64,000 bases of DNA from Halobaculum roseum (GTDB lineage: Archaea > Halobacteriota > Halobacteria > Halobacteriales > Haloferacaceae). The notes beneath the pieces were generated by a model. That model searched no databases and was not told where the DNA came from. It saw only the letters and a program-made list of their open reading frames with translations. The DNA is taken from contig NZ_CP082286.1 in NCBI RefSeq assembly GCF_019880245.1, positions 2,312,521 through 2,376,520 of the forward strand. The letters are read 5' to 3'. The position numbers were made by a program, and so were the translations under genes. Shown here piece after piece: positions 1 through 64,000 of the stretch; position 1 is the stretch's first letter, and every line of letters starts with the position of its first letter.

Positions 1-651
1 GCCGTGTCGGCCACGCTCGTCGCGGTCCTGCTGTCGATCCCGCTGGGCGTGTACGCCGCCGTGAACCAGAACGAGGCGCCGGACATCTCGGCGTCGATGT
101 TCGCGTTCGTCGGCATCTCGATGCCCATCTTCCTGTGGGGGCTGGTGTTCATCCTGGTCTTCGCGGTGTGGATGGGCTACTTCCCGACCGGCGGGTACGT
201 CCCGCCGAGCGAGGACCCGGTCGCGACGCTCTCACACCTCGTGTTGCCCGCCGGCGCGATGGGGTTCGCGCTCACCGCCTACATCATGCGCATGACTCGG
301 TCGTCCATGATCGAGGTGCTCGGCGAGGAGTACATCAACCTCGCCCGGGCGAAGGGGATGAGCCAGCGCGTCATCGTGTTGCGACACGCGCTCAAGAACG
401 CCGTCATCCCGGTGATCACGGTCATCGCGTTCCAGTTCAGCTACGCCTTCGGCGGGGTCGTCGTCCTCGAGGAGGTGTTCTTCTGGCCCGGCATCGGCCG
501 GCTGACGCTGACCGCGATCCAGAGTCGCGACATCCCCCTGATCCAGGGGTGCATCATCGTCGTCGCACTGATATACATGTTCTCGAACTTCGCGGCCGAC
601 CTGCTGTACGCCTACTTCGACCCGCGTATCCGCTACGGGGGTGAGGAGTGA
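1..651 (+). CDS. Dipeptide/oligopeptide ABC transporter permease, DppB type (5' truncated)
   Basis: Inner-membrane permease of a peptide-class ABC importer, moving oligopeptides or related solutes with ATP. The gene runs off the left edge, so the N-terminal segment is missing; about 216 codons remain. Several hydrophobic segments are visible, and the cytoplasmic EAA-type loop that docks on the ATPase is seen as ARAKGMSQRVIVLRHALKN. It ends at a TGA overlapping the next start codon. Permease, permease, ATPase is the normal order of dpp/opp operons; a substrate-binding protein is expected upstream, outside the window. Family assignment is firm; the substrate cannot be told. Confidence 0.93.
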   Translation, partial: AVSATLVAVLLSIPLGVYAAVNQNEAPDISASMFAFVGISMPIFLWGLVFILVFAVWMGYFPTGGYVPPSEDPVATLSHLVLPAGAMGFALTAYIMRMTRSSMIEVLGEEYINLARAKGMSQRVIVLRHALKNAVIPVITVIAFQFSYAFGGVVVLEEVFFWPGIGRLTLTAIQSRDIPLIQGCIIVVALIYMFSNFAADLLYAYFDPRIRYGGEE

Positions 652-1589
652 TGGCGACCGAACAGAGCGACCGAGCGACCGGCCGGTTCGAACTCGACGA
701 CGCACAGCGCGAGCGGATCCACCGGTTCGCCCGGAAGTTCCGAAACAACACGAAGGCGATGCTCGGGCTGACGATCGTCGTGTCGCTCGTGGTCGTCGCG
801 ATCTTCGCGCGACCGATCGCCGTCCAGGGGGTCACGATCCAGCCGTTCTCGCTGGCTCCGTACCCGGTCGCGGAGACGAACATCCCCGCCCGCACGCAGC
901 CGCCGTCCCTGGCGCACCCGTTCGGGACCGACGACCTCGGCCGCGACATCTTCAGCCGCGTCGTCGTCGGGAGCCGGATCTCGCTGTACGTCGGCTTCGG
1001 CGCCATCTCGGTCGCGCTCGCCGTCGGCGCGGTCCTCGGCGTCATCGCCGGCTACGCCGGCGGACTGACCGACGAACTGGTGATGCGACTGATGGACGCC
1101 GCCATGGCGTTCCCGCCCGTCCTGCTCGCGCTCACGCTCCTCGTCGTGTTGGGGCCGGAGCTGAGCAACGTCATCATCGCGCTGGCGTTCGTGTACACGC
1201 CGTACATCGCCCGGGTCTCCCGGAGCGCGGCGCTGGCCGAACGCAGCGAGTCGTACGTGGAGGCGGCCGTCGCGAGGGGCGAGAGCAACTCGCGGATCGT
1301 CTTCAGCGAGGTGTTCCCCAACTGTACCGCCCCGATGCTGGTGCAGGGGTCGCTGAACGTCTCGTTCGCCATCCTGGCGGAAGCGAGCCTCTCGTTCCTC
1401 GGGCTCGGGGCACAGCCGCCCCGACCCTCGTGGGGACTCATGATCAACACGGGTCGCGGCTTCATGGAGACCGCGCCGTGGATGCTGCTGTTCCCGGCGC
1501 TGGCGATCGGTATCGCCGTCGTCGGGTTCAACATGCTCGGTGACGGGCTGCGCGACGTGCTCGACCCGAAGGTGGAGGCGATAGAATGA
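651..1589 (+). CDS. Dipeptide/oligopeptide ABC transporter permease, DppC type
   Basis: Second permease of the peptide ABC importer, 312 aa. It has the N-terminal extension and first membrane segment typical of DppC, the conserved FGTDDLGRDIFSR patch near residue 90, and an EAA loop (YVEAAVARGESNSRIVF) that contacts the ATPase. The ATG at 651 overlaps the previous stop and follows a GGTGAGGAG ribosome-binding site; a GTG at 648 is the alternative start. Its own stop overlaps the next ATG in ATGA, so translational coupling across the operon is likely. Confidence 0.94.
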   Translation: MATEQSDRATGRFELDDAQRERIHRFARKFRNNTKAMLGLTIVVSLVVVAIFARPIAVQGVTIQPFSLAPYPVAETNIPARTQPPSLAHPFGTDDLGRDIFSRVVVGSRISLYVGFGAISVALAVGAVLGVIAGYAGGLTDELVMRLMDAAMAFPPVLLALTLLVVLGPELSNVIIALAFVYTPYIARVSRSAALAERSESYVEAAVARGESNSRIVFSEVFPNCTAPMLVQGSLNVSFAILAEASLSFLGLGAQPPRPSWGLMINTGRGFMETAPWMLLFPALAIGIAVVGFNMLGDGLRDVLDPKVEAIE

Positions 1590-3787
1590 GCGCCGACACA
1601 CCGGACGCGACGGCGACGGACACGAAGACGACGGACGCGACGAGGGAACGCGACGCGACGGCCGCCGAGCGCGACGCCGACGCGCCGCTGCTCGACGTCC
1701 GCGACCTCCGGACGATCTTCCGGACCGAGGACGGCGAGGTCGTCGCCACCGACGAGGTGTCGTTCACCCTCGACCACGGCGAGACGATGGGGCTCGTCGG
1801 CGAGTCGGGCGCGGGCAAGTCCGTGACCGCCCGCTCGCTCATGCGCCTCATCGATTCCCCCGGCGAGATCACCGGCGGCGAAGTGCTGTTCGACGGCGAG
1901 GACCTCCTCTCGTACTCCGAGCCGGAGATGCGGGACGTTCGGGGCAACCGGATCGCGATGATCCCGCAGGACCCGATGTCCTCGCTCAACCCCGTGATGA
2001 CCGTCGGCGAACAGATCGCCGAGACCATCCGCCGCCACCAGGGCGCCTCGAAGGACGAGGCGCACCGACAGGCGATCGAGGCGATGGACGACGTGGGGAT
2101 CCCCGACGCCGCGGAGCGCGTCGACGACTACCCACACGAGTTCTCCGGCGGGATGCGCCAGCGCGTGCTGGTGGCGATCGGCTTCTCCTGTGAACCCGAC
2201 CTCATCATCGCCGACGAGCCGACGACGGCGCTCGACGTGACCACGCAGGCGAAGATCCTCGAGCTCCTGAACGACATGCAGGAGCGCGAGGGGACGGCGG
2301 TGCTGATGATCACGCACAACCTCGGCGTCGTCGCACAGACGTGCGACCACGTCGGCGTGATGTACGCCGGGAACCTCGTCGAGACGGCGCCGCTCGAGGA
2401 CCTGTTCGACCGCCCCCGCCACCCCTACACCCGGGCGCTCATCGACTCGATCCCGGAGGTCGACGCCTCCTACGACGAACTGCCGACGCTCGATGGGTCG
2501 ATGCCCGATCTCGCAGACCTCCCCTCGGGCTGTAACTTCGCGCCGCGGTGTCCCCACGCCACGGAGGACTGTCGCGCGGGCGGCGACCCGGCGCTCGACC
2601 GCGTTTCGGGGTCGTCCTCGCGGGCCGCCTGCATCCACGCGGACGACTTGGACCTCTCGGAGAGCGCGGCGCCCGAAACCGAGGGCGGCCGCGACGAGGT
2701 CGACCGGAGCGGGGAGCCGCTGTTCGAGGTCAGCGGACTGAAGAAGCACTTCGCCGCCGGCGACGGCGCGTTCGGGAGCCTCTCGCTGACGCGCGGCGAG
2801 AGCGGGTTCCCGACGTTCGAGCGACGCTACGTGAAGGCGGTCGACGGGATCGACTTCGACGTCTACCCCGGCGAGACCGTCGGGCTCGTCGGCGAGTCCG
2901 GCTGCGGGAAGTCGACCGTCGCGCGCACCGCGCTTCGACTCCTCGAGCCCACGGCCGGCGAGGTGTACTTCGACGGGCAGCCGCTCCACGAGCTCGGCGA
3001 CACCGAGGTCCGCAGCCTGCGCCGGGAGATGCAGATGATCTTCCAGGACCCCGGGAGCTCGCTGAACCCGCGAAAGACCGTCGGGCGGATCGTCGGCCGG
3101 GCGATGGAGAAACACGACATCGCCACCGGCGAGGAGAAGCGCCGCCGCGTCGGCGAACTGCTCGAACGGGTCGGCCTCTCCGCGGAGGCCGCCTCCAAAT
3201 ACCCCCACGAGTTCTCCGGGGGCCAACAGCAGCGCGTCGCCATCGCGCACGCGCTGGCGGTCGAGCCGAAGCTCATCGTCTGTGACGAGCCGGTGTCGGC
3301 GCTCGACGTGAGCGTCCAGGCGCAGATCCTCAACCTCCTGAACGAGATCCAGGAGGAACGCGGGCTCGCGTACCTGTTCATCTCGCACAACATCGGCGTC
3401 GTCCGCCACAGCTGCGACCGCGTCGCGGTCATGTACCTCGGCAAGATCGCCGAGTTCGGAACCGTCGATCAGGTGTTCTCGGCGCCGTTCCACCCCTACA
3501 CCGAGAGCCTCCTGTCGGCGGTCCCCGAGGCGGACCCGCGGCGCAGGCCGGACCGGATCCTGCTCGAGGGGAGCGTCCCATCCCCGATCGACCCGCCGTC
3601 GGGCTGTCCGTTCCAGACGCGATGCCCGAAGAAGATCGGCGACGTCTGCGAGACGGACGTGCCGGACCTGGAGGACATGGGTGACGGACACCGCATCTCG
3701 TGTCACCTCTCGGTCGAGGAGATGAGCGAGCGCGACTCGTTCATCGGGACGCCGACCCCGGAAGCCCCCGGGGCGGACTCGGACTGA
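1586..3787 (+). CDS. Fused peptide ABC transporter ATPase (DppD-DppF)
   Basis: 733-aa protein with two complete ABC nucleotide-binding domains, corresponding to separate DppD and DppF subunits in bacteria. Domain 1 has Walker A GESGAGKS at residues 72-79, signature FSGGMRQR, Walker B LIIADEP and a C-terminal oligopeptide/dipeptide extension with a Cys cluster (CNFAPRCPHATEDC). Domain 2 repeats the plan: Walker A GESGCGKST near 434, signature FSGGQQQR, Walker B LIVCDEP and tail CPFQTRCP. All key residues are present, so both sites look active. An acidic linker of about 40 residues joins the halves. The first 30 residues are low-complexity D/A/T and may be disordered. Last gene of the operon. 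Confidence 0.95.
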   Translation: MSADTPDATATDTKTTDATRERDATAAERDADAPLLDVRDLRTIFRTEDGEVVATDEVSFTLDHGETMGLVGESGAGKSVTARSLMRLIDSPGEITGGEVLFDGEDLLSYSEPEMRDVRGNRIAMIPQDPMSSLNPVMTVGEQIAETIRRHQGASKDEAHRQAIEAMDDVGIPDAAERVDDYPHEFSGGMRQRVLVAIGFSCEPDLIIADEPTTALDVTTQAKILELLNDMQEREGTAVLMITHNLGVVAQTCDHVGVMYAGNLVETAPLEDLFDRPRHPYTRALIDSIPEVDASYDELPTLDGSMPDLADLPSGCNFAPRCPHATEDCRAGGDPALDRVSGSSSRAACIHADDLDLSESAAPETEGGRDEVDRSGEPLFEVSGLKKHFAAGDGAFGSLSLTRGESGFPTFERRYVKAVDGIDFDVYPGETVGLVGESGCGKSTVARTALRLLEPTAGEVYFDGQPLHELGDTEVRSLRREMQMIFQDPGSSLNPRKTVGRIVGRAMEKHDIATGEEKRRRVGELLERVGLSAEAASKYPHEFSGGQQQRVAIAHALAVEPKLIVCDEPVSALDVSVQAQILNLLNEIQEERGLAYLFISHNIGVVRHSCDRVAVMYLGKIAEFGTVDQVFSAPFHPYTESLLSAVPEADPRRRPDRILLEGSVPSPIDPPSGCPFQTRCPKKIGDVCETDVPDLEDMGDGHRISCHLSVEEMSERDSFIGTPTPEAPGADSD

Positions 3788-3824
3788 CCGTCCGGCCTCC
3801 GGACGGCGCTCCTCGTCGGCCTTC

Positions 3825-4343
3825 CTACGACGCTTCCTTCGGGACCAACGCCGCGCTCGACCGGTAGAGCGCGACGTCGACGAGTCCGAACAGCAGGCCA
3901 ACGACCAGACCGACGACGGCCCCCGCGGCCGCGCCGATCGCGAGCAGGAAGACCGACGCGGTGACGTCGACCATTCCGTGGACCACCACGTTCACGGCGG
4001 CGACGGCGAGCGCGATGCCAACCACGAACCCCATGCCGACGAGCGCGCCGCCGGCGGTCCCTCGGAGGATGAGCCGGCCGGTCCCTCCGGTCTCGCTGCG
4101 TCCGAGACCGCCCTTCGCGAACACCCAGCGAGTCGACAGCCAGTTCAGCACCCAGAGGTAGCCGAACCCGGCCAGGCCGGGGACGGTCCCCAGCCCCGGG
4201 AGGGCGTCCGCGAGCGCCCCGGACAGGTGACCGAGGAGCACCAGCGGGAGCGCGAACGCGACGAGGTTGAACGTGGCGACGAGCCAGACCTCGGTGCCGT
4301 CGGCGGCGGCGTCCGGCCGGTCGACGTCGGTCGACTCACCCAT
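3825..4343 (-). CDS. Hypothetical membrane protein
   Basis: 172-aa integral membrane protein, function not recognised. Four or five hydrophobic segments are visible, including a Gly/Ala/Val-rich stretch near the C-terminus. The ATG at 4343 was chosen because it begins the hydrophilic MGESTDVDRP segment and overlaps the end of the upstream gene by 8 bp; longer readings give an Arg/Ser-rich stretch unlike a haloarchaeal protein. It is probably co-transcribed with the CopD-like gene upstream. Convergent with the peptide transporter operon, 37 bp away. Confidence 0.72.
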   Translation of the reverse strand: MGESTDVDRPDAAADGTEVWLVATFNLVAFALPLVLLGHLSGALADALPGLGTVPGLAGFGYLWVLNWLSTRWVFAKGGLGRSETGGTGRLILRGTAGGALVGMGFVVGIALAVAAVNVVVHGMVDVTASVFLLAIGAAAGAVVGLVVGLLFGLVDVALYRSSAALVPKEAS

Positions 4344-4770
4344 GCGCGAGCACCTCGGCGAGCACGACGACGGCCAGGAGCGAGACGGTGGTCGCAAGAT
4401 AGCTCCCTTCGAGGACCGGTCCGAACTCGCTCTCCCGTCGTAGCTCCTCCCCCCCGGGCGCTCGCAGTACCAGACTCGTCCGGAGGAACGACCCGAGGAC
4501 CACGCCGAGTACGACGAGCAGCTTCGTCGCCAGCAGCCCGCCCCATCGCGTCCCCGGGCCGGGCGCGCCGAGCGAACCGACGTTCCCGACGCCCGTCGCG
4601 AGCAACAGCCCCAGGAGGGCCCAGAAGGTGCACTCGACTCTGAGCAGAGTCGCTCGCGCGGGGCGGGCGGGCGTTCGGAACGCGTACCAGGCGACCGCGC
4701 TCGCGCCGACGAGCGCGACCATCGACAGCAGGTGAACCGTCCTGACAGCGAGGTGGAGGGCCGTTGACAT
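4336..4770 (-). CDS. Small membrane protein, CopD/DUF-like
   Basis: 144-aa protein with about four membrane helices. It starts with a His-bearing helix (LHLAVRTVHLLSMVALVG), a pattern seen in CopD-type copper-resistance and related heme/copper membrane proteins; whether it binds metal cannot be decided from sequence alone. It is first gene of a two-gene unit with an 8-bp overlap to the following membrane protein. A CopD-like role is inference; conserved membrane protein is the safe label. Confidence 0.68.
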   Translation of the reverse strand: MSTALHLAVRTVHLLSMVALVGASAVAWYAFRTPARPARATLLRVECTFWALLGLLLATGVGNVGSLGAPGPGTRWGGLLATKLLVVLGVVLGSFLRTSLVLRAPGGEELRRESEFGPVLEGSYLATTVSLLAVVVLAEVLAHG

Positions 4771-4842
4771 CGGCGTTCAATGGTTCCGGAGGCGACAAAT
4801 AACCGGGGGTTCGGCCACCCGGCCCCGTGCGACTCGCCGTCG

Positions 4843-5544
4843 TCAGTACTTGATCCCGAACTCCAGTATCTCCTCGGGATAGTCGCCGTCGAACGCCTCG
4901 TCGGTACCGGCGCGGATCCTATCGCGCGCCGAGCGCGCCTCGGTCAGCAGGTCGCGGAGGTCGGCCACCGGAGTCTCGGAGTAGTCCACCCGGAGGTTGT
5001 GGTAGAACTCCGGCTCGGGCGCGGCGACGAGCAGCGCCGCGCTCAGCTCCCCTCGCTCGTCGCCGCCGGCCGCCTCGCCCGCCTCGAGCGCGGAGACGAG
5101 TCGGTCGGCCACGTCGCCGTCGCCGGTCTCGTAGGCGGTCGCCGCCTCCTCCAGCACCTCCGGCCCGGCGAGCATGTTTCCCGCGACGGTGAACTCGGAA
5201 CCGACGCGGCTCCCGCACCACGGGACACAGGAGTCCCCGGTGAAGGCGAACTCGCTGTCCTCGCCGACGCCGTGGACCTGTCGGTAGGCGGCGTGTTCGT
5301 CCGCGTCGAGAAGCGACTCCAGTGCCTCGTCCACCGGCTCGCCGTCGTCGGCTCGGGCCACGCCGTCGCGGCCGTGTTCGGTTCTCGTGTACGACTGCGT
5401 GACGACCGCCGCGTGTTCGCTCACGTACGGGCAGGTCGCGCCGACGGCGACCGTCCCGGTCGTCACGGCCGCGCCGAACGCGTTCGCCTCCGGATCTCGG
5501 ACGGCGATCGAAAACGTTCCGGGGTACTCGTGGCTGGTACTCAC
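4843..5544 (-). CDS. DUF1028 family protein (Ntn-hydrolase-like)
   Basis: 233-aa member of DUF1028, a family with an Ntn-hydrolase-like fold whose physiological role is unclear. The family opening is clear (TFSIAVRDPEANAFGAAV), followed by the conserved NMLAGPEVL region. The GTG at 5544 is preferred over the ATG at 5568: a GTATATGG element on the minus strand at 5565-5572 sits about 25 bp upstream, which would make the transcript leaderless at this GTG. Monocistronic in appearance. The function is not known beyond the fold. Confidence 0.85.
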   Translation of the reverse strand: MSTSHEYPGTFSIAVRDPEANAFGAAVTTGTVAVGATCPYVSEHAAVVTQSYTRTEHGRDGVARADDGEPVDEALESLLDADEHAAYRQVHGVGEDSEFAFTGDSCVPWCGSRVGSEFTVAGNMLAGPEVLEEAATAYETGDGDVADRLVSALEAGEAAGGDERGELSAALLVAAPEPEFYHNLRVDYSETPVADLRDLLTEARSARDRIRAGTDEAFDGDYPEEILEFGIKY

Positions 5545-5564
5545 ACTCGACCGTCGGGCGGCGC

Positions 5565-5572
5565 CCATATAC
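5565..5572 (-). promoter_or_regulatory. TATA element of the DUF1028 gene
   Basis: GTATATGG on the minus strand lies about 25 bp before the GTG at 5544, the normal distance of an archaeal TATA box from the transcription start. It supports the GTG start and a leaderless mRNA. Confidence 0.55.
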
Positions 5573-6366
5573 GAATACCCCTCCCCGTCGATCGCCTACA
5601 TCCTCCCGCCGATCACCCGTTTCCTTCTGTCGATCACCCGCTTTCTCCCTCCGATAATCCGCTTCCCCCAGCTGCTCGCCGTCGGTCACTGGCGTCAGCG
5701 ACTCGCCTCCCGGAGCGACAATCGACGCCGGGGCCACTGCTGTCGCCCAGCATGTGATCTGTCTTCGCTGAACTATCCATTTCAAATACTATCTTAGAAA
5801 TTTATGTGTAGTATATGTTATGTGTGGTGGGTGCCGAGATCGGTCGACCGTCCACGATCGGTCCCACGTGTCTAGATTCGGCCGAAACTGGCAGCGATCC
5901 GGGCCAAATCACGGCCGAAGAGGCTGTGGTCCATCTCGACACCGGACAGTACCGATCGCTCACCGCTCTCAGGGACCGAAGAGCATCGATCCGCCGAACG
6001 TGAGCCGAAATCGCCGAAAACAGCGGCGGTTCCGACGCACGCGGAACACGGCCGTGGCAACGGTCCGGGGAACGAGAATCCGAAACCCGGACCGTCTCTA
6101 AACATAATCATAAAGATAGGAAAGACGAGCAGATAGTTATTTGATATCACGGGCTCGCCGATGAGACACGGCTGATGGGTAGCTCACCTCGTTCTCCCTG
6201 GCGCTGAATCCGTACCCTTGAACGCCTCGGCGACGAAGCCGCTTCTCGGCTTTCACGCCGCGTGACCGACGGCGTCGTCCTCGGTAGCGCAGTCGCCGTC
6301 CGTGTCGTCGTCGCCGCCGGCGGGCCGGCGACGAACGCGCCGTTCGAGAACCGATCGTCAACGGCC
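5573..6366. other. Long intergenic region, no supported gene
   Basis: About 800 bp between the DUF1028 gene and the SLC13 permease. Beyond the 21-bp repeats it has two A+T-rich islands near 5760-5825 and 6095-6150, far below the local G+C. Short open frames occur on both strands (for example 5815-6003 plus and 5872-6150 minus), but their translations lack haloarchaeal acidic composition or any recognisable motif. A 9-bp-stem hairpin (TCGTCGCCG/CGGCGACGA) spans 6308-6334, just past the SLC13 stop, without a T-run. The region may be a decayed gene or a regulatory/foreign remnant. Confidence 0.6.
5589..5672. repeat. Four imperfect 21-bp tandem repeats
   Basis: Four head-to-tail units of exactly 21 bp begin at 5589, 5610, 5631 and 5652. 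Each starts CGAT(C/A)... and continues into a pyrimidine-rich tail; units 2 and 3 share the first ten bases, CGATCACCCG. They lie just upstream of the DUF1028 promoter. No coding frame there looks real, so this is a non-coding minisatellite, possibly changing upstream spacing. Confidence 0.8.
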
Positions 6367-8208
6367 TCAGACGCCCCAAATGACGGCGATACCGACGGTC
6401 GCGACGACGGCGAGGAGTAGCTGGAGGGGGCCGCCGACCCGCAGGAAGTCGGTGAACTCGTAGCCGCCGGGGCCGTACACCATGAGGTTCGTCTGGTAGC
6501 CGACGGGCGTCATGAACGAGGTCGCGGACGCGAACATCACCGCCAGGAGGAACGCGAACTCGTTGGCGCCGAGCCGGGCGGCCGTGGTGACGCCGACCGG
6601 GATCAGCAGCACCGCCGTCGCCACCGGAGTGATGACGCTGGCGAGCACGCCGGCGATCGCGTACAGGACGAACAGTACGCCGATCAGCGGGAGGTGTTCG
6701 CCGGCCGCCACGAGAAACGCCGAGACGACGGCCGCACCGCCCGTCGACTCCAGCGCGATGCCGAGCGGGATGACGCCCGCCAGCAGAAAGATGACGTTCC
6801 ACGAGACGGCGTCGTAGGCGTCGGCGCTCGTCAGGCAGCCGGTGACGACCATCGCGACGACGCCGGCCAGCGCCGCGATCACGATCGGGAGCACGTCGAG
6901 GGCGGCGAGCGCGACGACGCCGCCGAGAATGCCGACGGCGGTCGGCGTCTTCGGGGACAGCGGCGCGATATCGTCGATGTCCGCGGTCGCCAGGCGGTCG
7001 AGGGCACGCTCGTCGGCGACCACGAGGTCGCCGGTGTCGGTGAAGTACCGGATCGACGCGGGGGTGGTCCGAACAAGCAGCAGGTCGCCCGCCTGTAGCG
7101 TCCGATCGCGGAGGTCCGTGCGGAACAGGTCGCCGCCGCGGCGGATCGCGAGCACGCTCGTCTCGTGGTACTCGTGGAGGCCGGCCTGGGCGACGGTCTC
7201 CCCGACGAACGACGAGCGCTCCGGGACGACCGCCTTCGCGAGCACGCCGTCGGTGGCCGTCGACTCGAACGTGTCCTCGGTCACCGACTCGCGGACCCGC
7301 TGTCCGAGATCGGCCTCCTCGCGGAACCGGTTGACCGCCTGCAGCGAGCCGTGGACGACGATCGCGTCGCCCGCCTCGACGACCCGATCCGAGTGGGGAC
7401 CGGCGTACGCGGTGTCGTCCCGGCGAACCTGTAGGACGCGGACCTCCGGGTACGCGCTGTCGAACTCAGCAACGGACACGCCGACGCCGGGCGACTCCGG
7501 GCGGACGTACATGACGGTGAGGTACTCGTCGAGATCGAACTCCGAGACCGAGTCGCTATCGACCGGAACGCGGGCCGGCGTGAGCCGCCAACCGACGGTC
7601 AGCAGGTACGCGATGCCGACGACGAGCAGCACGATCCCGAGCCCCGTGAACTCGAACATCCCGATTCCGTCGCGACCGTCGATGAGGATGCGTGCGAAGT
7701 CGCTGGCGAGGATGTTCGTCGACGTCCCGACGAGCGTGAGTGTGCCCCCGAGAATGGCGGCGTACGACAGCGGGAGCAGCAGCTTCGACGGGCTCATGCT
7801 CGACTTCTCGGCGAGGCCGGTGACCATGGGCACGAAGACGGCGACGACGGGCGTGTTGTTCACGAACCCCGCGATCGGGCCGGTGGTGCAGACGGTCGCG
7901 ACGAGCGCCCGGAACTCCCGTCCGGCGGTGAACTCCGCGAGATAGACGCCGAGTCGTTCGACGATGCCCGTGTTCTGAACGCCCGCACTGAGCATGTACA
8001 TCGCGATGACCGTGACCGTCGCGGGGTTCGCGAACCCCGAGATCGCCTCCCGCGTGCCGACGCCGGTCCACGGCTCGAGGACGACGAGCGCGGCGACGAC
8101 GCCGATCGCGGTGACATCGTTGGGAACGACCTCGGTGAGGAACGCCGTCAACACGGCGACGATGAGAAGGAACACGACGGTGATCCCCGATACCTCGACG
8201 ATCGGCAT
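6367..8208 (-). CDS. SLC13/DASS-family anion permease with TrkA-C domains
   Basis: 613-aa transporter of the SLC13 (divalent anion:Na+ symporter) / ArsB-NhaD superfamily. Two blocks of membrane helices flank a soluble centre (about residues 210-385) holding two TrkA-C (RCK-C) domains, as in the SAC1/sulfate-type subgroup. The re-entrant-loop signature VNNTPVVAVFVP lies near residue 115, and the mirrored motif SFMTPVGYQTN near the C-terminus. Substrate may be sulfate or dicarboxylate; the sequence does not decide. It stands alone, with an 800-bp gap downstream. Confidence 0.92.
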   Translation of the reverse strand: MPIVEVSGITVVFLLIVAVLTAFLTEVVPNDVTAIGVVAALVVLEPWTGVGTREAISGFANPATVTVIAMYMLSAGVQNTGIVERLGVYLAEFTAGREFRALVATVCTTGPIAGFVNNTPVVAVFVPMVTGLAEKSSMSPSKLLLPLSYAAILGGTLTLVGTSTNILASDFARILIDGRDGIGMFEFTGLGIVLLVVGIAYLLTVGWRLTPARVPVDSDSVSEFDLDEYLTVMYVRPESPGVGVSVAEFDSAYPEVRVLQVRRDDTAYAGPHSDRVVEAGDAIVVHGSLQAVNRFREEADLGQRVRESVTEDTFESTATDGVLAKAVVPERSSFVGETVAQAGLHEYHETSVLAIRRGGDLFRTDLRDRTLQAGDLLLVRTTPASIRYFTDTGDLVVADERALDRLATADIDDIAPLSPKTPTAVGILGGVVALAALDVLPIVIAALAGVVAMVVTGCLTSADAYDAVSWNVIFLLAGVIPLGIALESTGGAAVVSAFLVAAGEHLPLIGVLFVLYAIAGVLASVITPVATAVLLIPVGVTTAARLGANEFAFLLAVMFASATSFMTPVGYQTNLMVYGPGGYEFTDFLRVGGPLQLLLAVVATVGIAVIWGV

Positions 8209-8379
8209 ACTCAGGGAGGTTCACGCAGTCTCTTTACTGGATCGGCCGGCGTCCGTACCGGCCTCGAATCGGTTTCTCAATGATAATACTTCGACGGATG
8301 GCTATTTGTGGAGGCACCGAGCCAGCTACCGTATGGCTTCACGGACGAACGATCCGGCGCGACGGCGACTGGGGGGGCC

Positions 8380-8925
8380 GTGAGCGACGACGCGAACGCG
8401 ACCGTCCTCCTCGTCGACGACGAGGCCGCGTTGGTCTCGTTGTACGAGGCGTATCTCGGCGATCGGTACGAGGTCGAGACGGCGACCGACGGGGAGGAGG
8501 CGTTGTCCGTCGCCGACGACTCGGTGGACGTGGCGCTGCTCGACCGACGGATGCCCGGGATGAACGGCGAGGAGGTTCTCCGGGAGCTGCGCGCGGCGGA
8601 GATCGACTGTCGCGTCGCGATGCTCACGGCGGTCGAGCCGACGGTCGACATCGTCGACATGCCGTTCGACGACTACCGCGTCAAGCCCGTCGACGAGTCG
8701 GAGCTGATCGGGCTCGTCGACGTGTTGATCGAGCGGGCGTCGTACGACGAGCGCAGCCAGGAGTTCTTCGCGCTCGCGTCGAAGAAGGCGGCCCTGGAGA
8801 TCGCCGGCGAGACCTCGACGGACGCGTACGCGACGCTGTGTGACGACATCGAGGCGGTCCGGTCGGAACTCGACGACCACCTCGACGCGGTCGGCGCGGA
8901 GGCGGCGTTCTCCGACGTCGCGTGA
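8380..8925 (+). CDS. Response regulator with HalX domain
   Basis: 181-aa two-component response regulator. The receiver has the acidic pocket VDDEAA, phospho-acceptor Asp in LLDRRMPGMNG and the conserved Lys in YRVKPVD. It is followed by a helical HalX domain of about 70 aa, a C-terminal module found in haloarchaeal regulators with no known output. GTG at 8380 starts VSDDANATVLLVDDE; an in-frame ATG at 8308 would add 24 weakly supported residues. No sensor kinase lies nearby, so it is an orphan regulator. Divergent from the SLC13 permease. Confidence 0.92.
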   Translation: MSDDANATVLLVDDEAALVSLYEAYLGDRYEVETATDGEEALSVADDSVDVALLDRRMPGMNGEEVLRELRAAEIDCRVAMLTAVEPTVDIVDMPFDDYRVKPVDESELIGLVDVLIERASYDERSQEFFALASKKAALEIAGETSTDAYATLCDDIEAVRSELDDHLDAVGAEAAFSDVA

Positions 8926-9095
8926 GCCGCGGGGAGAGTTCCACCGATCCGACGAACCTGTCGCGAATCCTTCTCTCGCCTTCCGGTCACGGCTGCGGCG
9001 ATCCCGTCCGAACGCGCCGAGGACGCGGAGCGACGGTCGCCACGATCCGGGAACCGTCCACGGGAGCCAACTCGTTCGCTCGCGTCGGTCCTCAC

Positions 9096-9527
9096 ATGTA
9101 CGACCGGATCCTGGTTCCCACCGACGGGAGCACGGCCGTCGAGGGCGCCATCGAGCGGGCCATCGACCTCGCCGAGACGTACGACGCGACGTTGCACGCG
9201 CTTGCGGTCGTCGAGCCCATCTACACCGTCAACGAGGGACTCGGGTCGATCTACGACACCCTCGAGGCCGGCGCCCGGGAGTCGGCCGATGAGGTCGCCG
9301 AGCGCGCGGCGGCGGCGGACGTGACGGCGGTCACCGCGTTGCGGACCGGCGTCCCCCACCGCGAGATCCTCGACTACGTCGACGACGAGGGGATCGACCT
9401 CGTCGTCATGGGCACGCACGGTCGCACCGGGCTGGACCGATATCTCCTCGGCAGCGTCACCGAGAAGGTCGTCCGCCTCTCGGACGTGCCGGTGCTCACG
9501 GTCCGCCACCGAGAGGACGAGGGGTGA
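9096..9527 (+). CDS. Universal stress protein, UspA family
   Basis: 143-aa UspA-domain protein, cytoplasmic. It starts MYDRILVPTDGS and has the ATP-binding pattern GTHGRTGLDRYLLGSVTE followed by VPVLTVR, the G-2x-G-9x-G-S motif of ATP-binding Usp proteins. Such single-domain proteins are abundant in haloarchaea and linked to stress survival; the specific stress is unknown. The ATG at 9096 matches the family start exactly. Confidence 0.95.
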   Translation: MYDRILVPTDGSTAVEGAIERAIDLAETYDATLHALAVVEPIYTVNEGLGSIYDTLEAGARESADEVAERAAAADVTAVTALRTGVPHREILDYVDDEGIDLVVMGTHGRTGLDRYLLGSVTEKVVRLSDVPVLTVRHREDEG

Positions 9528-9568
9528 CGAGCGACGACTCGGGTCCGTCCGGCGATCTCGCCCGAGCA

Positions 9569-9576
9569 ATTATACC
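9569..9576 (+). promoter_or_regulatory. TATA element upstream of mini-ORF/dehydrogenase
   Basis: ATTATACC lies about 27 bp before an ATG at 9599 and 135 bp before the dehydrogenase GTG at 9707. The spacing predicts transcription beginning at or next to the ATG at 9599. Confidence 0.5.
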
Positions 9577-9598
9577 GACGTAGCCCCTGGTACGGAAG

Positions 9599-9703
9599 AT
9601 GACAGCCCACGACGGAGTACGGGACGCGCTCTCGCGGGGCGCGTCCGGCGGTCGCGCCCGTAGTGCTCTCGCTACACCGCTCGCCACACCGGGGGCGTGG
9701 TAA
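9599..9703 (+). CDS. Possible leaderless 34-aa small protein or leader ORF
   Basis: A 35-codon frame beginning MTAHDGVRDALSRG and ending at TAA 9701-9703, three bases before the GTG of the dehydrogenase at 9707. A TATA element sits at leaderless distance from its ATG, so if the promoter is real this is the first frame ribosomes meet on the message. It could be a translated small protein, an upstream ORF controlling the next gene, or just 5' leader. No homologue is recognised. Confidence 0.35.
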   Translation: MTAHDGVRDALSRGASGGRARSALATPLATPGAW

Positions 9704-9706
9704 CCC

Positions 9707-10846
9707 GTGGCGGGACGGACGGTGTACTTCACCGGCCCCCGGGAGGTGACGGTGCGGGAGATGGACGTGCCGGATCCCGGGCCGGGCGAGCTCGTCGTCG
9801 AGGCCACGGCGTCGGCGATCAGCCCCGGAACGGAGCTGTTGTTGTACCGCGGCGAGATGAACCCGGAGACCGCCGTCGACGAGACGCTCCCGTCGCTGTC
9901 GGGGTCGCTCTCGTACCCGTTCCCGTACGGCTACTCGACCGTCGGGACGGTGACCGGGGTCGGGCCCGGGGTCGACCCGGGGTGGCACGGCGAGACGGTG
10001 CTGGCGTTCCACCCGCACGCCAGCGAGTTCGTCGTCGACGTCGAGGCGGTGAGCCGCGTTCCAGACGGGATCTCGCCCGAGCGGGCCGTGTTCCTCCCGA
10101 ACGTCGAGACGGCGGTGACCCTGGCGCTCGACGGCGAGCCGGCGATCGGCGAACGCGCGGTCGTGTTCGGCCAGGGCGTCATCGGGCTGCTCACGACGGC
10201 GATCCTGTCGTCGTTCCCGCTGGCGGAGCTGGTGACCGTCGAAACGCTCGGCAGCCGACGCGACCGCTCGGAGGCGATGGGCGCCGACCGGAGCGTCGAT
10301 CCGGACGCCGTCGACCCCGAGTCCCTGTTCGCCGACGGCCCGGGGGGCGGCCGGGCGGTCGGCGGATCCGCGGATCAGGACCCGGATCCCGGGTCCACTC
10401 CCGCCCCCGCCTCCGCTCCCGCGTCGGCGTCGCCGTCGACGCCGGCGGGCGACCGCGACGAGTCGCGTTCGCCGGACCGGGCGGACCTGACGTACGAGCT
10501 GTCGGGCAACCCGGCGGCGCTCGACGACGCCGTCGACGCGACCGGGTACGACGGTCGCGTCGTCGTCGGGTCGTGGTACGGCACCAAGCCCGCCGAGCTG
10601 TCGCTGGACGGCCGGTTCCACCGCAGCCGGATCGACATCCGCGCCAGCCAGGTGAGCACGCTCGCGCCCGAGCGACGCGGCCGGTGGACCGTCGGGCGCC
10701 GCCTCGCGACCGCGTGGCGCCGGCTGCGCGACATCGAGACCGACCGACTCGTCACCCACCGGATCCCGGTCGCCGAGGCGCCCGACGCGTACGACCTCCT
10801 CGACCGCCGACCCGAGGAGGCGGTGCAGGTGCTCCTGACGTACTGA
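9707..10846 (+). CDS. Zinc-type medium-chain alcohol dehydrogenase-like oxidoreductase
   Basis: 379-aa MDR-superfamily protein. The N-terminal catalytic domain carries PGPGELVVEATASAISPGTE. A Rossmann-type turn appears as VVFGQGVIGLLTTAI near residue 148; the C-terminal part (LTYELSGNPAALDDAV, VVVGSWYG) completes the nucleotide-binding domain. The classical Cys/His zinc ligands are not obvious, so it may be a zinc-free reductase. Residues about 205-265 are a Pro/Ala/Ser/Asp low-complexity insertion inside the Rossmann fold. The start is GTG after a short upstream ORF. The substrate is not recognisable. Confidence 0.85.
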   Translation: MAGRTVYFTGPREVTVREMDVPDPGPGELVVEATASAISPGTELLLYRGEMNPETAVDETLPSLSGSLSYPFPYGYSTVGTVTGVGPGVDPGWHGETVLAFHPHASEFVVDVEAVSRVPDGISPERAVFLPNVETAVTLALDGEPAIGERAVVFGQGVIGLLTTAILSSFPLAELVTVETLGSRRDRSEAMGADRSVDPDAVDPESLFADGPGGGRAVGGSADQDPDPGSTPAPASAPASASPSTPAGDRDESRSPDRADLTYELSGNPAALDDAVDATGYDGRVVVGSWYGTKPAELSLDGRFHRSRIDIRASQVSTLAPERRGRWTVGRRLATAWRRLRDIETDRLVTHRIPVAEAPDAYDLLDRRPEEAVQVLLTY

Positions 10847-10855
10847 CGCGGGCGA

Positions 10856-10920
10856 CTCGGTTCGTCGCCGACGTGGACGCCTCGGTTCGTCGCCGACGTG
10901 GACGCCTCGGTTCGTCGCCG
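10856..10920. repeat. 25-bp tandem repeat, 2.6 copies
   Basis: Identical 25-bp units start at 10856 and 10881, with a 15-bp partial third unit to 10920, core CTCGGTTCGTCGCCGACG. They lie between the dehydrogenase stop and the DUF4129 gene and do not extend a coding frame. Confidence 0.85.
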
Positions 10921-11011
10921 GCCGTGCGACCTGCGACGACCGACGACCGGCGGCGACGATCGCGGGTGCGTCGAAATCCCTTAGCCCGGGGGCGCGTTAG
11001 CGGACCACATC

Positions 11012-12016
11012 GTGGACAGACGGACGTTGGTCACCGCGGCGTTGGCCCTCCTGGCGGTGCTCGCGCTCGGCGTCGCCGCCGCGACGCTCGATTCGGCGAC
11101 GACGACCGCGAGCGACGGCTTCGGGGCGGGCTCCGCAACGGACGAGTCCGGCATCGGCGCCGAGGACGAGGGCGCCGCCGACCTCGGCGGCGACGGGCCG
11201 TCCGGGGAGGCGAGCCTCAGTGTGAGCATCTGCGTCGAGTTCCTCACCAGGCCGGGCGTACAGATCGCCTTACTCGCGGGCGTCGGGCTGTTCCTCGCGG
11301 CGATGTACCGGACGACCCGCTCGTGGCTCCTCAGCGGCATGTTCGTCTCGGCGGCGCTGTTCCCGCTGGGCGTGCTGTACCTGGGGCTGATCTCCTGCGG
11401 GTCGGAGCCGACCGATATCGCCGTCGGCGCGGCCCAGTCGGCCGCCGAGAACGCCTCGCTGCTCCCCTCGGGGGGCGGGTCCGCGGGCGCGAACGCCGCC
11501 GGCGAGGCGCTCTCGGCGCCGACGGCCATCGTCGGGCTGCTGCTGGTCGTCGCGATCCTCGGGAGCGTCCTCCTCCTGTTCGTCTCCACCGGCGACGACG
11601 ACGACGAACTCGCCGACGAACCCCCGGAGCCGCCGGGGCCCGAGCGCCGGCGCGAGGTCGGCGCCCGCGCGGGCGAGGCGGCCGACCGGCTGGAGTCCGA
11701 CGCCGACCTGGAGAACGAGGTGTACCGCGCGTGGCGCGAGATGACGGGCGCGCTGGCGGTCGAGAACCCCCGGTCGACGACGCCCGCGGAGTTCGCGGCC
11801 GCGGCCGTCGACGCCGGGATGGTCCGCGAGGACGTGACCGCGCTCACGGACCTGTTCGAGGCCGTTCGCTACGGCGACGAACCGGCGACCCCCGAGCGCG
11901 AGCGCGAGGCCGTCGCCGCGTTGCGCCGGATCGAGGAGGCGTACGCCGACGGAGACCTCCCGGACGACGGCGACACGGGGACCGACGCCCGGCGTGGCGG
12001 GGGTGTCCGCCGGTGA
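11012..12016 (+). CDS. DUF4129 domain membrane protein
   Basis: 334-aa protein with an N-terminal signal/anchor helix (residues 5-24), a short extracytoplasmic acidic segment, two or three further membrane helices (about 85-125 and 168-192) and a C-terminal soluble DUF4129 domain (about 215-310, with YRAWREMTGAL). DUF4129 proteins regularly accompany DUF58 and MoxR genes, as here. The GTG at 11012 starts VDRRTLVTAALALL. It overlaps the next gene in GTGA. A role in envelope or membrane-complex assembly is inferred from context only. Confidence 0.88.
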   Translation: MDRRTLVTAALALLAVLALGVAAATLDSATTTASDGFGAGSATDESGIGAEDEGAADLGGDGPSGEASLSVSICVEFLTRPGVQIALLAGVGLFLAAMYRTTRSWLLSGMFVSAALFPLGVLYLGLISCGSEPTDIAVGAAQSAAENASLLPSGGGSAGANAAGEALSAPTAIVGLLLVVAILGSVLLLFVSTGDDDDELADEPPEPPGPERRREVGARAGEAADRLESDADLENEVYRAWREMTGALAVENPRSTTPAEFAAAAVDAGMVREDVTALTDLFEAVRYGDEPATPEREREAVAALRRIEEAYADGDLPDDGDTGTDARRGGGVRR

Positions 12017-12591
12017 GAGCCGTCGCCGCCCTCGGCGTCGCCGCCGTCGCGTTCGGCTTCGTGGTCGTCGTCCAGCGCGGGCTCGCGGGGCTGTTCGACC
12101 TGACGTACGTGTTCGTCACCGGCGCGGGCGTGCTCGCGCTCGTGCAGGGGCTCCGGTACGCGAACGAGGCTCGCACGGTCGAGCACCGCGCCACCGAGAC
12201 TGGCGATCCCGAGGACCGCTACGAGGTGCCCGTTCCCGGCGACGACGACGACGAACTGATCTCCCGTGGGGGGTTCTCCCGCGCCAGCATCAAGCGCCGC
12301 CGGGAGTTCCACCACCACCTCCGTGAGGTCGCCGAGGAGACGCTTCGCGCCCGCGGCGACTACGCCGACGGCGAGGTCGCCGACGCCGTCGACGACGGCA
12401 CCTGGACGGACGATCCGGTCGCCGGGTGGTTCCTCGGAACGGACGTCTCGCCGCCGCCCGGGGCGCGCCTGCGGCGGCTGCTCGGCGCGGACGCGGAGTT
12501 CCGCTACGGGGTCGTCCACACCGTCGACGCGCTCTCGGCCGCCGGCGCCGAGGGCGGCGCCCTCGATACGCTCTCGGGGGTGAATCGGTGA
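12013..12591 (+). CDS. Membrane protein, DUF7269-like, of the DUF58/MoxR cluster
   Basis: 192-aa protein with two N-terminal membrane helices (about 3-19 and 24-43) and a soluble acidic C-terminal part of about 140 aa. GTG start at 12013 overlaps the previous stop (GTGA), and its stop overlaps the next GTG in the same way. It matches the haloarchaeal family found between DUF4129 and DUF58 genes (DUF7269 from memory). Function unknown; likely part of the same membrane assembly. Confidence 0.78.
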   Translation: MRAVAALGVAAVAFGFVVVVQRGLAGLFDLTYVFVTGAGVLALVQGLRYANEARTVEHRATETGDPEDRYEVPVPGDDDDELISRGGFSRASIKRRREFHHHLREVAEETLRARGDYADGEVADAVDDGTWTDDPVAGWFLGTDVSPPPGARLRRLLGADAEFRYGVVHTVDALSAAGAEGGALDTLSGVNR

Positions 12592-13949
12592 GCGATAGCG
12601 TCTCCCGGGGCCGGGGATCGGCCGACGGGTCGACCGGCGCGAACGGCCGCAACGCCGACCCGCTCGGCCGGATCCGCCCGCGCGGCGTCGTACCGACGGG
12701 GCGGTGGACGGGGATGGCCGCGCTGGCGCTCCTCCCCGTCGGGCTCGGCGTCCTGTTGCGACATCCGCCGCTCCTGTTGGTCGGCGCGCTCGGCGTCGCC
12801 TTCGCCGCGTACGCCCGTGGCGACTCCGCGCCGGACATCGACGTGACGATCGAGCGCGACCTCTCGGATCCGACCCCCGACCCGGGCGAGGAGGTGACCG
12901 TCACGCTGCGCGTCCGCAACGAGGGCGACGGCGTGCTCCCGGACCTCCGGCTGGTCGACGGCGTGCCGGCGGCGCTGGCGACGGACGCCCCCGCGCGGCT
13001 CGGCACCGCGCTGCGACCCGGGCGGACGGCGACGGTCAGCTACCGCGTGACGGCGATCCGGGGCGTCCACGAGTGGGATCCGGTCCACGTGCTCGCGCGA
13101 AATCCCAGCGGCTCGCGCGAGCGCGACGCCCGGATGGACGCCGGGGGCGCGACGACGCTCCGGTGTACGCCGGAGCTGGAGGCGTCGGCGTCGCTGCCCC
13201 TCCGCGGGCTTACGACCGTCTACTCGGGGCGCGTGCCCACGGACGTGGGCGGGTCCGGGATCGAGTTTCACTCCACGCGGGAGTACCGCCACGGCGACCC
13301 CGCGAAGCGAGTGAACTGGGCCCGGTACGCCCGCAGCGGCGAGCTCTCGACGCTGGAGTTCCGCGAGGAGCGCGCGGCGACGGTCGTCGTCTGCATCGAC
13401 GCCCGCGAGGAGGCGTACCTCGCGCCGGACGCGGAGTCGCCCAACGCCGTCGAGCGGAGCGTCGAGGCGGCCTCGCAGGCGGTGCCCGCGCTGCTGGACA
13501 GCGGCGACCGCGTCGGGGTCGCCGCGTTCGGCCCCGGCGACTGCCGGCTCGACCCCGGCGTCGGCGACGACCACGCCGCGCGGGCCCGAGAGCTGCTGGC
13601 GACTCACCCCGCGCTGGCGCCGACGCCGACCGACGAGCGCTTCCTCCCGACGACGTGGGTACGTCGCTTCCGGCGGTGGCTCCCCGCGGACGCGCAGGTG
13701 TTGTTCTGCACGCCCCTGCCCGACGACTACGCCGCGACGGTGGCCCGTCGGCTCGACGCCTACGGCCACGCGGTCACGGTGATCTCCCCGGACTCGACGG
13801 CCGACGACACGCCGGGCCACCGCCTCGCCGGCATCGAGCGGGCGAATCGCCTCTCGCGGCTCCGCTCGGCCGGCATCCGCGTGATCGACTGGGGAGAGGA
13901 GTCGCTGGCGACCGAGTTGGAGCGCGCGGCCGCGCGGTGGTCGCGATGA
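12588..13949 (+). CDS. DUF58 domain protein
   Basis: 453-aa protein. After a disordered N-terminus, two membrane helices (about 43-80) are followed by a CARDB-like beta domain (VTVTLRVRNEGDGVLPDL) and the DUF58 core, whose hallmark REYRHGDPAKRVNWARYAR is present, then a von Willebrand A-like fold (VVVCIDAREEAYL). DUF58 proteins are typical partners of MoxR AAA+ ATPases. The VWA metal site DxSxS is not intact, as in many DUF58 members. GTG start overlaps the preceding stop. Confidence 0.9.
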   Translation: MSDSVSRGRGSADGSTGANGRNADPLGRIRPRGVVPTGRWTGMAALALLPVGLGVLLRHPPLLLVGALGVAFAAYARGDSAPDIDVTIERDLSDPTPDPGEEVTVTLRVRNEGDGVLPDLRLVDGVPAALATDAPARLGTALRPGRTATVSYRVTAIRGVHEWDPVHVLARNPSGSRERDARMDAGGATTLRCTPELEASASLPLRGLTTVYSGRVPTDVGGSGIEFHSTREYRHGDPAKRVNWARYARSGELSTLEFREERAATVVVCIDAREEAYLAPDAESPNAVERSVEAASQAVPALLDSGDRVGVAAFGPGDCRLDPGVGDDHAARARELLATHPALAPTPTDERFLPTTWVRRFRRWLPADAQVLFCTPLPDDYAATVARRLDAYGHAVTVISPDSTADDTPGHRLAGIERANRLSRLRSAGIRVIDWGEESLATELERAAARWSR

Positions 13950-14440
13950 CGGTCACGCGCAAGCCGCCCCGGCTGGGCGTCGCGCTCGCGGCGCTGGCGG
14001 CGGCCCTCGGCGCGGCGGCGCTCGGGCTCACGTCGCCCCCGGCGGGCGGTCTCGGCGCGGCCGGCGTCGCGCTCGTCGCCGTCGGCACGCTCGTCGGATC
14101 GCGGCGCGTGCTGGGTACCGGCGCGGCGGCGCTCGCGACGTGCGTCCTGCTGGCCGGCGGTGTCTCGGGGGCCGGGCCGGGAACGCTGCTCGTCGGCGGC
14201 CTCGCGGCGGCGCTGTCGTGGGATCTGGGCGAGCACGCGCTCGGGCTCGGGGAACAACTGGGTCGCGAGACGGACGTGACCAGAAACGTCGCGACCCACG
14301 CGGCCGGCTCGGTCGCCGTCGGCGCCGTCGCCGCCGCGGTGTCGTTCGGCGTCTACGTCGCCGCCGCGGGCGGACAGCCGGTCGTCGCGCTCGTGTTCCT
14401 GCTGGTCGGGGCGATCGCGTTGGTGAGCGCCGTCAGATGA
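13946..14440 (+). CDS. Membrane protein, DUF7519-like, last gene of DUF58 cluster
   Basis: 164-aa hydrophobic protein with about five membrane helices rich in Ala, Gly, Val and Leu. The ATG at 13946 overlaps the DUF58 stop (ATGA), so it is translationally coupled. It fits the family that closes haloarchaeal DUF58 clusters (DUF7519 from memory). No catalytic motif. It ends 18 bp from the convergent MoxR gene. Confidence 0.78.
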   Translation: MTVTRKPPRLGVALAALAAALGAAALGLTSPPAGGLGAAGVALVAVGTLVGSRRVLGTGAAALATCVLLAGGVSGAGPGTLLVGGLAAALSWDLGEHALGLGEQLGRETDVTRNVATHAAGSVAVGAVAAAVSFGVYVAAAGGQPVVALVFLLVGAIALVSAVR

Positions 14441-14458
14441 GAACCGACCGGTCCCCGA

Positions 14459-15439
14459 CTACTCCGCGGGCTCCGTCCCGGTTTCGGCGTCGCGAACGGT
14501 CGGCACTTCGACGCGGTCGAGCACGGCCCGGAGCACGTCGGCCTTCGCCACGTCGTCGACCTTCGCGTCCGGCGTGAGCACCAGCCGGTGTGCGAGCACC
14601 GGCGTCGCGACGCGCTTCACGTCGTCGGGCGTGACGTACTCGCGTCCCGCGAGCGTCGCCGCCGCGCGAGCCGTCTCGAACAGCCGCTGGGTGCCCCGAG
14701 GGGACACCCCGACCTCGACGCGTCGGTCCCCCCGGGTGGCGCGCGTCACGGCCGCCATGTACTCCAGCAGGTCGTCGTGGACGCGGACGGACTCGGGGGC
14801 CTCGCGGGCGCCCAGCACCCGTCCCTCGTCGAGCACCGGGTCGACGCTGGGGTCCTGTTCGCCGCGGCCGGCGCGCCGGCGCAGGAGCTCGATCTCGCCG
14901 TCGAGATCCGGGTATCCCATCGACGTTTTCACCGTGAAGCGGTCGAGTTGGGCCTCCGGAAGCGGGAAGTTCCCCGACTGCTCGACGGGGTTCTGGGTCG
15001 CGATGAGGAAGAACGGCTCCGGCAGCTCGTAGGTCGTGCCGTCGACGGTCACCTGCTCCTCCTCCATCGCCTCCAACAGCGCCGCCTGCGTCTTCGGCGG
15101 CGCGCGGTTGATCTCGTCGGCGAGGACGACGTTCGCGAAGATCGGCCCCTCCGAGAACTCGAACTCCGCGGTGCCCTCGTCGTAGACGGTGGTGCCCGTC
15201 ACGTCCGAGGGGAGGAGATCCGGGGTGAACTGTACGCGCGAGAAGGACAGCCCCAGCGCGGTCGCCATCGACCGCGCGGTGAGCGTCTTGCCCGTACCGG
15301 GCACGTCCTCGATGAGCACGTGTCCGCGGGAGAGCAGGCCCAGGAGGATGTCCTCGAAGAAGGCGTCGTCGGCGACGATCGCGGCGCGGAGGGTGTCGAG
15401 CACGTCCTCGCAGGCCGCGCTCGCGTCGGGAACGTCCAT
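14459..15439 (-). CDS. MoxR family AAA+ ATPase
   Basis: 326-aa ATPase. Walker A EDVPGTGKT at about residues 44-52, Walker B VVLADEINRAPPKTQAALLE from about 104, sensor 1 FFLIATQNPVEQSG and a C-terminal lid with GVSPRGTQRLFE. MoxR proteins act as chaperone-like ATPases that mature partner complexes, commonly with VWA/DUF58 proteins; the DUF58 cluster faces it tail to tail. Convergent rather than co-directional placement means it is transcribed independently of its presumed partners. Confidence 0.94.
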   Translation of the reverse strand: MDVPDASAACEDVLDTLRAAIVADDAFFEDILLGLLSRGHVLIEDVPGTGKTLTARSMATALGLSFSRVQFTPDLLPSDVTGTTVYDEGTAEFEFSEGPIFANVVLADEINRAPPKTQAALLEAMEEEQVTVDGTTYELPEPFFLIATQNPVEQSGNFPLPEAQLDRFTVKTSMGYPDLDGEIELLRRRAGRGEQDPSVDPVLDEGRVLGAREAPESVRVHDDLLEYMAAVTRATRGDRRVEVGVSPRGTQRLFETARAAATLAGREYVTPDDVKRVATPVLAHRLVLTPDAKVDDVAKADVLRAVLDRVEVPTVRDAETGTEPAE

Positions 15440-15548
15440 GTTCGGTTGGGGTGTTCGACCGGCAAGAAGCCTCGGGGTTCGGTGTGGCGTGGCACACGGT
15501 CGATCGAACCGAAACGGTTTACAGGCTGACCGCCCGACGTGAAGGTGA

Positions 15549-15633
15549 GCCGAGGTAGCCTAGCCTGGCCAAGGCGGCAGATTCGAAATCTGCTGTCCAT
15601 TCGGACTCGGGAGTTCAAATCTCTCCCTCGGCG
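15549..15633 (+). tRNA. tRNA-Ser(CGA)
   Basis: Class II tRNA of 85 nt. Acceptor stem GCCGAGG/CCTCGGC with discriminator G; anticodon arm GCAGA-TTCGAAA-TCTGC gives anticodon CGA, decoding UCG; a long variable arm (GTCC...GGAC) is typical of tRNA-Ser; T-arm GGGAG-TTCAAAT-CTCTC. No intron and no encoded CCA. A short T-run (CTTTTC) follows and may act as terminator. Confidence 0.97.
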
Positions 15634-16006
15634 CTTTTCGCGCGAACAAGACTGCGAGAGTCCTACGTGTCTCTCGCACCCGTGAGCGCGAAACGACTTT
15701 CGGAGGGATTTGAACCGCCGAGTCGCAGCGCCGAGCGAACGAAGTGAGCGACCGACCGTCTCGGCGAAGTTCAAATCCCTCTATCGACGGATATCAGATG
15801 ATATGGACAGTGAGCGTAGTGATCTCGACGAGCTATGCCGATCCGGTCCGGAAGACGAAACTCACACTATATACCGTTATTCGCGATATAGAATCGGGCT
15901 CGGTCGCCCTGACCATCGCCCCGGCGCCTGTCGAATCCAAGCGTTCCGGCGGCACCGCTGGGCGGCGGGATCCTGCGAGAAAACGGGGGAAGCCGGTCGC
16001 GTCGAT
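15634..16006. repeat. tRNA-tail hairpin element after tRNA-Ser(CGA), then empty spacer
   Basis: Two nested structures follow the tRNA. First, TTTCGCGC (15636-15643) pairs with GCGCGAAA (15686-15693). Second, GAGGGATTTGAAC (15703-15715) is an exact inverted copy of GTTCAAATCCCTC (15769-15781), and the stem continues with CGCCGAG (15716) against CTCGGCG (15760). The right arm resembles a tRNA T-arm. The interior starts GTCGCAGCGCCGAGCG, as in the array after tRNA-Ser(GGA) at 62 kb. From 15790 to 16006 there is only A+T-rich spacer with no supported gene. Confidence 0.8.
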
Positions 16007-16480
16007 TCAGGCGTCCTCGACGGCCGCCAGCAGCTCCCCGTAGTCGGGTTCGTTCGTGGGGTCGTCGGCGACCCAGTCGTACGCGACCCGTCCGTCGTCG
16101 TCCAGAACGAACACGGCGCGGTTGGCGACGCCGTACAGTCCGAGGTCGGGGATGTCCATCGAGAGGTCGTACGCCTCGATGGCGTCGCCGGCCATGTCGC
16201 TGACGAGGCCGAACTCGAGGTCGTACTCGTCGGCGAACGCGCCCTGTGAGAACGCCGAGTCGGCGCTCACGCCGAACAGCGTCGCGTCGGCGGCCGCGAA
16301 GTCCGCGTGGTGTTCCTGCAGGGCGACCATCTCGTTGGAGCACGGCGGCGTGAACGCGCCGGGGAAGAACGCGAGCACGACCGGCCCCTCGCCGAGGTGG
16401 TCGTCGAGGTCGAACGTCTCGTGGTCGCTGCCCTTGTACGTCGCGGTAAACGTCGGCGCGGCGTCTCCTTGCGACACCAT
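16007..16480 (-). CDS. Peroxiredoxin (AhpC/TSA family)
   Basis: 157-aa thiol peroxidase reducing hydrogen and organic peroxides in the cytoplasm. The peroxidatic site reads FFPGAFTPPCSNEM, with Cys at residue 47 and the conserved Pro/Thr before it. No second resolving Cys is visible, so it looks like a 1-Cys or bacterioferritin-comigratory-type enzyme needing an external thiol. The ATG at 16480 (MVSQGDAAP) is preferred to 16498. Single gene between the tRNA-tail element and a small hypothetical gene. Confidence 0.93.
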   Translation of the reverse strand: MVSQGDAAPTFTATYKGSDHETFDLDDHLGEGPVVLAFFPGAFTPPCSNEMVALQEHHADFAAADATLFGVSADSAFSQGAFADEYDLEFGLVSDMAGDAIEAYDLSMDIPDLGLYGVANRAVFVLDDDGRVAYDWVADDPTNEPDYGELLAAVEDA

Positions 16481-16552
16481 GACGACGGATCGTATCACCG
16501 CGTGGATAGTAAATCCTCCTCGGTTGTGTACCGCACGACGCCGACGGGCACG

Positions 16553-16882
16553 TCACTCCCCGCCGTCGGCGTACGCGTCGAGCCTTCCCGGGTCGCCGTC
16601 GTCGCCGCCGCGGAGGCGTCGCCGTCGCTTGTCGTAGGCCCCGTCGAGGTCGAGCAGTTGGCGCTGTCGGGAGACGAGGTACCCGTCGACCTCGCTGTCG
16701 TCGGCGGGGTGGGCGGCGTGGATCCACACCGGGCGGTCGGCGCCCGTCGAGAGCCCGTCGGCCCACGCCTCCGCGGCGCCGCGGTCGCCGAACTCCCGGC
16801 GGGTGCCGTCCCGCAGCACCGCGTGACCGACCGCCGCGTTCGCCTTGCGCGCGGACGGCTTCACCTCGACCAGGTAGCTCAC
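16553..16882 (-). CDS. Conserved hypothetical protein
   Basis: 109-aa hydrophilic protein, not recognised. The N-terminal half (SYLVEVKPSARKANAAVGHA) is beta-rich; the C-terminal half has a basic helix (LDLDGAYDKRRRRLRGG), unusual in an acidic proteome and suggesting nucleic-acid or membrane-surface contact. GTG at 16882 is chosen because upstream codons give a low-quality Arg-rich extension. Function unknown. Confidence 0.62.
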   Translation of the reverse strand: MSYLVEVKPSARKANAAVGHAVLRDGTRREFGDRGAAEAWADGLSTGADRPVWIHAAHPADDSEVDGYLVSRQRQLLDLDGAYDKRRRRLRGGDDGDPGRLDAYADGGE

Positions 16883-16977
16883 GCCCCCGCATAGTACGGC
16901 ATCCGATAAATACGTCCGGAGTTCCGACGGCGTCGCGGCCGCGGTTTCGACGTCCCGTCGCTCACGCCCCCCGTGCG

Positions 16978-17343
16978 TCACAGCAGGTGCGAGAAGTTCC
17001 ACAGCCCGATCAGCCCGAACCACGTCGCACAGCCGAGATACACCGCCGCGCGGAGCCCGGGCACGTACCAGTCGGGGGTCTCGCCGCCGACCAGGCGGTC
17101 GATAAGGACGCCCGACTCCGCGAGGAGGCCGACGATCACCATCGTGATCACGGTGAGCAGCGCCATCCCCCCGACGGGACCGAGCCACGCCATCAGCGCC
17201 CGCGAGAGCGGCACCGACTCGCGCACGGAGTCCGAAAGGTGGAGCACCACCACCGTCGAGACGGCGTCCAGACCCTTCCCGACGAGCAGCGCACCCGCCA
17301 GCGTCGCTCGGCGCATGGCCGACGCTTGGGCGTGATCTGTCAT
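16978..17343 (-). CDS. Small membrane protein, unknown
   Basis: 121-aa protein with three or four hydrophobic segments and short polar ends. ATG at 17343; the ATG at 17316 (MRRATLAGALLVG) is a strong alternative, because a TACGGTATAC element at about 17347-17356 lies at leaderless distance from it. It follows the DUF192 gene by 37 bp in the same direction. No family recognised. Confidence 0.65.
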   Translation of the reverse strand: MTDHAQASAMRRATLAGALLVGKGLDAVSTVVVLHLSDSVRESVPLSRALMAWLGPVGGMALLTVITMVIVGLLAESGVLIDRLVGGETPDWYVPGLRAAVYLGCATWFGLIGLWNFSHLL

Positions 17344-17380
17344 AACGGTATACGGTATCCGCGTCGACGACGGGTGTCGG

Positions 17381-17761
17381 CTATTCGACGACCTCGACGA
17401 TGTCCCCGGGCTCCACGTCCTCCGCGGCGCCGGCCGGCAGCTCGATGATCGTGTCCGCGGTGCCCCAGCCGAGCCCGACCCACGGCCGGAGGCGCTTCGC
17501 CTTCGTCACCTCGCCGTCGACGAGCCAGAGCGCGTCGATGGCGAACGGGACGAACAACATGTGGAGGCTCCGCGAGTCTGCCTCCTCGAACGGGAACACG
17601 AGCGCGTAGTCGTCGGGCACCGACCGACGGAACATCAGCCCGCGGGCCTGCGACCGGAACGAGTCGGCCACGTCGACGTCCGTCGCGAGGACGTGCTCGC
17701 GCGGCGCCGACGGCTCCTCGTCCTCCGGGTCGATGGCCGCGGACCGGTGGATCACTCGCAC
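17381..17761 (-). CDS. DUF192 family protein
   Basis: 126-aa DUF192 protein. Core features are present: RGLMFRRSVPDDYALVFPF, the aromatic/Met patch LHMLFVPFAIDALWLVDGE and the final VEPGDIVEVVE. DUF192 forms a small beta-fold of unclear role. No lipobox or signal peptide is seen with the GTG at 17761; reading from 17887 would add an Arg-rich stretch unlike the rest, so the GTG is preferred. Confidence 0.88.
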   Translation of the reverse strand: MRVIHRSAAIDPEDEEPSAPREHVLATDVDVADSFRSQARGLMFRRSVPDDYALVFPFEEADSRSLHMLFVPFAIDALWLVDGEVTKAKRLRPWVGLGWGTADTIIELPAGAAEDVEPGDIVEVVE

Positions 17762-18035
17762 GGGGCGTGGTGGACGGGCAGGGGGTATGAACGTATCCGT
17801 TCGCGCGACCGCGCTCGCGACGCGGGCAACCCGCACGCCGCTCTCGTCGTCTCGGCACGCCGTTCGTGTGAACTCTCCTCGACTCACTCTCTCATCCTCT
17901 CACCCTGTCACACTCTCGCTCACTCTGCCTCTGCAATCGACCGAATGAAGGTGGTTTCCATGAACAACAGATATTCGCCAAAATCGAATGACGAAGAGGC
18001 GAAACGGAGAACACAGATGTCGAACGACCGCGGGG

Positions 18036-18043
18036 CTTATTAT
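18036..18043 (+). promoter_or_regulatory. TATA element of the zinc-ribbon gene
   Basis: CTTATTAT, about 27 bp upstream of the ATG at 18067, predicts a leaderless transcript for the small zinc-ribbon protein. Confidence 0.55.
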
Positions 18044-18066
18044 CGTGTGCATCGTTACCATGATAC

Positions 18067-18210
18067 ATGCGTCCGGACCCATACCACACCGGGACGGTGC
18101 GCGTCTTCGAGTGCCGGACGTGCTCGGCGCGCATCGAGGCGGAGCACAGCCCGAGCGCCTGTCCAGAGTGCGGCGGCGACCTACAGGATATCAGCGTCCC
18201 ACGGGAGTGA
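18067..18210 (+). CDS. Small rubrerythrin-like zinc-ribbon protein
   Basis: 47-aa protein with two CxxC knuckles, FECRTCSAR and ACPECGGDLQ, ending DISVPRE, matching the haloarchaeal rubrerythrin-like (rubredoxin-type) mini-proteins. It should bind one Zn or Fe through four Cys. It is leaderless from the TATA element at 18036 and stands alone. Role unknown: electron transfer or a small zinc-finger partner are both possible. Confidence 0.85.
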   Translation: MRPDPYHTGTVRVFECRTCSARIEAEHSPSACPECGGDLQDISVPRE

Positions 18211-18257
18211 TCCCGAGGGAGTGAGCGTTTTTACCCGAGCGCGACGCGAGTCCCCGT

Positions 18258-18845
18258 ATGGAGCGGACGCCAGACGGGACGCCGGTCGGCGTCGACGACC
18301 CGTACGAGTTCGCCGGCCGCTGTGACCATTTGACGGGCGACGGTCGCTGTCGCTTCGCGCTCGAACGCGCCGGCGACGACCGCGAGTTCGCGGCCGAGCG
18401 GCGCCGTGCCGACTACGCCTGCGTCGCCGCCGACGAGGACGCCGACTGGCGCGATTGCCCCCACTACCGGTCGACGACCGACGCGAAGGCGTGCGCGCGG
18501 TGTGGGCTGGAGGAGGTCCGGATCGCCCACGACGACCGCCGACCACTCGTCGAGGAGCACCACCTCTCGTACGGGGAAGGGTCGACGGAGGGAGGACGCC
18601 AAGGTGAACCGGAGAGATCGCCGGACAGCGAGTCGAATCGGAGCCCATCCCACGAGATCACGGTGGGGTTGTGCCGGTGGTGTCACACGAAGGTGCACAA
18701 GTCGTTCGCGCGCGTCGACGACGACGCGAGCCCCGATCCGGAGGCGGTCGCCGAGCGCGAGAGCCGCCGCGGCGAGGAACTCGGCGAACTGGGGTTCTCC
18801 TCCGCCAACGAACGGTACGGCGACGACCGCCGGGGCGACGAGTGA
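18258..18845 (+). CDS. Cys/His-rich HNH-like protein (DUF7097-like)
   Basis: 195-aa protein with two metal-binding parts. The N-terminal half has scattered Cys/His (CDHLTGDGRCRF, CPHY). The C-terminal half has a CxxC, then VEEHHLSY and GLCRWCHTKVHKSF, the arrangement of an HNH-type treble-clef nuclease core. A disordered linker of about 25 residues (GEGSTEGGRQGEPERSPDSE) splits the motif halves. Haloarchaeal conserved family (DUF7097 from memory); nuclease activity is not proven. Follows the zinc-ribbon gene by 47 bp. Confidence 0.75.
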   Translation: MERTPDGTPVGVDDPYEFAGRCDHLTGDGRCRFALERAGDDREFAAERRRADYACVAADEDADWRDCPHYRSTTDAKACARCGLEEVRIAHDDRRPLVEEHHLSYGEGSTEGGRQGEPERSPDSESNRSPSHEITVGLCRWCHTKVHKSFARVDDDASPDPEAVAERESRRGEELGELGFSSANERYGDDRRGDE

Positions 18846-18986
18846 CGCGGACGCGCCGGCGACGAGCGGGCCGGTCGAGTCGGGGACGAGCGGACCGGTC
18901 GCGACGGCGACGGGTGATGTACGCATATCCGTGCATCGCTCGGTGAGAAGCGGGCTGCTTTTCACCACGTCCGCGCAATTCACTCC

Positions 18987-19541
18987 ATGAGCGAGCCGCG
19001 CATCGTGGTCATCGACAACCACGGACAGTTCACACACCTCGAGGGCCGGGCGCTTCGCGACGTGGGCGTCGACTCGGAGATCCTCGACAACGACACCGAG
19101 CCCGACGACATCGACGCCGACGGGATCGTCCTCTCGGGCGGCCCGAGCATGGACCGCGTCGGCCGCTGTTCCGACTACCTCGACCTGGGCGTGCCCGTGC
19201 TGGGCATCTGCCTGGGCCTGCAGTTCATCGCCGAGGAACTGGACGGCCGCGTCGAGTCCGGCGACTACGGCGGCTACGCCGATGTCGACGTACGGATCCG
19301 CGACGACGAGGATCCCCTGGTCGGGTCGCTCGCGCCCGAGACGCGCACGTGGGCCAGCCACGCCGACGAGGTCGTCGAGGCGCCCGACGGGTTCGCCGTC
19401 ACCGCCGACAGCGACGTCTGCGGCGTCGAGGCGATGTCCGACACCGACCGCGACCTGTACGGCGTCCAGTGGCACCCCGAGGTGAGCCACACCGAGCGCG
19501 GGCAGGAGGTCTTCGAGAACTTCGTCGAGATCTGTCGGTAG
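18987..19541 (+). CDS. guaAA: GMP synthase, glutaminase subunit A
   Basis: 184-aa class I glutamine amidotransferase that feeds ammonia to the separate PP-loop GMP synthase subunit (XMP to GMP), as in archaea with a split enzyme. The catalytic triad is intact: nucleophile Cys75 in PVLGICLGLQ, and His163/Glu165 in QWHPEVSHTE. The length equals the stand-alone archaeal subunit; the synthetase subunit is not in this window. A TATA-poor 140-bp gap precedes the ATG. Confidence 0.94.
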   Translation: MSEPRIVVIDNHGQFTHLEGRALRDVGVDSEILDNDTEPDDIDADGIVLSGGPSMDRVGRCSDYLDLGVPVLGICLGLQFIAEELDGRVESGDYGGYADVDVRIRDDEDPLVGSLAPETRTWASHADEVVEAPDGFAVTADSDVCGVEAMSDTDRDLYGVQWHPEVSHTERGQEVFENFVEICR

Positions 19542-19755
19542 TCGCCCTCGAGTTCTCCGATCGGCGGTTCCGTCTTGTGGTTTTGAGCTGGCTCGATTCC
19601 CCTCCGAGAAGTCACCGGGGTGAGCCTGTCCGAGCAGTTCAGGTCGAACACGTGCCCGTCGGCGTCCGGCCATTCCGTTCGACGCTCGCTACCGATCCGC
19701 ACGACGAGTACGCCTCATTTTTACGTCCCGCATGCGTCCCCCACCGTCAACGCGT

Positions 19756-21759
19756 ATGACTGCGACCCAGAGCAACCTCGCCGGCCTCTCGCGGTTCATC
19801 TTTCGTGCGCCGTCGTGGTACACGTCGGTCGCGTTCGCCCTCCTGCTGGCGGCAGTCGCCGGCGTCGGCGCCTTCGAGCGCCCGGAAACCTCGGTCGCGT
19901 GGCGCGGCGTCCTGTTCGTCGGCCGCGACGCCTGGGAGGGCGTGTTCTTCATCGGCATCCCGACGGTCGTCGCCGGGCTCGGCACCGCGTGGGTCGACCG
20001 CCTGGTCGGCGGGAAGCTCACGCCGAACCGCTCGTCGCTGCTCGCGCTGGTGTGTGAGGTCGTCATCGTCGCCTTCCTCGCGGTGGGCGGGCTGCTGGCG
20101 TATCTGACCCCGCTGGGCCAGCGGTTCGTCTTCGACGTGCTCGTCGTCGCGCTGGCGTCGGTGTTCGCCATCCGCCTGCTCGTGATCATGGCGGTCTCGC
20201 GGTCGTCGCTCCCGGTCGCGGCGGTGCCCGCGAGCATCCAGACGCTGACCGCCGCGGTCCTGTTGTTCGTCTACAGCGGTACGCTCCGCGTCCTCGAGGT
20301 CGGCGGGCCGCTGCTCGACACGTTCCTCATGCCGTATCTCTCGCGGCCCCAGGAGGCGCCGCCGGAACTGTCGGCGATCAGCCCGGACCACTTCCTCGTG
20401 CTCGGGCTCACCTGCGCGCTGTATGCGGGCGCGGTGTGGACGTTCCTCTACGTCGTCGACCGTCCGTGGCGCAACACGCTCGGCGTCTCGGTGCTCGATT
20501 TCCTGCAGGGGTTCATCGGCCACGTCGCCGAGGGGACCCGCGAGTTGGAGGACTTCTTCGAGCAGCTGGGCGAGGAGGCGGTCGTTCCCGTGACGGTCCT
20601 CTCGCTGCGGACGCCCGACGGCGAGGAGAAGGCTCGTTGGGTGCTCCCGATGATCCATCCCGGTCCCATGGGTGAGATCGGCGGCGGCAACCTCCCGGTC
20701 CGCATCGCCGCCGCGACCGACGGCGTCGCGTTCCCGCCGCACGCGACCGCCGGACACGACTTCAACCTCGTCACCGAACGCGAGGTCGACACCGTCGTCG
20801 AGGCGGCCGACCGGGCGTACGACCGGCTCACCTACTCCTCGGAGGCGACCGAGAGCGTCCGAACGACCGCCGGCGAGGCGTCGATCCTGGGGCAGGGGTT
20901 CGACGACGACGCCCTGCTCGTGTCGACGTTCGCGCCAGGGTTCGCCGACGACGTGGAGTACGCGGTCGGGCTATCGACGGCCGCCGAGGCGCGCACCGAG
21001 GGACTGGACGACGTGCTGCTCGTCGACGCCCACAACTCCAACAACGGCCTCGACGGCCCGGATCTGGGCCACGTGACTCCCGGGTCGACGCGGTCGTTCG
21101 ACATGATGCAGGCGGCCCGCCGCGTCGGCGAGCGCCTCGCGGTCGCGCCCCGTGGCGACCTCTCGGCGGGCGTCGCCTGGGAGCGCACGGACTGGGTCCC
21201 CGAGGAGGGGATCGGCCCGCTCGGCGTCCGCGCGATGGTGACGGAAGTCGACGGCGCCGCCGGGGCTGACGACGACGGCGATACCGACGCCGGGACCGCC
21301 GCCGGCGACGACGCCACGGGCGACGATGATCCGAATGCCGGCCCACAGACGACCGCGTACGTGCTCGTCGACGGCAACAACATGGAACCCGGGCTGCGCG
21401 GGCATCTCGTCGACGCCGTCGCTGACGCCGTCGACGCCGACGAGGCGGAGGTGATGACGACCGACACGCACATCGTCAACACCGTAGAGGCGGACAACCA
21501 GGTCGGCGCGGCCGTCGATCGGGACGCGCTCACGGACGTGGTCGTCGACGTGGCCGAACGGGCGGCCGCCGACGCCGAACCCGTCGAGTCCGGCATGGCG
21601 ACCGAACACGCCGAGGTGACGGTGTTCGGCAACGACCGAACCGAGTCGCTCGCGAGCCACGCCAACGCCGCCGTCTCGATGGGCGGCGCGCTCGCGGCGG
21701 CGGTCATCCTCGCGTCGCTGGCGATCTCGGTGCTGCTGTTCTTCGTGACGGGCGCGTAA
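19756..21759 (+). CDS. DUF2070 family membrane protein
   Basis: 667-aa archaea-specific membrane protein. About six or seven helices in the first 240 residues precede a large soluble domain with conserved MIHPGPMGEIGGGNLPVRI, ATAGHDFNLV and VDAHNSNNG, and a last helix at the C-terminus. The His/Asp/Asn-rich conserved patches suggest a metal site and hydrolase-like chemistry, but function is not established. An acidic low-complexity stretch (about 500-535) interrupts the soluble domain. TATA-like CATTTTTACG at about 19714 is the candidate promoter. Confidence 0.9.
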   Translation: MTATQSNLAGLSRFIFRAPSWYTSVAFALLLAAVAGVGAFERPETSVAWRGVLFVGRDAWEGVFFIGIPTVVAGLGTAWVDRLVGGKLTPNRSSLLALVCEVVIVAFLAVGGLLAYLTPLGQRFVFDVLVVALASVFAIRLLVIMAVSRSSLPVAAVPASIQTLTAAVLLFVYSGTLRVLEVGGPLLDTFLMPYLSRPQEAPPELSAISPDHFLVLGLTCALYAGAVWTFLYVVDRPWRNTLGVSVLDFLQGFIGHVAEGTRELEDFFEQLGEEAVVPVTVLSLRTPDGEEKARWVLPMIHPGPMGEIGGGNLPVRIAAATDGVAFPPHATAGHDFNLVTEREVDTVVEAADRAYDRLTYSSEATESVRTTAGEASILGQGFDDDALLVSTFAPGFADDVEYAVGLSTAAEARTEGLDDVLLVDAHNSNNGLDGPDLGHVTPGSTRSFDMMQAARRVGERLAVAPRGDLSAGVAWERTDWVPEEGIGPLGVRAMVTEVDGAAGADDDGDTDAGTAAGDDATGDDDPNAGPQTTAYVLVDGNNMEPGLRGHLVDAVADAVDADEAEVMTTDTHIVNTVEADNQVGAAVDRDALTDVVVDVAERAAADAEPVESGMATEHAEVTVFGNDRTESLASHANAAVSMGGALAAAVILASLAISVLLFFVTGA

Positions 21760-21809
21760 CCGGAGGGCGCTCGCTCTCGACTGTTCCCACGCCAGAATCG
21801 TGTCGCCCG

Positions 21810-22721
21810 TCAGTCGCGCAGCGTCTCGACGACCGAGCCGATCTCGTTGGTCTGTTCCTCGACGGCGGCGGCGATCTCGTCGGCCTCGGCGGCGATCTCG
21901 TCGGCGTCCCCGGCGGCGTCCTCGACCATCGCGGACACCTCCTCGGCGGAGGCCGCCTGCTCGTCGGTGGCGCGGGCGACCTCGCTGACCCCCGCGGAGG
22001 CCTCCGAGACGGTGTCGGCGATCTCCCCGAGGTGGTCCATCGCCTCGGCGGTCTGGGACACGCCCTCGTCGATGCGCTCGTTGCTCCCCTCGATCTCGTC
22101 GACGACCTCGTTCATCTCGGCTTTGATCTCGTCGACGGTCTCCTCGACGGCCTCGGCCTCCTCCTGAGAGTCCTCGGCGAGGTTCTTCACCTCGTTGGCG
22201 ACGACCGCGAAGCCGTCACCCTCGGCGCCCGCGCGGGCGGCCTCGATGTTGGCGTTGAGCGCCAGCAGGTTCGTCTGCTCGGCGATGTCGTCGATCACGT
22301 CGACGAACTCGTCGATGTCCTCGATCCGCCTGCCGATCCGCTCGATGCCCTCGGTCATCGACTCGGCCGCGTCGGCGACCGCGCGGATCGCGTTCATCGC
22401 CTCCTCGGCGGACTCCTCGCCCCGTTCGGCGGCCGCCTCCGCGTCGTCGGCCGCCGCGGCGACCTGCTCGGCCGAGGAGGCGACCTCCTCGATCGCCGCC
22501 GAGAGGTTCGTCATCTCGTCGCTCACGGTTCGCATGTCCTCGGACTGCTCGTCGGCCAGCCCGGCGATCTCCGTCGTCGACACCGCGACCTGCTGGGAGG
22601 CGGCCTGCAGCCCGGTCAGGGCGTCGGCGGCGTCCTCGTTCATGTCCTCGGCGTCCGCGTCGATCGCGTCGTCGATGTCGACCTCGATGTCGCCCACGTC
22701 GTCGGACTCGGTGGTTGCCAT
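21810..22721 (-). CDS. Soluble methyl-accepting chemotaxis-type transducer
   Basis: 303-aa MCP signalling domain with no membrane helix or recognisable sensor domain. The hairpin tip that contacts CheA/CheW is intact (IAEQTNLLALNANIEAARAG then FAVVANEVKNLAEDS), flanked by long heptad coiled coils with many Glu/Gln pairs that could be methylated. The acidic N-terminus of about 40 residues has no known fold. It may be a cytoplasmic Htr-like transducer sensing through another protein. The ATG at 22721 starts MATTESDDVG. Single gene. Confidence 0.9.
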   Translation of the reverse strand: MATTESDDVGDIEVDIDDAIDADAEDMNEDAADALTGLQAASQQVAVSTTEIAGLADEQSEDMRTVSDEMTNLSAAIEEVASSAEQVAAAADDAEAAAERGEESAEEAMNAIRAVADAAESMTEGIERIGRRIEDIDEFVDVIDDIAEQTNLLALNANIEAARAGAEGDGFAVVANEVKNLAEDSQEEAEAVEETVDEIKAEMNEVVDEIEGSNERIDEGVSQTAEAMDHLGEIADTVSEASAGVSEVARATDEQAASAEEVSAMVEDAAGDADEIAAEADEIAAAVEEQTNEIGSVVETLRD

Positions 22722-22834
22722 ACCCCTGAGGCGTCTCAAAAACGGATAATATCCCGCATCAAATTATCACGACACGGAATTATCACAACCAATGATCCCT
22801 GACCCGTGGCTACAGCCGCTACGACCCGGCCCGA

Positions 22835-23500
22835 TCACGGGTCACGATCGGCCGGGAACCAGTCGGCGGCGTCGCGATAGCGCCCGCCGATGTCGGCGAC
22901 GGCGCCGTCGACCGCCCCGTCGCAGCCGACGTGCGTAAGCTCCGAGACTTCGCCCCCCAGCGCGCCGGCGACGCGCTCGAACGCCCGCCGGTCCGGCTTG
23001 CGCCACCCGCAGGCGACGCTCGTCACGACGGCGTCGAAGTCGTCGCGCGCGAGGTCCGACCGCACGAGCACGCGGCCGACCAGCTCGGGCACCGCGCAGT
23101 TCGCGAGCAGCCCGACCGGTCCGTCCTCGCGTGCGCGTTCGACCGCGTCGACCGCCCCCGTTCGGGTTCGGACCGCCGGGTCGAAGGCGGCGACGACGGC
23201 CCGTCGGGCGGCGTTGCCGGGCGCGTCGACGCCGCGGGACGCGAGCGCCCGGCTCACGTGCGCCGGGAGCGGAACCTCCGCGCCCGCGGGGGCGTCGACG
23301 TGGGTCTCGCCGTAGGCGTCGGCCCAGTCGTCGGGGACATCGACGCCGCGGGCTCGCAATTCGTCGCCGACGGCCGCCGCCGGGTCCGACGGGAGGTCGG
23401 CCTCGACGAGCGTGTCGAACAGCGCGAACGAGACGGCGGTCACGACCTCCTCTCGACCCCGAGCCGCCAAGAACGCTCCGACGGAGTCCGCCGATTCCAC
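22835..23500 (-). CDS. HAD-superfamily protein with degenerate catalytic motifs
   Basis: 221-aa HAD-fold protein. Motif III (CGWRKPDRRAFE) and an acidic motif IV (GCDGAVDGAV) are visible, so the fold is clear. Motif I, normally DxDGT or DxxGT with a nucleophilic Asp, reads SFALFDTLVE, with Ala at the nucleophile position; motif II, normally Ser/Thr, reads GLLANC. It may be a pseudo-phosphatase or regulatory HAD. GTG at 23500 (VESADSVGAFL) is preferred; upstream codons look non-coding. Function unknown. Confidence 0.8.
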   Translation of the reverse strand: MESADSVGAFLAARGREEVVTAVSFALFDTLVEADLPSDPAAAVGDELRARGVDVPDDWADAYGETHVDAPAGAEVPLPAHVSRALASRGVDAPGNAARRAVVAAFDPAVRTRTGAVDAVERAREDGPVGLLANCAVPELVGRVLVRSDLARDDFDAVVTSVACGWRKPDRRAFERVAGALGGEVSELTHVGCDGAVDGAVADIGGRYRDAADWFPADRDP

Positions 23501-23542
23501 GGCTCCGGTCGGGGGTCCAGATCGCGGCGATCTGCGGGTTTC

Positions 23543-23554
23543 ATATCGCGATAT
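23543..23554. promoter_or_regulatory. 12-bp palindrome upstream of the HAD gene
   Basis: Perfect palindrome ATATCGCGATAT, about 45 bp before the HAD start on the minus strand. It could be an operator, or an A+T-rich promoter region that is symmetrical by chance. Confidence 0.35.
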
Positions 23555-23694
23555 ACGATACACGGCTGAATCGCGGCCATCGGTACGCGCGGGCTCCGAG
23601 GGGCCTCAGAGGCTGCAGGGATGGTGTGCGCTGTTGGCGCCGCAAGCGACGAACGGCGAAAAAACCGGGTCGAACCGTTCGACCCGCGGACGCG

Positions 23695-23997
23695 TCACCC
23701 GGAACTCGGCATCACCAGATCCGAGACGGACACGTCGGGGGCGTCCGGTTCCGGCAGCGGGAGGGACGATCCCAGTCTCCGGTACTCGTACACGAGCGCG
23801 GGCACGACCATCAGTCCGACCGTCCCGGCGACGGCGACGTAATCGCCGTACCGGAGGTTCACCGACGCGATGGCGAGCCACGCCGCGGTCCACGCGAGTA
23901 CTGTGCTAGCTATCACGACCTCGACCACCACGGTCACGGCGCTCGGGAGTCGATCCCCGAGGGTCGACCGTGCCTCGTCAGTCGATGGCAGTGGCAC
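23695..23997 (-). CDS. Small membrane protein, unknown
   Basis: 100-aa protein with two membrane helices (about 22-40 and 50-70) and an acidic tail (LPEPDAPDVSVSDLVM). GTG at 23997 begins VPLPSTDEARST; a longer frame from 24135 would overlap the peptidase gene and cross the probable terminator hairpin at 24036. No family recognised. Confidence 0.6.
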   Translation of the reverse strand: MPLPSTDEARSTLGDRLPSAVTVVVEVVIASTVLAWTAAWLAIASVNLRYGDYVAVAGTVGLMVVPALVYEYRRLGSSLPLPEPDAPDVSVSDLVMPSSG

Positions 23998-24035
23998 GTC
24001 CGGACGGCGCTGTGTGCCGGCCGACGGAAAAGCGT

Positions 24036-24065
24036 GGGGCGCGCTTTCGACGCTGAAAGCGCCCC
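24036..24065 (-). terminator. Probable terminator of the M24 peptidase gene
   Basis: Hairpin GGGGC-GC-GCTTTC (24036-24048) with GAAAGC-GCCCC (24055-24065), a 2-nt bulge and a 6-nt loop, followed on the minus strand by CGCTTTTCC. It lies 22 bp after the peptidase stop codon. Confidence 0.55.
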
Positions 24066-24086
24066 GGAAAAGGTCGATCCGCGGGG

Positions 24087-25316
24087 TTACCGGATGACGT
24101 TCGACTCCAGGTCCCGCGGGAAGTACGTCAGCCATTCGGTGCCGTTCTCGGTGATGGCGATGGTGTCGGAGTGTCGGTAGCCGTACTCGTCGGTGTAGAT
24201 CCCGGGTTCGATGGTGTAGATCTGTCCGGGCGCCATCACGTCGTCGCCTGTGCGGGACGAAGTCCCGCTAGCTGACGGGTGTGACCCGTCAGCCCCGTCG
24301 ACGTACTCGTAGTCGTCCCAGCCGCGGTCGATGTACGGCGGCTCGTGGCCCCCGAGGCCGATGTTGTGGCCGACGTGGTGCTGGGCGGTGTCCTCGATCC
24401 CCTGTTCGAGGAAGTAGTCGCGGACGACCTCGTCGACGCCGGCGATCGACTGCCCGGGACCGAGCGCGTCGATGGCGATAGTTTGAGCCTCGAGCATCAG
24501 CTCGAAGTAGTGGACCTGCTCGTCGGAGGGCTCCCCGACGAACATCGTGCGCTCCAGTTCGGAGTGGTAGCCGTCGACGTTCGCGGACGCGCCCGTGATC
24601 AGCACGTCCCCTTCCGAGAGCCGTTCGTTGGGGGTGTGGCCGTGCGGAAGGGCGGTCTCGCTGCCGGAGATGTAGCCGGCGTGGACGGGTCCGGACCCTC
24701 GCGTGCGCATGGCGTATCGATCCCCGAGGGTGTCGAGCATCGCCCGGGAGGCGTCGGTCGTGGCCTTCTGGCTCACCGTCACGGGGTGGGCGCCGACCTC
24801 GGTGTAGTCGGCGAGATAGCGGTGGGCGAGGTTTGCCCACTTCGCGGACTCGCGCACCAGATCCACCTCGGCGTCGGTCTTCTCCCAGCGCATGCGGTCG
24901 ACCCACGACTGGCTCTCGACCTCGACGAACTCCGAGAGCGAGGGGCCCTCGTAGCCCATCACCCCGGGCGCGCCGTCGGCGTCGGAGACGACCGACTCGG
25001 CGCCCATCCCCTCCAGCATCGCCGCCGCGGTCTCGATCGGCTTCCCCTGCGGGTAGTCGAAGTAGTGGTGGACCGCGTCGATCCGGGGGTTCGGCTCCAC
25101 GCGCTCGACCTCAAGCCGTGGGACGGTGATCTCCATGCCGTCCCGCGTGACCGCGAGGACGACCGGGCGCTCGGTCTGGATGTGATGAAAGCCCGAGAGG
25201 TACTCGATGCTCGTCGCGTCGAAGAACGTCGCCGCGTCGGCAGCGGTGTCCGCGAGCCGCCCGCGCACCTCCGCGAGCCGCGCGTCGAACTCCGATTCGG
25301 GGAGTTTCGTCGCCAT
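24087..25316 (-). CDS. pepQ: M24-family (Xaa-Pro peptidase-like) protein with internal palindrome insertion
   Basis: 409-aa pita-bread-fold protein: N-terminal creatinase-like domain (1-160) and C-terminal M24 domain. Conserved GHNIGLGGHEPP and YTIEPGIY keep the His and first Glu ligands. Three of five usual metal ligands are changed: the DxG Asp is Thr (ITGAS), the SDxTRT Asp is Glu (SELERT), and the RIED Glu is Ser (RHSD). It may be metal-free or have altered specificity. Residues about 341-356 (GSHPSASGTSSRTG) are encoded by two palindromes inserted in frame at 24252-24292. Annotated as prolidase by family; activity uncertain. Confidence 0.87.
   Translation of the reverse strand: MATKLPESEFDARLAEVRGRLADTAADAATFFDATSIEYLSGFHHIQTERPVVLAVTRDGMEITVPRLEVERVEPNPRIDAVHHYFDYPQGKPIETAAAMLEGMGAESVVSDADGAPGVMGYEGPSLSEFVEVESQSWVDRMRWEKTDAEVDLVRESAKWANLAHRYLADYTEVGAHPVTVSQKATTDASRAMLDTLGDRYAMRTRGSGPVHAGYISGSETALPHGHTPNERLSEGDVLITGASANVDGYHSELERTMFVGEPSDEQVHYFELMLEAQTIAIDALGPGQSIAGVDEVVRDYFLEQGIEDTAQHHVGHNIGLGGHEPPYIDRGWDDYEYVDGADGSHPSASGTSSRTGDDVMAPGQIYTIEPGIYTDEYGYRHSDTIAITENGTEWLTYFPRDLESNVIR
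24252..24292. repeat. Double palindromic element inside the M24 gene
   Basis: Two perfect hairpins separated by 3 bp: GCGGGAC-GAA-GTCCCGC (24252-24268) and CTGACGGGT-GTG-ACCCGTCAG (24272-24292). They are read through in frame. Their product is a Ser/Gly/Thr-rich loop just before the VMAPGQIYTIEPG core, a surface turn where an insertion is tolerable. The layout resembles in-frame palindromic elements known from Rickettsia (RPEs), by analogy only. Confidence 0.85.
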
Positions 25317-25503
25317 GGCAGCCGAATTCGCCGCTCGCGGGATAAGCGTCCGGGAAGCGGCGTTGGAGTCAACGAAGTCGAGCGACCCTCACCGATAAAT
25401 CACGTACCGCGATATGAAATCTGCAACCGACAGCCCCGACCGGCGCTCGATATCCCGGAAGCGGTCCGCCCGAACGGGGACGGACGCCGCAGATCTCGGT
25501 TGA

Positions 25504-26400
25504 TCAGTTTCCAGCAGTATCCGAACCTGCTGTGTTCGGGCTCTCATCGGAGAACACGTCGCGGGAGAGGCGGGGCGTCCCGGTGGAGGCGATACCGACG
25601 GCGACGACCCCGAACACCGTCACGCCAACGAGCCCGCCCTCGCTGGCGACGAGTTGTCTGAGCACGGCGTCGTCGGTCGCCGCGTACCCGACGATACCGA
25701 CCGCGTTGAAGACGCCGTGGAAGACGGCCGCGGGAACGACGGACCGCGATCGAACGACGACGTAGACGAACAGTGGGGTCATCGCGATGCATGCCACCGT
25801 GAGCGCGAACACGCCGACGACCGGGAACGACGGGTAGTTGTACCCGGCGACGACGAGGGGCGCGTGCCAGACTCCCCAAACGGTTCCGATCGCCAGTGAC
25901 GCTCTCCAGAACCCCAAGGGGGCGAGCTCCCACAGGAGGTATCCCCGCCATCCGAACTCCTCACCGAACCCGGCGACCGCGTTCACTGTCGCTCCGACCG
26001 CCACCATGGCGCCCAGTGCGACGAGCGTCCAGAACGGCCCTGACGGCAGGCCGATCCGGGCCGCCACGTCGAGCGAGGGGTCGAACGACACGCCCGGCAC
26101 ACCTATCGAAAGCGCCGTTATCGTTCCGAGAACCGGGAGCGGGAGGACCGCGGCCAAGGCGAGCCACCGGCGGCGACCGATGCGCACGCCGACCTCCCGG
26201 AGTGCGATCCGGTTGCGTACGCACACGAATACCCCGGCGGCTGCCGGCGTGAACATGTACAGCGGTCCGAACGCCTCGATCTCCACGTCGATCGCACGCG
26301 CGACAGCTACGAATCCGAGGACCAACGCTGTGAGGACGGCGAGGAACTCCGTCACGTTCCGCGTGTTGACGGCGTCCGTGGACCGGGGATCTCGTGGCAT
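25504..26400 (-). CDS. CPBP-family intramembrane metalloprotease (CAAX-protease-like)
   Basis: 298-aa membrane protein with about eight helices. It carries the three CPBP/Abi motifs: GFGEEFGWRGYLL (EExxxR), VWGVWHAPL (FxxxH-type) and FHGVFNAVG (HxxxN-type), the glutamate/histidine zinc site of Rce1-type intramembrane proteases. Substrates could be prenylated peptides or bacteriocin-like peptides; unknown here. It follows a small membrane gene by 4 bp and is probably co-transcribed with it. Confidence 0.9.
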   Translation of the reverse strand: MPRDPRSTDAVNTRNVTEFLAVLTALVLGFVAVARAIDVEIEAFGPLYMFTPAAAGVFVCVRNRIALREVGVRIGRRRWLALAAVLPLPVLGTITALSIGVPGVSFDPSLDVAARIGLPSGPFWTLVALGAMVAVGATVNAVAGFGEEFGWRGYLLWELAPLGFWRASLAIGTVWGVWHAPLVVAGYNYPSFPVVGVFALTVACIAMTPLFVYVVVRSRSVVPAAVFHGVFNAVGIVGYAATDDAVLRQLVASEGGLVGVTVFGVVAVGIASTGTPRLSRDVFSDESPNTAGSDTAGN

Positions 26401-26404
26401 GGTT

Positions 26405-26782
26405 TCAGAGGTTGAGCACGATGACGAGCGCTTGCACGGCAACAACGATACCGAGGGTCACCAGCACGCAGACGTCGTAGAGGGTTCGGAACCCATCGGA
26501 TCCCTCGCTCCCGACGGCACGTTCGAGGTGATCCCCGAGCCAGTGAGCTCCGATGGACGCTCCTGCGACGACAACGGGGAACGCCACGAGGACGAACACC
26601 GTCGAGGCGTGCTCTGGTCCGTACTGATAGTAGGTGCCGACCATCCATCGGATCCGAACTGTGTTCGCGAGCGGTCCGTACGAGGCGATACTCAGCGCGA
26701 TGCTTGCAAGAACGATCACGAGCCCGCCGAGCGTCGACGACCGTGCCCGTTGTGTCGGCGAGGAGGCGTTTTGTGCGACCAT
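26405..26782 (-). CDS. Small membrane protein upstream of CPBP protease
   Basis: 125-aa protein with four hydrophobic segments and a polar N-terminus (MVAQNASSPTQRARSS). The ATG at 26782 was chosen over 26824, which would cross the GTATAATC promoter-like element. Its stop is 4 bp from the protease ATG, suggesting the two act together. No known family. It is divergent from an HTH/membrane pair; the shared 100-bp region holds both promoters. Confidence 0.7.
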   Translation of the reverse strand: MVAQNASSPTQRARSSTLGGLVIVLASIALSIASYGPLANTVRIRWMVGTYYQYGPEHASTVFVLVAFPVVVAGASIGAHWLGDHLERAVGSEGSDGFRTLYDVCVLVTLGIVVAVQALVIVLNL

Positions 26783-26881
26783 ACGAGACCCGGACGGGTC
26801 GGGTCCGTATAATCCGTCCAGCACGACTTCAGACTCTGTAGTTTCGCTAATCTCTTTGAGACCACACCATCGAAAGCTGGT

Positions 26882-27229
26882 ATGGGAAGTGAGGACGACG
26901 ACATCGAACGTCTCGCGGGCGTGCTGGAGGACGCAACAGCACGTACGATCCTCACTGAAGCGAGCCGAGAGCCGATGTCAGCGACGACACTCAGCGATCA
27001 CTGCGACGTCTCCGAACCGACGATCTACCGGCGTCTGGACGACCTTCGAGAGTGTAACTTACTCGTCGAGCGGACGCAACTGGATCCGGAGGGGGGACAT
27101 CACCGAACCATGTACACGACGAATCTCGAACGGATCAGTGTCGAACTGCGTGACGGGGAATTCGATCTGCAGGTCGAACGCCGGGAAGACCCGGCCGACC
27201 GGTTCACACGGCTAATCGAGGGGATCTGA
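26882..27229 (+). CDS. Winged-helix transcriptional regulator (ArsR/DUF7342-like)
   Basis: 115-aa regulator with one winged HTH: helices in LEDATARTILTEASREPMSA, recognition helix around VSEPTIYRRLDDLREC, wing LLVERTQLDPEGGHH. It is a haloarchaeal family typically paired with a short membrane protein, as here (next ATG 1 bp after its stop). No metal-binding Cys. It may control its own partner and the divergent CPBP unit. Confidence 0.9.
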   Translation: MGSEDDDIERLAGVLEDATARTILTEASREPMSATTLSDHCDVSEPTIYRRLDDLRECNLLVERTQLDPEGGHHRTMYTTNLERISVELRDGEFDLQVERREDPADRFTRLIEGI

Positions 27230-27230
27230 G

Positions 27231-27554
27231 ATGGAGGTCGCCATCCTCCAGCTCTGGGAACCCGCGATGCCGCCGGGGTGGGCCGTCGTGTTCCAGCAAG
27301 CGACGCAGGTTCTGAGCGTCGTCATCGGTGTGCTCATCGCATACCAGGCGTACCGCGGCTACCGGCGCAACGACAGTCGGCCGATGTTCTATATCGCGCT
27401 CGGGTTCACGCTCGCTCTCGCCGTGCCGTTCTGCATCTTCCTTCTGTACGGGATCCTCCCGGGATTGCCCGTCACAGCGGTCATTGTCACGTCCCAACTG
27501 AGTCAGGTTTCGGGGTTGGTAGCGATACTGTACGCCCTTTGGATGCCGACGTGA
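27231..27554 (+). CDS. Small membrane protein paired with HTH regulator (DUF7521-like)
   Basis: 107-aa protein with three helices (about 17-40, 53-75 and 82-103) and a basic loop YRGYRRNDSRPM. It begins 1 bp after the HTH stop, so the two are translationally coupled. Resembles the haloarchaeal membrane family that accompanies such HTH proteins (DUF7521 from memory). It might sense a membrane condition for the regulator; inference only. Confidence 0.8.
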   Translation: MEVAILQLWEPAMPPGWAVVFQQATQVLSVVIGVLIAYQAYRGYRRNDSRPMFYIALGFTLALAVPFCIFLLYGILPGLPVTAVIVTSQLSQVSGLVAILYALWMPT

Positions 27555-27685
27555 GTTCCCCATCGTGGGCGATCCTCGAACGCGATTGGCTCTCGATCGT
27601 GGACGGGTCCCGACTGTGGTGGGTGGCTGAGAACGCCTGAATCGTGTACGTGGTCCGTCGGTCGTAATCGACCCCCGACCGGCAG

Positions 27686-28741
27686 TCAGTCGGAGGCCCC
27701 GCCCGGTTCGGGGCCGTCGGCCTCGATGCCGCCGACCTCGGGCGCGTCGTCGTCGCCGCGGGCCTCCAGCAGCTTCCCGACGACGACGGCCGCGGCGTAG
27801 ATCGCGACGGCGACGAGGACGATGACGCCGCCGGCGGTCGCCTCGCCGTAGTAGGAGAGGCCGATACCGAGCAGGACCGCCAGTTCGGCGAGCACGACGG
27901 AGATCAGCAGCGACCCGGTGAAGCTGCGCGACACCTGCGAGGCGCCCGCGACGGGGACGACGAGCATCGCCGCGACGAGGATGACCCCCATGATCTGCAT
28001 CGCGCCGACGACGACCAGCGCGGTGAGCATCACCATCACGCGGTTGTACCAGGCGACGGGGATGCCCGACACCTCGGCGGCCGTCTCGTCGAAGGTGACG
28101 TACAGCAGTTGGTTGCGCGTGAGCGCGACCGTGGCGACGATGATGCCGAACAGCACCAGCAGGATCGCGGCGTTCTCCGCGGAGACCGTCGAGAGGTTCC
28201 CGAACAGGTACTGGTTGATGCCGACGGCCAGCCCGCCGGCGTTGAGGCTGATCAGCACCGTCCCGAGCGCGAACCCGGTCGAGAGGATGATCGCCATCGA
28301 CACGTCGTTGTACGCGTCGGTCACCTCCGAGATCACCTCGATCAGCAGCGCGGCGATCACCGCGACGACCACGGCGGTGAGGTACGGGGAGACGCCGACG
28401 CTGAACACGCCGTTGAGGAACAGCCCGACGGCGACGCCCGCGAAGGCGGTGTGGGCGAGCGCGTCGCCGATGAGCGCGAGCTGACGGTGGACGAGGAAGG
28501 TGCCGATGAGCGGCGCCATCACGCCGATACACAGCCCGACGAGGATCGCGCGGTGCATGAATCCGTACTGGAGCAGCTCCACCCCCGTCGCGTCGCCGAG
28601 CGCGCCCAACAGGAGCGACCACAGGTCGAGGAGGGTGTAGATGGGCGCGAGCACCGGGTCGAGCGGGCTCCCCTCGGACTGGAGGATCGGCGCCGCGAGC
28701 GCGGAGACGGCGCCGGTCGAGAGTCCGGCGACCACCGTCAT
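27686..28741 (-). CDS. znuB: Zinc/manganese ABC transporter permease (ZnuB/TroC type)
   Basis: 351-aa permease of the ABC-3 family for Zn or Mn import. Eight or nine helices, with conserved MHRAILVGLCIGVMAPLIGTF, the family GDALAHTAFAGVA motif and AWYNRVMV region. The C-terminus is an acidic tail. Its ATG overlaps the ATPase stop by 4 bp. Last gene of the operon (binding protein, ATPase, permease). Confidence 0.94.
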   Translation of the reverse strand: MTVVAGLSTGAVSALAAPILQSEGSPLDPVLAPIYTLLDLWSLLLGALGDATGVELLQYGFMHRAILVGLCIGVMAPLIGTFLVHRQLALIGDALAHTAFAGVAVGLFLNGVFSVGVSPYLTAVVVAVIAALLIEVISEVTDAYNDVSMAIILSTGFALGTVLISLNAGGLAVGINQYLFGNLSTVSAENAAILLVLFGIIVATVALTRNQLLYVTFDETAAEVSGIPVAWYNRVMVMLTALVVVGAMQIMGVILVAAMLVVPVAGASQVSRSFTGSLLISVVLAELAVLLGIGLSYYGEATAGGVIVLVAVAIYAAAVVVGKLLEARGDDDAPEVGGIEADGPEPGGASD

Positions 28742-29550
28742 CGGTCGTCCCCGCCGAGGCCGACGGCGGTGCCGAACGCCCGCGCGAGCGCGTCGCTCTC
28801 GACGAACTCGTCGGTCGGGCCGTCGAAGTACACCTCGCGGTTCAAGCAGACCACGCGCTCGGCGTGGTCGACGACGGCGCCGAGGTCGTGCTCGATGAGG
28901 AGCACGGTGATCCCGTCGTCGTTGAGCGCCTCCAGGAGGTCGTAGAACGCCTCGACCGACTCGGCGTCGACGCCGACGGTCGGCTCGTCGAGCACGAGCA
29001 GATCCGCCTCGCTCGCGAGCGCGCGGGCGATGAAGGCGCGCTGGCGCTGTCCCCCGGAGAGCTTCGTGATCCGGCGGTCGGCGAAGTCGCTCATCCCGAC
29101 GGTCGCGAGCGCCTCGTCGACGATCCGCCAGTCCTTGGCCGACAGCAGGCCGAAGCCGACGTGCGGGAACCGACCCATCTTCACCACCTCGCGGACGGTG
29201 ATCGGCATCTCCTTGGCCGCGCTGGCGTGCTGGGAGACGTAGCCGACGCGCTCGCCGTCGTCGAAGCGGTGGGCCGGCTCGCCGAACAGGCGCGTCTCGC
29301 CCACGTCGGGACGCAGCAGGCCGAGCATGAGCTTCATCAGCGTCGACTTGCCCGAGCCGTTCGGGCCGACGACGGCGACGTACTCGCCCGCGGCGATGTC
29401 GAGGCTCACGTCCTCGACGACCGGCGTCGCGGTGTAGCCGAACGTCACGTCCGACAGGGAGATCACGTCGTCGTCAGTCGGCCGGGCAGCCCCGTTGTCC
29501 GCGGGGTCGGCGGCGGTCGTGGACTCGGCCGTCGCGTCGGCGCGGCTCAT
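28738..29550 (-). CDS. znuC: Zinc/manganese ABC transporter ATPase (ZnuC type)
   Basis: 270-aa ABC ATPase. After an acidic N-terminal 30 residues, Walker A is GPNGSGKSTL, Q-loop GYVSQHA, signature KLSGGQRQR and Walker B LLVLDEPT with H-loop IEHDL. The ATG at 29550 overlaps the upstream stop (ATGA). Metal type is inferred from the neighbouring TroA/ZnuA-like lipoprotein. Confidence 0.95.
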   Translation of the reverse strand: MSRADATAESTTAADPADNGAARPTDDDVISLSDVTFGYTATPVVEDVSLDIAAGEYVAVVGPNGSGKSTLMKLMLGLLRPDVGETRLFGEPAHRFDDGERVGYVSQHASAAKEMPITVREVVKMGRFPHVGFGLLSAKDWRIVDEALATVGMSDFADRRITKLSGGQRQRAFIARALASEADLLVLDEPTVGVDAESVEAFYDLLEALNDDGITVLLIEHDLGAVVDHAERVVCLNREVYFDGPTDEFVESDALARAFGTAVGLGGDDR

Positions 29551-30653
29551 TCGAAGTTCCTCCACTCGTCGTTCCACCCGTCGTAGCCGGCGTCCTCGGG
29601 CGCCGTGTTGCCGAGGACGACCTCGAAGGTGGGCATGTTGATGTTGTACGCGATCTCCTCGTAGCCCCAGTCGTTTTCGACCCAGTCCTCGCGTACGCCC
29701 GCGTACGGGGTCACCGGGTAGTACGCCTCCACGTCGGTCTCGGCGATCAGCTGTTTCGCGGGCCGGCGCGTCTCGAAGACGCCGGCGCCGATGTAGCGGA
29801 TGTCGTTCTCGTCGATGACGCGCTTGGCCTCGGTGATGTCCGACGGCTTCACGTCGCCGCTGGCGGCGAGGTTGACGACGAGGGGGCGCATCTGCACCCC
29901 GTAGCGGTCGGCGATGTACTGGAAGGCGTTGTGCGCGGCCAGCTGGACCACGTCGCGTTCGGCGGCCTCGAAGACCGCCTCGTAGTCGGCGTCGATCCGG
30001 TCCAGTACCTCAGTCTTGTACGTCTCGGCGTTGTCGCGGAGGGCGTCCTCGTGCTCGGGCGCGAGTTCGACGAGCCCCTCGGTGATGTTGTCGACGGCGA
30101 TCTTCGCGCGCCGCGGGTCGAGCCAGAAGTGCGGGTCCCGCCCACGGCCCTCGCCGACGCCCTCCTCGTCGCGGTCGAGGGTGTCCGCGAGGGGAACGAG
30201 CTCGACGCCCTGGCGGACGTTGATCAGCTGCGTGTCCACGTCGTCGTCCTTCAGCGTCTGGATGGCGCGGTCGGCCCACGGCTGGAAGTCCTCCCCGACG
30301 TGGATGAACGCGTCGGCGTCGATGATGTCGCGCGTGACGCTCGCGTCCGGCTCCCACCCGTGGCCGTGCAGGCCGGTCGGGACGAGGTTCCGTACCGTGA
30401 TCGGGGTGTCCGCGGCGATCTCTCGGGCGAAATCGTAGAAGCTGAAGAAGGAGGCGACCGCGACCGGGCCGTCGCTCCCGTCGTCGCCACCGGACCCGCC
30501 GCCGGCGTCGTCGTCGCTCCCGTCGCTCGTACCGCTTCCCACCGCACCGCCCAGACAGCCGGCCAGCCCCGCCGCGGCGAGGCCGCCCCCGCCCGCGAGG
30601 AACCGCCGTCTGGTCGTTCCCGGCGAACCCGCCGGGTCACGTGTGTCGGTCAT
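29547..30653 (-). CDS. znuA: Zinc/manganese ABC transporter substrate-binding lipoprotein (ZnuA/TroA)
   Basis: 368-aa cluster A-I binding protein. N-terminal Tat signal with lipobox: TRRRFLAGGGG...LAGCLGG, so it is exported folded and anchored to the membrane. A Gly/Asp/Ser linker follows. Metal ligands are expected in PTGLHGHGWEP, RDPHFWLD, AHNAFQY and the C-terminal Asp/Glu region; the usual His-rich loop is short. The ATG at 30653 is preferred over GTG at 30659. TATA-like ACTATAAC at about 30681-30688 fits a leaderless start; a palindromic operator lies just upstream. Confidence 0.93.
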   Translation of the reverse strand: MTDTRDPAGSPGTTRRRFLAGGGGLAAAGLAGCLGGAVGSGTSDGSDDDAGGGSGGDDGSDGPVAVASFFSFYDFAREIAADTPITVRNLVPTGLHGHGWEPDASVTRDIIDADAFIHVGEDFQPWADRAIQTLKDDDVDTQLINVRQGVELVPLADTLDRDEEGVGEGRGRDPHFWLDPRRAKIAVDNITEGLVELAPEHEDALRDNAETYKTEVLDRIDADYEAVFEAAERDVVQLAAHNAFQYIADRYGVQMRPLVVNLAASGDVKPSDITEAKRVIDENDIRYIGAGVFETRRPAKQLIAETDVEAYYPVTPYAGVREDWVENDWGYEEIAYNINMPTFEVVLGNTAPEDAGYDGWNDEWRNFE

Positions 30654-30707
30654 ACTCACCTGTACGAGGGTGAGCGAATGTTATAGTTGTTGCGACCGAA
30701 GCCAAAG

Positions 30708-30723
30708 ATTAGACTAGTCTAAT
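30708..30723. promoter_or_regulatory. Palindromic operator of the Zn/Mn ABC operon
   Basis: Perfect 16-bp palindrome ATTAGACTAGTCTAAT immediately upstream of the BRE/TATA of the znuA-like gene. Its TTAG...CTAA arms resemble sites of DtxR/MntR/SirR-family metal regulators, known in haloarchaea. No DtxR gene is in the window. Position upstream of the TATA box fits repression of TBP/TFB recruitment or activation. Confidence 0.6.
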
Positions 30724-30972
30724 TCAGTGGCGGTCATGGGAGTGATCGCGACGAGTTTCCCGTATACGGTACTGAGAGCGGCGGCGGGTTCCGAGAGGGG
30801 CCCGGGGCCGGGGACCGCCCACGCGGATCGGGAAGGGGATCCATCGGGTCGGTGCGGGAGGGCTCTACCGGTCGAAGGGAGGGCTCCACCGGTCGAACTG
30901 GCGTTTGCGCGTCCTACGCGGGGGCGGATCCGTGGGATAGATTGATATGCATCCTGTGAAAACGGGGCGGGT
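30724..30972. other. Intergenic spacer between metal transporter and cdrL
   Basis: With the operator region this is a 319-bp gap between divergent genes. It contains a 21-bp direct repeat (30856-30876 and 30877-30897, one mismatch, unit GGGAGGGCTCTACCGGTCGA plus A) and an A+T-rich promoter-like stretch TTGATATGCA near 30945 ahead of cdrL. No small ORF is convincing. Confidence 0.6.
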
Positions 30973-31635
30973 ATGAGCAAGATAACCTTCCGCGCCGATG
31001 CGGACCTCGTCGACCGCCTCGAGGGCCTCGAGGGGTCGAAAAGCGAGGTCATGCGGGAGGCGCTCCGTGAGTACCTCGACGCCACAGAGGAGCGGAGCGA
31101 CGTCGAGACGCGAGAGCCGGTCGGAGGCGACGCCGGGACCGCCGGGTCGCTCGACGACGCGCTCGCGGCCCGCGTCGACGAGCTGGTCACGGCCCGACTC
31201 GACGAGGTGTTCGGGGGGCGGCGCCACGACAATGGGTTCTCCCATGGCGGCGCGCGCCCGTTCGGCGTCCCGGGGGCGGCCGCCGACCGCGTCCCGTCGG
31301 TCAACCTCACGGTGAACGTCGACGGCGCCGACACCGCAGTCGAGTCGTCGGCGGACGAGGTCCGGCCCGTGGACAACCCACAGCCCGCCGACCGGACCGC
31401 GGGCGGGGAGTCGCGTTCGGCGGGTTCGGCCGTCGGCGCGTCGGATACGGGCGAACGAAGCTGCGCGCAGTGTGGCGAGGGGGTGTCCGCCGAGCACGTA
31501 TACTGCCCGAACTGCGGGGAAAAGGCGACCCGGCGCCTGTTCTGCGAGTGCGGCGACGAGCTCCGCTCCGACTGGGGGTTTTGCCCGGGATGTGGGCGTC
31601 GAACCCCGGCGGCCGACGTGCTCGACAGGACGTAA
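30973..31635 (+). CDS. cdrL: Cell-division regulator CdrL: RHH plus double zinc ribbon
   Basis: 220-aa protein. Residues 1-40 form a ribbon-helix-helix DNA-binding domain (MSKITFRADADLVDRLEGLE...SEVMREALREYL). A long acidic, disordered middle follows. The C-terminus has a double zinc ribbon: CAQCGEGVSAEHVYCPNCGE, then CECGDE...CPGCGRR. Location directly upstream of the short RHH gene and ftsZ2 matches CdrL of Haloferax/Halobacterium, the long cell-division regulator of the cdrS-ftsZ2 promoter. Its stop codon lies in the first of several GTAAGAC motifs. Confidence 0.88.
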   Translation: MSKITFRADADLVDRLEGLEGSKSEVMREALREYLDATEERSDVETREPVGGDAGTAGSLDDALAARVDELVTARLDEVFGGRRHDNGFSHGGARPFGVPGAAADRVPSVNLTVNVDGADTAVESSADEVRPVDNPQPADRTAGGESRSAGSAVGASDTGERSCAQCGEGVSAEHVYCPNCGEKATRRLFCECGDELRSDWGFCPGCGRRTPAADVLDRT

Positions 31636-31832
31636 GACACATCGCCGGGTCGACCACGTCGGTCCTTCGGCGTAAGACATCGTGGCCGTATCGGTCATAC
31701 AACCGCCGACATCTTTATATACAAACGGTATATTGGTAGTGGTGCGTAAGACGACCTGTCTTACAGGGGCGTCGGAGCGGGGAAACTCCGGCCGCCGATG
31801 TGAGGGTACGCGTGTGCGTGCCGTCGTCTTAC
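31632..31832. promoter_or_regulatory. cdrS-ftsZ2 promoter with GTAAGAC operator array
   Basis: The motif GTAAGAC occurs at 31632-31638 and 31672-31678; as an inverted pair GTAAGAC-GACCT-GTCTTAC at 31746-31764; and inverted (GTCTTAC) at 31826-31832. TATA elements are TTTATATA (31714-31721) and GGTATATT (about 31727-31734). The inverted pair covers the expected start sites, so a bound RHH dimer would block initiation. CdrL and/or CdrS are the obvious candidates to bind. The mRNA would have a leader of about 90-100 nt before cdrS. Confidence 0.7.
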
Positions 31833-31847
31833 CGGGGGAATGAACCA

Positions 31848-32039
31848 ATGGAGCGTGTGACACTACGAATCCCGAAACAGCAGATCGAGGAGGTCGAACA
31901 GATGGTCGAGACGGGGGAGTTCCCGAATCGCAGCGAAGCGATTCGGTCCGCCGTCCGCGACATGCTCAACGAACAGGCCGACACGTCCGGCGAGCGCACG
32001 CGCGGCGAGCGCAGTAAGCGCAGCTGGGCCAAGGTGTAA
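31848..32039 (+). CDS. cdrS: Cell-division regulator CdrS (short RHH protein)
   Basis: 63-aa ribbon-helix-helix protein: beta strand [12 protein letters not shown], helices [20 protein letters not shown] and [11 protein letters not shown], then a basic tail [13 protein letters not shown]. Its stop is 2 bp before ftsZ2 ATG, the same arrangement as the characterised cdrS-ftsZ2 operon, where CdrS controls division genes. ATG at 31848 chosen, as the RHH strand must be N-terminal; an upstream in-frame ATG at 31800 adds a Cys-containing stretch unlike the family. Confidence 0.93.
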
Positions 32040-32041
32040 CG

Positions 32042-33247
32042 ATGCAGGACATCGTTCAGGACGCGCTCGCGAACGCGGAAGCCGAGCAGCGCGACATGGA
32101 GGCGGCGGCCGGCGACGACGACGAGTTCGGGGAGCCCCGGATCGTCATCGTCGGCGCGGGCGGCGCCGGCAACAACACCATCAACCGGCTGTACAACATC
32201 GGCGTCGACGGCGCCGAGACGGTGGCGATCAACACCGACAAACAGCACCTCAAGATGATCGAGGCCGACACGAAGATCCTCGTCGGCAAGTCCCTCACGC
32301 AGGGCCTCGGTGCGGGCGGCGACCCCTCGATGGGCGAGCGCGCCACCGAGATGGCCCAGGGCACGATCAAGGAGGTGCTCGGCGACGCGGACCTCGTGTT
32401 CGTGACCGCCGGTATGGGCGGCGGGACGGGCACCGGCGCGGCGCCGGTCGTCTCGAAGATCGCCAAGGAGCAGGGCGCCATCGTCGTCGGCATGGTGTCG
32501 ACGCCGTTCAACGTCGAGCGCGCCCGCACCGTCAAGGCCGAGGAGGGGCTCGAGAACCTCCGCAACGAGGCCGACTCGATCATCGTCCTCGACAACAACC
32601 GGCTCCTCGATTACGTCCCGAACCTGCCGATCGGGAAGGCGTTCTCGGTGATGGACCAGATCATCGCCGAGACGGTCAAGGGCATCTCCGAGACCATCAC
32701 CCAGCCGTCCCTGATCAACCTGGACTACGCGGACATGTCCACGATCATGAACCAGGGCGGCGTCGCGGTGATGCTCGTCGGCGAGACCCAGGACAAGAAC
32801 AAGACCCAGGAGGTGGTCAACGACGCGATGAACCACCCGCTTTTGGACGTGGACTACCGCGGCGCGTCGGGCGGGCTGGTCCACATCACCGGCGGCCCCG
32901 ACCTCACGCTGAAGGAGGCCGAGGGCATCGCCGACAACATCACCGAGCGCCTGGAGGCGAGCGCGAACGTGATCTGGGGGGCGCGTATTCAGGAGGAGTA
33001 CAAGGGCAAGGTCCGCGTCATGGCGATCATGACCGGCGTCCAGAGCGCGCAGGTGCTCGGGCCGAGCACGCAGAAGCAGGCCGACAAGTCGCGCGCGTCC
33101 ATCGAGGGCGGGCCGGCCGACGACGTCGACTTCGACGCGAAGTCGAACGCCCAGAGCGCCCAGAACGGGCAGGAGGCCGCCTGGCAGTCCGACGGCGGCC
33201 GAGAGGAGTCCAGCGAGCGGAGCAACGGCCTCGACGTCATCCGCTGA
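32042..33247 (+). CDS. ftsZ2: Cell division GTPase FtsZ2
   Basis: 401-aa FtsZ. GTP-binding glycine loop [15 protein letters not shown]-terminal [14 protein letters not shown] and the T7 synergy-loop region [15 protein letters not shown] are all intact. The C-terminal tail (about residues 345-401) is acidic and Gln/Ser-rich. Assigned to FtsZ2, the paralogue acting mainly in constriction in haloarchaea, because it is co-transcribed with cdrS. It polymerises at midcell with FtsZ1 (not in this window). Confidence 0.95.
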
Positions 33248-33443
33248 CGGCGACGTCGACGACGGGCCTCTCCGGGTGGGACCGAACGCGGCGGCGGCGA
33301 GACGAACAAAACGGGACGGCACACGGTCCGGTTCGGCGTGGGGTGCCTCCGTTCGGGCCGGCTTCGACGCGTCGCACTTTTCACGCGCTATCGACGGCGA
33401 CCGAGGAGTCGTATTACAGTACTGAACCGGCTCACACGGCCGT

Positions 33444-34415
33444 TTACGGCGCCTCGATGGCGTCGATCAACTCGCACTTGCGACACACGTCCCGGGCGGT
33501 CTTCGACCCGCACCGCTCGCACGGCGAGAGGTCGGGGCCGTCGCCGTCGTCGTCGCGGTACTCGTCGGCGAGCACGCCCGACAGCTCCTCGTAGCCCGCC
33601 ATGATCGAGTGGCGGACGCCCGGGTGTCGCTCCTCCATGTCGAGCAGAAGCTGTTGGATCTCCCCGCGGTAGGCCTCGCTGGCGTGCGGACACTCGGCCA
33701 TGTGCGACGGGAGATCACGGAGATGGCAGTAGAGGGCGACCTCCTTCTCGGGCACGTCGCGCAGCGGCTTCGCGCGCGGGACGAAGTGCTCGCTCTCGCG
33801 GCGCTCGGGGAACGGGCCGATGGAGGCGTCGAAGTGCTTCGCCATCTGGGCGACATCGCCCTCGAGGAAGTTCATCAGCGCCGTCTGGGCCTCGTCGTCG
33901 AGGTTGTGGCCGGTGAGGAGCTTGTCGGCGCCCAGGTCCTCGGCGTACGTCTCCAGCAGGTCGCGCCGGAACACCCCGCAGTAGGCGCAGGCGGCCATGT
34001 TCTCGGGGTCGTCCTCGACCACGTCGTCCATGCGGACGCCCAGCTCGTCCTCGTAGCTCACCACCTCGTGGCGCATGTCGAGGTCCGCGGCGAGCTCCTC
34101 GCACGCCTCCAGCGACTCGTCGCGGTACCCCTCGATCCCCTCGTGGATGGAGAGCGCGACCAGCTCGATGCGGGGGTCCTCGGCGAACGTCTCGTCGAGC
34201 ACCGTCGCGAGCACGACGCTGTCCTTCCCGCCCGAGAGGCCGATCACCCAGCGTTCGGGGTCCTCGGGGGTCGCGTCGTCGGGCAGCAGGTCGTCCTCGC
34301 GGACGCGCCGGCGGACGCGCCGCTCGACCGACTCCGAAAAGTGCGACTCACAGAGGTGTGCTCCCGAGTAGGCGGCGTGCATCACCGCGTCGGCGCCGCA
34401 CCTGTCGCAGTCCAT
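33444..34415 (-). CDS. ncsA: tRNA 2-thiolation protein NcsA (TtuA/Ncs6 family)
   Basis: 323-aa PP-loop enzyme that thiolates U34 of tRNA with Lys, Glu or Gln, with SAMP2 as sulfur carrier in haloarchaea. N-terminal zinc finger CDRCG...LCESH, PP-loop GLSGGKDSVV, the Cys pair region CAYCGVFRR for Fe-S/catalysis, TGHNLDDEAQT, and C-terminal finger CERCGSK...CRKC. All Cys needed by the family are present. The ATG at 34415 (MDCDRCGAD) excludes a 21-aa basic extension. UbaA, its activating E1, is at 54.6 kb. Confidence 0.93.
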   Translation of the reverse strand: MDCDRCGADAVMHAAYSGAHLCESHFSESVERRVRRRVREDDLLPDDATPEDPERWVIGLSGGKDSVVLATVLDETFAEDPRIELVALSIHEGIEGYRDESLEACEELAADLDMRHEVVSYEDELGVRMDDVVEDDPENMAACAYCGVFRRDLLETYAEDLGADKLLTGHNLDDEAQTALMNFLEGDVAQMAKHFDASIGPFPERRESEHFVPRAKPLRDVPEKEVALYCHLRDLPSHMAECPHASEAYRGEIQQLLLDMEERHPGVRHSIMAGYEELSGVLADEYRDDDGDGPDLSPCERCGSKTARDVCRKCELIDAIEAP

Positions 34416-34539
34416 TACCGGCGGGTTGCGGCGGCGCGGGCATACCCGTTTCGCACGGACGCCGTTCGTGACTCGCACGCGCGGCCACCCGCTCGTCGCG
34501 GACGGACAGGCTCAACACGCGGCCCCGTTGACCCAGTGT

Positions 34540-35001
34540 ATGACGCGACTCGACCGGCTTCGGGCGTGGCTGTTCCGCCTGGGGTTCTCCCACTACCCGT
34601 CGTACTGGATGACCGGGGCGACGGTCACGTCGCTCGCGCCGGACTTCTCCTCGGCGGAGGTGAAACTCCCGCTCACGTGGCGTACGCGCAACGGGATGGG
34701 GACGCTCTTCGGCGGCAGCATCTACGGCGCGGTCGACCCGGTGTACGTGGTCCTGCTCCAGCGCCGCCTCGGCGACGGCTTCACCGTCTGGGACAAGGCA
34801 GCCGAGATCCGATTTCGGAAGCCCGGGCGGTCGACGTTGACAGCGACGGTCGACGTGCCCGACGAGGAGGTCCGCGACATCCGCGAGTCGCTCGCGCCCG
34901 GGGAGTCCTGCGATCGCGTGTACGATGTGGAGTTGACCGACGACGAGGGGGTCGTCCACGCCGAGGTCGAGAAGACCGTCTACGTCCGCCGGGACGAGTG
35001 A
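34540..35001 (+). CDS. DUF4442 hot-dog-fold protein (putative thioesterase)
   Basis: 153-aa protein of DUF4442, related to YiiD C-terminal/PaaI-like hot-dog thioesterases. Conserved GTLFGGSIYGAVDPVY corresponds to the hot-dog central helix with the active-site region. Possible role in acyl-CoA or acyl-carrier hydrolysis; unproven. The ATG at 34540 (MTRLDRLRAWLF) is divergent from ncsA. Confidence 0.88.
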   Translation: MTRLDRLRAWLFRLGFSHYPSYWMTGATVTSLAPDFSSAEVKLPLTWRTRNGMGTLFGGSIYGAVDPVYVVLLQRRLGDGFTVWDKAAEIRFRKPGRSTLTATVDVPDEEVRDIRESLAPGESCDRVYDVELTDDEGVVHAEVEKTVYVRRDE

Positions 35002-35084
35002 CACCCGGGGGAGGGGGGCGACCGGCCGCCGATAGCGGGTCGCGACGCGTAAGACGCTTGCCCGTCGCCCACCCAAGCCCCGTC

Positions 35085-35732
35085 ATGGAGCGAGAGGCGG
35101 CCCTCGACCGCGTGGAGGCGATCATCGACGCCGTCGACGAGGGGCCGATGCCGGTGCCGGTGCGGGAGGTGTGGGTGTACGGCGACGTGGCGCTCGGCCT
35201 CGATCCGATCGACCGGCTGGACGTGTACGTGACGAAGGACCTGCTCATGCGCAGCGACGACGCCGACGCGGCCGCCGAGTTCGAACGCTCCCACGGCGTG
35301 AAGGGGGTCGGGAAGTCCGTCTCCGCGGAGTGGGCGCGCGAACATCCCGAGTTGCTCCGCGCGAACGACAACGGCTACGCCGCCCCCGAGAAGTGTCTCG
35401 CGGCCCAGTTGCTGCCGGACGACGAGCCGATCCACCTGGAGGTGTGCAACGCGCCGTTCGACAGGAACGTCAGACAGCGGCTGAAGGGCGCGCTCGACCG
35501 CGGGGCGTACGAACAGGTGCTCGACCCCCGCGGCGTGCAGTTGTACGGCGAGGGGAAGCGGGCGACCGAGACGATGGGGAAGCTCCGGAACGGGGAGCTC
35601 CCGTTCCCGACGCTGTCGGGGGCGCTGGAGATGCTCGGCGTCGACGAGGCGGAGGCCGCCGAGATCGCCGACGCGGTCGCGGCCTACCGCGACCGGCAGG
35701 AGGGCGCGACCGTCCGCGGCGACGTGGTGTGA
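35085..35732 (+). CDS. Conserved haloarchaeal protein (DUF7095-like)
   Basis: 215-aa soluble protein. The middle part resembles a nucleotidyltransferase-like or substrate-binding fold (VREVWVYGDVALGLDPIDRLDVYVTKDLLM), with a helical C-terminus (FPTLSGALEMLGVDEAEAAEI). The Gly-Asp-Val...Asp-x-Leu-Asp-x-Tyr pattern is reminiscent of minimal nucleotidyltransferases (GSx...DxD), but the Gly-Ser is absent. Conserved in haloarchaea (DUF7095 from memory). Function unknown. A GTAAGAC motif sits 30 bp upstream. Confidence 0.72.
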   Translation: MEREAALDRVEAIIDAVDEGPMPVPVREVWVYGDVALGLDPIDRLDVYVTKDLLMRSDDADAAAEFERSHGVKGVGKSVSAEWAREHPELLRANDNGYAAPEKCLAAQLLPDDEPIHLEVCNAPFDRNVRQRLKGALDRGAYEQVLDPRGVQLYGEGKRATETMGKLRNGELPFPTLSGALEMLGVDEAEAAEIADAVAAYRDRQEGATVRGDVV

Positions 35733-35736
35733 GGAG

Positions 35737-35901
35737 TTACTGATCCGAGTCGTCCGTATCTGACTCCTTTCTGGCGTTTCCGCCGCTCTTGCTCAGCGAC
35801 TCCATTTTCAATTGTTTCTCGCCGTCCTCTTCGACGACCGCGTCGGAGTCGTCGAGTGAGCGTTTCTCCTTTTCGTACGTCTCTCCTTCGTCGCTACTCA
35901 T
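35737..35901 (-). CDS. 54-aa acidic small protein, coupled to 4-TM protein
   Basis: 54-aa very hydrophilic protein (MSSDEGETYEKEKRSLDD...) without Cys or hydrophobic core, likely disordered. Its ATG overlaps the last 8 bp of the upstream membrane-protein gene, so translation is coupled. Codons are A+T-rich compared with flanking genes (AAA, GAA, TCA, TTG), as in its partner, pointing to horizontal arrival of the pair. Could be an immunity or regulatory partner; no homologue recognised. Confidence 0.6.
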   Translation of the reverse strand: MSSDEGETYEKEKRSLDDSDAVVEEDGEKQLKMESLSKSGGNARKESDTDDSDQ

Positions 35902-36526
35902 TGTCCTCGTGTTGTCGCTCCAGAGTCAAATACTCTTCCTGCTCTACGTACTCAATGAGACCGATAAGTCCGAGAACGAGCAAAAATGTGAGAACAAGGT
36001 TCGATTGCGTCGAGAGATCAACCACTACTCCCGTGATCCCCGCGGACACGAGGGTCATCGAACAGAGGAAACTCAACAGCGACCGACGAAACCGACGCGA
36101 GTTTGCATTGACAACTCGCCGATTGTTTTGAATACTGTTACTGTATCCGTCTAACAGCCGATCTCTGTATTCCTGACCGTCTACTTGATACTTAGACATG
36201 AACCGGCCGAGTTCGACTGTGGGGCCGAACTCGAATACACTCCCGAGGTAGGTGATCACGCTGTATCCAAGCGACAGGAGTAACGTCCCGAGCCCGACTG
36301 CGAGTACAATCAGTGGAACTGGACCCGAATCAGACACTCGGATACCATCCACCGAGATCAAAACCGAGAAAGCTGTCAGAAATCCACCCAAGAGTATCGG
36401 GATTATGCGCATGATCCGGGCCGCTTTCTCATCGATCCCGTTCAGCGTCTCGATTTGTGTTTCGACCATCGACTCATAGCGGTTGAGTACATCTGTCTCC
36501 GGATCGAAGTCGTCCCTCTCGCCCAT
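35894..36526 (-). CDS. Four-helix membrane protein, SLATT/Pycsar-effector-like
   Basis: 210-aa protein with two membrane hairpins (about 42-60 with 70-92, and 147-168 with 172-190). The first helix is preceded by an amphipathic stretch ETQIETLNGIDEKAARIMRI, the (D/E)KAxxI pattern that precedes the first helix in SLATT and Pycsar-TM defence effectors. Base use is clearly A+T-richer than neighbouring core genes. Overlaps a 54-aa gene. Proposed as a pore-type effector of an accessory system, but no nucleotide cyclase, TIR or nuclease gene is adjacent, so this is a hypothesis. It could also be a host-specific membrane protein. Confidence 0.7.
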   Translation of the reverse strand: MGERDDFDPETDVLNRYESMVETQIETLNGIDEKAARIMRIIPILLGGFLTAFSVLISVDGIRVSDSGPVPLIVLAVGLGTLLLSLGYSVITYLGSVFEFGPTVELGRFMSKYQVDGQEYRDRLLDGYSNSIQNNRRVVNANSRRFRRSLLSFLCSMTLVSAGITGVVVDLSTQSNLVLTFLLVLGLIGLIEYVEQEEYLTLERQHEDNE

Positions 36527-36573
36527 TCCTGGGTGACTACTGGCTCGTCATCCCGTTTCAAATCCCGGAACGA

Positions 36574-37407
36574 TCACACGTGGCCGACGGTCACGTCGAA
36601 CGGCACCCACTCGACGCGCTCGTACTCGCGGTCGGCCGCCTGCCCCGCGGCGGTTCGACCCATCTCGCGCCACTCCCTGCGGAGCGCGTCGTAGCCGTCG
36701 TCGTCGAGTTCCCGCCGGAGTTCGGCCTCGTGGTCGGCGATGCCGTCGCCGCTGGCCTTGCGCGCGATGCCGCGGAGGTCCGCCTCGGAGTACGGCGGCT
36801 CGACGCGCTTCTCGTGGCGGTAGCGTCGCGAGTCGACGTCGGAGAGGCCGGCGTCGGCGAACAGCTCGCGCACGCGGTCGCCCATCGCCACGTCGGTCTC
36901 GACGCCGGCGATGTACGCCTCGCGGACGCGGGCCTCCAGCCCCGCCTCGGAGCAGACGGTCGATTCGACGGCCACGTCGGCGTTGTCGGGCTCGACGGCC
37001 GCGACGAGGTCCGCGGAGACGCGGGCGAACTCCCGCACCGCCGCGGCGGGGTCGGGGAGGTTGATCAGCAGCGCCTGACAGACCACGAGGTCGAAGGCGT
37101 CGTTCGGGAACGGGAGGCGGGTCGCGTCGCCGGCGCAGTAGGCGATGTCGCGGTCGGTTCGGGTGTCGGGGTCGACGCGCGCTTCCTCGGCGTCGCGGGC
37201 GGCCGCGAGCAGGTCCGTGTCCGCGTCGACGCCGACAACTGTCGCGTCGGGCGCCTCTTCGGCGAGCACGCGCGTGAGTTCGCCGGTGCCGCAGCCCACG
37301 TCGAGGACTCGCGAGCGGGTGGGGAGCGCGAGCGGGGAGAGGGCCTCGCGCGACTCCCACATCCCGCGGCGCGTGCGTTCGAGGTAGTCTGCGGTGAAGC
37401 GGCGCAT
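36574..37407 (-). CDS. Class I SAM-dependent methyltransferase
   Basis: 277-aa methyltransferase. Motif I VLDVGCGTGELTRVLAE, motif II VVGVDADTDLL, motif III-like GDATRLPFPNDAFDLVVCQA. The C-terminal 100 residues are an acidic helical extension. The substrate is not evident (small-molecule type, Methyltransf_11). ATG at 37407 (MRRFTADYLERTRRGMWESR) is preferred to 37494, since the longer N-terminus is not conserved in style. It lies downstream of repeat element A. Confidence 0.9.
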   Translation of the reverse strand: MRRFTADYLERTRRGMWESREALSPLALPTRSRVLDVGCGTGELTRVLAEEAPDATVVGVDADTDLLAAARDAEEARVDPDTRTDRDIAYCAGDATRLPFPNDAFDLVVCQALLINLPDPAAAVREFARVSADLVAAVEPDNADVAVESTVCSEAGLEARVREAYIAGVETDVAMGDRVRELFADAGLSDVDSRRYRHEKRVEPPYSEADLRGIARKASGDGIADHEAELRRELDDDGYDALRREWREMGRTAAGQAADREYERVEWVPFDVTVGHV

Positions 37408-37501
37408 CGAGCGGTCGTCGGGTTCGTGGTCGGCTCGGGGTGATAAGGTGATGGATCCGATCGAGCCGTCACAGCCGGTCTGCCCGAGCAACATACGATG
37501 A

Positions 37502-37671
37502 GGAAAGCCCCCGGCGCTGTCGATGGCTGCGACTCGTTGCGCTCCTCACCTCGGTCGCTTCGCTCCCACGGCTGCGGTGCTTACGTCGTCTCGCCTATCG
37601 ACAGCGCCGGCCCCTTTCATTCCCACCACACCACCACACCGTACCGCAGCCACCTCCTCCCCAGCCGATTC
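37502..37671 (-). repeat. Constant-end/variable-stem repeat, copy A
   Basis: On the minus strand: GGTGGGAATGAAAGGGG, 14-bp stem CCGGCGCTGTCGAT, interior of about 72 nt with ACGTAAGCACCG and GAGGAGCGCAACGAGTC, the exact complement ATCGACAGCGCCGG, then GGGCTTTCC. Stem arms are at 37511-37524 and 37597-37610. The 5' flank on that strand (GAATCGGCTGGGGAGG...GTGGCTGCGGT) is shared with copy D. Confidence 0.85.
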
Positions 37672-37812
37672 ACTCGGTCGCTCGCGCTCCCTCGTTCCTC
37701 CCTCGCGCGAGGCGACCGCGCACTACTCGAGACCTCCGGTCTCGTGAGGTCACACTCGCTTCACTCGCGTGACCGGGGCGCGGTCTGACGCGCGCCAACC
37801 GCGGTTACGTAC

Positions 37813-37988
37813 ACACCGTGCATATGGCTCCGACGCTCGGCTTGTCCGACCAACGGGTGGGAATGGAAGGGGCCGCGACTCTGCGCGAAGGTGGACGACG
37901 CAAGCACCGGAACCGAGGAGCGAACGAAGTGAGCGATCGAGGTGAGGAGCGCAGCGAGTCCCCCGAGCGCAGAGTCGCGGGGGCTTCC
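37813..37988 (+). repeat. Constant-end/variable-stem repeat, copy B
   Basis: GGTGGGAATGGAAGGGG (37856), stem CCGCGACTCTGCGC (37873-37886), interior with GACGACGCAAGCACCG, a nested GAGCGAA hairpin and GAGGAGCGCAGCGAGTC, complement GCGCAGAGTCGCGG (37967-37980), then GGGCTTCC. The 14-bp stem is perfect but differs from A and D. The 5' flank from 37813 (ACACCGTGC ... GCTCGGC) is shared with copy C. Confidence 0.85.
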
Positions 37989-38082
37989 GGACAGTTCTCC
38001 CGGGGCGGATCGGTTCCGTCTCCGGTCCGGTTCGAGACGGGCCCCGATGCGCTTCAAGAACGGTACCGGCTCTCGCCTCGGA

Positions 38083-39612
38083 TCAGACCGACTCCGCCAG
38101 ATCGTACAGGTCGCCGTACTTCGTCGTCACGTAGTCGACGAAGTAGTCGGCGGTGAAGTCCTCGCCGGTGGCCTCACGCACCAGCTCGTTCGTCTCGTAG
38201 CGGGAGCCGTGCTCGTGGATGTTCTCACGGAGCCACTCCTGGAGGGCCTCGAAGTCGCCCTCGCGGACCGTCCCGTAGATGTTCCCGATGTCGTCCTCGG
38301 CGGCGTTGAACAGCTGGCTCGCCATCACCGAGCCGAGCGAGTACGTCGGGAAGTAACCGAAGTTGCCGTGGCTCCAGTGGATGTCCTGGAGACAGCCGTT
38401 CGCGTCGGTCTCCGGGCGGATGCCGAGGTACTCCTCGTACTTGTCGTTCCAGACCTCCGGCACGTCCTCGACCGCCAGGTCCCCGGAGATGAGGGCCTTC
38501 TCGATCTCGAAGCGGATGACGATGTGGAGGTGGTAGGTGAGTTCGTCGGCCTCGACGCGGATGAGGTTGTCCTCGTACACCTGGTTGGCCGACTCGTACG
38601 CCTCGCGCGCGGACGCGTCGGTGTCGAAGCGATCCGCGAACTTCGGCGTCACCAGCTCCCAGAACGCCGGCGAGCGGCCGACGTGGTTCTCCCACAGCCG
38701 CGACTGGCTCTCGTGGACCGACAGGTCGCGCGACTCGCCCCGCGGCGTGCCGAAGTGCTCCTCGGGCAGCCCGAGGTTGTAGAACGCGTGGCCGAACTCG
38801 TGGACCGTCGCCATCAGGCCGCCCAGCGGGTCCGTCTCGTCGTACCGCGTCGTGACCCGGCAGTCGTACACGTTCCCTGAGGTGAACGGGTGCGAGGAGA
38901 CGTCCAGTCGGCCGCGGTCCCAGTCGTAGCCGAGCGTCGAGAGCACGTCCCGCGAGAGGTCCTCCTGGGCGTCGGCGGGGAACTCCCCGTCGAAGGCGTC
39001 GGTGGTCACGGCCGCGTCGCTCGCGCGGATCTCGTCGATCATCGGGACGAGCGTGTCCTTCAGCGTCTCGAGGATGTCCTCGGCCTGCGAGAGGGGGAGA
39101 CACGGCTCGTAGTCCTCGAACAGCACCTCGTAGGCGTCGCGGTCGGGGTCGATGTGCTCGGCGTACTCGCGCTTCAGCTCCACCAACTTCTCCAGGTACG
39201 GCGCGAACTGCTCGAAGTCGTCCTCGGCCCGAGCCTGCTCCCACGCGCCCAGCGCCTCCGTCGAGGTCTCGGAGATCTCCTCGACGAGCTCGGTCGGGAC
39301 CGCGTCGGCGCGCTCGAACTCACGGCGGGCCTCGCGCAGGAGGGCCTGCTGGTCGTCGTCCAGGTCCATCGACTCGGCCTCCTCGAGCAGTTCCTCGGTC
39401 CGGTCGTCGGTGAGCAGTTCGTGGCTCAGCGACGACAGCACCGACAGCTGCTGTGATCGCGCGGGCGTACCGCCCTCGGGCATCATCACCTGCTGGTCCC
39501 AGCCGAGGACGCCGGCGGCGCCCTGCACGCCGTTGATCCGTTCGAATCGCTCCACCAGTTCGGCGTACGCGTCCGCCGGCTCTGCCTCGCTCCCGTGTGC
39601 GTCGGTAGCCAT
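38083..39612 (-). CDS. Carboxypeptidase, M32 (Taq) family
   Basis: 509-aa zinc metallo-carboxypeptidase. The HEXXH zinc motif reads TVHEFGHAFYN; the family motifs DPLGGLM and ESQSRLWENHVGRS (third Glu ligand region) and HWSHGNFGYFPTYSLGS are present. Cytosolic peptide turnover from the C-terminus, with broad specificity except Pro. Length is typical. It is downstream of the M20 gene in the same direction, 63 bp away; a common transcript is possible. Confidence 0.95.
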   Translation of the reverse strand: MATDAHGSEAEPADAYAELVERFERINGVQGAAGVLGWDQQVMMPEGGTPARSQQLSVLSSLSHELLTDDRTEELLEEAESMDLDDDQQALLREARREFERADAVPTELVEEISETSTEALGAWEQARAEDDFEQFAPYLEKLVELKREYAEHIDPDRDAYEVLFEDYEPCLPLSQAEDILETLKDTLVPMIDEIRASDAAVTTDAFDGEFPADAQEDLSRDVLSTLGYDWDRGRLDVSSHPFTSGNVYDCRVTTRYDETDPLGGLMATVHEFGHAFYNLGLPEEHFGTPRGESRDLSVHESQSRLWENHVGRSPAFWELVTPKFADRFDTDASAREAYESANQVYEDNLIRVEADELTYHLHIVIRFEIEKALISGDLAVEDVPEVWNDKYEEYLGIRPETDANGCLQDIHWSHGNFGYFPTYSLGSVMASQLFNAAEDDIGNIYGTVREGDFEALQEWLRENIHEHGSRYETNELVREATGEDFTADYFVDYVTTKYGDLYDLAESV

Positions 39613-39675
39613 CGCGCAAACGTTGCCGCCGGTCGCTTTTCAACTATCCGTTCGGCGAACCCGGGCGTCCGTGGC

Positions 39676-40851
39676 TCACGCGAACGCGTCCGCGGTCTCC
39701 GCGACGCCCCGATAGATCCGGTAACAGCGGTCGAGCACCGCCCACGAGACGCTCTCGGTGTCGGTGTGCGCCTCGCCGGACTCGGCGGCGCCGCAGATCA
39801 CGCAGGCGGTGCCGGCGTCCGCCAGCCAGCCGGCGTCGGTCGCGTGCGGCTTCACGACGTGCTCGGGCGCTCCCGATTGGGCGTCGCGGGCGGCCGAGAG
39901 CACGGCGTCGGCGAAGTCGTCGTCCGAGCAGGCCATCGGCGGGAGGTCCTGCTCGACGGTCCACTCCACGCCCTCGATCGACTCGGCACGCTCCAGGGGG
40001 GCGCGCTCGCCGGGGACGGTCCGCTCGTCGACGGTCACCTCGCACTCGTCGGGGACGACGTTCCACGCGGTTCCGCCGTCGATCTCGGTGACTGCGACGC
40101 TCCCGCGCACACGCTCGCCCATGACGGTCGTCTCGGGGAAGTCCAGTTCGCGGACCACGTCGACGGCGTCGCAGGCGCGGTAGACGGCGTTGACGCCCTC
40201 ATCGGGGATGCTCGCGTGCGCGCTCTCGCCGGAGGCGACGAGCGTGCTCGCGCGCCGGCCCTTGTGCGCGACGACCACGTCGGTGACGCCCTCGCCCGAG
40301 TAGTTCGTCGACCCCTCCCCGACGACGGCGAACTTCGGGGCGAAGCCGTCCTCGATGGCCGCGCGGGCGCCGACGCCGCCCAGTTCCTCGCCGACGAAGG
40401 AGGCGAAGCACAGCTCCACCTCGTCGGGGTCGGCGTCGCGCACGGCGCACATCGCGGCGGCGACGGCGCCCTTCATGTCGGCGCTGCCGCGGCCGTACAG
40501 CCGGCCGTCGCGCTCGTCGAGCACGTATCGCTCCTCGCCGTCGTCGCCGACGGTCGTCTGCGACTCCGCCGGCGGCACCACGTCGTGGTGGCCGACGAGC
40601 GCGACCGTGGGCGCGTCGGGGTCGCCCGTGCGGGCGAAGACGTTGCCGTGGTCGTCGCGCTCGACGGCGGCGTCGGTCTCCGCGCGCAGCCACGACTCGA
40701 CGGCGTCGCCGGCGGCGGTCGCGTCCTCGTGGCTCGGGATCGACACCAGTTCGCGCGTGAGCGCCCGGAGGCCGTCGGTGCTCGGGGTGGTCGAACCGCC
40801 GTCGGGAGCGGCGGTCGTGTCGCGGTCGGCGTCGGCGTCGCGGTCGCTCAT
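39676..40851 (-). CDS. M20-family peptidase/deacylase (DapE/ArgE-like)
   Basis: 391-aa co-catalytic zinc hydrolase. Motifs: VALVGHHDVVPP (His-Asp), LYGRGSADMKGAVAA (bridging Asp), FVGEELGGVGA (catalytic Glu and ligand), and C-terminal GAAESGEAHTDTE (last His). Cleaves amide bonds such as N-acyl amino acids, dipeptides or succinyl-diaminopimelate; exact substrate not evident. First 30 residues are acidic and disordered. The ATG at 40851 was chosen because upstream residues are Arg-rich. Confidence 0.9.
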   Translation of the reverse strand: MSDRDADADRDTTAAPDGGSTTPSTDGLRALTRELVSIPSHEDATAAGDAVESWLRAETDAAVERDDHGNVFARTGDPDAPTVALVGHHDVVPPAESQTTVGDDGEERYVLDERDGRLYGRGSADMKGAVAAAMCAVRDADPDEVELCFASFVGEELGGVGARAAIEDGFAPKFAVVGEGSTNYSGEGVTDVVVAHKGRRASTLVASGESAHASIPDEGVNAVYRACDAVDVVRELDFPETTVMGERVRGSVAVTEIDGGTAWNVVPDECEVTVDERTVPGERAPLERAESIEGVEWTVEQDLPPMACSDDDFADAVLSAARDAQSGAPEHVVKPHATDAGWLADAGTACVICGAAESGEAHTDTESVSWAVLDRCYRIYRGVAETADAFA

Positions 40852-41037
40852 ATCCGACCGGGCGGGCGGCGCGGGGATAACTCCGGCGTCGCGGCCGGCG
40901 GCGACGCCGGCTGTGCGGAACCGACGGTGCGGAAACGCTGGCACGGAACCGGCGGCGACCTGCCGCCCGACGGTCGCCGGCCCGGACGGTCGACCGCGTG
41001 CAAGCAGTCTTAAACGGCTCGCGGCCGCACGACCGAT

Positions 41038-42930
41038 ATGAACGTCGTGCCGGACACGAGCGCGGTCATCGACGGCCGCGTGTCGGAGCGCGTCGCGGAC
41101 GGGGACTACCAGGGAGCGACCGTGTTCGTCCCGGAGGCCGTCGTCGGCGAGTTAGAGGCCCAGGCCAACGCCGGCCGCGACACCGGCTGGGACGGCCTCG
41201 CCGAGCTCCAGCGCATCGCCGAGCTCGCGGACGAGGGGGAGATCACCGCCGAGTTCGTCGGCCGTCGGCCGACCGTCGCCGAACAGGAGGGCGCCGGCGA
41301 GGGCGACATCGACGCCCTGATCCGCGAGCTCGCGGTCGAACACGACGCCGTGTTGCTCACCTCCGACTTCGTGCAGGCGGAGGCGGGGAAGGCAACGGGG
41401 CTCGACGTGGAGTACGTCGAGGCGGTCCCGCGGGGCGTCACCGAGGACGACGGGCTCGATATCGAGCGCTTCTTCACCGACGACACGATGTCGGTCCACC
41501 TCAAGACGGGCACCCACCCGAAGGCGAAGCGCGGCGACATCACCGACCTCCGCTACGTCCACATCGACGACGTCGACGGTCCCAGCGACGAGGAGCAGAT
41601 GGCCGCGTGGGCCGACGAGATCGAGGCGACCGCCCGGACGTCGAGGCAGGGATTCATCGAGTTGTCCGAGCCCGGAATGACGATCGTCCAGTACCGCAAC
41701 TACCGGATCGCGGTCGCTCGCCCGCCGTTCTCGGACGCCATCGAGATCACGGCGGTCCGGCCGATCGCGAAGACGACGCTCGACGACTACGAGTTCGCCG
41801 ACGAGCTGCGCGACCGCTTCACCGAGCGCCAGCGCGGCGTGCTCATCGCGGGGGCGCCCGGAGCCGGGAAGTCCACGTTCGCGCAGGCGGTCGCGGAGTT
41901 CCTCAACGACAACGACTACGCGGTGAAGACGATGGAGAAGCCGCGCGACCTGCAGGTGAGCGACGAGATCACCCAGTACACCGCCCTCGGGGGCGACATG
42001 GCCAGCACCGCGGACTCGCTGTTGCTCGTCCGGCCGGACTACACCATCTACGACGAGGTGCGCAAGACCCACGACTTCGAGGTGTTCGCGGACATGCGTC
42101 TCGCGGGCGTCGGGATGGTCGGCGTCACCCACGCGACGCGCGCCATCGACGCGCTCCAGCGGCTCGTCGGCCGCGTCGAGCTGGGGATGATCCCGCAGGT
42201 CGTCGACACCGTCGTGTTCATCGAGGCCGGCGCCGTCGACACCGTCTACGACGTGACGACGCAGGTCAAGGTGCCCGAGGGGCTCACCGCCGAGGACCTC
42301 TCTCGCCCGGTGATACAGGTCGTCGACTTCGAGACCGGAACCCCGGAGTACGAGATCTACACCTTCAACAACCAGGTCGTCACGGTGCCGCTCGACGGCG
42401 CCGACGGCGGGGACGGCGAGACGGGCGTCGGCCGCATCGCCAAACAGGAGATCGAACGCGAGATCCGGTCGGTCGCGCGCGGTCACGTCGACGTGGAGCT
42501 GCAGGGCCAGAACAACGCCGTCGTCTACGTCGAGGAGGACGACATCAGCTACGTGATCGGCAAGGGCGGCGGCCGGATCACCGACATCGAGAACCGCCTC
42601 GGCATCGACATCGACGTGCGCACCCACGCCGACCGACCGGGGAGCGCGGGCGACGGCTCCGGGAACGGCGCCGCGGGCGCCGGCGGTCCGGCATCGACGC
42701 CGAAGCCGCAGGGCGAGGTCGTCCAGCCGGAGATCACGAGCCGCCACGTCGTGATCCGGATGGACGAGCACGTCGGCGAGACGGTCGAGGTGCGCGCGGA
42801 CGACGAGTACCTGTTCACGGCGACCGTCGGCCGCGGCGGCGACATCCAGGTCTCGCGGGGGAGCGCCATCGCCGAGGAACTGGAGGACGCCATCGACCGC
42901 AAGCGGACGATCACCGTCGTCCCCGCCTGA
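41038..42930 (+). CDS. PIN domain-ATPase-KH fusion protein (PilT/VirB11-like)
   Basis: 630-aa archaeal conserved protein of three modules. An N-terminal PIN domain (1-150; MNVVPDTSAVIDGRVSE and DALIREL...LLTSDF supply acidic residues) is followed by a VirB11/PilT-like ATPase with Walker A GAPGAGKST near 282 and Walker B-like LLVRPDYTIYDE. A C-terminal KH-type RNA-binding domain (about 480-530, YVIGKGGGRITDIENRLG) is followed by a TRAM-like tail. Suggested role: RNA processing or quality control. TATA-like TCTTAAAC at about 41007 precedes the ATG. Confidence 0.9.
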   Translation: MNVVPDTSAVIDGRVSERVADGDYQGATVFVPEAVVGELEAQANAGRDTGWDGLAELQRIAELADEGEITAEFVGRRPTVAEQEGAGEGDIDALIRELAVEHDAVLLTSDFVQAEAGKATGLDVEYVEAVPRGVTEDDGLDIERFFTDDTMSVHLKTGTHPKAKRGDITDLRYVHIDDVDGPSDEEQMAAWADEIEATARTSRQGFIELSEPGMTIVQYRNYRIAVARPPFSDAIEITAVRPIAKTTLDDYEFADELRDRFTERQRGVLIAGAPGAGKSTFAQAVAEFLNDNDYAVKTMEKPRDLQVSDEITQYTALGGDMASTADSLLLVRPDYTIYDEVRKTHDFEVFADMRLAGVGMVGVTHATRAIDALQRLVGRVELGMIPQVVDTVVFIEAGAVDTVYDVTTQVKVPEGLTAEDLSRPVIQVVDFETGTPEYEIYTFNNQVVTVPLDGADGGDGETGVGRIAKQEIEREIRSVARGHVDVELQGQNNAVVYVEEDDISYVIGKGGGRITDIENRLGIDIDVRTHADRPGSAGDGSGNGAAGAGGPASTPKPQGEVVQPEITSRHVVIRMDEHVGETVEVRADDEYLFTATVGRGGDIQVSRGSAIAEELEDAIDRKRTITVVPA

Positions 42931-43144
42931 GCCGGCGACTCGACGACCGTGTGGGAGTGGCGTACACCGGGGTCGCGTCGACCCGCACGCCGTCGGACCC
43001 CGGAGTTTCGCGGGACGGCGCGCGGCGGCGGTCACCGCACGCGCCGTGTGGTCCCGGCCTCCGACTTCAACGTTCGCAGCCGCTGCTCGGGGGAAGTGGC
43101 TCCGAAAGAACGGCGTTTGGGTCGGCGAGTCCGTCGACCCGAGG

Positions 43145-43423
43145 TTACTCAGCGCAGCAGGCCTCGCGCCCCCCGTCGGCCTCGGCCTTCTGGGGGGCAT
43201 CGAGCTGATAGAGGTTCTGTCGGGCGTCGGCGAAGTAGACGTCCTCGTCGACGATGCCGATGTTTTCGAGCCGTTCGAGTGCGTAGCGGACGGTCCGCGC
43301 CGACAGCATCGACTCCTCGACGATGCCTTTCTGCGTCAGCGGTCCGTTGTACTCCAGTACCTTGAACACGAGCTTCGCGCTGGGAGGGAGATCGTCGAGG
43401 GACTCCTCGTCGGTTCCGGTCAT
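43145..43423 (-). CDS. Small winged-helix regulator (MarR/TrmB-like) with Cys-Cys tail
   Basis: 92-aa winged-helix protein: LPPSAKLVFKVLEYNGPLTQ, helix KGIVEESMLSARTVRYALERL (recognition), wing NIGIVDEDVYFADARQNLYQ. The C-terminus ends REACCAE; a vicinal Cys pair could sense thiol stress or metal. It starts at ATG 43423. A 19-bp palindrome lies next to the TTTATC promoter element, so autoregulation is plausible. Divergent from the EMC6-like/ABCE1 operon. Confidence 0.85.
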   Translation of the reverse strand: MTGTDEESLDDLPPSAKLVFKVLEYNGPLTQKGIVEESMLSARTVRYALERLENIGIVDEDVYFADARQNLYQLDAPQKAEADGGREACCAE

Positions 43424-43459
43424 CGTTACGAATCGAAACACCGCGTCCTGATAAAGGTT

Positions 43460-43478
43460 CACCGAACACTGTTCGGTG
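43460..43478. promoter_or_regulatory. 19-bp palindrome between divergent HTH and EMC6-like genes
   Basis: CACCGAACA-C-TGTTCGGTG, a perfect 9-bp inverted repeat, just upstream of the TTTATCAG element (43449-43456, minus) that drives the HTH gene. It is a good operator candidate for the adjacent 92-aa winged-helix protein and could also influence the divergent EMC6-ABCE1 unit. Confidence 0.6.
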
Positions 43479-43538
43479 TCCGCGCTCGGCCATCGTCCAA
43501 GCGAACCCCTTTTGTCGCCGGCTGGCGGACCTACGCCC

Positions 43539-43856
43539 ATGGCTACGGAAACAGCTTCGGGGCTCTCCGACCACCTACGCGGGGTGACCGTCACCACCGT
43601 CGCGTGTCTGGCGGGGATCGCCGCGGCGCTCGTCTCCGCCTCCCTCCCGTTCCTCGGGGTCGGCGTCGACGCCGCGACGAACCGGCTCGCCCTTCTGGTG
43701 GTCGCGGCCGCGGTCTTCATACAGATACCGCTGTTGAAGCTCCTCGGGGTGGAGGTCGAGGACTTCGGCATCAAGGACAACCTGTACGTGGCGTTCATGA
43801 CCTTCACGCTGTGGTTCATCTCCTACGGCGTCATCCTCTCGGCGAACCTCCAATAG
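43539..43856 (+). CDS. EMC6-like small membrane protein
   Basis: 105-aa protein with three hydrophobic segments (about 18-35, 45-62 and 82-100) and a conserved polar turn GVEVEDFGIKDNLYVAFMTF, resembling the archaeal EMC6-like family. EMC6 is a core subunit of the eukaryotic membrane protein insertase. Its stop TAG directly abuts the ABCE1 ATG with no spacer, so it is co-transcribed and coupled to a ribosome-recycling factor. Confidence 0.75.
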   Translation: MATETASGLSDHLRGVTVTTVACLAGIAAALVSASLPFLGVGVDAATNRLALLVVAAAVFIQIPLLKLLGVEVEDFGIKDNLYVAFMTFTLWFISYGVILSANLQ

Positions 43857-45686
43857 ATGGCCGACGACAGCATCGCGGTCGTCGATCTCGATCGATGCCA
43901 GCCCGACAGGTGCAACTACGAGTGTGCGAACTTCTGTCCGCCCAACCGCACCGGCAAGGACTGCATCGTCGAGCGCGGCGACCACTACGCCGAGGACGAG
44001 CCGTACGACGGCGGCCCCGACCAGGTGTGGATCTCCGAGGAGATCTGCCTGGGCGAGACGTGCGGGATCTGCGTCGAGAAGTGTCCGTTCGACGCCATCG
44101 AGATCATCAACCTCCCGTCGGAGCTGGAGAACGACCCGGTCCACCGCTACGGCGACAACGCGTTCGGGCTGTACGGCCTCCCGGTGCCCGAGCCCGGCAC
44201 GGTGACGGGCATCCTCGGGCCCAACGGGATCGGGAAGTCGACGGCGGTGAAGATGCTCTCGGGCGAGCTGATCCCGAACCTCGGTAACCACGCCGAGGAA
44301 GCGAACTGGGACGCCGTTTTAGAGCGGTTCAAGGGGACTGAGCTGCAGAACTACATCGAGCGCGTCATCGACGGCGAGGTCAGCGTGGCCCGCAAGCCGC
44401 AGTACGTCGACCAGATCCCCAAGCAGTTCGACGGCAACACCCGGGAGCTGCTGGAGCGCACCGACGAGCGCGACGCCCTCGACTCGCTGGTCGAGCGCCT
44501 CTCGATCGGGCCGGTGATGGACCAGGACATCGACTCCATCTCCGGCGGCGAGCTCCAGCGCGTCGCGCTGGCGGCGACGCTCGCGCGCGACGCGGACTTC
44601 TACTTCCTCGACGAGATCACGCCGTATCTGGACATCGGCCAGCGGATGACCGCCGCGCGGCTCATCCGCGAACTCGCCGACGATGGCGACCGCTCGATGA
44701 TGGTCGTCGAGCACGACCTCGCCATCCTCGACCTGCTGGCGGACACGCTCCACGTCACCTACGGTGAACCCGGCGCCTACGGTGTCGTCACGGACCCGAA
44801 GTCCACCCGAAACGGCATCAACGAGTACCTGAAGGGGTACCTCGACAACGAGAACATGCGGATCCGGCCGAACACGATCACCTTCGACGAGCACGCGCCC
44901 CGGGAGATCACGCGCTCGCAGGTGCTGTTCGAGTACCCCGACCTGTCGAAGTCCTACGGCGAGGGGGAGTTCTCGCTGGAGGTCGACGGCGGCGCCGTCC
45001 ACGAGTCGGAGGTGCTGGGCATCGTCGGCCCCAACGGGATCGGGAAGTCGACGATGGCGAAGCTGTTCGCCGGGCAGCTCGAACCCGACGAGGGCGATCT
45101 CGACTTCCGGCTCGACATCGCCTACAAGCCGCAGTACATCGAGATCGACCAGCCGATGCGCGTCGACGCGTTCCTCTCGTCGATAGCCGACGACTTCGGC
45201 TCCTCCTACTGGGACACCGAGATCGCCCGGCCGCTCCAGCTCAACCCGATCATGGAGCAGAACCTCACCGACCTCTCGGGCGGGGAACGCCAGCGCGTCG
45301 CCATCGCGGCGTGTCTCTCGGAGGACGCCGACCTGTACCTGCTGGACGAGCCGTCGGCGCACCTCGACGTGGAGCAGCGCGTGCAGGCGACGACCGCGAT
45401 CCGCCGGTACGCCGAGAACCACGACGCGACGGTGATGGTCATCGACCACGACATCTACATGATCGACCTGCTGGCCGACCGCCTGATGGTGTTCGACGGC
45501 GAGCCGGCCGTGCACGGCCACGCGACGCAACCGCAGCAGATGCGCTCGGGGATGAACGACTTCCTCGGCGACCTCGACATCACGTTCCGCCGCGACGAGC
45601 GGACGGGGCGCCCGCGGATCAACAAGCCCGGTTCGCAGCTCGACCGCGAGCAGAAGCGCGAAGGCGAGTACTACTACTCCGGGTAG
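43857..45686 (+). CDS. rli: ABCE1/RLI ribosome-recycling ATPase
   Basis: 609-aa ABCE1. Two N-terminal 4Fe-4S clusters (CQPDRCNYECANFCPP; CLGETCGICVEKCP), twin nucleotide-binding domains with Walker A GPNGIGKST in both, signatures ISGGELQRVALAA and LSGGERQRVAIAA, Walker B FYFLDEITPYLD and LYLLDEPSAHLD, and a hinge. It splits 70S ribosomes into subunits after termination with aRF1/aPelota. Universally conserved in archaea and normally essential. Second gene of the EMC6-like operon. Confidence 0.97.
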   Translation: MADDSIAVVDLDRCQPDRCNYECANFCPPNRTGKDCIVERGDHYAEDEPYDGGPDQVWISEEICLGETCGICVEKCPFDAIEIINLPSELENDPVHRYGDNAFGLYGLPVPEPGTVTGILGPNGIGKSTAVKMLSGELIPNLGNHAEEANWDAVLERFKGTELQNYIERVIDGEVSVARKPQYVDQIPKQFDGNTRELLERTDERDALDSLVERLSIGPVMDQDIDSISGGELQRVALAATLARDADFYFLDEITPYLDIGQRMTAARLIRELADDGDRSMMVVEHDLAILDLLADTLHVTYGEPGAYGVVTDPKSTRNGINEYLKGYLDNENMRIRPNTITFDEHAPREITRSQVLFEYPDLSKSYGEGEFSLEVDGGAVHESEVLGIVGPNGIGKSTMAKLFAGQLEPDEGDLDFRLDIAYKPQYIEIDQPMRVDAFLSSIADDFGSSYWDTEIARPLQLNPIMEQNLTDLSGGERQRVAIAACLSEDADLYLLDEPSAHLDVEQRVQATTAIRRYAENHDATVMVIDHDIYMIDLLADRLMVFDGEPAVHGHATQPQQMRSGMNDFLGDLDITFRRDERTGRPRINKPGSQLDREQKREGEYYYSG

Positions 45687-46069
45687 ATCGTTCGGCCGTT
45701 CCCCGTCGATTCGGTCGGCGCGTATATGCCGCTCTCGATTTCGCTACCGCCACCTCGACAGCGACTGCGACGATCGTGACTGGGGACGGTGACTGCGATG
45801 ACCGTGAAAGCCCCCGCGGGTCTCTCCCTCCCCACCAGCCTGCGCGCGCTCGCTTCGCTTGCGTCGGGCGCGCCGACAGCCGACCACCCGCAGAGCGTGC
45901 ACACCGTGCGAACGGCCAGATCGCTCGGCGCGTCCATCCCTCGGGTGGGACTGAAAGGGGCTGACCGGCTCACGAGCCGGTCAGGGGCTTTCGCGGACAG
46001 CGGACCGTCGATATCGACAAACAGTGTTCGAGACGACGAGAACGACAGGTACGACCGAAACGACCCGCT
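45687..46069. other. Intergenic region with partial repeat elements
   Basis: 383 bp between ABCE1 and the ferritin-like gene. It contains GTGAAAGCCCCCGCGGG at 45804-45820, the right end of the variable-stem family in reverse orientation but without a matching partner, and copy C (45901-45996). Between them is a GC-rich stretch with GCGCGCGCTCGCTTCGCTTGCG. No convincing ORF. Confidence 0.65.
45901..45996 (+). repeat. Constant-end/variable-stem repeat, copy C (minimal)
   Basis: ACACCGTGC...GCTCGGC 5' flank as in copy B, then GGTGGGACTGAAAGGGG (45944-45960), a 10-bp stem CTGACCGGCT (45961-45970), loop CACG, complement AGCCGGTCAG (45975-45984) and GGGCTTTCGCGG. The interior of the large copies has been lost, but the stem is still fully complementary. 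Confidence 0.8.
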
Positions 46070-46522
46070 CTAGTCCCGCTTGTACTCCTTGCGGTACCCC
46101 TTGAACTCCGAGCGGTGAGCCTCCTCCTCGGAGAGGATCGTCACCGCGAGGTCCTCGGTGACGGGGTCGTCGGCCGCCTCCGCCGCGTCGATGAGGTCGC
46201 GGTACGTCGCGATCGCGTCCTCCTCGGCGTCGATGACGCCCTCGATCACCGACAGCACGTTCGTCGAGTCCTCCGGCGGCTGCAGCGAGTGCTGGTTCGC
46301 GGTGAACTCCGCCGACCCCGGCGGTCGGGCATCGAGCTGCTTCAGTCGGTTGCCGAGCTGCTCGGCGTGGGTGAGCTCCTCCTGGATGTCGGCCTGGAGG
46401 CTCTCTTTGATCTCCTCGGCGCGGACGCCGTCGAGGACGATGGCGTTCGTCTGGTAGTTCATCACCGTCTCCATCTCGTCGCCGTACGCCTTGCGTAGCA
46501 GGTCGATGACTTCCCGGGACAT
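46070..46522 (-). CDS. Ferritin-like/DPS-type diiron protein
   Basis: 150-aa four-helix protein of the ferritin-like superfamily. Diiron ligand pattern: Glu in GDEMETVMNYQTN, E...H in IQEELTHAEQLGNRL, EEDAIATYRD, and EEEAH in ILSEEEAHRSEFKGY. This E-ExxH-E-ExxH layout is that of rubrerythrin/bacterioferritin relatives with no rubredoxin tail. Likely iron storage or peroxide handling. The ATG at 46522 replaces longer Pro/Ser/Arg-rich readings. Confidence 0.88.
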   Translation of the reverse strand: MSREVIDLLRKAYGDEMETVMNYQTNAIVLDGVRAEEIKESLQADIQEELTHAEQLGNRLKQLDARPPGSAEFTANQHSLQPPEDSTNVLSVIEGVIDAEEDAIATYRDLIDAAEAADDPVTEDLAVTILSEEEAHRSEFKGYRKEYKRD

Positions 46523-46718
46523 GACGGCTCGATGTCGTCGCCCCGCGGACATATACCTGTCCGCCGGAACGGAACCGTCGGAACGGGAGATCGAACGAGG
46601 ACGCCGGGATAGGGGCGTGGAGGCGGAGTGGAAGCGGGAAGACGAGGTGGCGGAGTGGAGGCGGTGAGGAGGGATGGAAGCGGAGGGGCGGGGTGGGGGA
46701 GTACCGTCGGCGGAGCGG
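46523..46718. other. Purine-rich spacer
   Basis: The plus strand from about 46613 to 46700 is almost all purine, built of loose GGAGTGGAAGCGG-like repeats and ending AGGGGCGGGGTGGGGGAG. Three long G-runs plus an upstream GGG could fold as a G-quadruplex. No gene. Confidence 0.55.
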
Positions 46719-47240
46719 CTACAGGTACTCGCGAGCGCAGGTGCCACAGAGGTGCTCCTCCTTCACGTCGACCTCCCGAACCGTCGGGGAGAAGGACATC
46801 ACGCACTTGCTGTTGTCGCAGTGCTCCAGGCCGAGGGTGTGGCCGATCTCGTGGACGATCTCCTTGCGGACGCGGTCGGCGAACACCTCGCTGGAGGGCT
46901 TGGAGGTGACGCCGCCGTCCGAGGAGGTCTGCAGGCGGTAGGTGGAGACGACCGAGCCGTTGCCGTTGAGATACGCGAGCCCGAAGACGTAGTTACGCCG
47001 CCGGTAGTACAGGTCCTGCGGGGTGATACCGATGTTCTTCTCGCCGTTGCCGGTACGCGAGACGAGCTCGATGAACTGCTCGGCCCGGTACTGGTTGCGG
47101 CTGCGATCGTACGCGCCCTCGGGGATCGACTGCTCGTCGTGAACCGTCACGTCGCAGTCGTACACCGAGCGGAGGCCCGCCGACGCCTCGCGCTTCACCT
47201 GCGCGGAGACGTCCCCGATGGGCACGATGTCGACATGCAT
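46719..47240 (-). CDS. amzA: Archaemetzincin
   Basis: 173-aa zinc protease of the archaemetzincin family. The extended metzincin motif HEIGHTLGLEHC (HExxHxxGxxHC) is followed by the family C-terminal Cys cluster (CDNSKCVMSF...CGTCARE), which binds a second structural zinc. ATG at 47240 (MHVDIVPIGD) matches the family start better than 47267. Function in archaea is not settled. Divergent 40 bp from the UPF0146 gene. Confidence 0.96.
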   Translation of the reverse strand: MHVDIVPIGDVSAQVKREASAGLRSVYDCDVTVHDEQSIPEGAYDRSRNQYRAEQFIELVSRTGNGEKNIGITPQDLYYRRRNYVFGLAYLNGNGSVVSTYRLQTSSDGGVTSKPSSEVFADRVRKEIVHEIGHTLGLEHCDNSKCVMSFSPTVREVDVKEEHLCGTCAREYL

Positions 47241-47280
47241 GCACGTGTTTATGACGGGTGCGAACATAAGTTACCCGACC

Positions 47281-47745
47281 GTGTCAGACGATCGTCGGGC
47301 CGCGGTCCGTCGGAAACTCGCCGGATTCGGACGGCTCTGTGAGGTCGGAATCGGCGTGCGCCACGAGGTGGCCGCGGGCCTCGCGGACGACGGCCGCGCG
47401 GTGACCGCGACGGACGTGGTCGATCGCGACCCACCGGAGGGTGTCGAGTTCGTCCGTGACGATATCGTCGCCGCCGGGGATCGCGCGGCCGACGGTTCGG
47501 GTGCCGACCGGTCCGATCCGGGCGACGCCCTCGGAGACCACTACCGCGTCGACTGCGTGTACGCGCTCAACTGCCCGCCGGAGTTGCACCGCCCGCTCGT
47601 CCGCGTCGCCGCCGCGGTCGACGCCGCCTGCTGTTTCACGACGCTCGGCGGCGACCCGCCCGCGGTCGACGCGACGCCGCTGGCGCTGCCCGGCGGCGAC
47701 ACCCTCCACGTCGCCCGCGACCCCGGGGGCGTCCTCCTCGGGTGA
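47281..47745 (+). CDS. UPF0146 family protein (Rossmann, methyltransferase-like)
   Basis: 154-aa UPF0146 protein, a small Rossmann-type fold related to methyltransferases but lacking full SAM motifs: VGIGVRHEVAAGLADDG, AVTATDVVDRDPPEGV and VYALNCPPELHRPL. Initiator GTG at 47281 (VSDDRRAAVRRKLAGF). Function unknown; conserved in archaea. First gene of a plus-strand run with the HAD and DUF5822-like genes. Confidence 0.88.
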   Translation: MSDDRRAAVRRKLAGFGRLCEVGIGVRHEVAAGLADDGRAVTATDVVDRDPPEGVEFVRDDIVAAGDRAADGSGADRSDPGDALGDHYRVDCVYALNCPPELHRPLVRVAAAVDAACCFTTLGGDPPAVDATPLALPGGDTLHVARDPGGVLLG

Positions 47746-47871
47746 GGCACGCGCCGCGGAGTCGGGACACCGCACCGCCCGGCGGAGGCGACCCACCGCG
47801 CTGCCCGTCCCCGGCGTCCCACGCCGCCCGGAGTCGCAACGCCCATACGCGGCCCACCCCCTTCCGTCGGT

Positions 47872-48738
47872 ATGCGAGTCGACACGGTCGTGTTGGACGT
47901 GGACGGCGTGCTCGTCGACGTGGCCGATTCCTACCGCCGTGCGGTCGTCGAGAGCGTCGAACGGCTGTACGGCGACACCCTCGCCCGCCCGGACCTCCAG
48001 GCGTTCAAGGACGCCGGCGGGTTCAACAACGACTGGGAACTCAGCGATGCCGTCGCGCTGTACGTGCTCGCACGCGAGCGCGGCCTCGACGCCGACGTGG
48101 ACGCGTTCACCGACGCCGTCGCCGCCAACGGAACCGGGCTCGACGGCGCCCGCGCCGCCGTCCGCGACGTCCTCGGCGACGACGAGGCGGACGCGATCGA
48201 GGCCGAGTGGGACCCCGAGCGCATCCGGGAGACGTTCCAGGCGCTGTATCTCGGCGCCGAGCTGTACCGCGACATCGAGGGCGACGCGCCGCCGTTCGAG
48301 GCGCCGGGGTTCATCCACGACGAGCCGGTACTCGTGACCGAGGCGACCGTCGACGCGTTGACAGAGCGCTACCCGGTGTGCGTCCTCACCGGCCGCCCCG
48401 CCGCGGAGGCGGACATCGCACTCGACCGTGTCGGCCTCGACGTGGCCGACGACCGCCGCTTCACTATGGACGACTGGGAGGAAGGCAAACCCCACCCTCG
48501 GGCGCTCGTGACGCTCGCCGAGCGCACCGACGCCGATCGGGTGGCGTTCGTCGGCGACACGCTCGACGACGTGCGCACCGCCGTCAACGCCGACGCCGCG
48601 GACGACTCGACCGCCTACTACGGGATCGGCGTCCTGACGGGCGGACTCACCGGCGAGGAGGGCCGCGCGAAGTACGCCGACGCCGGCGCCAGCGCGGTGA
48701 TCGAGAGCGTGAACGACCTGCCGGACCTGTTGGAGTGA
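47872..48738 (+). CDS. HAD-superfamily hydrolase, TIGR01548-type
   Basis: 288-aa HAD-IA hydrolase. Motif [13 protein letters not shown] (nucleophile Asp9), motif [10 protein letters not shown], motif [12 protein letters not shown] and motif [14 protein letters not shown] are all intact, unlike the HAD protein at 22.8 kb. A large cap domain (about 17-165) with many acidic residues fits a phosphatase of small molecules. TIGR01548 proteins occur next to or fused with histidine enzymes in some archaea, but no his gene is nearby. Next gene 7 bp away. Confidence 0.9.
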
Positions 48739-48745
48739 CCGGGTC

Positions 48746-49057
48746 GTGAGCGAGGGCGACGGCACGGAGCGGCGGGGCAACACGGACGAGGGAGACGGAA
48801 ACGACCCGCGGGGCGGCAGCGATCGGCGAGACGGCCGCGACCGCCGGTCGTCTCCGTCCCGCCGGACCCGGGTCGCCCGGATCGTTCAGTTTCTCACCTT
48901 CGTCGCGCTGCTCGACCTGTTGGCGCTCGGGCTGGCGACCCAGTTCGTTCCGCCGGACCGGCTGACGCTGGCGATCACGGTCGGCCCGATGCTGGTCGTC
49001 TCGCCGGTGCTGGCGTACTGGTTCGTCTACAAGCGCGGCGGCGCCGGCGGGCGCTAG
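48746..49057 (+). CDS. Two-helix membrane protein (DUF5822-like)
   Basis: 103-aa protein: 45 charged, disordered residues, then two membrane helices (about 47-67 and 74-94) and a basic end YKRGGAGGR. GTG start at 48746, 7 bp after the HAD stop. Matches a haloarchaeal family found behind this HAD gene (DUF5822 from memory). Function unknown. Confidence 0.75.
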   Translation: MSEGDGTERRGNTDEGDGNDPRGGSDRRDGRDRRSSPSRRTRVARIVQFLTFVALLDLLALGLATQFVPPDRLTLAITVGPMLVVSPVLAYWFVYKRGGAGGR

Positions 49058-49081
49058 CCTACCGCGGCAGGGAGTACCGAA

Positions 49082-49561
49082 TCAGCCATCGAGCGACAGC
49101 AGACGCGTCCGTCCCCCGGGGTCGAACACCGACGGGTCGCCGCCGGCGGCGCGCGCCCGGTCGCGCAGCGCCCGCGCCAGCGACACGGCCTCCGCGCGCT
49201 CGTCGTCCGACCGGAACGCCAGCCGGACGTCCTCGCTGCGACCCTCGACGCGGAGGTGCAGCGAGAAGCCGGTCGGCCGCGCGAACGGCGCGAGTCCGGT
49301 CAGGTCGCCGTAGCGGATCCGCACCGTTTCCGGGTCGTGGACCGCCTCCGTTCGGGAGACCGCGTGTGGGTCGTACAGTCCCATAGCCTCCGGTAGATCG
49401 CCGAAGAGGCCGTTCGCGGCGCCGGCGACCAGTCGGATGAGGCGACCGTGGCGCGTCGGCGCGAGCAGGAGTTCGTCGTCGCCGAGGAACGCCCGCCCCG
49501 GGCGGGCGCGCTCCTCGGGGGTCGGGCGGAGGAGGACGTCGACGGCGTCGGGACCGGCCAT
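49082..49561 (-). CDS. Conserved hypothetical protein
   Basis: 159-aa soluble protein, beta-rich with a PH-like impression: FLGDDELLLAPTRHGRLIRLV, VRIRYGDLTGLAPFA, TGFSLHLRVEGRSEDVRLAF and a C-terminal helix EAVSLARALRDRARAAGG, the order expected of a PH-domain barrel closed by one helix. The PH similarity is inference from pattern. ATG at 49561 (MAGPDAVDVLLRP). Confidence 0.65.
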   Translation of the reverse strand: MAGPDAVDVLLRPTPEERARPGRAFLGDDELLLAPTRHGRLIRLVAGAANGLFGDLPEAMGLYDPHAVSRTEAVHDPETVRIRYGDLTGLAPFARPTGFSLHLRVEGRSEDVRLAFRSDDERAEAVSLARALRDRARAAGGDPSVFDPGGRTRLLSLDG

Positions 49562-49705
49562 GGGGTCGGATCCGGGCCCCACCGTATCAACGCGTCGCCG
49601 GCGACATCGCTTCCGGCGCCGGCGCCGGACGCGGCGGCCCTCCCGGTACCGTCAGCCCTGTCCGGTCACGCAACGCTTACTCCCGGCCCGCCCGCAGGTC
49701 CGTCC

Positions 49706-50374
49706 ATGCGAATCGCGCTACTCGGCGGCACCGGCGACATCGGCGAGGGGCTCGCCGTGCGCTGGGGCCGCGACACGGACCACGAACTGCTCGTCGGCTC
49801 CCGGGACCCCGAGAAGGCCCGCGCGGCCGCCGAGAGCTACGCCGGAACGGTCGCCGACGCCGGCGGCGACGCGACGGTGAAGGGATTCGACAACGCGATG
49901 GCGGCCGACCGCGCCGACGTGGTCGTGCTCGCGGTGCCGCCGTACCACGTCGCCGACACGGTCGAGGCGGTCGAGTCGACCCTCGACGCTGACGACGTGG
50001 TCGTCACGCCGGCCGCGGGGATGAAACGCGAGGACGACGGCTTCCACTACCACCCGCCGAGCGCGGGCAGCGTCACCGCGCTCGTCCGCGACGCGGTCCC
50101 CGACGAGGTGCCGGTCGTCGGCGCGTTCCACAACCTCGCGGCCGGCCGGCTCGCGGACCTCTCGCAGGAGTTGGGGATCGACACGCTGGTCGTCGCGGAC
50201 GACGACGACGCGGCGGCGACGGTGTCGCGGCTGGCCGAGGAGATCGAGGGGCTGCGCGCCCTGTCGGCCGGCGGACTCTCGAACGCCGCCGAGGTGGAGT
50301 CGCTCACGCCGCTGCTCATCAACGTCGCGACGAACAACGACGACCTGCACGACCTGGGCGTGCGGTTCGACTGA
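49706..50374 (+). CDS. npdG: F420H2:NADP+ oxidoreductase (NADPH-dependent F420 reductase)
   Basis: 222-aa dinucleotide-binding enzyme transferring hydride between F420H2 and NADP+. N-terminal IALLGGTGDIGEGLAVRW (GGTGxxG/GDIG), LLVGSRDPEKAR giving the NADP phosphate-binding Ser-Arg, VVLAVPPYHV, TPAAGMKR and SNAAEVESLTPLLINVA at the C-terminus. All fit the family. Haloarchaea make F420 and use this pair. Probably single gene. Confidence 0.93.
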   Translation: MRIALLGGTGDIGEGLAVRWGRDTDHELLVGSRDPEKARAAAESYAGTVADAGGDATVKGFDNAMAADRADVVVLAVPPYHVADTVEAVESTLDADDVVVTPAAGMKREDDGFHYHPPSAGSVTALVRDAVPDEVPVVGAFHNLAAGRLADLSQELGIDTLVVADDDDAAATVSRLAEEIEGLRALSAGGLSNAAEVESLTPLLINVATNNDDLHDLGVRFD

Positions 50375-50421
50375 CCGTCGCGCGCGGGCCGGCCGGCGCG
50401 CGACGGCTGTCCGTCGTCTCG

Positions 50422-51435
50422 TTACTCGCCGTCCGCGTCGGCGACCTTCACCACCTGTTTGCCGACGTTCTCGCCCTCGAACAGCCCGAGGAACGCCTCC
50501 GGCGCGTTCTCCAGTCCCTCCGTGACCGTCTCGCGGTACTGGAGGTCGCCGCCGGCGACGAGTTCGCCGAGGTGTTCGGTCGCCTCGCGGAACCGCGGCG
50601 CGAAGTCGCGCACGAGCAGCCCCTCGACGCGGGCGCGGGTCTCGACGAGTTTCGAGAGCTTCCGTGGCCCGGTGGGCAGCTCCTCGGCGTTGTAGAGGGC
50701 GATCTGCCCGCAGATCGCGACGCGGGCGTCGACGTTCAGCCGTCCCCACACCGCGTCCGTGACGGGGCCGCCGACGTTGTCGTAGTACACGTCGACGCCG
50801 TCGGCGACCTCGTCGAGGCGGTTGCCCACGTCCTCTTGCTTGTAGTTGATCGCGGCCGTGAAGCCCAGCTCCTCCGTGAGCCAGTCGCACTTCTCGTCGG
50901 AGCCGGCGATCCCGACGACGTTCGACCCCTGCAGTTCGCCCAGTTGGCCGACGACCGATCCGACCGCGCCGGCGGCGCCGGAGACGACCATCCAGTCGTC
51001 GGCCTTCGGCTCGGCGACCTCGCGGGCGCCGAAGTAGGCGGTGCGGCCGGGCATCCCGAGCACGCCGAGGGCGGTGGAGACGGGGAGGCCGCCGGTGTCG
51101 ACGGGCGTGAGATCCGACCCGTCTGCGGTCGCGTACTCGGCCCACGGGAACTCGCCGACGACGGTGTCGCCGGGCTCGAAGCCGGCGCCGTTGGACTCGA
51201 CGACCTCGCAGACGGCGCCGCCGCGGAGCGGGTCGTCCACCGCCCACGGCTGGGCGTACGACTCGCCGGCGCGCATCCGGTCGCGCATGTACGGGTCGAC
51301 CGAGAGGTACAGCACGCGCACGAGCGCCTCGCCCGGGCCCGGCTCGGGGCGGTCGACCTCGCGCAGGTCGAAGGTATCCGCGCTCGGTACGCCCTCGGGT
51401 CGCTTCGCGAGGTGGAAGCGCCTGTTGTCGGACAT
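50422..51435 (-). CDS. NADP-dependent MDR oxidoreductase (CurA/PTGR2-like)
   Basis: 337-aa zinc-free medium-chain reductase of the leukotriene B4 12-hydroxydehydrogenase/CurA group. N-terminal NRRFHLAKRPEGVPSADTF, the characteristic YLSVDPYMRDRMRAG, nucleotide motif VVSGAAGAVGSVVGQLGEL and YYDNVGGPVTDAVWGRL. It reduces the double bond of enals/enones with NADPH. Stands 97 bp downstream of the NuoCD gene on the same strand. Confidence 0.92.
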   Translation of the reverse strand: MSDNRRFHLAKRPEGVPSADTFDLREVDRPEPGPGEALVRVLYLSVDPYMRDRMRAGESYAQPWAVDDPLRGGAVCEVVESNGAGFEPGDTVVGEFPWAEYATADGSDLTPVDTGGLPVSTALGVLGMPGRTAYFGAREVAEPKADDWMVVSGAAGAVGSVVGQLGELQGSNVVGIAGSDEKCDWLTEELGFTAAINYKQEDVGNRLDEVADGVDVYYDNVGGPVTDAVWGRLNVDARVAICGQIALYNAEELPTGPRKLSKLVETRARVEGLLVRDFAPRFREATEHLGELVAGGDLQYRETVTEGLENAPEAFLGLFEGENVGKQVVKVADADGE

Positions 51436-51531
51436 GGACCGTGTGAGGGCCCCGCGTCGTGTAACCGTTCGGGAACGGGCGACGACGCGCCGGCGGTTTG
51501 TCGCTCCGAGCCGTTCCCGTCGGCCGACCGG

Positions 51532-53202
51532 TCAGCGGTCGACCTCGCCCATGATCGTGTCCAGGCTCCCGAGGGTCGCGATCAGGTCGGGGACGTGTTC
51601 GCCCTCGGCCATCTCGGGCAGCGCCTGGAGGTTCGAGAACGACGGCCCGCGGATCTTGAACCGTGCCGGCTCGTCCGTCCCGTCGGCCCGGACGTAGATG
51701 CCGAGTTCGCCCTTCGCGGCCTCGACGGCGGTGTAGACCTCGGTGTCGTCGTCGGGTTTGATCGTTCTGGGGACGTTCGCCTGCACCGTTCGGTCGTCCT
51801 CGGGCCAGCCCTCCAGCAGGTCGATGCACTGCTCGATGATCCGCGCGGACTCCTCCATCTCCCGAAGCCGAACCTGCAGTCGGGCGAAGTTGTCGCCGGC
51901 GTCCTCGGTGACGACGCTCCAGTCGAGTTCGTCGTAGTAGCCGTACGGGTCGTCGCGGCGGAGGTCGTAGTCGACCCCGGAGCCCCGGAGGACCGGACCG
52001 GTACAGCCGTAGCTCTTGGCGACTTCCGGCGGGAGGACACCCGTGTCGACGGTCCGAAGCTGGATGATCTCGTTGCCCGTAAGCAGGTCGTGAAACTCCG
52101 CAAGTCGGCGGGGCAACTCGTCGAGGAAGTCGCGGGTCTTCTCGAAGAACTCCCCGCGGGGCTCGGGCAGGTCCCACGCGACGCCGCCGAGGCGGAAGTA
52201 GTTGAACATGAGCCGCTGGCCCGTCAGGTCCTCTAAGATGTTCTGGACCGTCTCGCGCTCGGTGATGGCGTACATGAACGTCGCGGTGAAGTCGCCGGCG
52301 ACGTCGAGCGCGTACGCCCCCACCGCGAGCAGGTGCGAGAGGATCCGCGACAGCTCGGCGCTCATCGTCCGGACGACCTGCGCGTACTCCGGCACCTCGA
52401 TGTCCGCGAGCGTTTCGGCGACCCGGGCGTAGGCCCACTCGTTGAGCAGGCCGCCGCCGCCCCAGTCCCAGCGGTCGGGATAGGGCATGATCTGGTGGCG
52501 GTAGGTGCCGTTTTGACACATCTGCTCCTCGCAACGGTGGATGTAGCCGATGTCGGGCTCCACGTCGACCACCTGCTCGCCGTCCAGCGTTGCCTCCAGG
52601 TGCATCACCCCGTGGGTCGCGGGGTGGTGGGGTCCGATGTTGAGCATCATCGTGTCCGTGTCGTCCTCGCCCCGGCGGTCCCCCTGCAGCGGGTTCGCGT
52701 TCTCGTCGAACCTGACGATCTGGGGACGGGTCCGGTCGTAGTCGCGCGACAGGGGATGTCCCTGCCAGGTCTCGGGGAGGAGGATGCGGCGGAGGTCGGG
52801 GTGGTCGTCGTACTCGATGCCGACCAGGTCGTACGCCTCGCGCTCGTGCCAGTCGGCCGTCCGGAACACCGGCTCGGCCGACTCGATTCGGGGGACCTCC
52901 GTGTCCGCGGGGACGACGACGCTGACCTCCCGGGTCGGGTCGTCGTACGTCTTCAGGTGGTAGATCGACTCGTAGCGGTCCTCGTACTCCTGGGCGGTGA
53001 CACACGACAGGTGGTCGTACCCCGCCGCGGCCTTCAGCGTCGAGAGTACGTCCCGGACCGCGTCCGGCCGGATCACGTAGCCGGGCGCGTTCAGGTGCTC
53101 CTCGCGACCGATCACGTGATCGCCCAGCAGCTCGGCGAGCTCGTCGGGAGCCGTGGTCGCGTCGTCGCCGTCGAGTCGGTCCGCGGGCGTCTGTGTGCTC
53201 AT
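51532..53202 (-). CDS. nuoCD: NADH-quinone oxidoreductase fused subunit NuoCD (stand-alone copy)
   Basis: 556-aa fusion of the 30-kDa (NuoC, about 25-160: FRTADWHEREAYDLVGIEY) and 49-kDa (NuoD, about 180-556: GPHHPATHGVMHLEATLDG, RCEEQMCQ) peripheral-arm subunits of complex I. The quinone-site His-Pro-Ala-Thr-His is intact and the C-terminus ends TLGSLDTIMGEVDR, as in real NuoD. No other nuo gene adjoins: neighbours are an MDR reductase and an HTH regulator. Possibly a second copy in addition to the usual nuo operon. ATG at 53202. Confidence 0.93.
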   Translation of the reverse strand: MSTQTPADRLDGDDATTAPDELAELLGDHVIGREEHLNAPGYVIRPDAVRDVLSTLKAAAGYDHLSCVTAQEYEDRYESIYHLKTYDDPTREVSVVVPADTEVPRIESAEPVFRTADWHEREAYDLVGIEYDDHPDLRRILLPETWQGHPLSRDYDRTRPQIVRFDENANPLQGDRRGEDDTDTMMLNIGPHHPATHGVMHLEATLDGEQVVDVEPDIGYIHRCEEQMCQNGTYRHQIMPYPDRWDWGGGGLLNEWAYARVAETLADIEVPEYAQVVRTMSAELSRILSHLLAVGAYALDVAGDFTATFMYAITERETVQNILEDLTGQRLMFNYFRLGGVAWDLPEPRGEFFEKTRDFLDELPRRLAEFHDLLTGNEIIQLRTVDTGVLPPEVAKSYGCTGPVLRGSGVDYDLRRDDPYGYYDELDWSVVTEDAGDNFARLQVRLREMEESARIIEQCIDLLEGWPEDDRTVQANVPRTIKPDDDTEVYTAVEAAKGELGIYVRADGTDEPARFKIRGPSFSNLQALPEMAEGEHVPDLIATLGSLDTIMGEVDR

Positions 53203-53341
53203 GGATGGGGAGTGCCCGACGGCGCCGCGGGGGAACGGCTGCGGACCGTCGGTTGTGGGCGGGGATCGATCTCCCGGACTGCTGGTCGTTTTCCCGCACA
53301 TCTGGGGCCATTTATCAAGCCGGCGTGAGAACCGTCCGGGC

Positions 53342-54010
53342 GTGAAGACGCTCGCCCTCCGGCTCGACCCCGACGAGGCGTCGACGCACCCGATGCACGC
53401 GTTCGTCGCCGAGCGTCCGGAGTTCGGTCCGACGCGACTGCTCCAATGGAACCCGCGGATCGGCGAGACGAACGTCCTGCTGTTCCACGTCGACGGCCCG
53501 CCCGAGCCGTTCCTCCCCGCGCTGGAGGGCGTCGACACCGCTGAGGTCGTCGAGCCCTCGGCCGAGTCGGCCGTCGACGGGTTCTACCTGTACGTCCGCG
53601 AGCGCCTCACCGACCGCGACCGCGGACTCGTCGAGGCGTTCGCCGACGAGAACGTCGTGGTCGTCCCCCCGGTCGTGTACGCGACCGACGGCTCGATGCG
53701 GTTCTCGGTCGTCGGGACCGGCGACGCGCTCGGACGGGCGATCGACAGAACGCCCGACGGCGTGGACGTGTCGGTCCGTCGAGTCCGGAGCGGCGCCGGC
53801 GCCGCCGTCGATCCGAGCGCGGGACTCACCGACCGCCAGCGGGAGGTCGTCGCCGCCGCCGTCGACGTCGGCTACTACGAGGAGCCCCGGGACGCGACGC
53901 TCGCGGACGTGGCCGAGCGTCTCGGGTGTGCCCCGAGCACGGCCGCGGAGCACGTCCGGCGCGCCGAGGCGACGCTCGTCCGGAGCGCGGTCGGAACCGA
54001 GGACCCCTGA
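53342..54010 (+). CDS. HTH-10 (Bat-like) transcriptional regulator
   Basis: 222-aa regulator with the bacterio-opsin-activator type C-terminal HTH: LTDRQREVVAAAVDVGYYEE, then RDATLADVAERLGCAPSTAAEHVRRAE. The N-terminal 150 residues form the sensory half common to this haloarchaeal family. The GTG at 53342 starts VKTLALRLDPDE and lies about 30 bp from a CATTTATC element (about 53308). Divergent from NuoCD, with a 139-bp shared region, so it may regulate that gene. Confidence 0.92.
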   Translation: MKTLALRLDPDEASTHPMHAFVAERPEFGPTRLLQWNPRIGETNVLLFHVDGPPEPFLPALEGVDTAEVVEPSAESAVDGFYLYVRERLTDRDRGLVEAFADENVVVVPPVVYATDGSMRFSVVGTGDALGRAIDRTPDGVDVSVRRVRSGAGAAVDPSAGLTDRQREVVAAAVDVGYYEEPRDATLADVAERLGCAPSTAAEHVRRAEATLVRSAVGTEDP

Positions 54011-54044
54011 GACGTGCCGTCCGGAGAGCGGCGGGTCCCGCCCG

Positions 54045-54392
54045 CTACAGCCGGAACACGTACTCCACGGCGCCGTCGGCGTCGTGGATTCGGAGGGCGG
54101 AACCGTCGTCGGCGACTTCCACCGCGTCGACGCCGTCGCGGGCGAACTCGTGGCGGGGCATCGACCCCGAGACGGTGCCCTCCCGGGTCACGACGAACCG
54201 CGCGGTCCCGTCGTCGACGGCGATCTCGTCGGCGCTGTCGGTCGCCGTCGCCTCGAGGTCGCGCACGCGCTCGCGGAGCGCGTCCCACTCCCCGATCGGG
54301 AACCGATCGAACGCGACCTCGTCGTCGGCGTCCGACGGCCGACCCTGCGCGCTTTGCGTCTCGGACTCGTGGCGTCCGTTCCGGTCGCTCAC
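54045..54392 (-). CDS. Conserved haloarchaeal hypothetical protein
   Basis: 115-aa acidic protein. N-terminal 35 residues are disordered; then FPIGEWDALRERVRDLEA suggests a helix, and the C-terminal half is a small beta domain (ARFVVTREGTVSGSMPRHEF, GSALRIHDADGAVEYVFRL). GTG at 54392 (VSDRNGRHES). Converges with the HTH-10 gene. No function recognised. Confidence 0.65.
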   Translation of the reverse strand: MSDRNGRHESETQSAQGRPSDADDEVAFDRFPIGEWDALRERVRDLEATATDSADEIAVDDGTARFVVTREGTVSGSMPRHEFARDGVDAVEVADDGSALRIHDADGAVEYVFRL

Positions 54393-54533
54393 GCCGGACG
54401 GATCGGGCCCGCGGACACGAAAGCTCGGCGGCCGCATGTCGGCGTCGGGGGACCGTCCATCGACGCCCGACGGTCGCCCGTCCGGAGTCGACGGCGACCC
54501 GTCGAGGCTCGACGGTTGTCCGGCGGCAGGGCG

Positions 54534-54540
54534 CTTATAC
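54534..54540 (+). promoter_or_regulatory. TATA element of ubaA
   Basis: CTTATAC centred about 27 bp upstream of the ATG at 54564 predicts a leaderless ubaA message. Confidence 0.6.
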
Positions 54541-54563
54541 AGTCACGGGAGGTACGTCCGTGT

Positions 54564-55379
54564 ATGACCGGACTCGCGCTCGATTCCACCCAACTCGACC
54601 GCTACTCGCGGCACATCATCCTCGACGAGGTCGGTCCCGCGGGCCAGCAGGCGTTGCTGGAGGGCTCGGCGCTCGTCGTCGGCGCCGGCGGGCTCGGCTC
54701 ACCGGTCGTCCAGTACCTCGCGGCCGCCGGGGTCGGGCGGCTCGGCATCGTCGACGACGACGAAGTGGAGCGGTCGAACCTCCAGCGGCAGATCGTCCAC
54801 GCGGACGCCGACGTGGGCAGGCCGAAGGCCGAGTCGGCCGCCGAGTACGTCCGCCGGCTCAACCCCGACGTGGACGTGGAGCCCCGCGAGACGCGCCTCG
54901 ACGCCGGCAACGCCGAGGACCTGATCGGCGACTACGACGTCGTCGTCGACGCCTCCGACAACTTCGGCACGCGCTATCTGGTCAACGACGTGGCGCGGCT
55001 GACCGACACGTCGGTCGCCCACGGCTCCATCTACAAGTTCGAGGGGCAGGCGACCACGCTGGTGCCCGAGGGGCCCTGCTACCGCTGTCTGTTCCCCGAG
55101 GCGCCCGAGCCGGGCGAGATCCCCGACTGCGCGACGACGGGCGTGCTCGGCGTGCTTCCCGGCACCGTCGGCTGCATCCAGGCGACGGAGGCCGTGAAGC
55201 TCCTGCTGGAGGCGGGCGAGGTGCTGGAGGGGCGGCTCCTGTTTTACGACGCGATGGACATGACCTTCGAGACGGTGCCGTACCGCCCGAACCCCGACTG
55301 CCCGGTGTGTGGCGACGACGCCATCGACTCCATCGAGGGGATCGACTACGAGCACGGCTGCAGCGTCACGGCCGACTGA
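54564..55379 (+). CDS. ubaA: SAMP-activating E1-like enzyme UbaA (ThiF/MoeB/HesA family)
   Basis: 271-aa E1-type adenylyltransferase activating ubiquitin-like SAMPs for protein conjugation and sulfur transfer (molybdopterin, tRNA thiolation by NcsA). ATP site VVGAGGLGSPVVQYLAAAG; NLQRQIVH with the catalytic Arg; DASDNFGTRYLVND; zinc Cys pairs CYRC and CPVC; catalytic Cys in PDCATTGVLG. Length and motifs match a single-domain UbaA without rhodanese fusion. Monocistronic and leaderless. Confidence 0.95.
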   Translation: MTGLALDSTQLDRYSRHIILDEVGPAGQQALLEGSALVVGAGGLGSPVVQYLAAAGVGRLGIVDDDEVERSNLQRQIVHADADVGRPKAESAAEYVRRLNPDVDVEPRETRLDAGNAEDLIGDYDVVVDASDNFGTRYLVNDVARLTDTSVAHGSIYKFEGQATTLVPEGPCYRCLFPEAPEPGEIPDCATTGVLGVLPGTVGCIQATEAVKLLLEAGEVLEGRLLFYDAMDMTFETVPYRPNPDCPVCGDDAIDSIEGIDYEHGCSVTAD

Positions 55380-55482
55380 CCGGCGGCCCGCGCCGGTCGC
55401 GGCGGGTCGGTCCGTTTTTGCTCCCCGGTGTCGACGCGGGAGGTATGCATCAGTTCGCCGGAGTCGACCGGGGGCCGAGGAG

Positions 55483-55923
55483 ATGAGCGTCGCCGACCTG
55501 CTCAACGGGATGCCGTTCGCCGACCACATGGGTATCGACGTCGTCGAGGCCGCCGACGGCCGCGCCGTCGTCGAGCTCCCGATGCACGAGGACCTCTCGT
55601 CGGTGCCGGGGCGGAAGATCGCCCACGGCGGCGTCACCTACGCGCTGGCGGACACGGCCGCGGGGGCGGCGGTCATCTCGCTGCACCACAAGCCGACGCC
55701 GACCGTCGACATGCGGATGGACTACCTCGCGCCGGCGACGACCGACCTGCGCGCGGAGGCGACCGTCGTCCGCGACGGCGGCAGCGTCGCCACCGCGGAG
55801 GTGCGGATCGAGGACGTGAACGGCACGCACGTCGCCGACGCGCGCGGGACGTTCAAGACCGGAGGCGGCGGCGACGGCGGCGCGTGGGGCGTCACGCCGG
55901 GCGACGACTCGCTCGACGGGTAG
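55483..55923 (+). CDS. PaaI-type hot-dog thioesterase
   Basis: 146-aa acyl-CoA thioesterase-like protein. Hot-dog core MPFADHMGIDVVEAADGRAVVEL and the catalytic helix segment KIAHGGVTYALADTAAGAA (HGG with downstream Asp) are conserved; a Gly-rich acidic tail (GGGGDGGAWGV) ends it. Hydrolyses CoA thioesters, possibly aromatic acyl-CoA. ATG at 55483 follows AGG-rich GGCCGAGGAG. Confidence 0.92.
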   Translation: MSVADLLNGMPFADHMGIDVVEAADGRAVVELPMHEDLSSVPGRKIAHGGVTYALADTAAGAAVISLHHKPTPTVDMRMDYLAPATTDLRAEATVVRDGGSVATAEVRIEDVNGTHVADARGTFKTGGGGDGGAWGVTPGDDSLDG

Positions 55924-56060
55924 CGCGTCGGGAGATCGCCGGCGACGCCGCCCGGTCGCGAGCGAGGACGCGCGGCCGTCCCCGCGGGCCCCGGTCGGGG
56001 GAGTGTGTGGGTTCTTCCCGAAAGATAACGCTTTTCGGCGGCCCCTCGGAAGTCCGAGGT

Positions 56061-57197
56061 ATGTCCGACGAACTCAAGCGGGGACTGGAGGGCGTCCTCG
56101 TCGCCGAGTCCGACCTCAGCTTCATCGACGGTGACGAGGGCAAACTCGTCTACCGCGGGTACGCCATCGAGGACCTCGCCGAGCACGCCTCCTACGAGGA
56201 GACGCTGTATCTCCTGTGGAACGGTGAACTCCCGACGGAGTCGGAGCTGTCCGCGTTCGAGGAGGCCATGAGCGCCGAGCGCGACCTCGACGACGACACG
56301 CTTGAGACGGTCACGCGCCTCGCGGAGGCCGACGAGGAGCCGATGGCGGCGATGCGCACCGCCGCCTCGTCGCTGTCGGCCGCGGACCCCGACACCGACG
56401 CCGACCCGACCGACCCCGAGGCGAACGTCCGCAAGGCGCGCCGGATCACGGCGAAGCTGCCGACGGCGCTGGCGGCGTTCGCCCGTGTCCGCGACGGCGA
56501 GGAGCCCGTGGACCCGCGCGAGGACCTGGACCACGCCGAGAACTTCCTGTACATGCTCAACGGCGAGGTGCCCGACGAGGTCACCGCGGACGTGTTCGAC
56601 CAGGCGCTCGTGCTCCACGCCGACCACGGGCTCAACGCCTCCACGTTCTCGGCGACGGTCACCGCCTCGACGCTCGCGGACATGCACTCGGCGGTCACCT
56701 CCGCCGTCGGCACGCTCTCGGGGAGCCTCCACGGCGGCGCCAACGCCAACGTGATGCGGATGCTCCAGGAGATCGACGAGGCCGACCAGGAGCCCGTCGA
56801 GTGGGTGACGCAGGCGCTCGAGGAGGGTCGCCGCGTCGCCGGCTTCGGGCACCGCGTGTACAACGTGAAGGACCCGCGCGCGAAGATCCTCGGCGACCGC
56901 TCGGAGGCGCTGGGCGAGGCCGCCGGCGACATGAAGTGGTACGAGATGAGCGTCGCCATCGAGGAGTACATGGCCGAGGAGAAGGGCCTCGCGCCCAACG
57001 TCGACTTCTACTCGGCGACGACGTACTACCAGATGGGCATCCCGATCGACATCTACACGCCCATCTTCGCGGTCTCGCGCGTCGGCGGCTGGGCCGCCCA
57101 CGTGATGGAGCAGTACGAGGACAATCGGCTGATCCGGCCGCGCGCCCGGTACGTCGGCGAGACGGACGCCGAGTGGGTGCCGATCGAGGACCGGTAG
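56061..57197 (+). CDS. gltA: Citrate synthase
   Basis: 378-aa type I citrate synthase (oxaloacetate + acetyl-CoA to citrate), the entry of the TCA cycle. Catalytic residues are in LHGGANANVM (His), FGHRVYN (His) and VDFYSATTYY (Asp); ends RYVGETDAEWVPIEDR. Length is that of the archaeal enzyme without the enterobacterial NADH-sensing domain. The mature start MSDELKRGLEG agrees with haloarchaeal enzymes. The TCTTTCGGGAA...GATAAC stretch 30 bp before it may be promoter. Confidence 0.96.
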   Translation: MSDELKRGLEGVLVAESDLSFIDGDEGKLVYRGYAIEDLAEHASYEETLYLLWNGELPTESELSAFEEAMSAERDLDDDTLETVTRLAEADEEPMAAMRTAASSLSAADPDTDADPTDPEANVRKARRITAKLPTALAAFARVRDGEEPVDPREDLDHAENFLYMLNGEVPDEVTADVFDQALVLHADHGLNASTFSATVTASTLADMHSAVTSAVGTLSGSLHGGANANVMRMLQEIDEADQEPVEWVTQALEEGRRVAGFGHRVYNVKDPRAKILGDRSEALGEAAGDMKWYEMSVAIEEYMAEEKGLAPNVDFYSATTYYQMGIPIDIYTPIFAVSRVGGWAAHVMEQYEDNRLIRPRARYVGETDAEWVPIEDR

Positions 57198-57300
57198 GCG
57201 CCGACGATACCCCACGACCGATCGATTTTTCGCTGCAATTCCGACCGAGACGCGTGATCGCACGCCTCCGGGAAACGGTTATCTCCTCAGCGGGAGTATC

Positions 57301-57567
57301 ATGTGTATGGACCTGAAGATCAGAACCCCCCGAAGCGACGACTACAGCGAGTACGCCGAGAAGGTCCGAAGCGGGGCCCGGAGCCGAGCCGGCGAGCGCG
57401 GCCAGCTCGTCCGCCACGAGGTCGGCGAGCGCATGTTCGACCTCATGACCGAGTACTTCCCCGAGGAGTACCGCGAGCGTCGCCGCGAGGAGCTGATCCG
57501 CACCTTCGGCGCCGGCATCGCCGTCGGCTTCCTCGGCCGCGAACTCGTCCGGTACGCGCGCCGCTAA
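57301..57567 (+). CDS. Small conserved hypothetical protein
   Basis: 88-aa charged, helical protein (EYAEKVRSGARSRAGERGQL, EYFPEEYRERRREELIRTFG) ending in a short hydrophobic/basic tail GAGIAVGFLGRELVRYARR that could touch the membrane. ATG at 57301 has a GGGAG six bases upstream; an ATG two codons later is possible. Function unknown. Confidence 0.7.
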   Translation: MCMDLKIRTPRSDDYSEYAEKVRSGARSRAGERGQLVRHEVGERMFDLMTEYFPEEYRERRREELIRTFGAGIAVGFLGRELVRYARR

Positions 57568-57666
57568 GTCGACGACTCACACCGCTCCCGGGGACACCGG
57601 CCCCCGCCCGTTCCGACCGCGGACGGACCGTCTTTTCGGACACGCAGTTCCCGAGCGACGCGGCCG

Positions 57667-59070
57667 TCACGCGCCGTCAGCGTCCTCCACGCCGTCCACG
57701 TCGTCGGCGTCGGCGCTCCCGCGTTCGGCCATCATCTCCGCCGCCCGCGACGCCCACCCGGTGTAGCGGAAGCCCCAGAGGACGACGGCGGCCATGCAGA
57801 CATACTGGAGGCCGACCGCGAGGTACGCGCCACGGGCGCCGAAGCCGAGCACCTCGCCGACGAGATACGTCGTGCCCAGCAGGAAGCCGAAGGTGCCGAC
57901 GAGCCGTCCCACGAGGGGAACGCGCGTCTCGCTGGCGCCCTGCAGCGCCCCCGAGAGCACGGTGAAGGCGACGAGGAACGCGGCGGTGGCGCCGTACACC
58001 CGCGCGAACGCGACCGCGTGCGGGACCGTCCCGGCGTCGTCGGTGAACACCGAGACGAACGCGGGCGCGAGCGCGACCAGGAGGAGGCCGATGACGCCGA
58101 CGGTCGCGAGCCCCAGTCCGGTCACGGCGTAGCCGTTGTATCGGGCGCCCGCCGCGTCGCCGTCGCCGAGCGACTGCCCGACGACGACGCTGGCGGCGAC
58201 GTTGTAGCCGCGCGAGAGCGGGCCGGTCACCTGCTGGTACATCCGGCGGCCGATCTGGAAGCCCGCGTTGACCTCCGTGCCGAACCCGAGCAGCAGGGCG
58301 TTGAACGGGAACTCGGCGATCGTCGCGGAGAAGCCCTCCAGCACCCGCGGCGCCGAGACGCGAACGAGCTGTTTGGCGATGACCCCGTCGCGCGGGCGCA
58401 CGAGGCTCGCGTCCGCCCACGAGGTCGCCATCGCCGCCAACAGGAGCGCGGCGGTGAGCACGTTCGCGCCGGCCGTGGCGACCCCGACGCCGACGATGTC
58501 GAGCCGGGGCGCCCCCAGCAGGCCGAGCCCGAGGACGAACGATCCCGTGATGTTGAGCGCGTTCGCGAGAACGTTCACGTACATCGGCGTGCGCGTGTCG
58601 CCGGTGCCCTGCAGCGAGCGCGCCCCTATCAGCGCGACGTGGCGCGCGGGCGCGGTGGCGAACACGATGGCGAGGTACGTCCCCCCGAGCGCGGCGGTGT
58701 TCGCGTCGGCGCCCAGCAGCGCGATGATCGGCTCGCCGAACAACAGGCCGATGAACACGAAGGGAACACCCGCGAGCAGGCCCATCAGGACGGCCTGTGT
58801 CACGGCCTCGTCGCGGTTGGCGTCGGCGGCGGCGCCGGTGTCCTGGCTGGAGAGGGCGATCGCGCCGCCGCCGAGGCCGAGCCCGATGCGCAGCGGGAAC
58901 CGGGCGTACAGGTCGGCGAGGCCGATGGCGACGACCGCCGCCGGCGAGAACTGCGCGGTGACGATGATGTCGGTCGTCCGCATCGCCGTGCGGAACGTCT
59001 GCTCGGCCATGACGGGCCACGCGAGCGCGAGCACGCGGCGCCAGACGCCGAGCAGACGCTCGCGGTTCAT
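57667..59070 (-). CDS. MATE family efflux transporter
   Basis: 467-aa multidrug and toxin extrusion (NorM/DinF type) protein with twelve predicted helices in two pseudo-repeats: WPVMAEQTFRTAMRTTDIIV and the internal repeat starting near residue 240 (APRVLEGFSATIAEFPFNAL). Sodium- or proton-driven export of organic cations or metabolites. Acidic tail (SADADDVDGVEDADGA). Divergent from the GGCT-like gene, 98 bp apart. Confidence 0.93.
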   Translation of the reverse strand: MNRERLLGVWRRVLALAWPVMAEQTFRTAMRTTDIIVTAQFSPAAVVAIGLADLYARFPLRIGLGLGGGAIALSSQDTGAAADANRDEAVTQAVLMGLLAGVPFVFIGLLFGEPIIALLGADANTAALGGTYLAIVFATAPARHVALIGARSLQGTGDTRTPMYVNVLANALNITGSFVLGLGLLGAPRLDIVGVGVATAGANVLTAALLLAAMATSWADASLVRPRDGVIAKQLVRVSAPRVLEGFSATIAEFPFNALLLGFGTEVNAGFQIGRRMYQQVTGPLSRGYNVAASVVVGQSLGDGDAAGARYNGYAVTGLGLATVGVIGLLLVALAPAFVSVFTDDAGTVPHAVAFARVYGATAAFLVAFTVLSGALQGASETRVPLVGRLVGTFGFLLGTTYLVGEVLGFGARGAYLAVGLQYVCMAAVVLWGFRYTGWASRAAEMMAERGSADADDVDGVEDADGA

Positions 59071-59168
59071 ATCGGGCCCTCGAACGGCCGCGGTTTGGCG
59101 GTTCCGGAAGCGGCACGGCCGGACGCGCTCGCCCCAACAGCCAAGCCCGCGGGCGGGCTGTGGCCTCC

Positions 59169-59633
59169 ATGGACGTGTTCGTGTACGGAACGTTGACCGA
59201 GCCCGACCGGGTGCGCGAGGTGCTCGACTCGTTCGCGTTCGTCGGCGCCGCGAGACTGGAGGGCCTGCGTGTCGTCGAGGGCCGATACCCGACGCTCGCG
59301 CCGCCCGTCGAGGACGGGGACGCCGGGGACGGGACCGACGACGGTATCGACGGCATCGGCGTCGACGCCGCGGTCGGCGGCCGACTCCTCCGGACCGACG
59401 GGATCGAGGCGCTCGACGCCTACGAGCGGGTCGACGACGGCCTGTACGTCCGGGTGTCCGTTCCGCTGGTCGGTCCCGACGGCGAGCGCCGGGGCGAGGC
59501 CGCGGTGTACGTCGGCGACCCCGAGCGGCTCGACGCGCCGGCGTCCTGGCCGGGCTCGGGACCCTTCGAGGCGCGGGTGGCGCGGACGGTCCGCGAACGC
59601 GGCGTCACGGTTCGAGTTCAGCCGCAAGGTTGA
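59169..59633 (+). CDS. Gamma-glutamylcyclotransferase-like (GGCT/AIG2) protein
   Basis: 154-aa protein of the GGCT fold. Substrate-binding turn VFVYGTLTEPDRVRE near the start and the catalytic Glu in IEALDAYERVDDGLYVRV are present. An acidic insertion EDGDAGDGTDDGIDGIG (about 58-74) is a halophile-type loop. Family enzymes cleave gamma-glutamyl peptides or amines; haloarchaea use gamma-glutamylcysteine, so a thiol-turnover role is possible. ATG at 59169 gives the family start. Confidence 0.85.
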   Translation: MDVFVYGTLTEPDRVREVLDSFAFVGAARLEGLRVVEGRYPTLAPPVEDGDAGDGTDDGIDGIGVDAAVGGRLLRTDGIEALDAYERVDDGLYVRVSVPLVGPDGERRGEAAVYVGDPERLDAPASWPGSGPFEARVARTVRERGVTVRVQPQG

Positions 59634-59721
59634 AGCGCGCGACGGTGGGCGGACAAGCGTCTGACGCCGGCGAGAGGAGGCCGCTGTCCCACGATTTCAC
59701 TTTCACTCCGCGTGACTTACT

Positions 59722-59730
59722 TTTATATAC
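59722..59730 (+). promoter_or_regulatory. TATA element of ilvA
   Basis: TTTATATAC, about 190 bp upstream of the ilvA ATG. The predicted start near 59755 gives a 5' leader of roughly 160 nt, long for haloarchaea. The palindrome GCACGCGTGC (59759-59768) lies at the start site. Confidence 0.5.
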
Positions 59731-59754
59731 TCGGGGTGCCTGTCTGCTGTTGCA

Positions 59755-59915
59755 CGTCGCACGCGTGCATTCCCCCTCTTTCCCCACTTTTCGTCCGCGA
59801 GCCGTCGGCTCGCACGCACGCCGATCTGATCGGTCGGTCGTGTTCCGGGCGCCGCCGCCGATCGGTCGACTGCGGCGATCACAACCGATACACCGGCGAC
59901 CGGCGAAGCCGGGGT
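59755..59915 (+). promoter_or_regulatory. Structured 5' leader of ilvA
   Basis: Roughly 160 nt between the predicted start and the ATG. Small hairpins are visible: GAGCC-GTC-GGCTC near 59800, CCGAT-CTG-ATCGG near 59822 and CCGGC...GCCGG just before the ATG (about 59893-59914). No classical riboswitch is recognised. A pyrimidine-rich stretch CCCCCTCTTTCCCC comes first. Confidence 0.35.
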
Positions 59916-61127
59916 ATGCTCAGCTACGAGGACGTGCTCGCCGCCCGCGAGCACGTCGACCAGGTCGCCGTACGGACGCCGCTGAACCGCTCGTTCAGCT
60001 TCTCGGAGCTGACCGGGGCGGACGTTCGCCTGAAACTGGAGAACACCCAGCGCACCGGCGCGTTCAAGATCCGCGGCGCGATGAACCGCATCGCCGCGCT
60101 CACCGAGGAGGAGCGCGAGCGGGGCGTCGTCACCGCGAGCGCCGGCAACCACGCCCAGGGGGTCGCGCTCGCGGCGACGCGGGCGGGCGTCGACTCCACC
60201 ATCGTGATGCCGAAGTACGCCCCGGTCTCGAAGGTCGAGGCGACCAAACGCTACGGCGGCGACGTCGTCCTCCACGGCATCGACTACGACGAGGCGCAGG
60301 CGCACGCCCACGAGATCGAGCGCGAGGAGGACAAGGTGTACCTCCACGCCTTCGAGGACGAGCTGGTGATGGCCGGCCAAGGGACGATCGGCTTAGAGAT
60401 CGCCGAGCAGTGCCCCGAGGTCGACACGGTGGTCGTCCCCATCGGCGGGGGCGGGCTGATCGCCGGCGTCGCGACGGCGCTGAAGGGCGCGCTCGACGAC
60501 GTGCGCGTCGTCGGCGTCCAGGCCGCCGGCGCCGACTCGGCGGCGCGGTCGGTGCGCGAGGGCGAGCGGGTCGAACTGGAGGGCGTCGACACCGTCGCCG
60601 ACGGGATCGCGGTGCGGGAGGTGGGCGAGCACACGTTCCCGTACATCCGCGAGCGCGTCGACGAGGTCGTCACCGTCGACGACGAGGAGATCGCCGAGGC
60701 GCTCACGCTCCTGCTGGAACGCTCGAAGACGGTCGTCGAGGGCGCGGGCGCGGTGGCGCTGGCGGCGGTGCTGGAGGAGAAGTTCGAGTACGAGGAGGGG
60801 GAGACGATCGTCCCGGCGCTGTGCGGCGGGAACATCGACATGAACACGCTGATCACGGTGATCCTCCGCGGGCTCGTGCGGATGGGTCGCTACCTGAAGA
60901 TCTCCCTGGAGCTGAAGGACCGCCCCGGGGAGCTGGAGCGCGTCGCGAGCATCATCGCCCGCGAGGACGCGAACGTCTACGCGCTGAGCCACGACCGCAC
61001 CTCCCGCGACATCGCCGTCGACGCCGCGGACTTAGAGATCGAGTTGGAGACCCACGGCCACGATCACGCCGCCGAGGTCGTCGCCGCGCTGGAGGAGGCG
61101 GGCTACGAGGTCGAGGTCGAAACCTGA
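59916..61127 (+). CDS. ilvA: Threonine ammonia-lyase (threonine dehydratase), ACT-containing
   Basis: 403-aa PLP fold-type II enzyme converting threonine to 2-oxobutyrate and NH3. PLP Lys51 in RTGAFKIRGAMN, SAGNHAQGVA phosphate-side motif, PIGGGGLIAG cofactor loop. C-terminal ACT-like domain (about 330-403: LKISLELKDRPGELERVASI) suggests allosteric feedback. Feeds isoleucine or catabolism. RidA, which removes its enamine/imine products, follows 92 bp downstream. Confidence 0.95.
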   Translation: MLSYEDVLAAREHVDQVAVRTPLNRSFSFSELTGADVRLKLENTQRTGAFKIRGAMNRIAALTEEERERGVVTASAGNHAQGVALAATRAGVDSTIVMPKYAPVSKVEATKRYGGDVVLHGIDYDEAQAHAHEIEREEDKVYLHAFEDELVMAGQGTIGLEIAEQCPEVDTVVVPIGGGGLIAGVATALKGALDDVRVVGVQAAGADSAARSVREGERVELEGVDTVADGIAVREVGEHTFPYIRERVDEVVTVDDEEIAEALTLLLERSKTVVEGAGAVALAAVLEEKFEYEEGETIVPALCGGNIDMNTLITVILRGLVRMGRYLKISLELKDRPGELERVASIIAREDANVYALSHDRTSRDIAVDAADLEIELETHGHDHAAEVVAALEEAGYEVEVET

Positions 61128-61219
61128 GGCGACACCGTCGCCGCGGCGAGGGGCGTGGGCCCCCACCGCGTCGACCGACTCCCCCGCGATTTATGCGCCG
61201 GCCGGTCGGACCCCCGGAT

Positions 61220-61600
61220 ATGAAGGAAATCGTCTCCACCGACGAGGCGCCGGCGGCGGTCGGCGCGTACAGCCAGGCGACGACGAACGGCGACCTCCTG
61301 TTCACGGCGGGGCAGATCCCCCTCACGCCCGACGGCGAGTTGCAGGAGGACGCCCCGATCGCCGAGCAGACCGAGCTCGCGCTCGACAACCTCCTCGCGA
61401 TCGTCGAGGAGGCGGGGGGCGACGCCTCGGACGTGTTGAAGACGACGGTGTTCCTCGCGGACATCGACGACTTCGAGGAGATGAACGAGACGTACGCCAC
61501 CTACTTCGAGTCGGAGCCGCCGGCGCGCTCGGCGGTGCAGGCGGGCGCGCTCCCGAAGGGCGTCGGCGTCGAGATCGAGGCGGTCGTCGACGTGTCGTAG
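61220..61600 (+). CDS. ridA: RidA family enamine/imine deaminase
   Basis: 126-aa YjgF/YER057c/UK114 protein that hydrolyses 2-aminoacrylate and 2-iminobutyrate made by PLP dehydratases. Signature PPARSAVQAGALPKGVGVEI with the catalytic Arg, plus GAYSQATTNGDLLFTAGQIP. Its position directly after ilvA is functionally meaningful, since the two act on the same unstable intermediate. Likely co-transcribed. Confidence 0.95.
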   Translation: MKEIVSTDEAPAAVGAYSQATTNGDLLFTAGQIPLTPDGELQEDAPIAEQTELALDNLLAIVEEAGGDASDVLKTTVFLADIDDFEEMNETYATYFESEPPARSAVQAGALPKGVGVEIEAVVDVS

Positions 61601-61603
61601 GCG

Positions 61604-61807
61604 GTGTCCCGCGAGAAGTCGGCGCTGCTGTGGGGCGCCATCGGCCTGTTGGTCGTGCTCGTCGGCGGGCAGGCGCTGGTGCTGGTCGGCCCGGGACTGC
61701 CGTTCGGGTTCGCCGCGCTGTTCGCGCTCGCGGCGGTCGTGGGCGCGGTCGTCGCCGCGGCGTCGTACGGTCTGGAGCATCGACTGACGCGGAAGGGACA
61801 GGCTTAA
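61604..61807 (+). CDS. Two-helix small membrane protein (DUF7534-like)
   Basis: 67-aa protein of two membrane helices (about 8-27 and 32-53) and a basic tail EHRLTRKGQA. GTG at 61604, 3 bp after the ridA stop, so it belongs to the same transcript. Resembles a haloarchaeal short family (DUF7534 from memory). Function unknown. Confidence 0.72.
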   Translation: MSREKSALLWGAIGLLVVLVGGQALVLVGPGLPFGFAALFALAAVVGAVVAAASYGLEHRLTRKGQA

Positions 61808-61835
61808 AACTCGCAGCGGGGTAGGATCAGTGCGA

Positions 61836-61917
61836 GCCAGGATGGCCGAGTGGTAAGGCGCACGCCTGGAAAGCGTGTTCCCCTATGGGATCCAGGGTTC
61901 AAATCCCTGTCCTGGCG
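61836..61917 (+). tRNA. tRNA-Ser(GGA)
   Basis: Class II tRNA of 82 nt: acceptor GCCAGGA/TCCTGGC with discriminator G, anticodon arm CACGC-CTGGAAA-GCGTG gives anticodon GGA decoding UCC/UCU, variable arm TTCCCCTATGGGAT, T-arm CAGGG-TTCAAAT-CCCTG. No intron, no encoded CCA. It begins 28 bp after the small membrane gene. Its last 22 bases are repeated downstream. Confidence 0.97.
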
Positions 61918-62382
61918 TCGTTTTTCGCGCGAGCAACACACGCGAGCACCGCGTAGCGTGTGCGAGCGACACAGCGAGCGCGAACGACCTGTACGACAGG
62001 GATTTGAACACGGAAGTCGCAGCGCCGAGCGCGACCGAACGGAGTGAGGTCGACGCGAGGCGACCGTCTTCAGGAGTTCAAATCCCTGTCCTGGCGTACT
62101 TCTCGGGTCGACAACGCGAACGAGCGTAGCGAGTGAGCCGTCGACCCGTGTGTGCCCTTCCGACGGGGATTTGAAGTAGACGAGTCGCAGCCTGCGCAGC
62201 GAGCAACGCGAGCGAGCAGGACCGTCTCGGCGTGGTTCAAATCCCTGTCCTGGCGTCTTCTGACGGAGCCACACGGCGAGCGGAGCGAGCCGTGGCTCCG
62301 TGAAACCCGCGTGCAGGGATTTGAGCAGGGAGTGAAGCGAGCGAAGCGAGCGGAACGACCGCGTTCAAATCCCTGTCCTGGC
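61897..62382 (+). repeat. Array of tRNA-Ser 3'-end copies separated by hairpins
   Basis: The tRNA end GTTCAAATCCCTGTCCTGGC plus GT occurs at 61897 (in the tRNA), 62076 and 62235, and as 20 bases at 62363. Before each extra copy lies an inverted T-arm: CAGGGATTTGAAC 61997-62009, GGGGATTTGAA 62165-62175, CAGGGATTTGA 62314-62324. Between tRNA end and inverted arm is a second hairpin with its own stem: TTCGCGC/GCGCGAA near 61924-61983, CGGGTCGAC/GTCGACCCG 62104-62148, ACGGAGCCAC/GTGGCTCCGT 62263-62301. Units are 179, 159 and 128 bp apart. No ORF inside. Confidence 0.9.
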
Positions 62383-62706
62383 TCTTTAGACTTGGTAACC
62401 CGCCACGAGATGGTCCGGTACCGCTGTTGGTACTGACACCGTAGTGAAGACCGCGAAAGCCCCCGGTTCGCTCGTGGCCTGCGTCTCGCTGCGCTCCTCG
62501 GCCTTCGGCCTGCGGTGCTTGCGTCGCCTCGGCTCACGAGCGAACCGGCCCCTTTCAGTCCCGCCCGCCGCGACCGCACCGCAGCCACGACCTCCCCAGC
62601 CGATTCGGTCGTCGCGCTCGCTTCGCACCCGCTCCTCCCTCATCCCTCGCGCGCTCCCGGCGGGCACACAGGCCCGCCGGCACGCGACATCCGTAGAATG
62701 TCGGCC
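62383..62706. other. Non-coding region around repeat copy D
   Basis: Continues the 789-bp gene-free stretch after tRNA-Ser(GGA). Holds copy D of the variable-stem family, followed by GC-rich sequence with GCGCGCTCGCTTCG-type simple repeats and CCCGGCGGGCACACAGGCCCGCCGG, a GGCGGGC/GCCCGCC hairpin near 62660-62682. This may also terminate riboflavin synthase transcripts, which read leftwards from 63381. No gene seen. Confidence 0.6.
62453..62606 (-). repeat. Constant-end/variable-stem repeat, copy D
   Basis: On the minus strand: GGCGGGACTGAAAGGGG, stem CCGGTTCGCTCGTG, interior with GACGCAAGCACCGCAGGCC (GGCC-GAA-GGCC hairpin) and GAGGAGCGCAGCGAGACGCA, exact complement CACGAGCGAACCGG, then GGGGCTTTCGCGG. 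Arms lie at 62463-62476 and 62535-62548. The 5' flank (GAATCGGCTGGGGAGG) is shared with copy A. Confidence 0.85.
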
Positions 62707-63381
62707 TCAGTCGTCCGCGGACGGCGTCGGCGGCTCCTCCGACAGCGACTCGGCGTACCCCTCCAGCATGTTCTCCACGTACTTCGCGACCACGTCCACC
62801 TCGACGTGCACCGGGTCGCCGACCGCCTTCTCCGAGAGCGTCGTCAGCTCGTACGTGGTCGGGATGATCGCCACGTCGAACTCGTCGCCGCGCTTCTCGG
62901 CGACCGTGAGCGAGATGCCGTCGAGCGCCACCGACCCCTTGTCGACGATGTAGCGGCCGAACCCCTCCGGGATCGAGAACGTGAAGCGCCAGTCCTCGCC
63001 GACGCGCTCGATGCCGGTGATCTCGGCGGTCGTGTCGACGTGGCCCTGCACGACGTGGCCGTCGAAGCGGCCGTCGGCCGCGAGCGCGCGCTCGACGTTG
63101 ACCGCGTCGCCCTCGCGCAGGTCGTCGAGGTACGTCTTCGCGACCGTCTCGGCCGCGAGGAACACGGAGAACCACGAGCGGTCGCCGGCGTCGCCGTCCC
63201 CGGTCCCCGCGGCGTCGACCGCGCCGAACTCCTCGACGGTGAGACAGACGCCGCTGACGGCGATCGACTGGCCGTGGTGGAGGTCGTCGAGCCCCTCGGC
63301 GGCGACGCGCAGGCGGAGCCCGTCGGGCGTCTCCTCGCGCCCGACGACCTCGCCGGCGGTCTCCACGATTCCGGTGAACAT
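62707..63381 (-). CDS. ribE: Riboflavin synthase (alpha-chain type)
   Basis: 224-aa bacterial-type riboflavin synthase joining two 6,7-dimethyl-8-ribityllumazines. Two lumazine-binding barrels: MFTGIVETAGEVVGRE...GVCLTVEEFG (1-110) and GHVVQGHVDTTAEITGIERV...GSVALDGISLTV (110-200). A Gly/Asp-rich insertion of about 15 residues (AAGTGDGDAGDRS) sits in the first barrel. The ATG at 63381 gives the invariant MFTGIVE start. No other rib gene adjacent. Confidence 0.95.
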   Translation of the reverse strand: MFTGIVETAGEVVGREETPDGLRLRVAAEGLDDLHHGQSIAVSGVCLTVEEFGAVDAAGTGDGDAGDRSWFSVFLAAETVAKTYLDDLREGDAVNVERALAADGRFDGHVVQGHVDTTAEITGIERVGEDWRFTFSIPEGFGRYIVDKGSVALDGISLTVAEKRGDEFDVAIIPTTYELTTLSEKAVGDPVHVEVDVVAKYVENMLEGYAESLSEEPPTPSADD

Positions 63382-63465
63382 ACCAGATCCGAGTGTCCCG
63401 CAAACGGAAAGCGTTCCGATAGCGTGACGCGAGGAGTTAAGTCGGCCCCCGACCCGTCGGCCGGT

Positions 63466-64000
63466 ATGGACGCGATCGCGCGGCTTCGGTCGAGCTTCGT
63501 GGCGGGGCTGTTCGTCGTGCTCCCGTTGGCGGTGACGCTGTTCCTGCTCGATCTGGCGGTCGACCGGCTCTCGGGGACGCTGGCGCCGACCGTCCGCGGG
63601 ACGGGGCTGGCGGCGCTGGTCGGCAACGAGGCGGTGGCGACGGCGCTCGCGGTCGTGCTCATCGCGCTCGGGATCACCGTCGTCGGGTTCGTCGCCTCCC
63701 ACGAGGCGGGCCGGCGGCTGTTCGGAGGCTTCGAGCGCGGCGTCCGGCTCCTCCCGGTCGTCCGGGCGGTGTACTTCGGCGTCCGACAGGTGAGCGAGTC
63801 GCTGGCGTCGCCGGGCGACGGCTTCGACCGCGTCGTCGTCGCGGAATTCCCCCGCGACGGCACGTGGTCGATCGGCTTCGTCACGAACCCCGCCCCCCGC
63901 AGCGTTCGCCGGACGGCCGGCGAGGAGCTGATGACCGTCTTCTTCCCGCACAGCCCGAACCCCACCGCCGGAAAGCTGGCGATGATGCACCCGGACGACT
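63466..64000 (+). CDS. DUF502 family membrane protein (3' truncated)
   Basis: First 178 codons of a gene leaving the window. Starts MDAIARLRSSFVAGLFVVLP; two membrane helices (about 11-28 and 61-79) flank a short loop, then the DUF502 core LLPVVRAVYFGVRQVSESL, VVVAEFPRDGTWSIGFVTN, and FFPHSPNPTAGKLAMM. All family landmarks up to the edge are present. Function of DUF502 unknown. ATG at 63466. Divergent from ribE. Confidence 0.9.
   Translation, partial: MDAIARLRSSFVAGLFVVLPLAVTLFLLDLAVDRLSGTLAPTVRGTGLAALVGNEAVATALAVVLIALGITVVGFVASHEAGRRLFGGFERGVRLLPVVRAVYFGVRQVSESLASPGDGFDRVVVAEFPRDGTWSIGFVTNPAPRSVRRTAGEELMTVFFPHSPNPTAGKLAMMHPDD

Follow-up and report, generated by a model that had tools for sequence, protein, structure and literature searches.

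The window, that is, the whole 64-kb stretch of Halobaculum roseum DNA that was analyzed, belongs to a genome of 3.72 Mb in four contigs (G000), and contains a tRNA-Ser(CGA) gene which is followed on the same strand by two hairpins and by inverted and direct copies of parts of the tRNA:

15549–15634 (+), tRNA-Ser(CGA) gene (ARAGORN, Rfam)
15613–15633 (+), master repeat, consisting of the T-half and the acceptor 3′ strand of tRNA-Ser(CGA)
15636–15693 (+), hairpin A, TTTCGCGC..GCGCGAAA, 3′ of tRNA-Ser(CGA) and 5′ of the arm pair
15703–15715 (+), inverted T-half (t′) GAGGGATTTGAAC, of GAGGG type, likewise in the orthologous G009 unit
15716–15768 (+), hairpin B core, ..GCCGAGTCGCAGCG..CGAACGAAGTGAGCG..GACCGTCTCGGCGAA, with the tip C(GAA)G, matched by the arm-free model R1 at E 1.6e-8
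15769–15790 (+), degenerate T-half copy and tail, GTTCAAATCCCTCTATCGACGG, the distal end of the array

All pieces of this tail quoted in an earlier note on the same DNA were present where it had placed them, and the two arms, GAGGGATTTGAAC (15703–15715) and GTTCAAATCCCTC (15769–15781), are complementary at 13/13 positions. The described sequence is far above chance: two copies of AAATCCCTC are present in the window, where 0.10 were expected, and the stretch downstream of the tRNA folds with a z-score of −4.9, a value equalled by 0/200 shuffles. The earlier note had also described the order and the interior text as common to the array of tRNA-Ser(GGA) 46 kb away, and this is borne out by the region 61836–62383, where the same order of elements is found three times, with AGTCGCAGCGCCGAGCG in unit 1 and GACCGTCTCGGCG in unit 2:

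61836–61917 (+), tRNA-Ser(GGA) gene (ARAGORN, Rfam)
61920–61988 (+), unit 1, hairpin A
61995–62009 (+), unit 1, inverted T-half GACAGGGATTTGAAC
62010–62075 (+), unit 1, hairpin B core
62076–62096 (+), tail copy 1, exact
62099–62150 (+), unit 2, hairpin A
62162–62175 (+), unit 2, inverted T-half
62176–62234 (+), unit 2, hairpin B core, GTAGACGAGTCGCAGC..GACCGTCTCGGCGTG
62235–62255 (+), tail copy 2, exact
62258–62303 (+), unit 3, hairpin A
62314–62324 (+), unit 3, inverted T-half
62325–62362 (+), unit 3, hairpin B core, GG[GA]GT{GAA}GC[GA]GC(GAA)GC[GA]GC{GGA}AC[GA]CC
62363–62383 (+), tail copy 3, one mismatch

An Rfam search of the window matched tRNAs only, and no described RNA family was matched by the tail units. 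A second dispersed intergenic repeat of ~250–400 bp was observed in the window at 37650–38000 (+) and 62400–62660 (−), as well as at nine further loci (L234, L235, L237, L238, L239, L245, L249, L250 and L252); it carries the blocks GCGCGCGAGGG(A)TGAGCGAGGAGC, GAATCGGTTGGGGAGG, GCGGTGCGGTCG, GGTGGGACTGAAAGGGGC and GGGGGCTTTCG, and is structured-looking, with no Rfam match within the window.

The anatomy of the units was read from the DNA downstream of all tRNA regions found in this genome. Each unit runs from the tRNA 3′ end through hairpin A, the inverted T-half and hairpin B to a copy of the tRNA 3′ end, and the duplicated 3′ end spans G53/T54 to the discriminator base. Hairpin A has a T-rich start, often follows the plan GGCGGCAC-ACxACGACGAG..GAGGAGCC-GTGCCGCC, and is separated by a spacer from t′, which is an inverted copy of the T-loop and the 3′ strand of the T-stem. 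The units are ~80–200 bp long and filled by hairpins, and they hold no genes, including no integrase and no virus or plasmid genes. Tandem units were found at Ser-gga and Arg-gcg (three each) and at Lys-ctt, Gly-tcc, Val-tac, Tyr-gta and Leu-taa (two each), and the arrays are scattered over ~20 loci.

With a tail copy defined by ≤4 mismatches in 20, a downstream copy of the tRNA's own tail was found for 21/53 tRNAs in this genome, 18/51 in G009 of the same genus and 17/43 in G024 of the same family, whereas the tails of other tRNAs matched in only ~6% of control trials. The earlier note had proposed that serine, or class II, tRNAs are targeted, and had suggested inspecting the DNA downstream of all tRNAs for a serine-only element. 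This proposal is refuted, as the 21 tail-bearing tRNAs are of many isotypes, those with the element including Gly, Lys, Val, Tyr, Arg, Leu, Met, Gln, Glu, Asp and Thr, and serine tRNAs account for only 10/78 matches in named haloarchaeal genomes. A compact cluster of about nine tRNAs, located on a secondary replicon in this genome (L072, G000 C2:103386–105421) and on the main contig in G009 (L190, C1:722172–724011), was observed to have no tail units of the described kind.

Of the landing sites of mobile DNA, tRNA genes are the best known, usually for larger elements that bear an integrase. In named haloarchaeal genomes, 78/78 same-strand matches lay 33–280 bp downstream of a tRNA, at 19 tRNA kinds, and the tail of the adjoining tRNA was repeated with ≤1 mismatch in 67 of the 78; among the matches listed, 80/80 loci were haloarchaeal, Haloferax species included. 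Because the pattern used in that search contained T-half letters, the B core was also modelled with its arms left out (R1). This model gave 21 matches at E < 1e-5 in this genome, and 21/21 were at tRNA ends; in two of these cases integrated elements had displaced the array, and a third lay at an intron-containing tRNA with a CAT anticodon. A strict pattern was present in 43/53 sampled genomes of the order, in 0/242 elsewhere in the phylum, and gave 0 matches in reversed controls. Random copies away from tRNAs, which the earlier note had held to be at odds with tRNA targeting, were looked for in the named-genome scan and the R1 search, and none was found: the apparent exceptions L335, L357 and L360 (other genomes), L242 and L404 are tRNA tails displaced by integrated elements, and L409 is the CAT-anticodon tRNA, missed by ARAGORN.

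At L409 (G000 C1:1222000–1223800, minus strand 877–1025), this tRNA has an exact tail copy, and its hairpin A repeats the end of the local tRNA in inverted orientation, CCGGCATGCTTC..GAAGCATGCCGG. The integrated elements that displaced tail arrays in this genome are one of ~6 kb at tRNA-Leu(tag) (C1:807459–813900; L091, L242) and one of ~3.4 kb at tRNA-Gly(ccc) (C1:1500239–1503800; L063, L404), each of which left a partial tRNA copy ahead of the displaced array.

A related hairpin motif, GAACGNAGTGAG, occurs 61 times in this genome, with 0 matches in the reversed control, and many of its occurrences are away from tRNAs. This indicates that such hairpins are a wider haloarchaeal habit, of which the tRNA units are one anchored family. 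All 61 occurrences were on the main chromosome C1 (2.98 Mb) and none on C2–C4 (0.74 Mb), so that the secondary replicons are avoided. Palindrome arrays were also seen 3′ of protein-gene ends at six loci (L236, L240, L248, L251, L405 and L406), with GGCGGCGAGGTC..GGCCGAGCCGCCCA and GNA hairpins; they are partly tandem, 72–170 bp apart, and represent a non-tRNA cousin of the hairpin type.

Comparison of the arms with the tRNAs showed that arms track the local tRNA, with 1.05 mismatches of the inverted arm to its own tRNA and 2.65 to others (0/2000 permutations). The B cores behaved differently: in 29/29 cases, in comparisons that are not fully independent, the best-matching core from a different tRNA within the genome (mean 0.81) was closer than the core at the same tRNA in another genus (~0.6). 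Local arms together with shared cores indicate that B cores are spread or exchanged within genomes while the arms stay or become local. Turnover is also seen when G000 is compared with G009: the flanks upstream of their tRNAs share 96% identity, yet 9/27 units had no matching B. Tail copies showed no special conservation, their 95% identity being the same as that of the flanks and B. Hairpins A and B have been reshuffled with breakpoints at t′ or at the tail (Lys-ctt, Tyr-gta, Leu-taa and Ser-gga), and the distal tail copy was more decayed than the proximal one in 14 arrays and less decayed in two, although chance matches may account for a few of the high mismatch counts. In the Gly-tcc units, the inverted arm is GAGGG and does not match the local CCGGG stem, suggesting that arms may sometimes travel with the core and be corrected later.

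As the earlier note had recognized, the arm at tRNA-Ser(CGA) differs from that tRNA's own T-stem (CTCTC versus CCCTC). The inverted arm at Ser-CGA is of GAGGG type in both G000 and G009, and no such Ser-CGA T-stem was present among the 18 genomes inspected. This speaks for the arm being of foreign origin. The earlier conclusion that the element had moved here, rather than being made locally, can therefore be kept in part: movement is supported, at least for the B cores (29/29), and by this GAGGG arm, but a hybrid arm does not as a rule argue against a local origin, as arms generally follow the local tRNA. Related genomes display other states of the locus. In G005, of the same genus, the site is bare, comprising the tRNA and a hairpin TTTTCGCGCGAAC.. 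that corresponds to the TTTCGCGC..GCGCGAAA hairpin A, with no B hairpin; in G002 and G006, newer units separate the tRNA from the hairpin A sequence, which closes the array at its far end; and G009 has one additional proximal unit relative to G000. Taken together, these states indicate that the window unit at tRNA-Ser(CGA) is old and distal, and that its end has decayed.

At Leu-gag, the site is occupied in G000, G002, G006, G007 and G010 (where it is decayed) and empty in G001, G003, G004, G005, G008 and G009 of the same genus. The insert in G007 is flanked by an exact 35-bp direct repeat, and gain and loss are not polarised there. As the occupied Leu-gag cores look orthologous, many of the differences among the genus members would be losses.

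The B cores consist of steps of two base pairs, internal motifs of the GA.GA and GNA.GNA kinds, and C(GNA)G triloops. Their module score was 4.9, against 0.54 in dinucleotide shuffles, and C(GNA)G hairpins were present in 163 of the 197 distinct cores, against 10% of shuffles; in the same 197 cores, GNRA tetraloops were not enriched and C(UNCG)G was found 0 times. The tip pairs covary (G-C 65, A-T 41, C-G 4, G.T 3 and A.C 3). In the arm pairs, G.T (15) and A.C (12) were similarly frequent, with no G.U bias, and this absence of strand-specific wobble in arms and tips argues against pairing at the RNA level as the selected property. In DNA, hairpins of the d(GCGNAGC) type and tandem sheared G.A pairs have unusual stability. 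From these motifs and the missing G.U bias, we infer that the hairpins act as DNA rather than RNA.

The anatomy of the units, their location at tRNAs only, the arms of local type, the rapid turnover, the spread of B cores between tRNAs and the polarity of the arrays are all shown by the data. The units look like a family, so far undescribed, of very small repeats that spread and are at home on the tRNA ends of haloarchaea. Our main reading, to which we assign a probability of roughly 50%, is that of a haloarchaea-wide family of short, protein-free DNA palindrome cassettes confined to tRNA 3′ ends, the cores of which are copied by host machinery. B cores would be copied into the arrays of other tRNAs at the T-arm, either by recombination of the host or by template switching, a mechanism that we favour at about even odds. 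T-arm microhomology could be used on both sides of the B core (ATTTGAA / TTCAAAT), and copying through this flanking microhomology would replace the interior while the local arms stay. Units would be gained beside the tRNA, whose 3′ end is duplicated in the process, and lost through recombination between repeats; the family would behave as a selfish or neutral repeat, with the tRNA left intact.

Core copying through the conserved T-loop letters is the simplest account of local arms with shared cores, because a fixed transposon would not bring matching arms and a cassette carrying its own tail would only enter the same tRNA. Cas1 was found in none of six element-rich genomes (G000, G009, G024, G046, G038 and G256), and a Y1 transposase was absent from the element-rich G056 and present in nine other element-rich genomes, which indicates that neither is strictly needed. 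Against core copying, no insertion in progress, enzyme or intermediate came to light, the homologies of 10–12 bp are short for ordinary gene conversion, and the Leu-gag differences within the genus look to be mostly losses; selection for pairing could be an alternative source of the local arms. Somewhat more tentatively, and at a little under even odds, the units may constitute a new class of element: a protein-free palindromic DNA cassette whose ends are rewritten to match the host tRNA and which spreads from tRNA to tRNA via the shared T-loop, so that each copy appears to be of local making and tRNA function is preserved. Its working form may be single-stranded DNA, folded and carrying GNA/GA motifs.

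Four other explanations were weighed. Under an integron-like process, a recombinase would act on folded single-stranded hairpins, with the T-loop as an attI-like landing site and hairpin B as an attC-like donor, and new units would lie by the tRNA and older ones farther out. The inverted core, imperfect hairpin and direct core at G|TTC, the arrangement of units in arrays, the repeats that are intact near the tRNA and decayed distally, the new units between tRNA-Ser(CGA) and the old trailer in G002 and G006, and the hairpin tips of single-strand type on one strand are all consistent with it. However, a cassette with its own tail fits only the matching tRNA, whereas B cores cross between tRNAs, the units carry no genes, and no common integrase came to light; we thus regard this process as unlikely, though it fares best among the alternatives.

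A MITE-like element moved in trans, in which a transposase inserts A-t′-B at the tRNA 3′ end and duplicates ~22–35 bp of target (T54 to the tRNA end or beyond), would explain the exact 35-bp repeat around the Leu-gag insert of G007 and the existence of empty sites, and the GAGGG arms of Gly-tcc beside a local CCGGG look as if derived from a donor. The inverted arms nevertheless mostly match the local tRNA, which a fixed element's would not, the outer sequences are not constant, and the one transposase family tested, Y1, is missing from one element-rich genome, so that such insertion appears distinctly improbable.

A conserved functional RNA or DNA structure at tRNA 3′ ends, acting in trailer processing, termination or as a fork barrier, and selected but immobile, agrees with the strong fold with its covarying pairs and with the order-wide presence. 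We consider it very unlikely, because ~60% of tRNAs have no element and close relatives vary, the cores are homogenised within genomes, and the G.U excess expected of RNA pairing was not seen. That the units are attachment-site scars or decoys of tRNA-integrating viruses or plasmids has hardly any probability left: direct repeats of a tRNA 3′ end are the classic att signature (PMC8371274, PMC3119063), but the true integrated elements at tRNA-Leu(tag), tRNA-Gly(ccc), L335, L357 and L360 sit upstream and displace the array with a longer tRNA fragment, 0/22 viral-contig matches were a unit of the described kind, and the inverted T-half and the B cores would be left unexplained. A virus-borne element was likewise rejected, the 22 matches being chance or unrelated tRNA palindromes. 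Five viral contigs (L167, L170, L175, L177 and L180; GC ~0.61–0.65) carry palindromes CATGGATTTGAACC..GGTTCAAATCCATG of tRNA-like ends, which are unrelated to the haloarchaeal units.

If the main reading is true, a gene-free family at many tRNA ends across an archaeal order, which copies the 3′ end of each host tRNA and swaps hairpin cores among tRNAs, would represent a new route of repeat spread. The units would serve as natural test objects for in vivo DNA hairpins with C(GNA)G loops and tandem G.A pairs, and would account for clusters of partial tRNAs that annotation may call pseudogenes or att scars. No description of such tail units was found in the open literature, and subscription journals may hold one.

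Among described systems, SMR-A and SMR-B of Haloquadratum walsbyi are ~80–110 bp long and have fixed terminal inverted repeats, no target duplication and an unexplained mobilisation; they target PATE/IS605 palindromes, and SMR-A inserts into palindromes of other elements (PMC3119063). The tRNA units resemble them in being haloarchaeal, lacking a transposase gene and having inverted arms, but differ in that the arms copy the local tRNA, the tRNA 3′ end is duplicated and the location is at tRNAs only. PATEs, which are derived from IS200-IS605, are dispersed and have neither terminal inverted repeats nor target duplication (PMC3119063); they share with the units shortness, lack of proteins, palindromes and a single-stranded DNA logic, whereas the units possess both inverted arms and a duplicated tRNA end, and are abundant in G056, which has no Y1 transposase. 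Integron attC arrays are similar in the unit-wise gain and loss, the imperfect hairpin between an inverted and a direct core and the polarity from a fixed site, and dissimilar in that the tRNA units have no cassette genes, land at a tRNA T-loop and have cores that cross between tRNAs. Like the att repeats of elements integrated at tRNAs by archaeal tyrosine recombinases (PMC8371274), the units duplicate the tRNA 3′ end and leave the tRNA intact; unlike those elements, they are gene-free tandem units of ~80–200 bp with hairpins A and B and an inverted T-half, and true integrated elements coexist separately from them. Bacterial REP/BIME are also short, imperfect, gene-free intergenic palindromes present many times per genome, but the tRNA units are nested in tRNA ends rather than dispersed, with arms that vary by tRNA, and in contrast to MITEs they have no constant terminal inverted repeats common to all copies. 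The SMRs and PATEs, the att repeats and the integron arrays are the nearest described systems, and each of them departs from the tRNA units in at least one tested defining feature.
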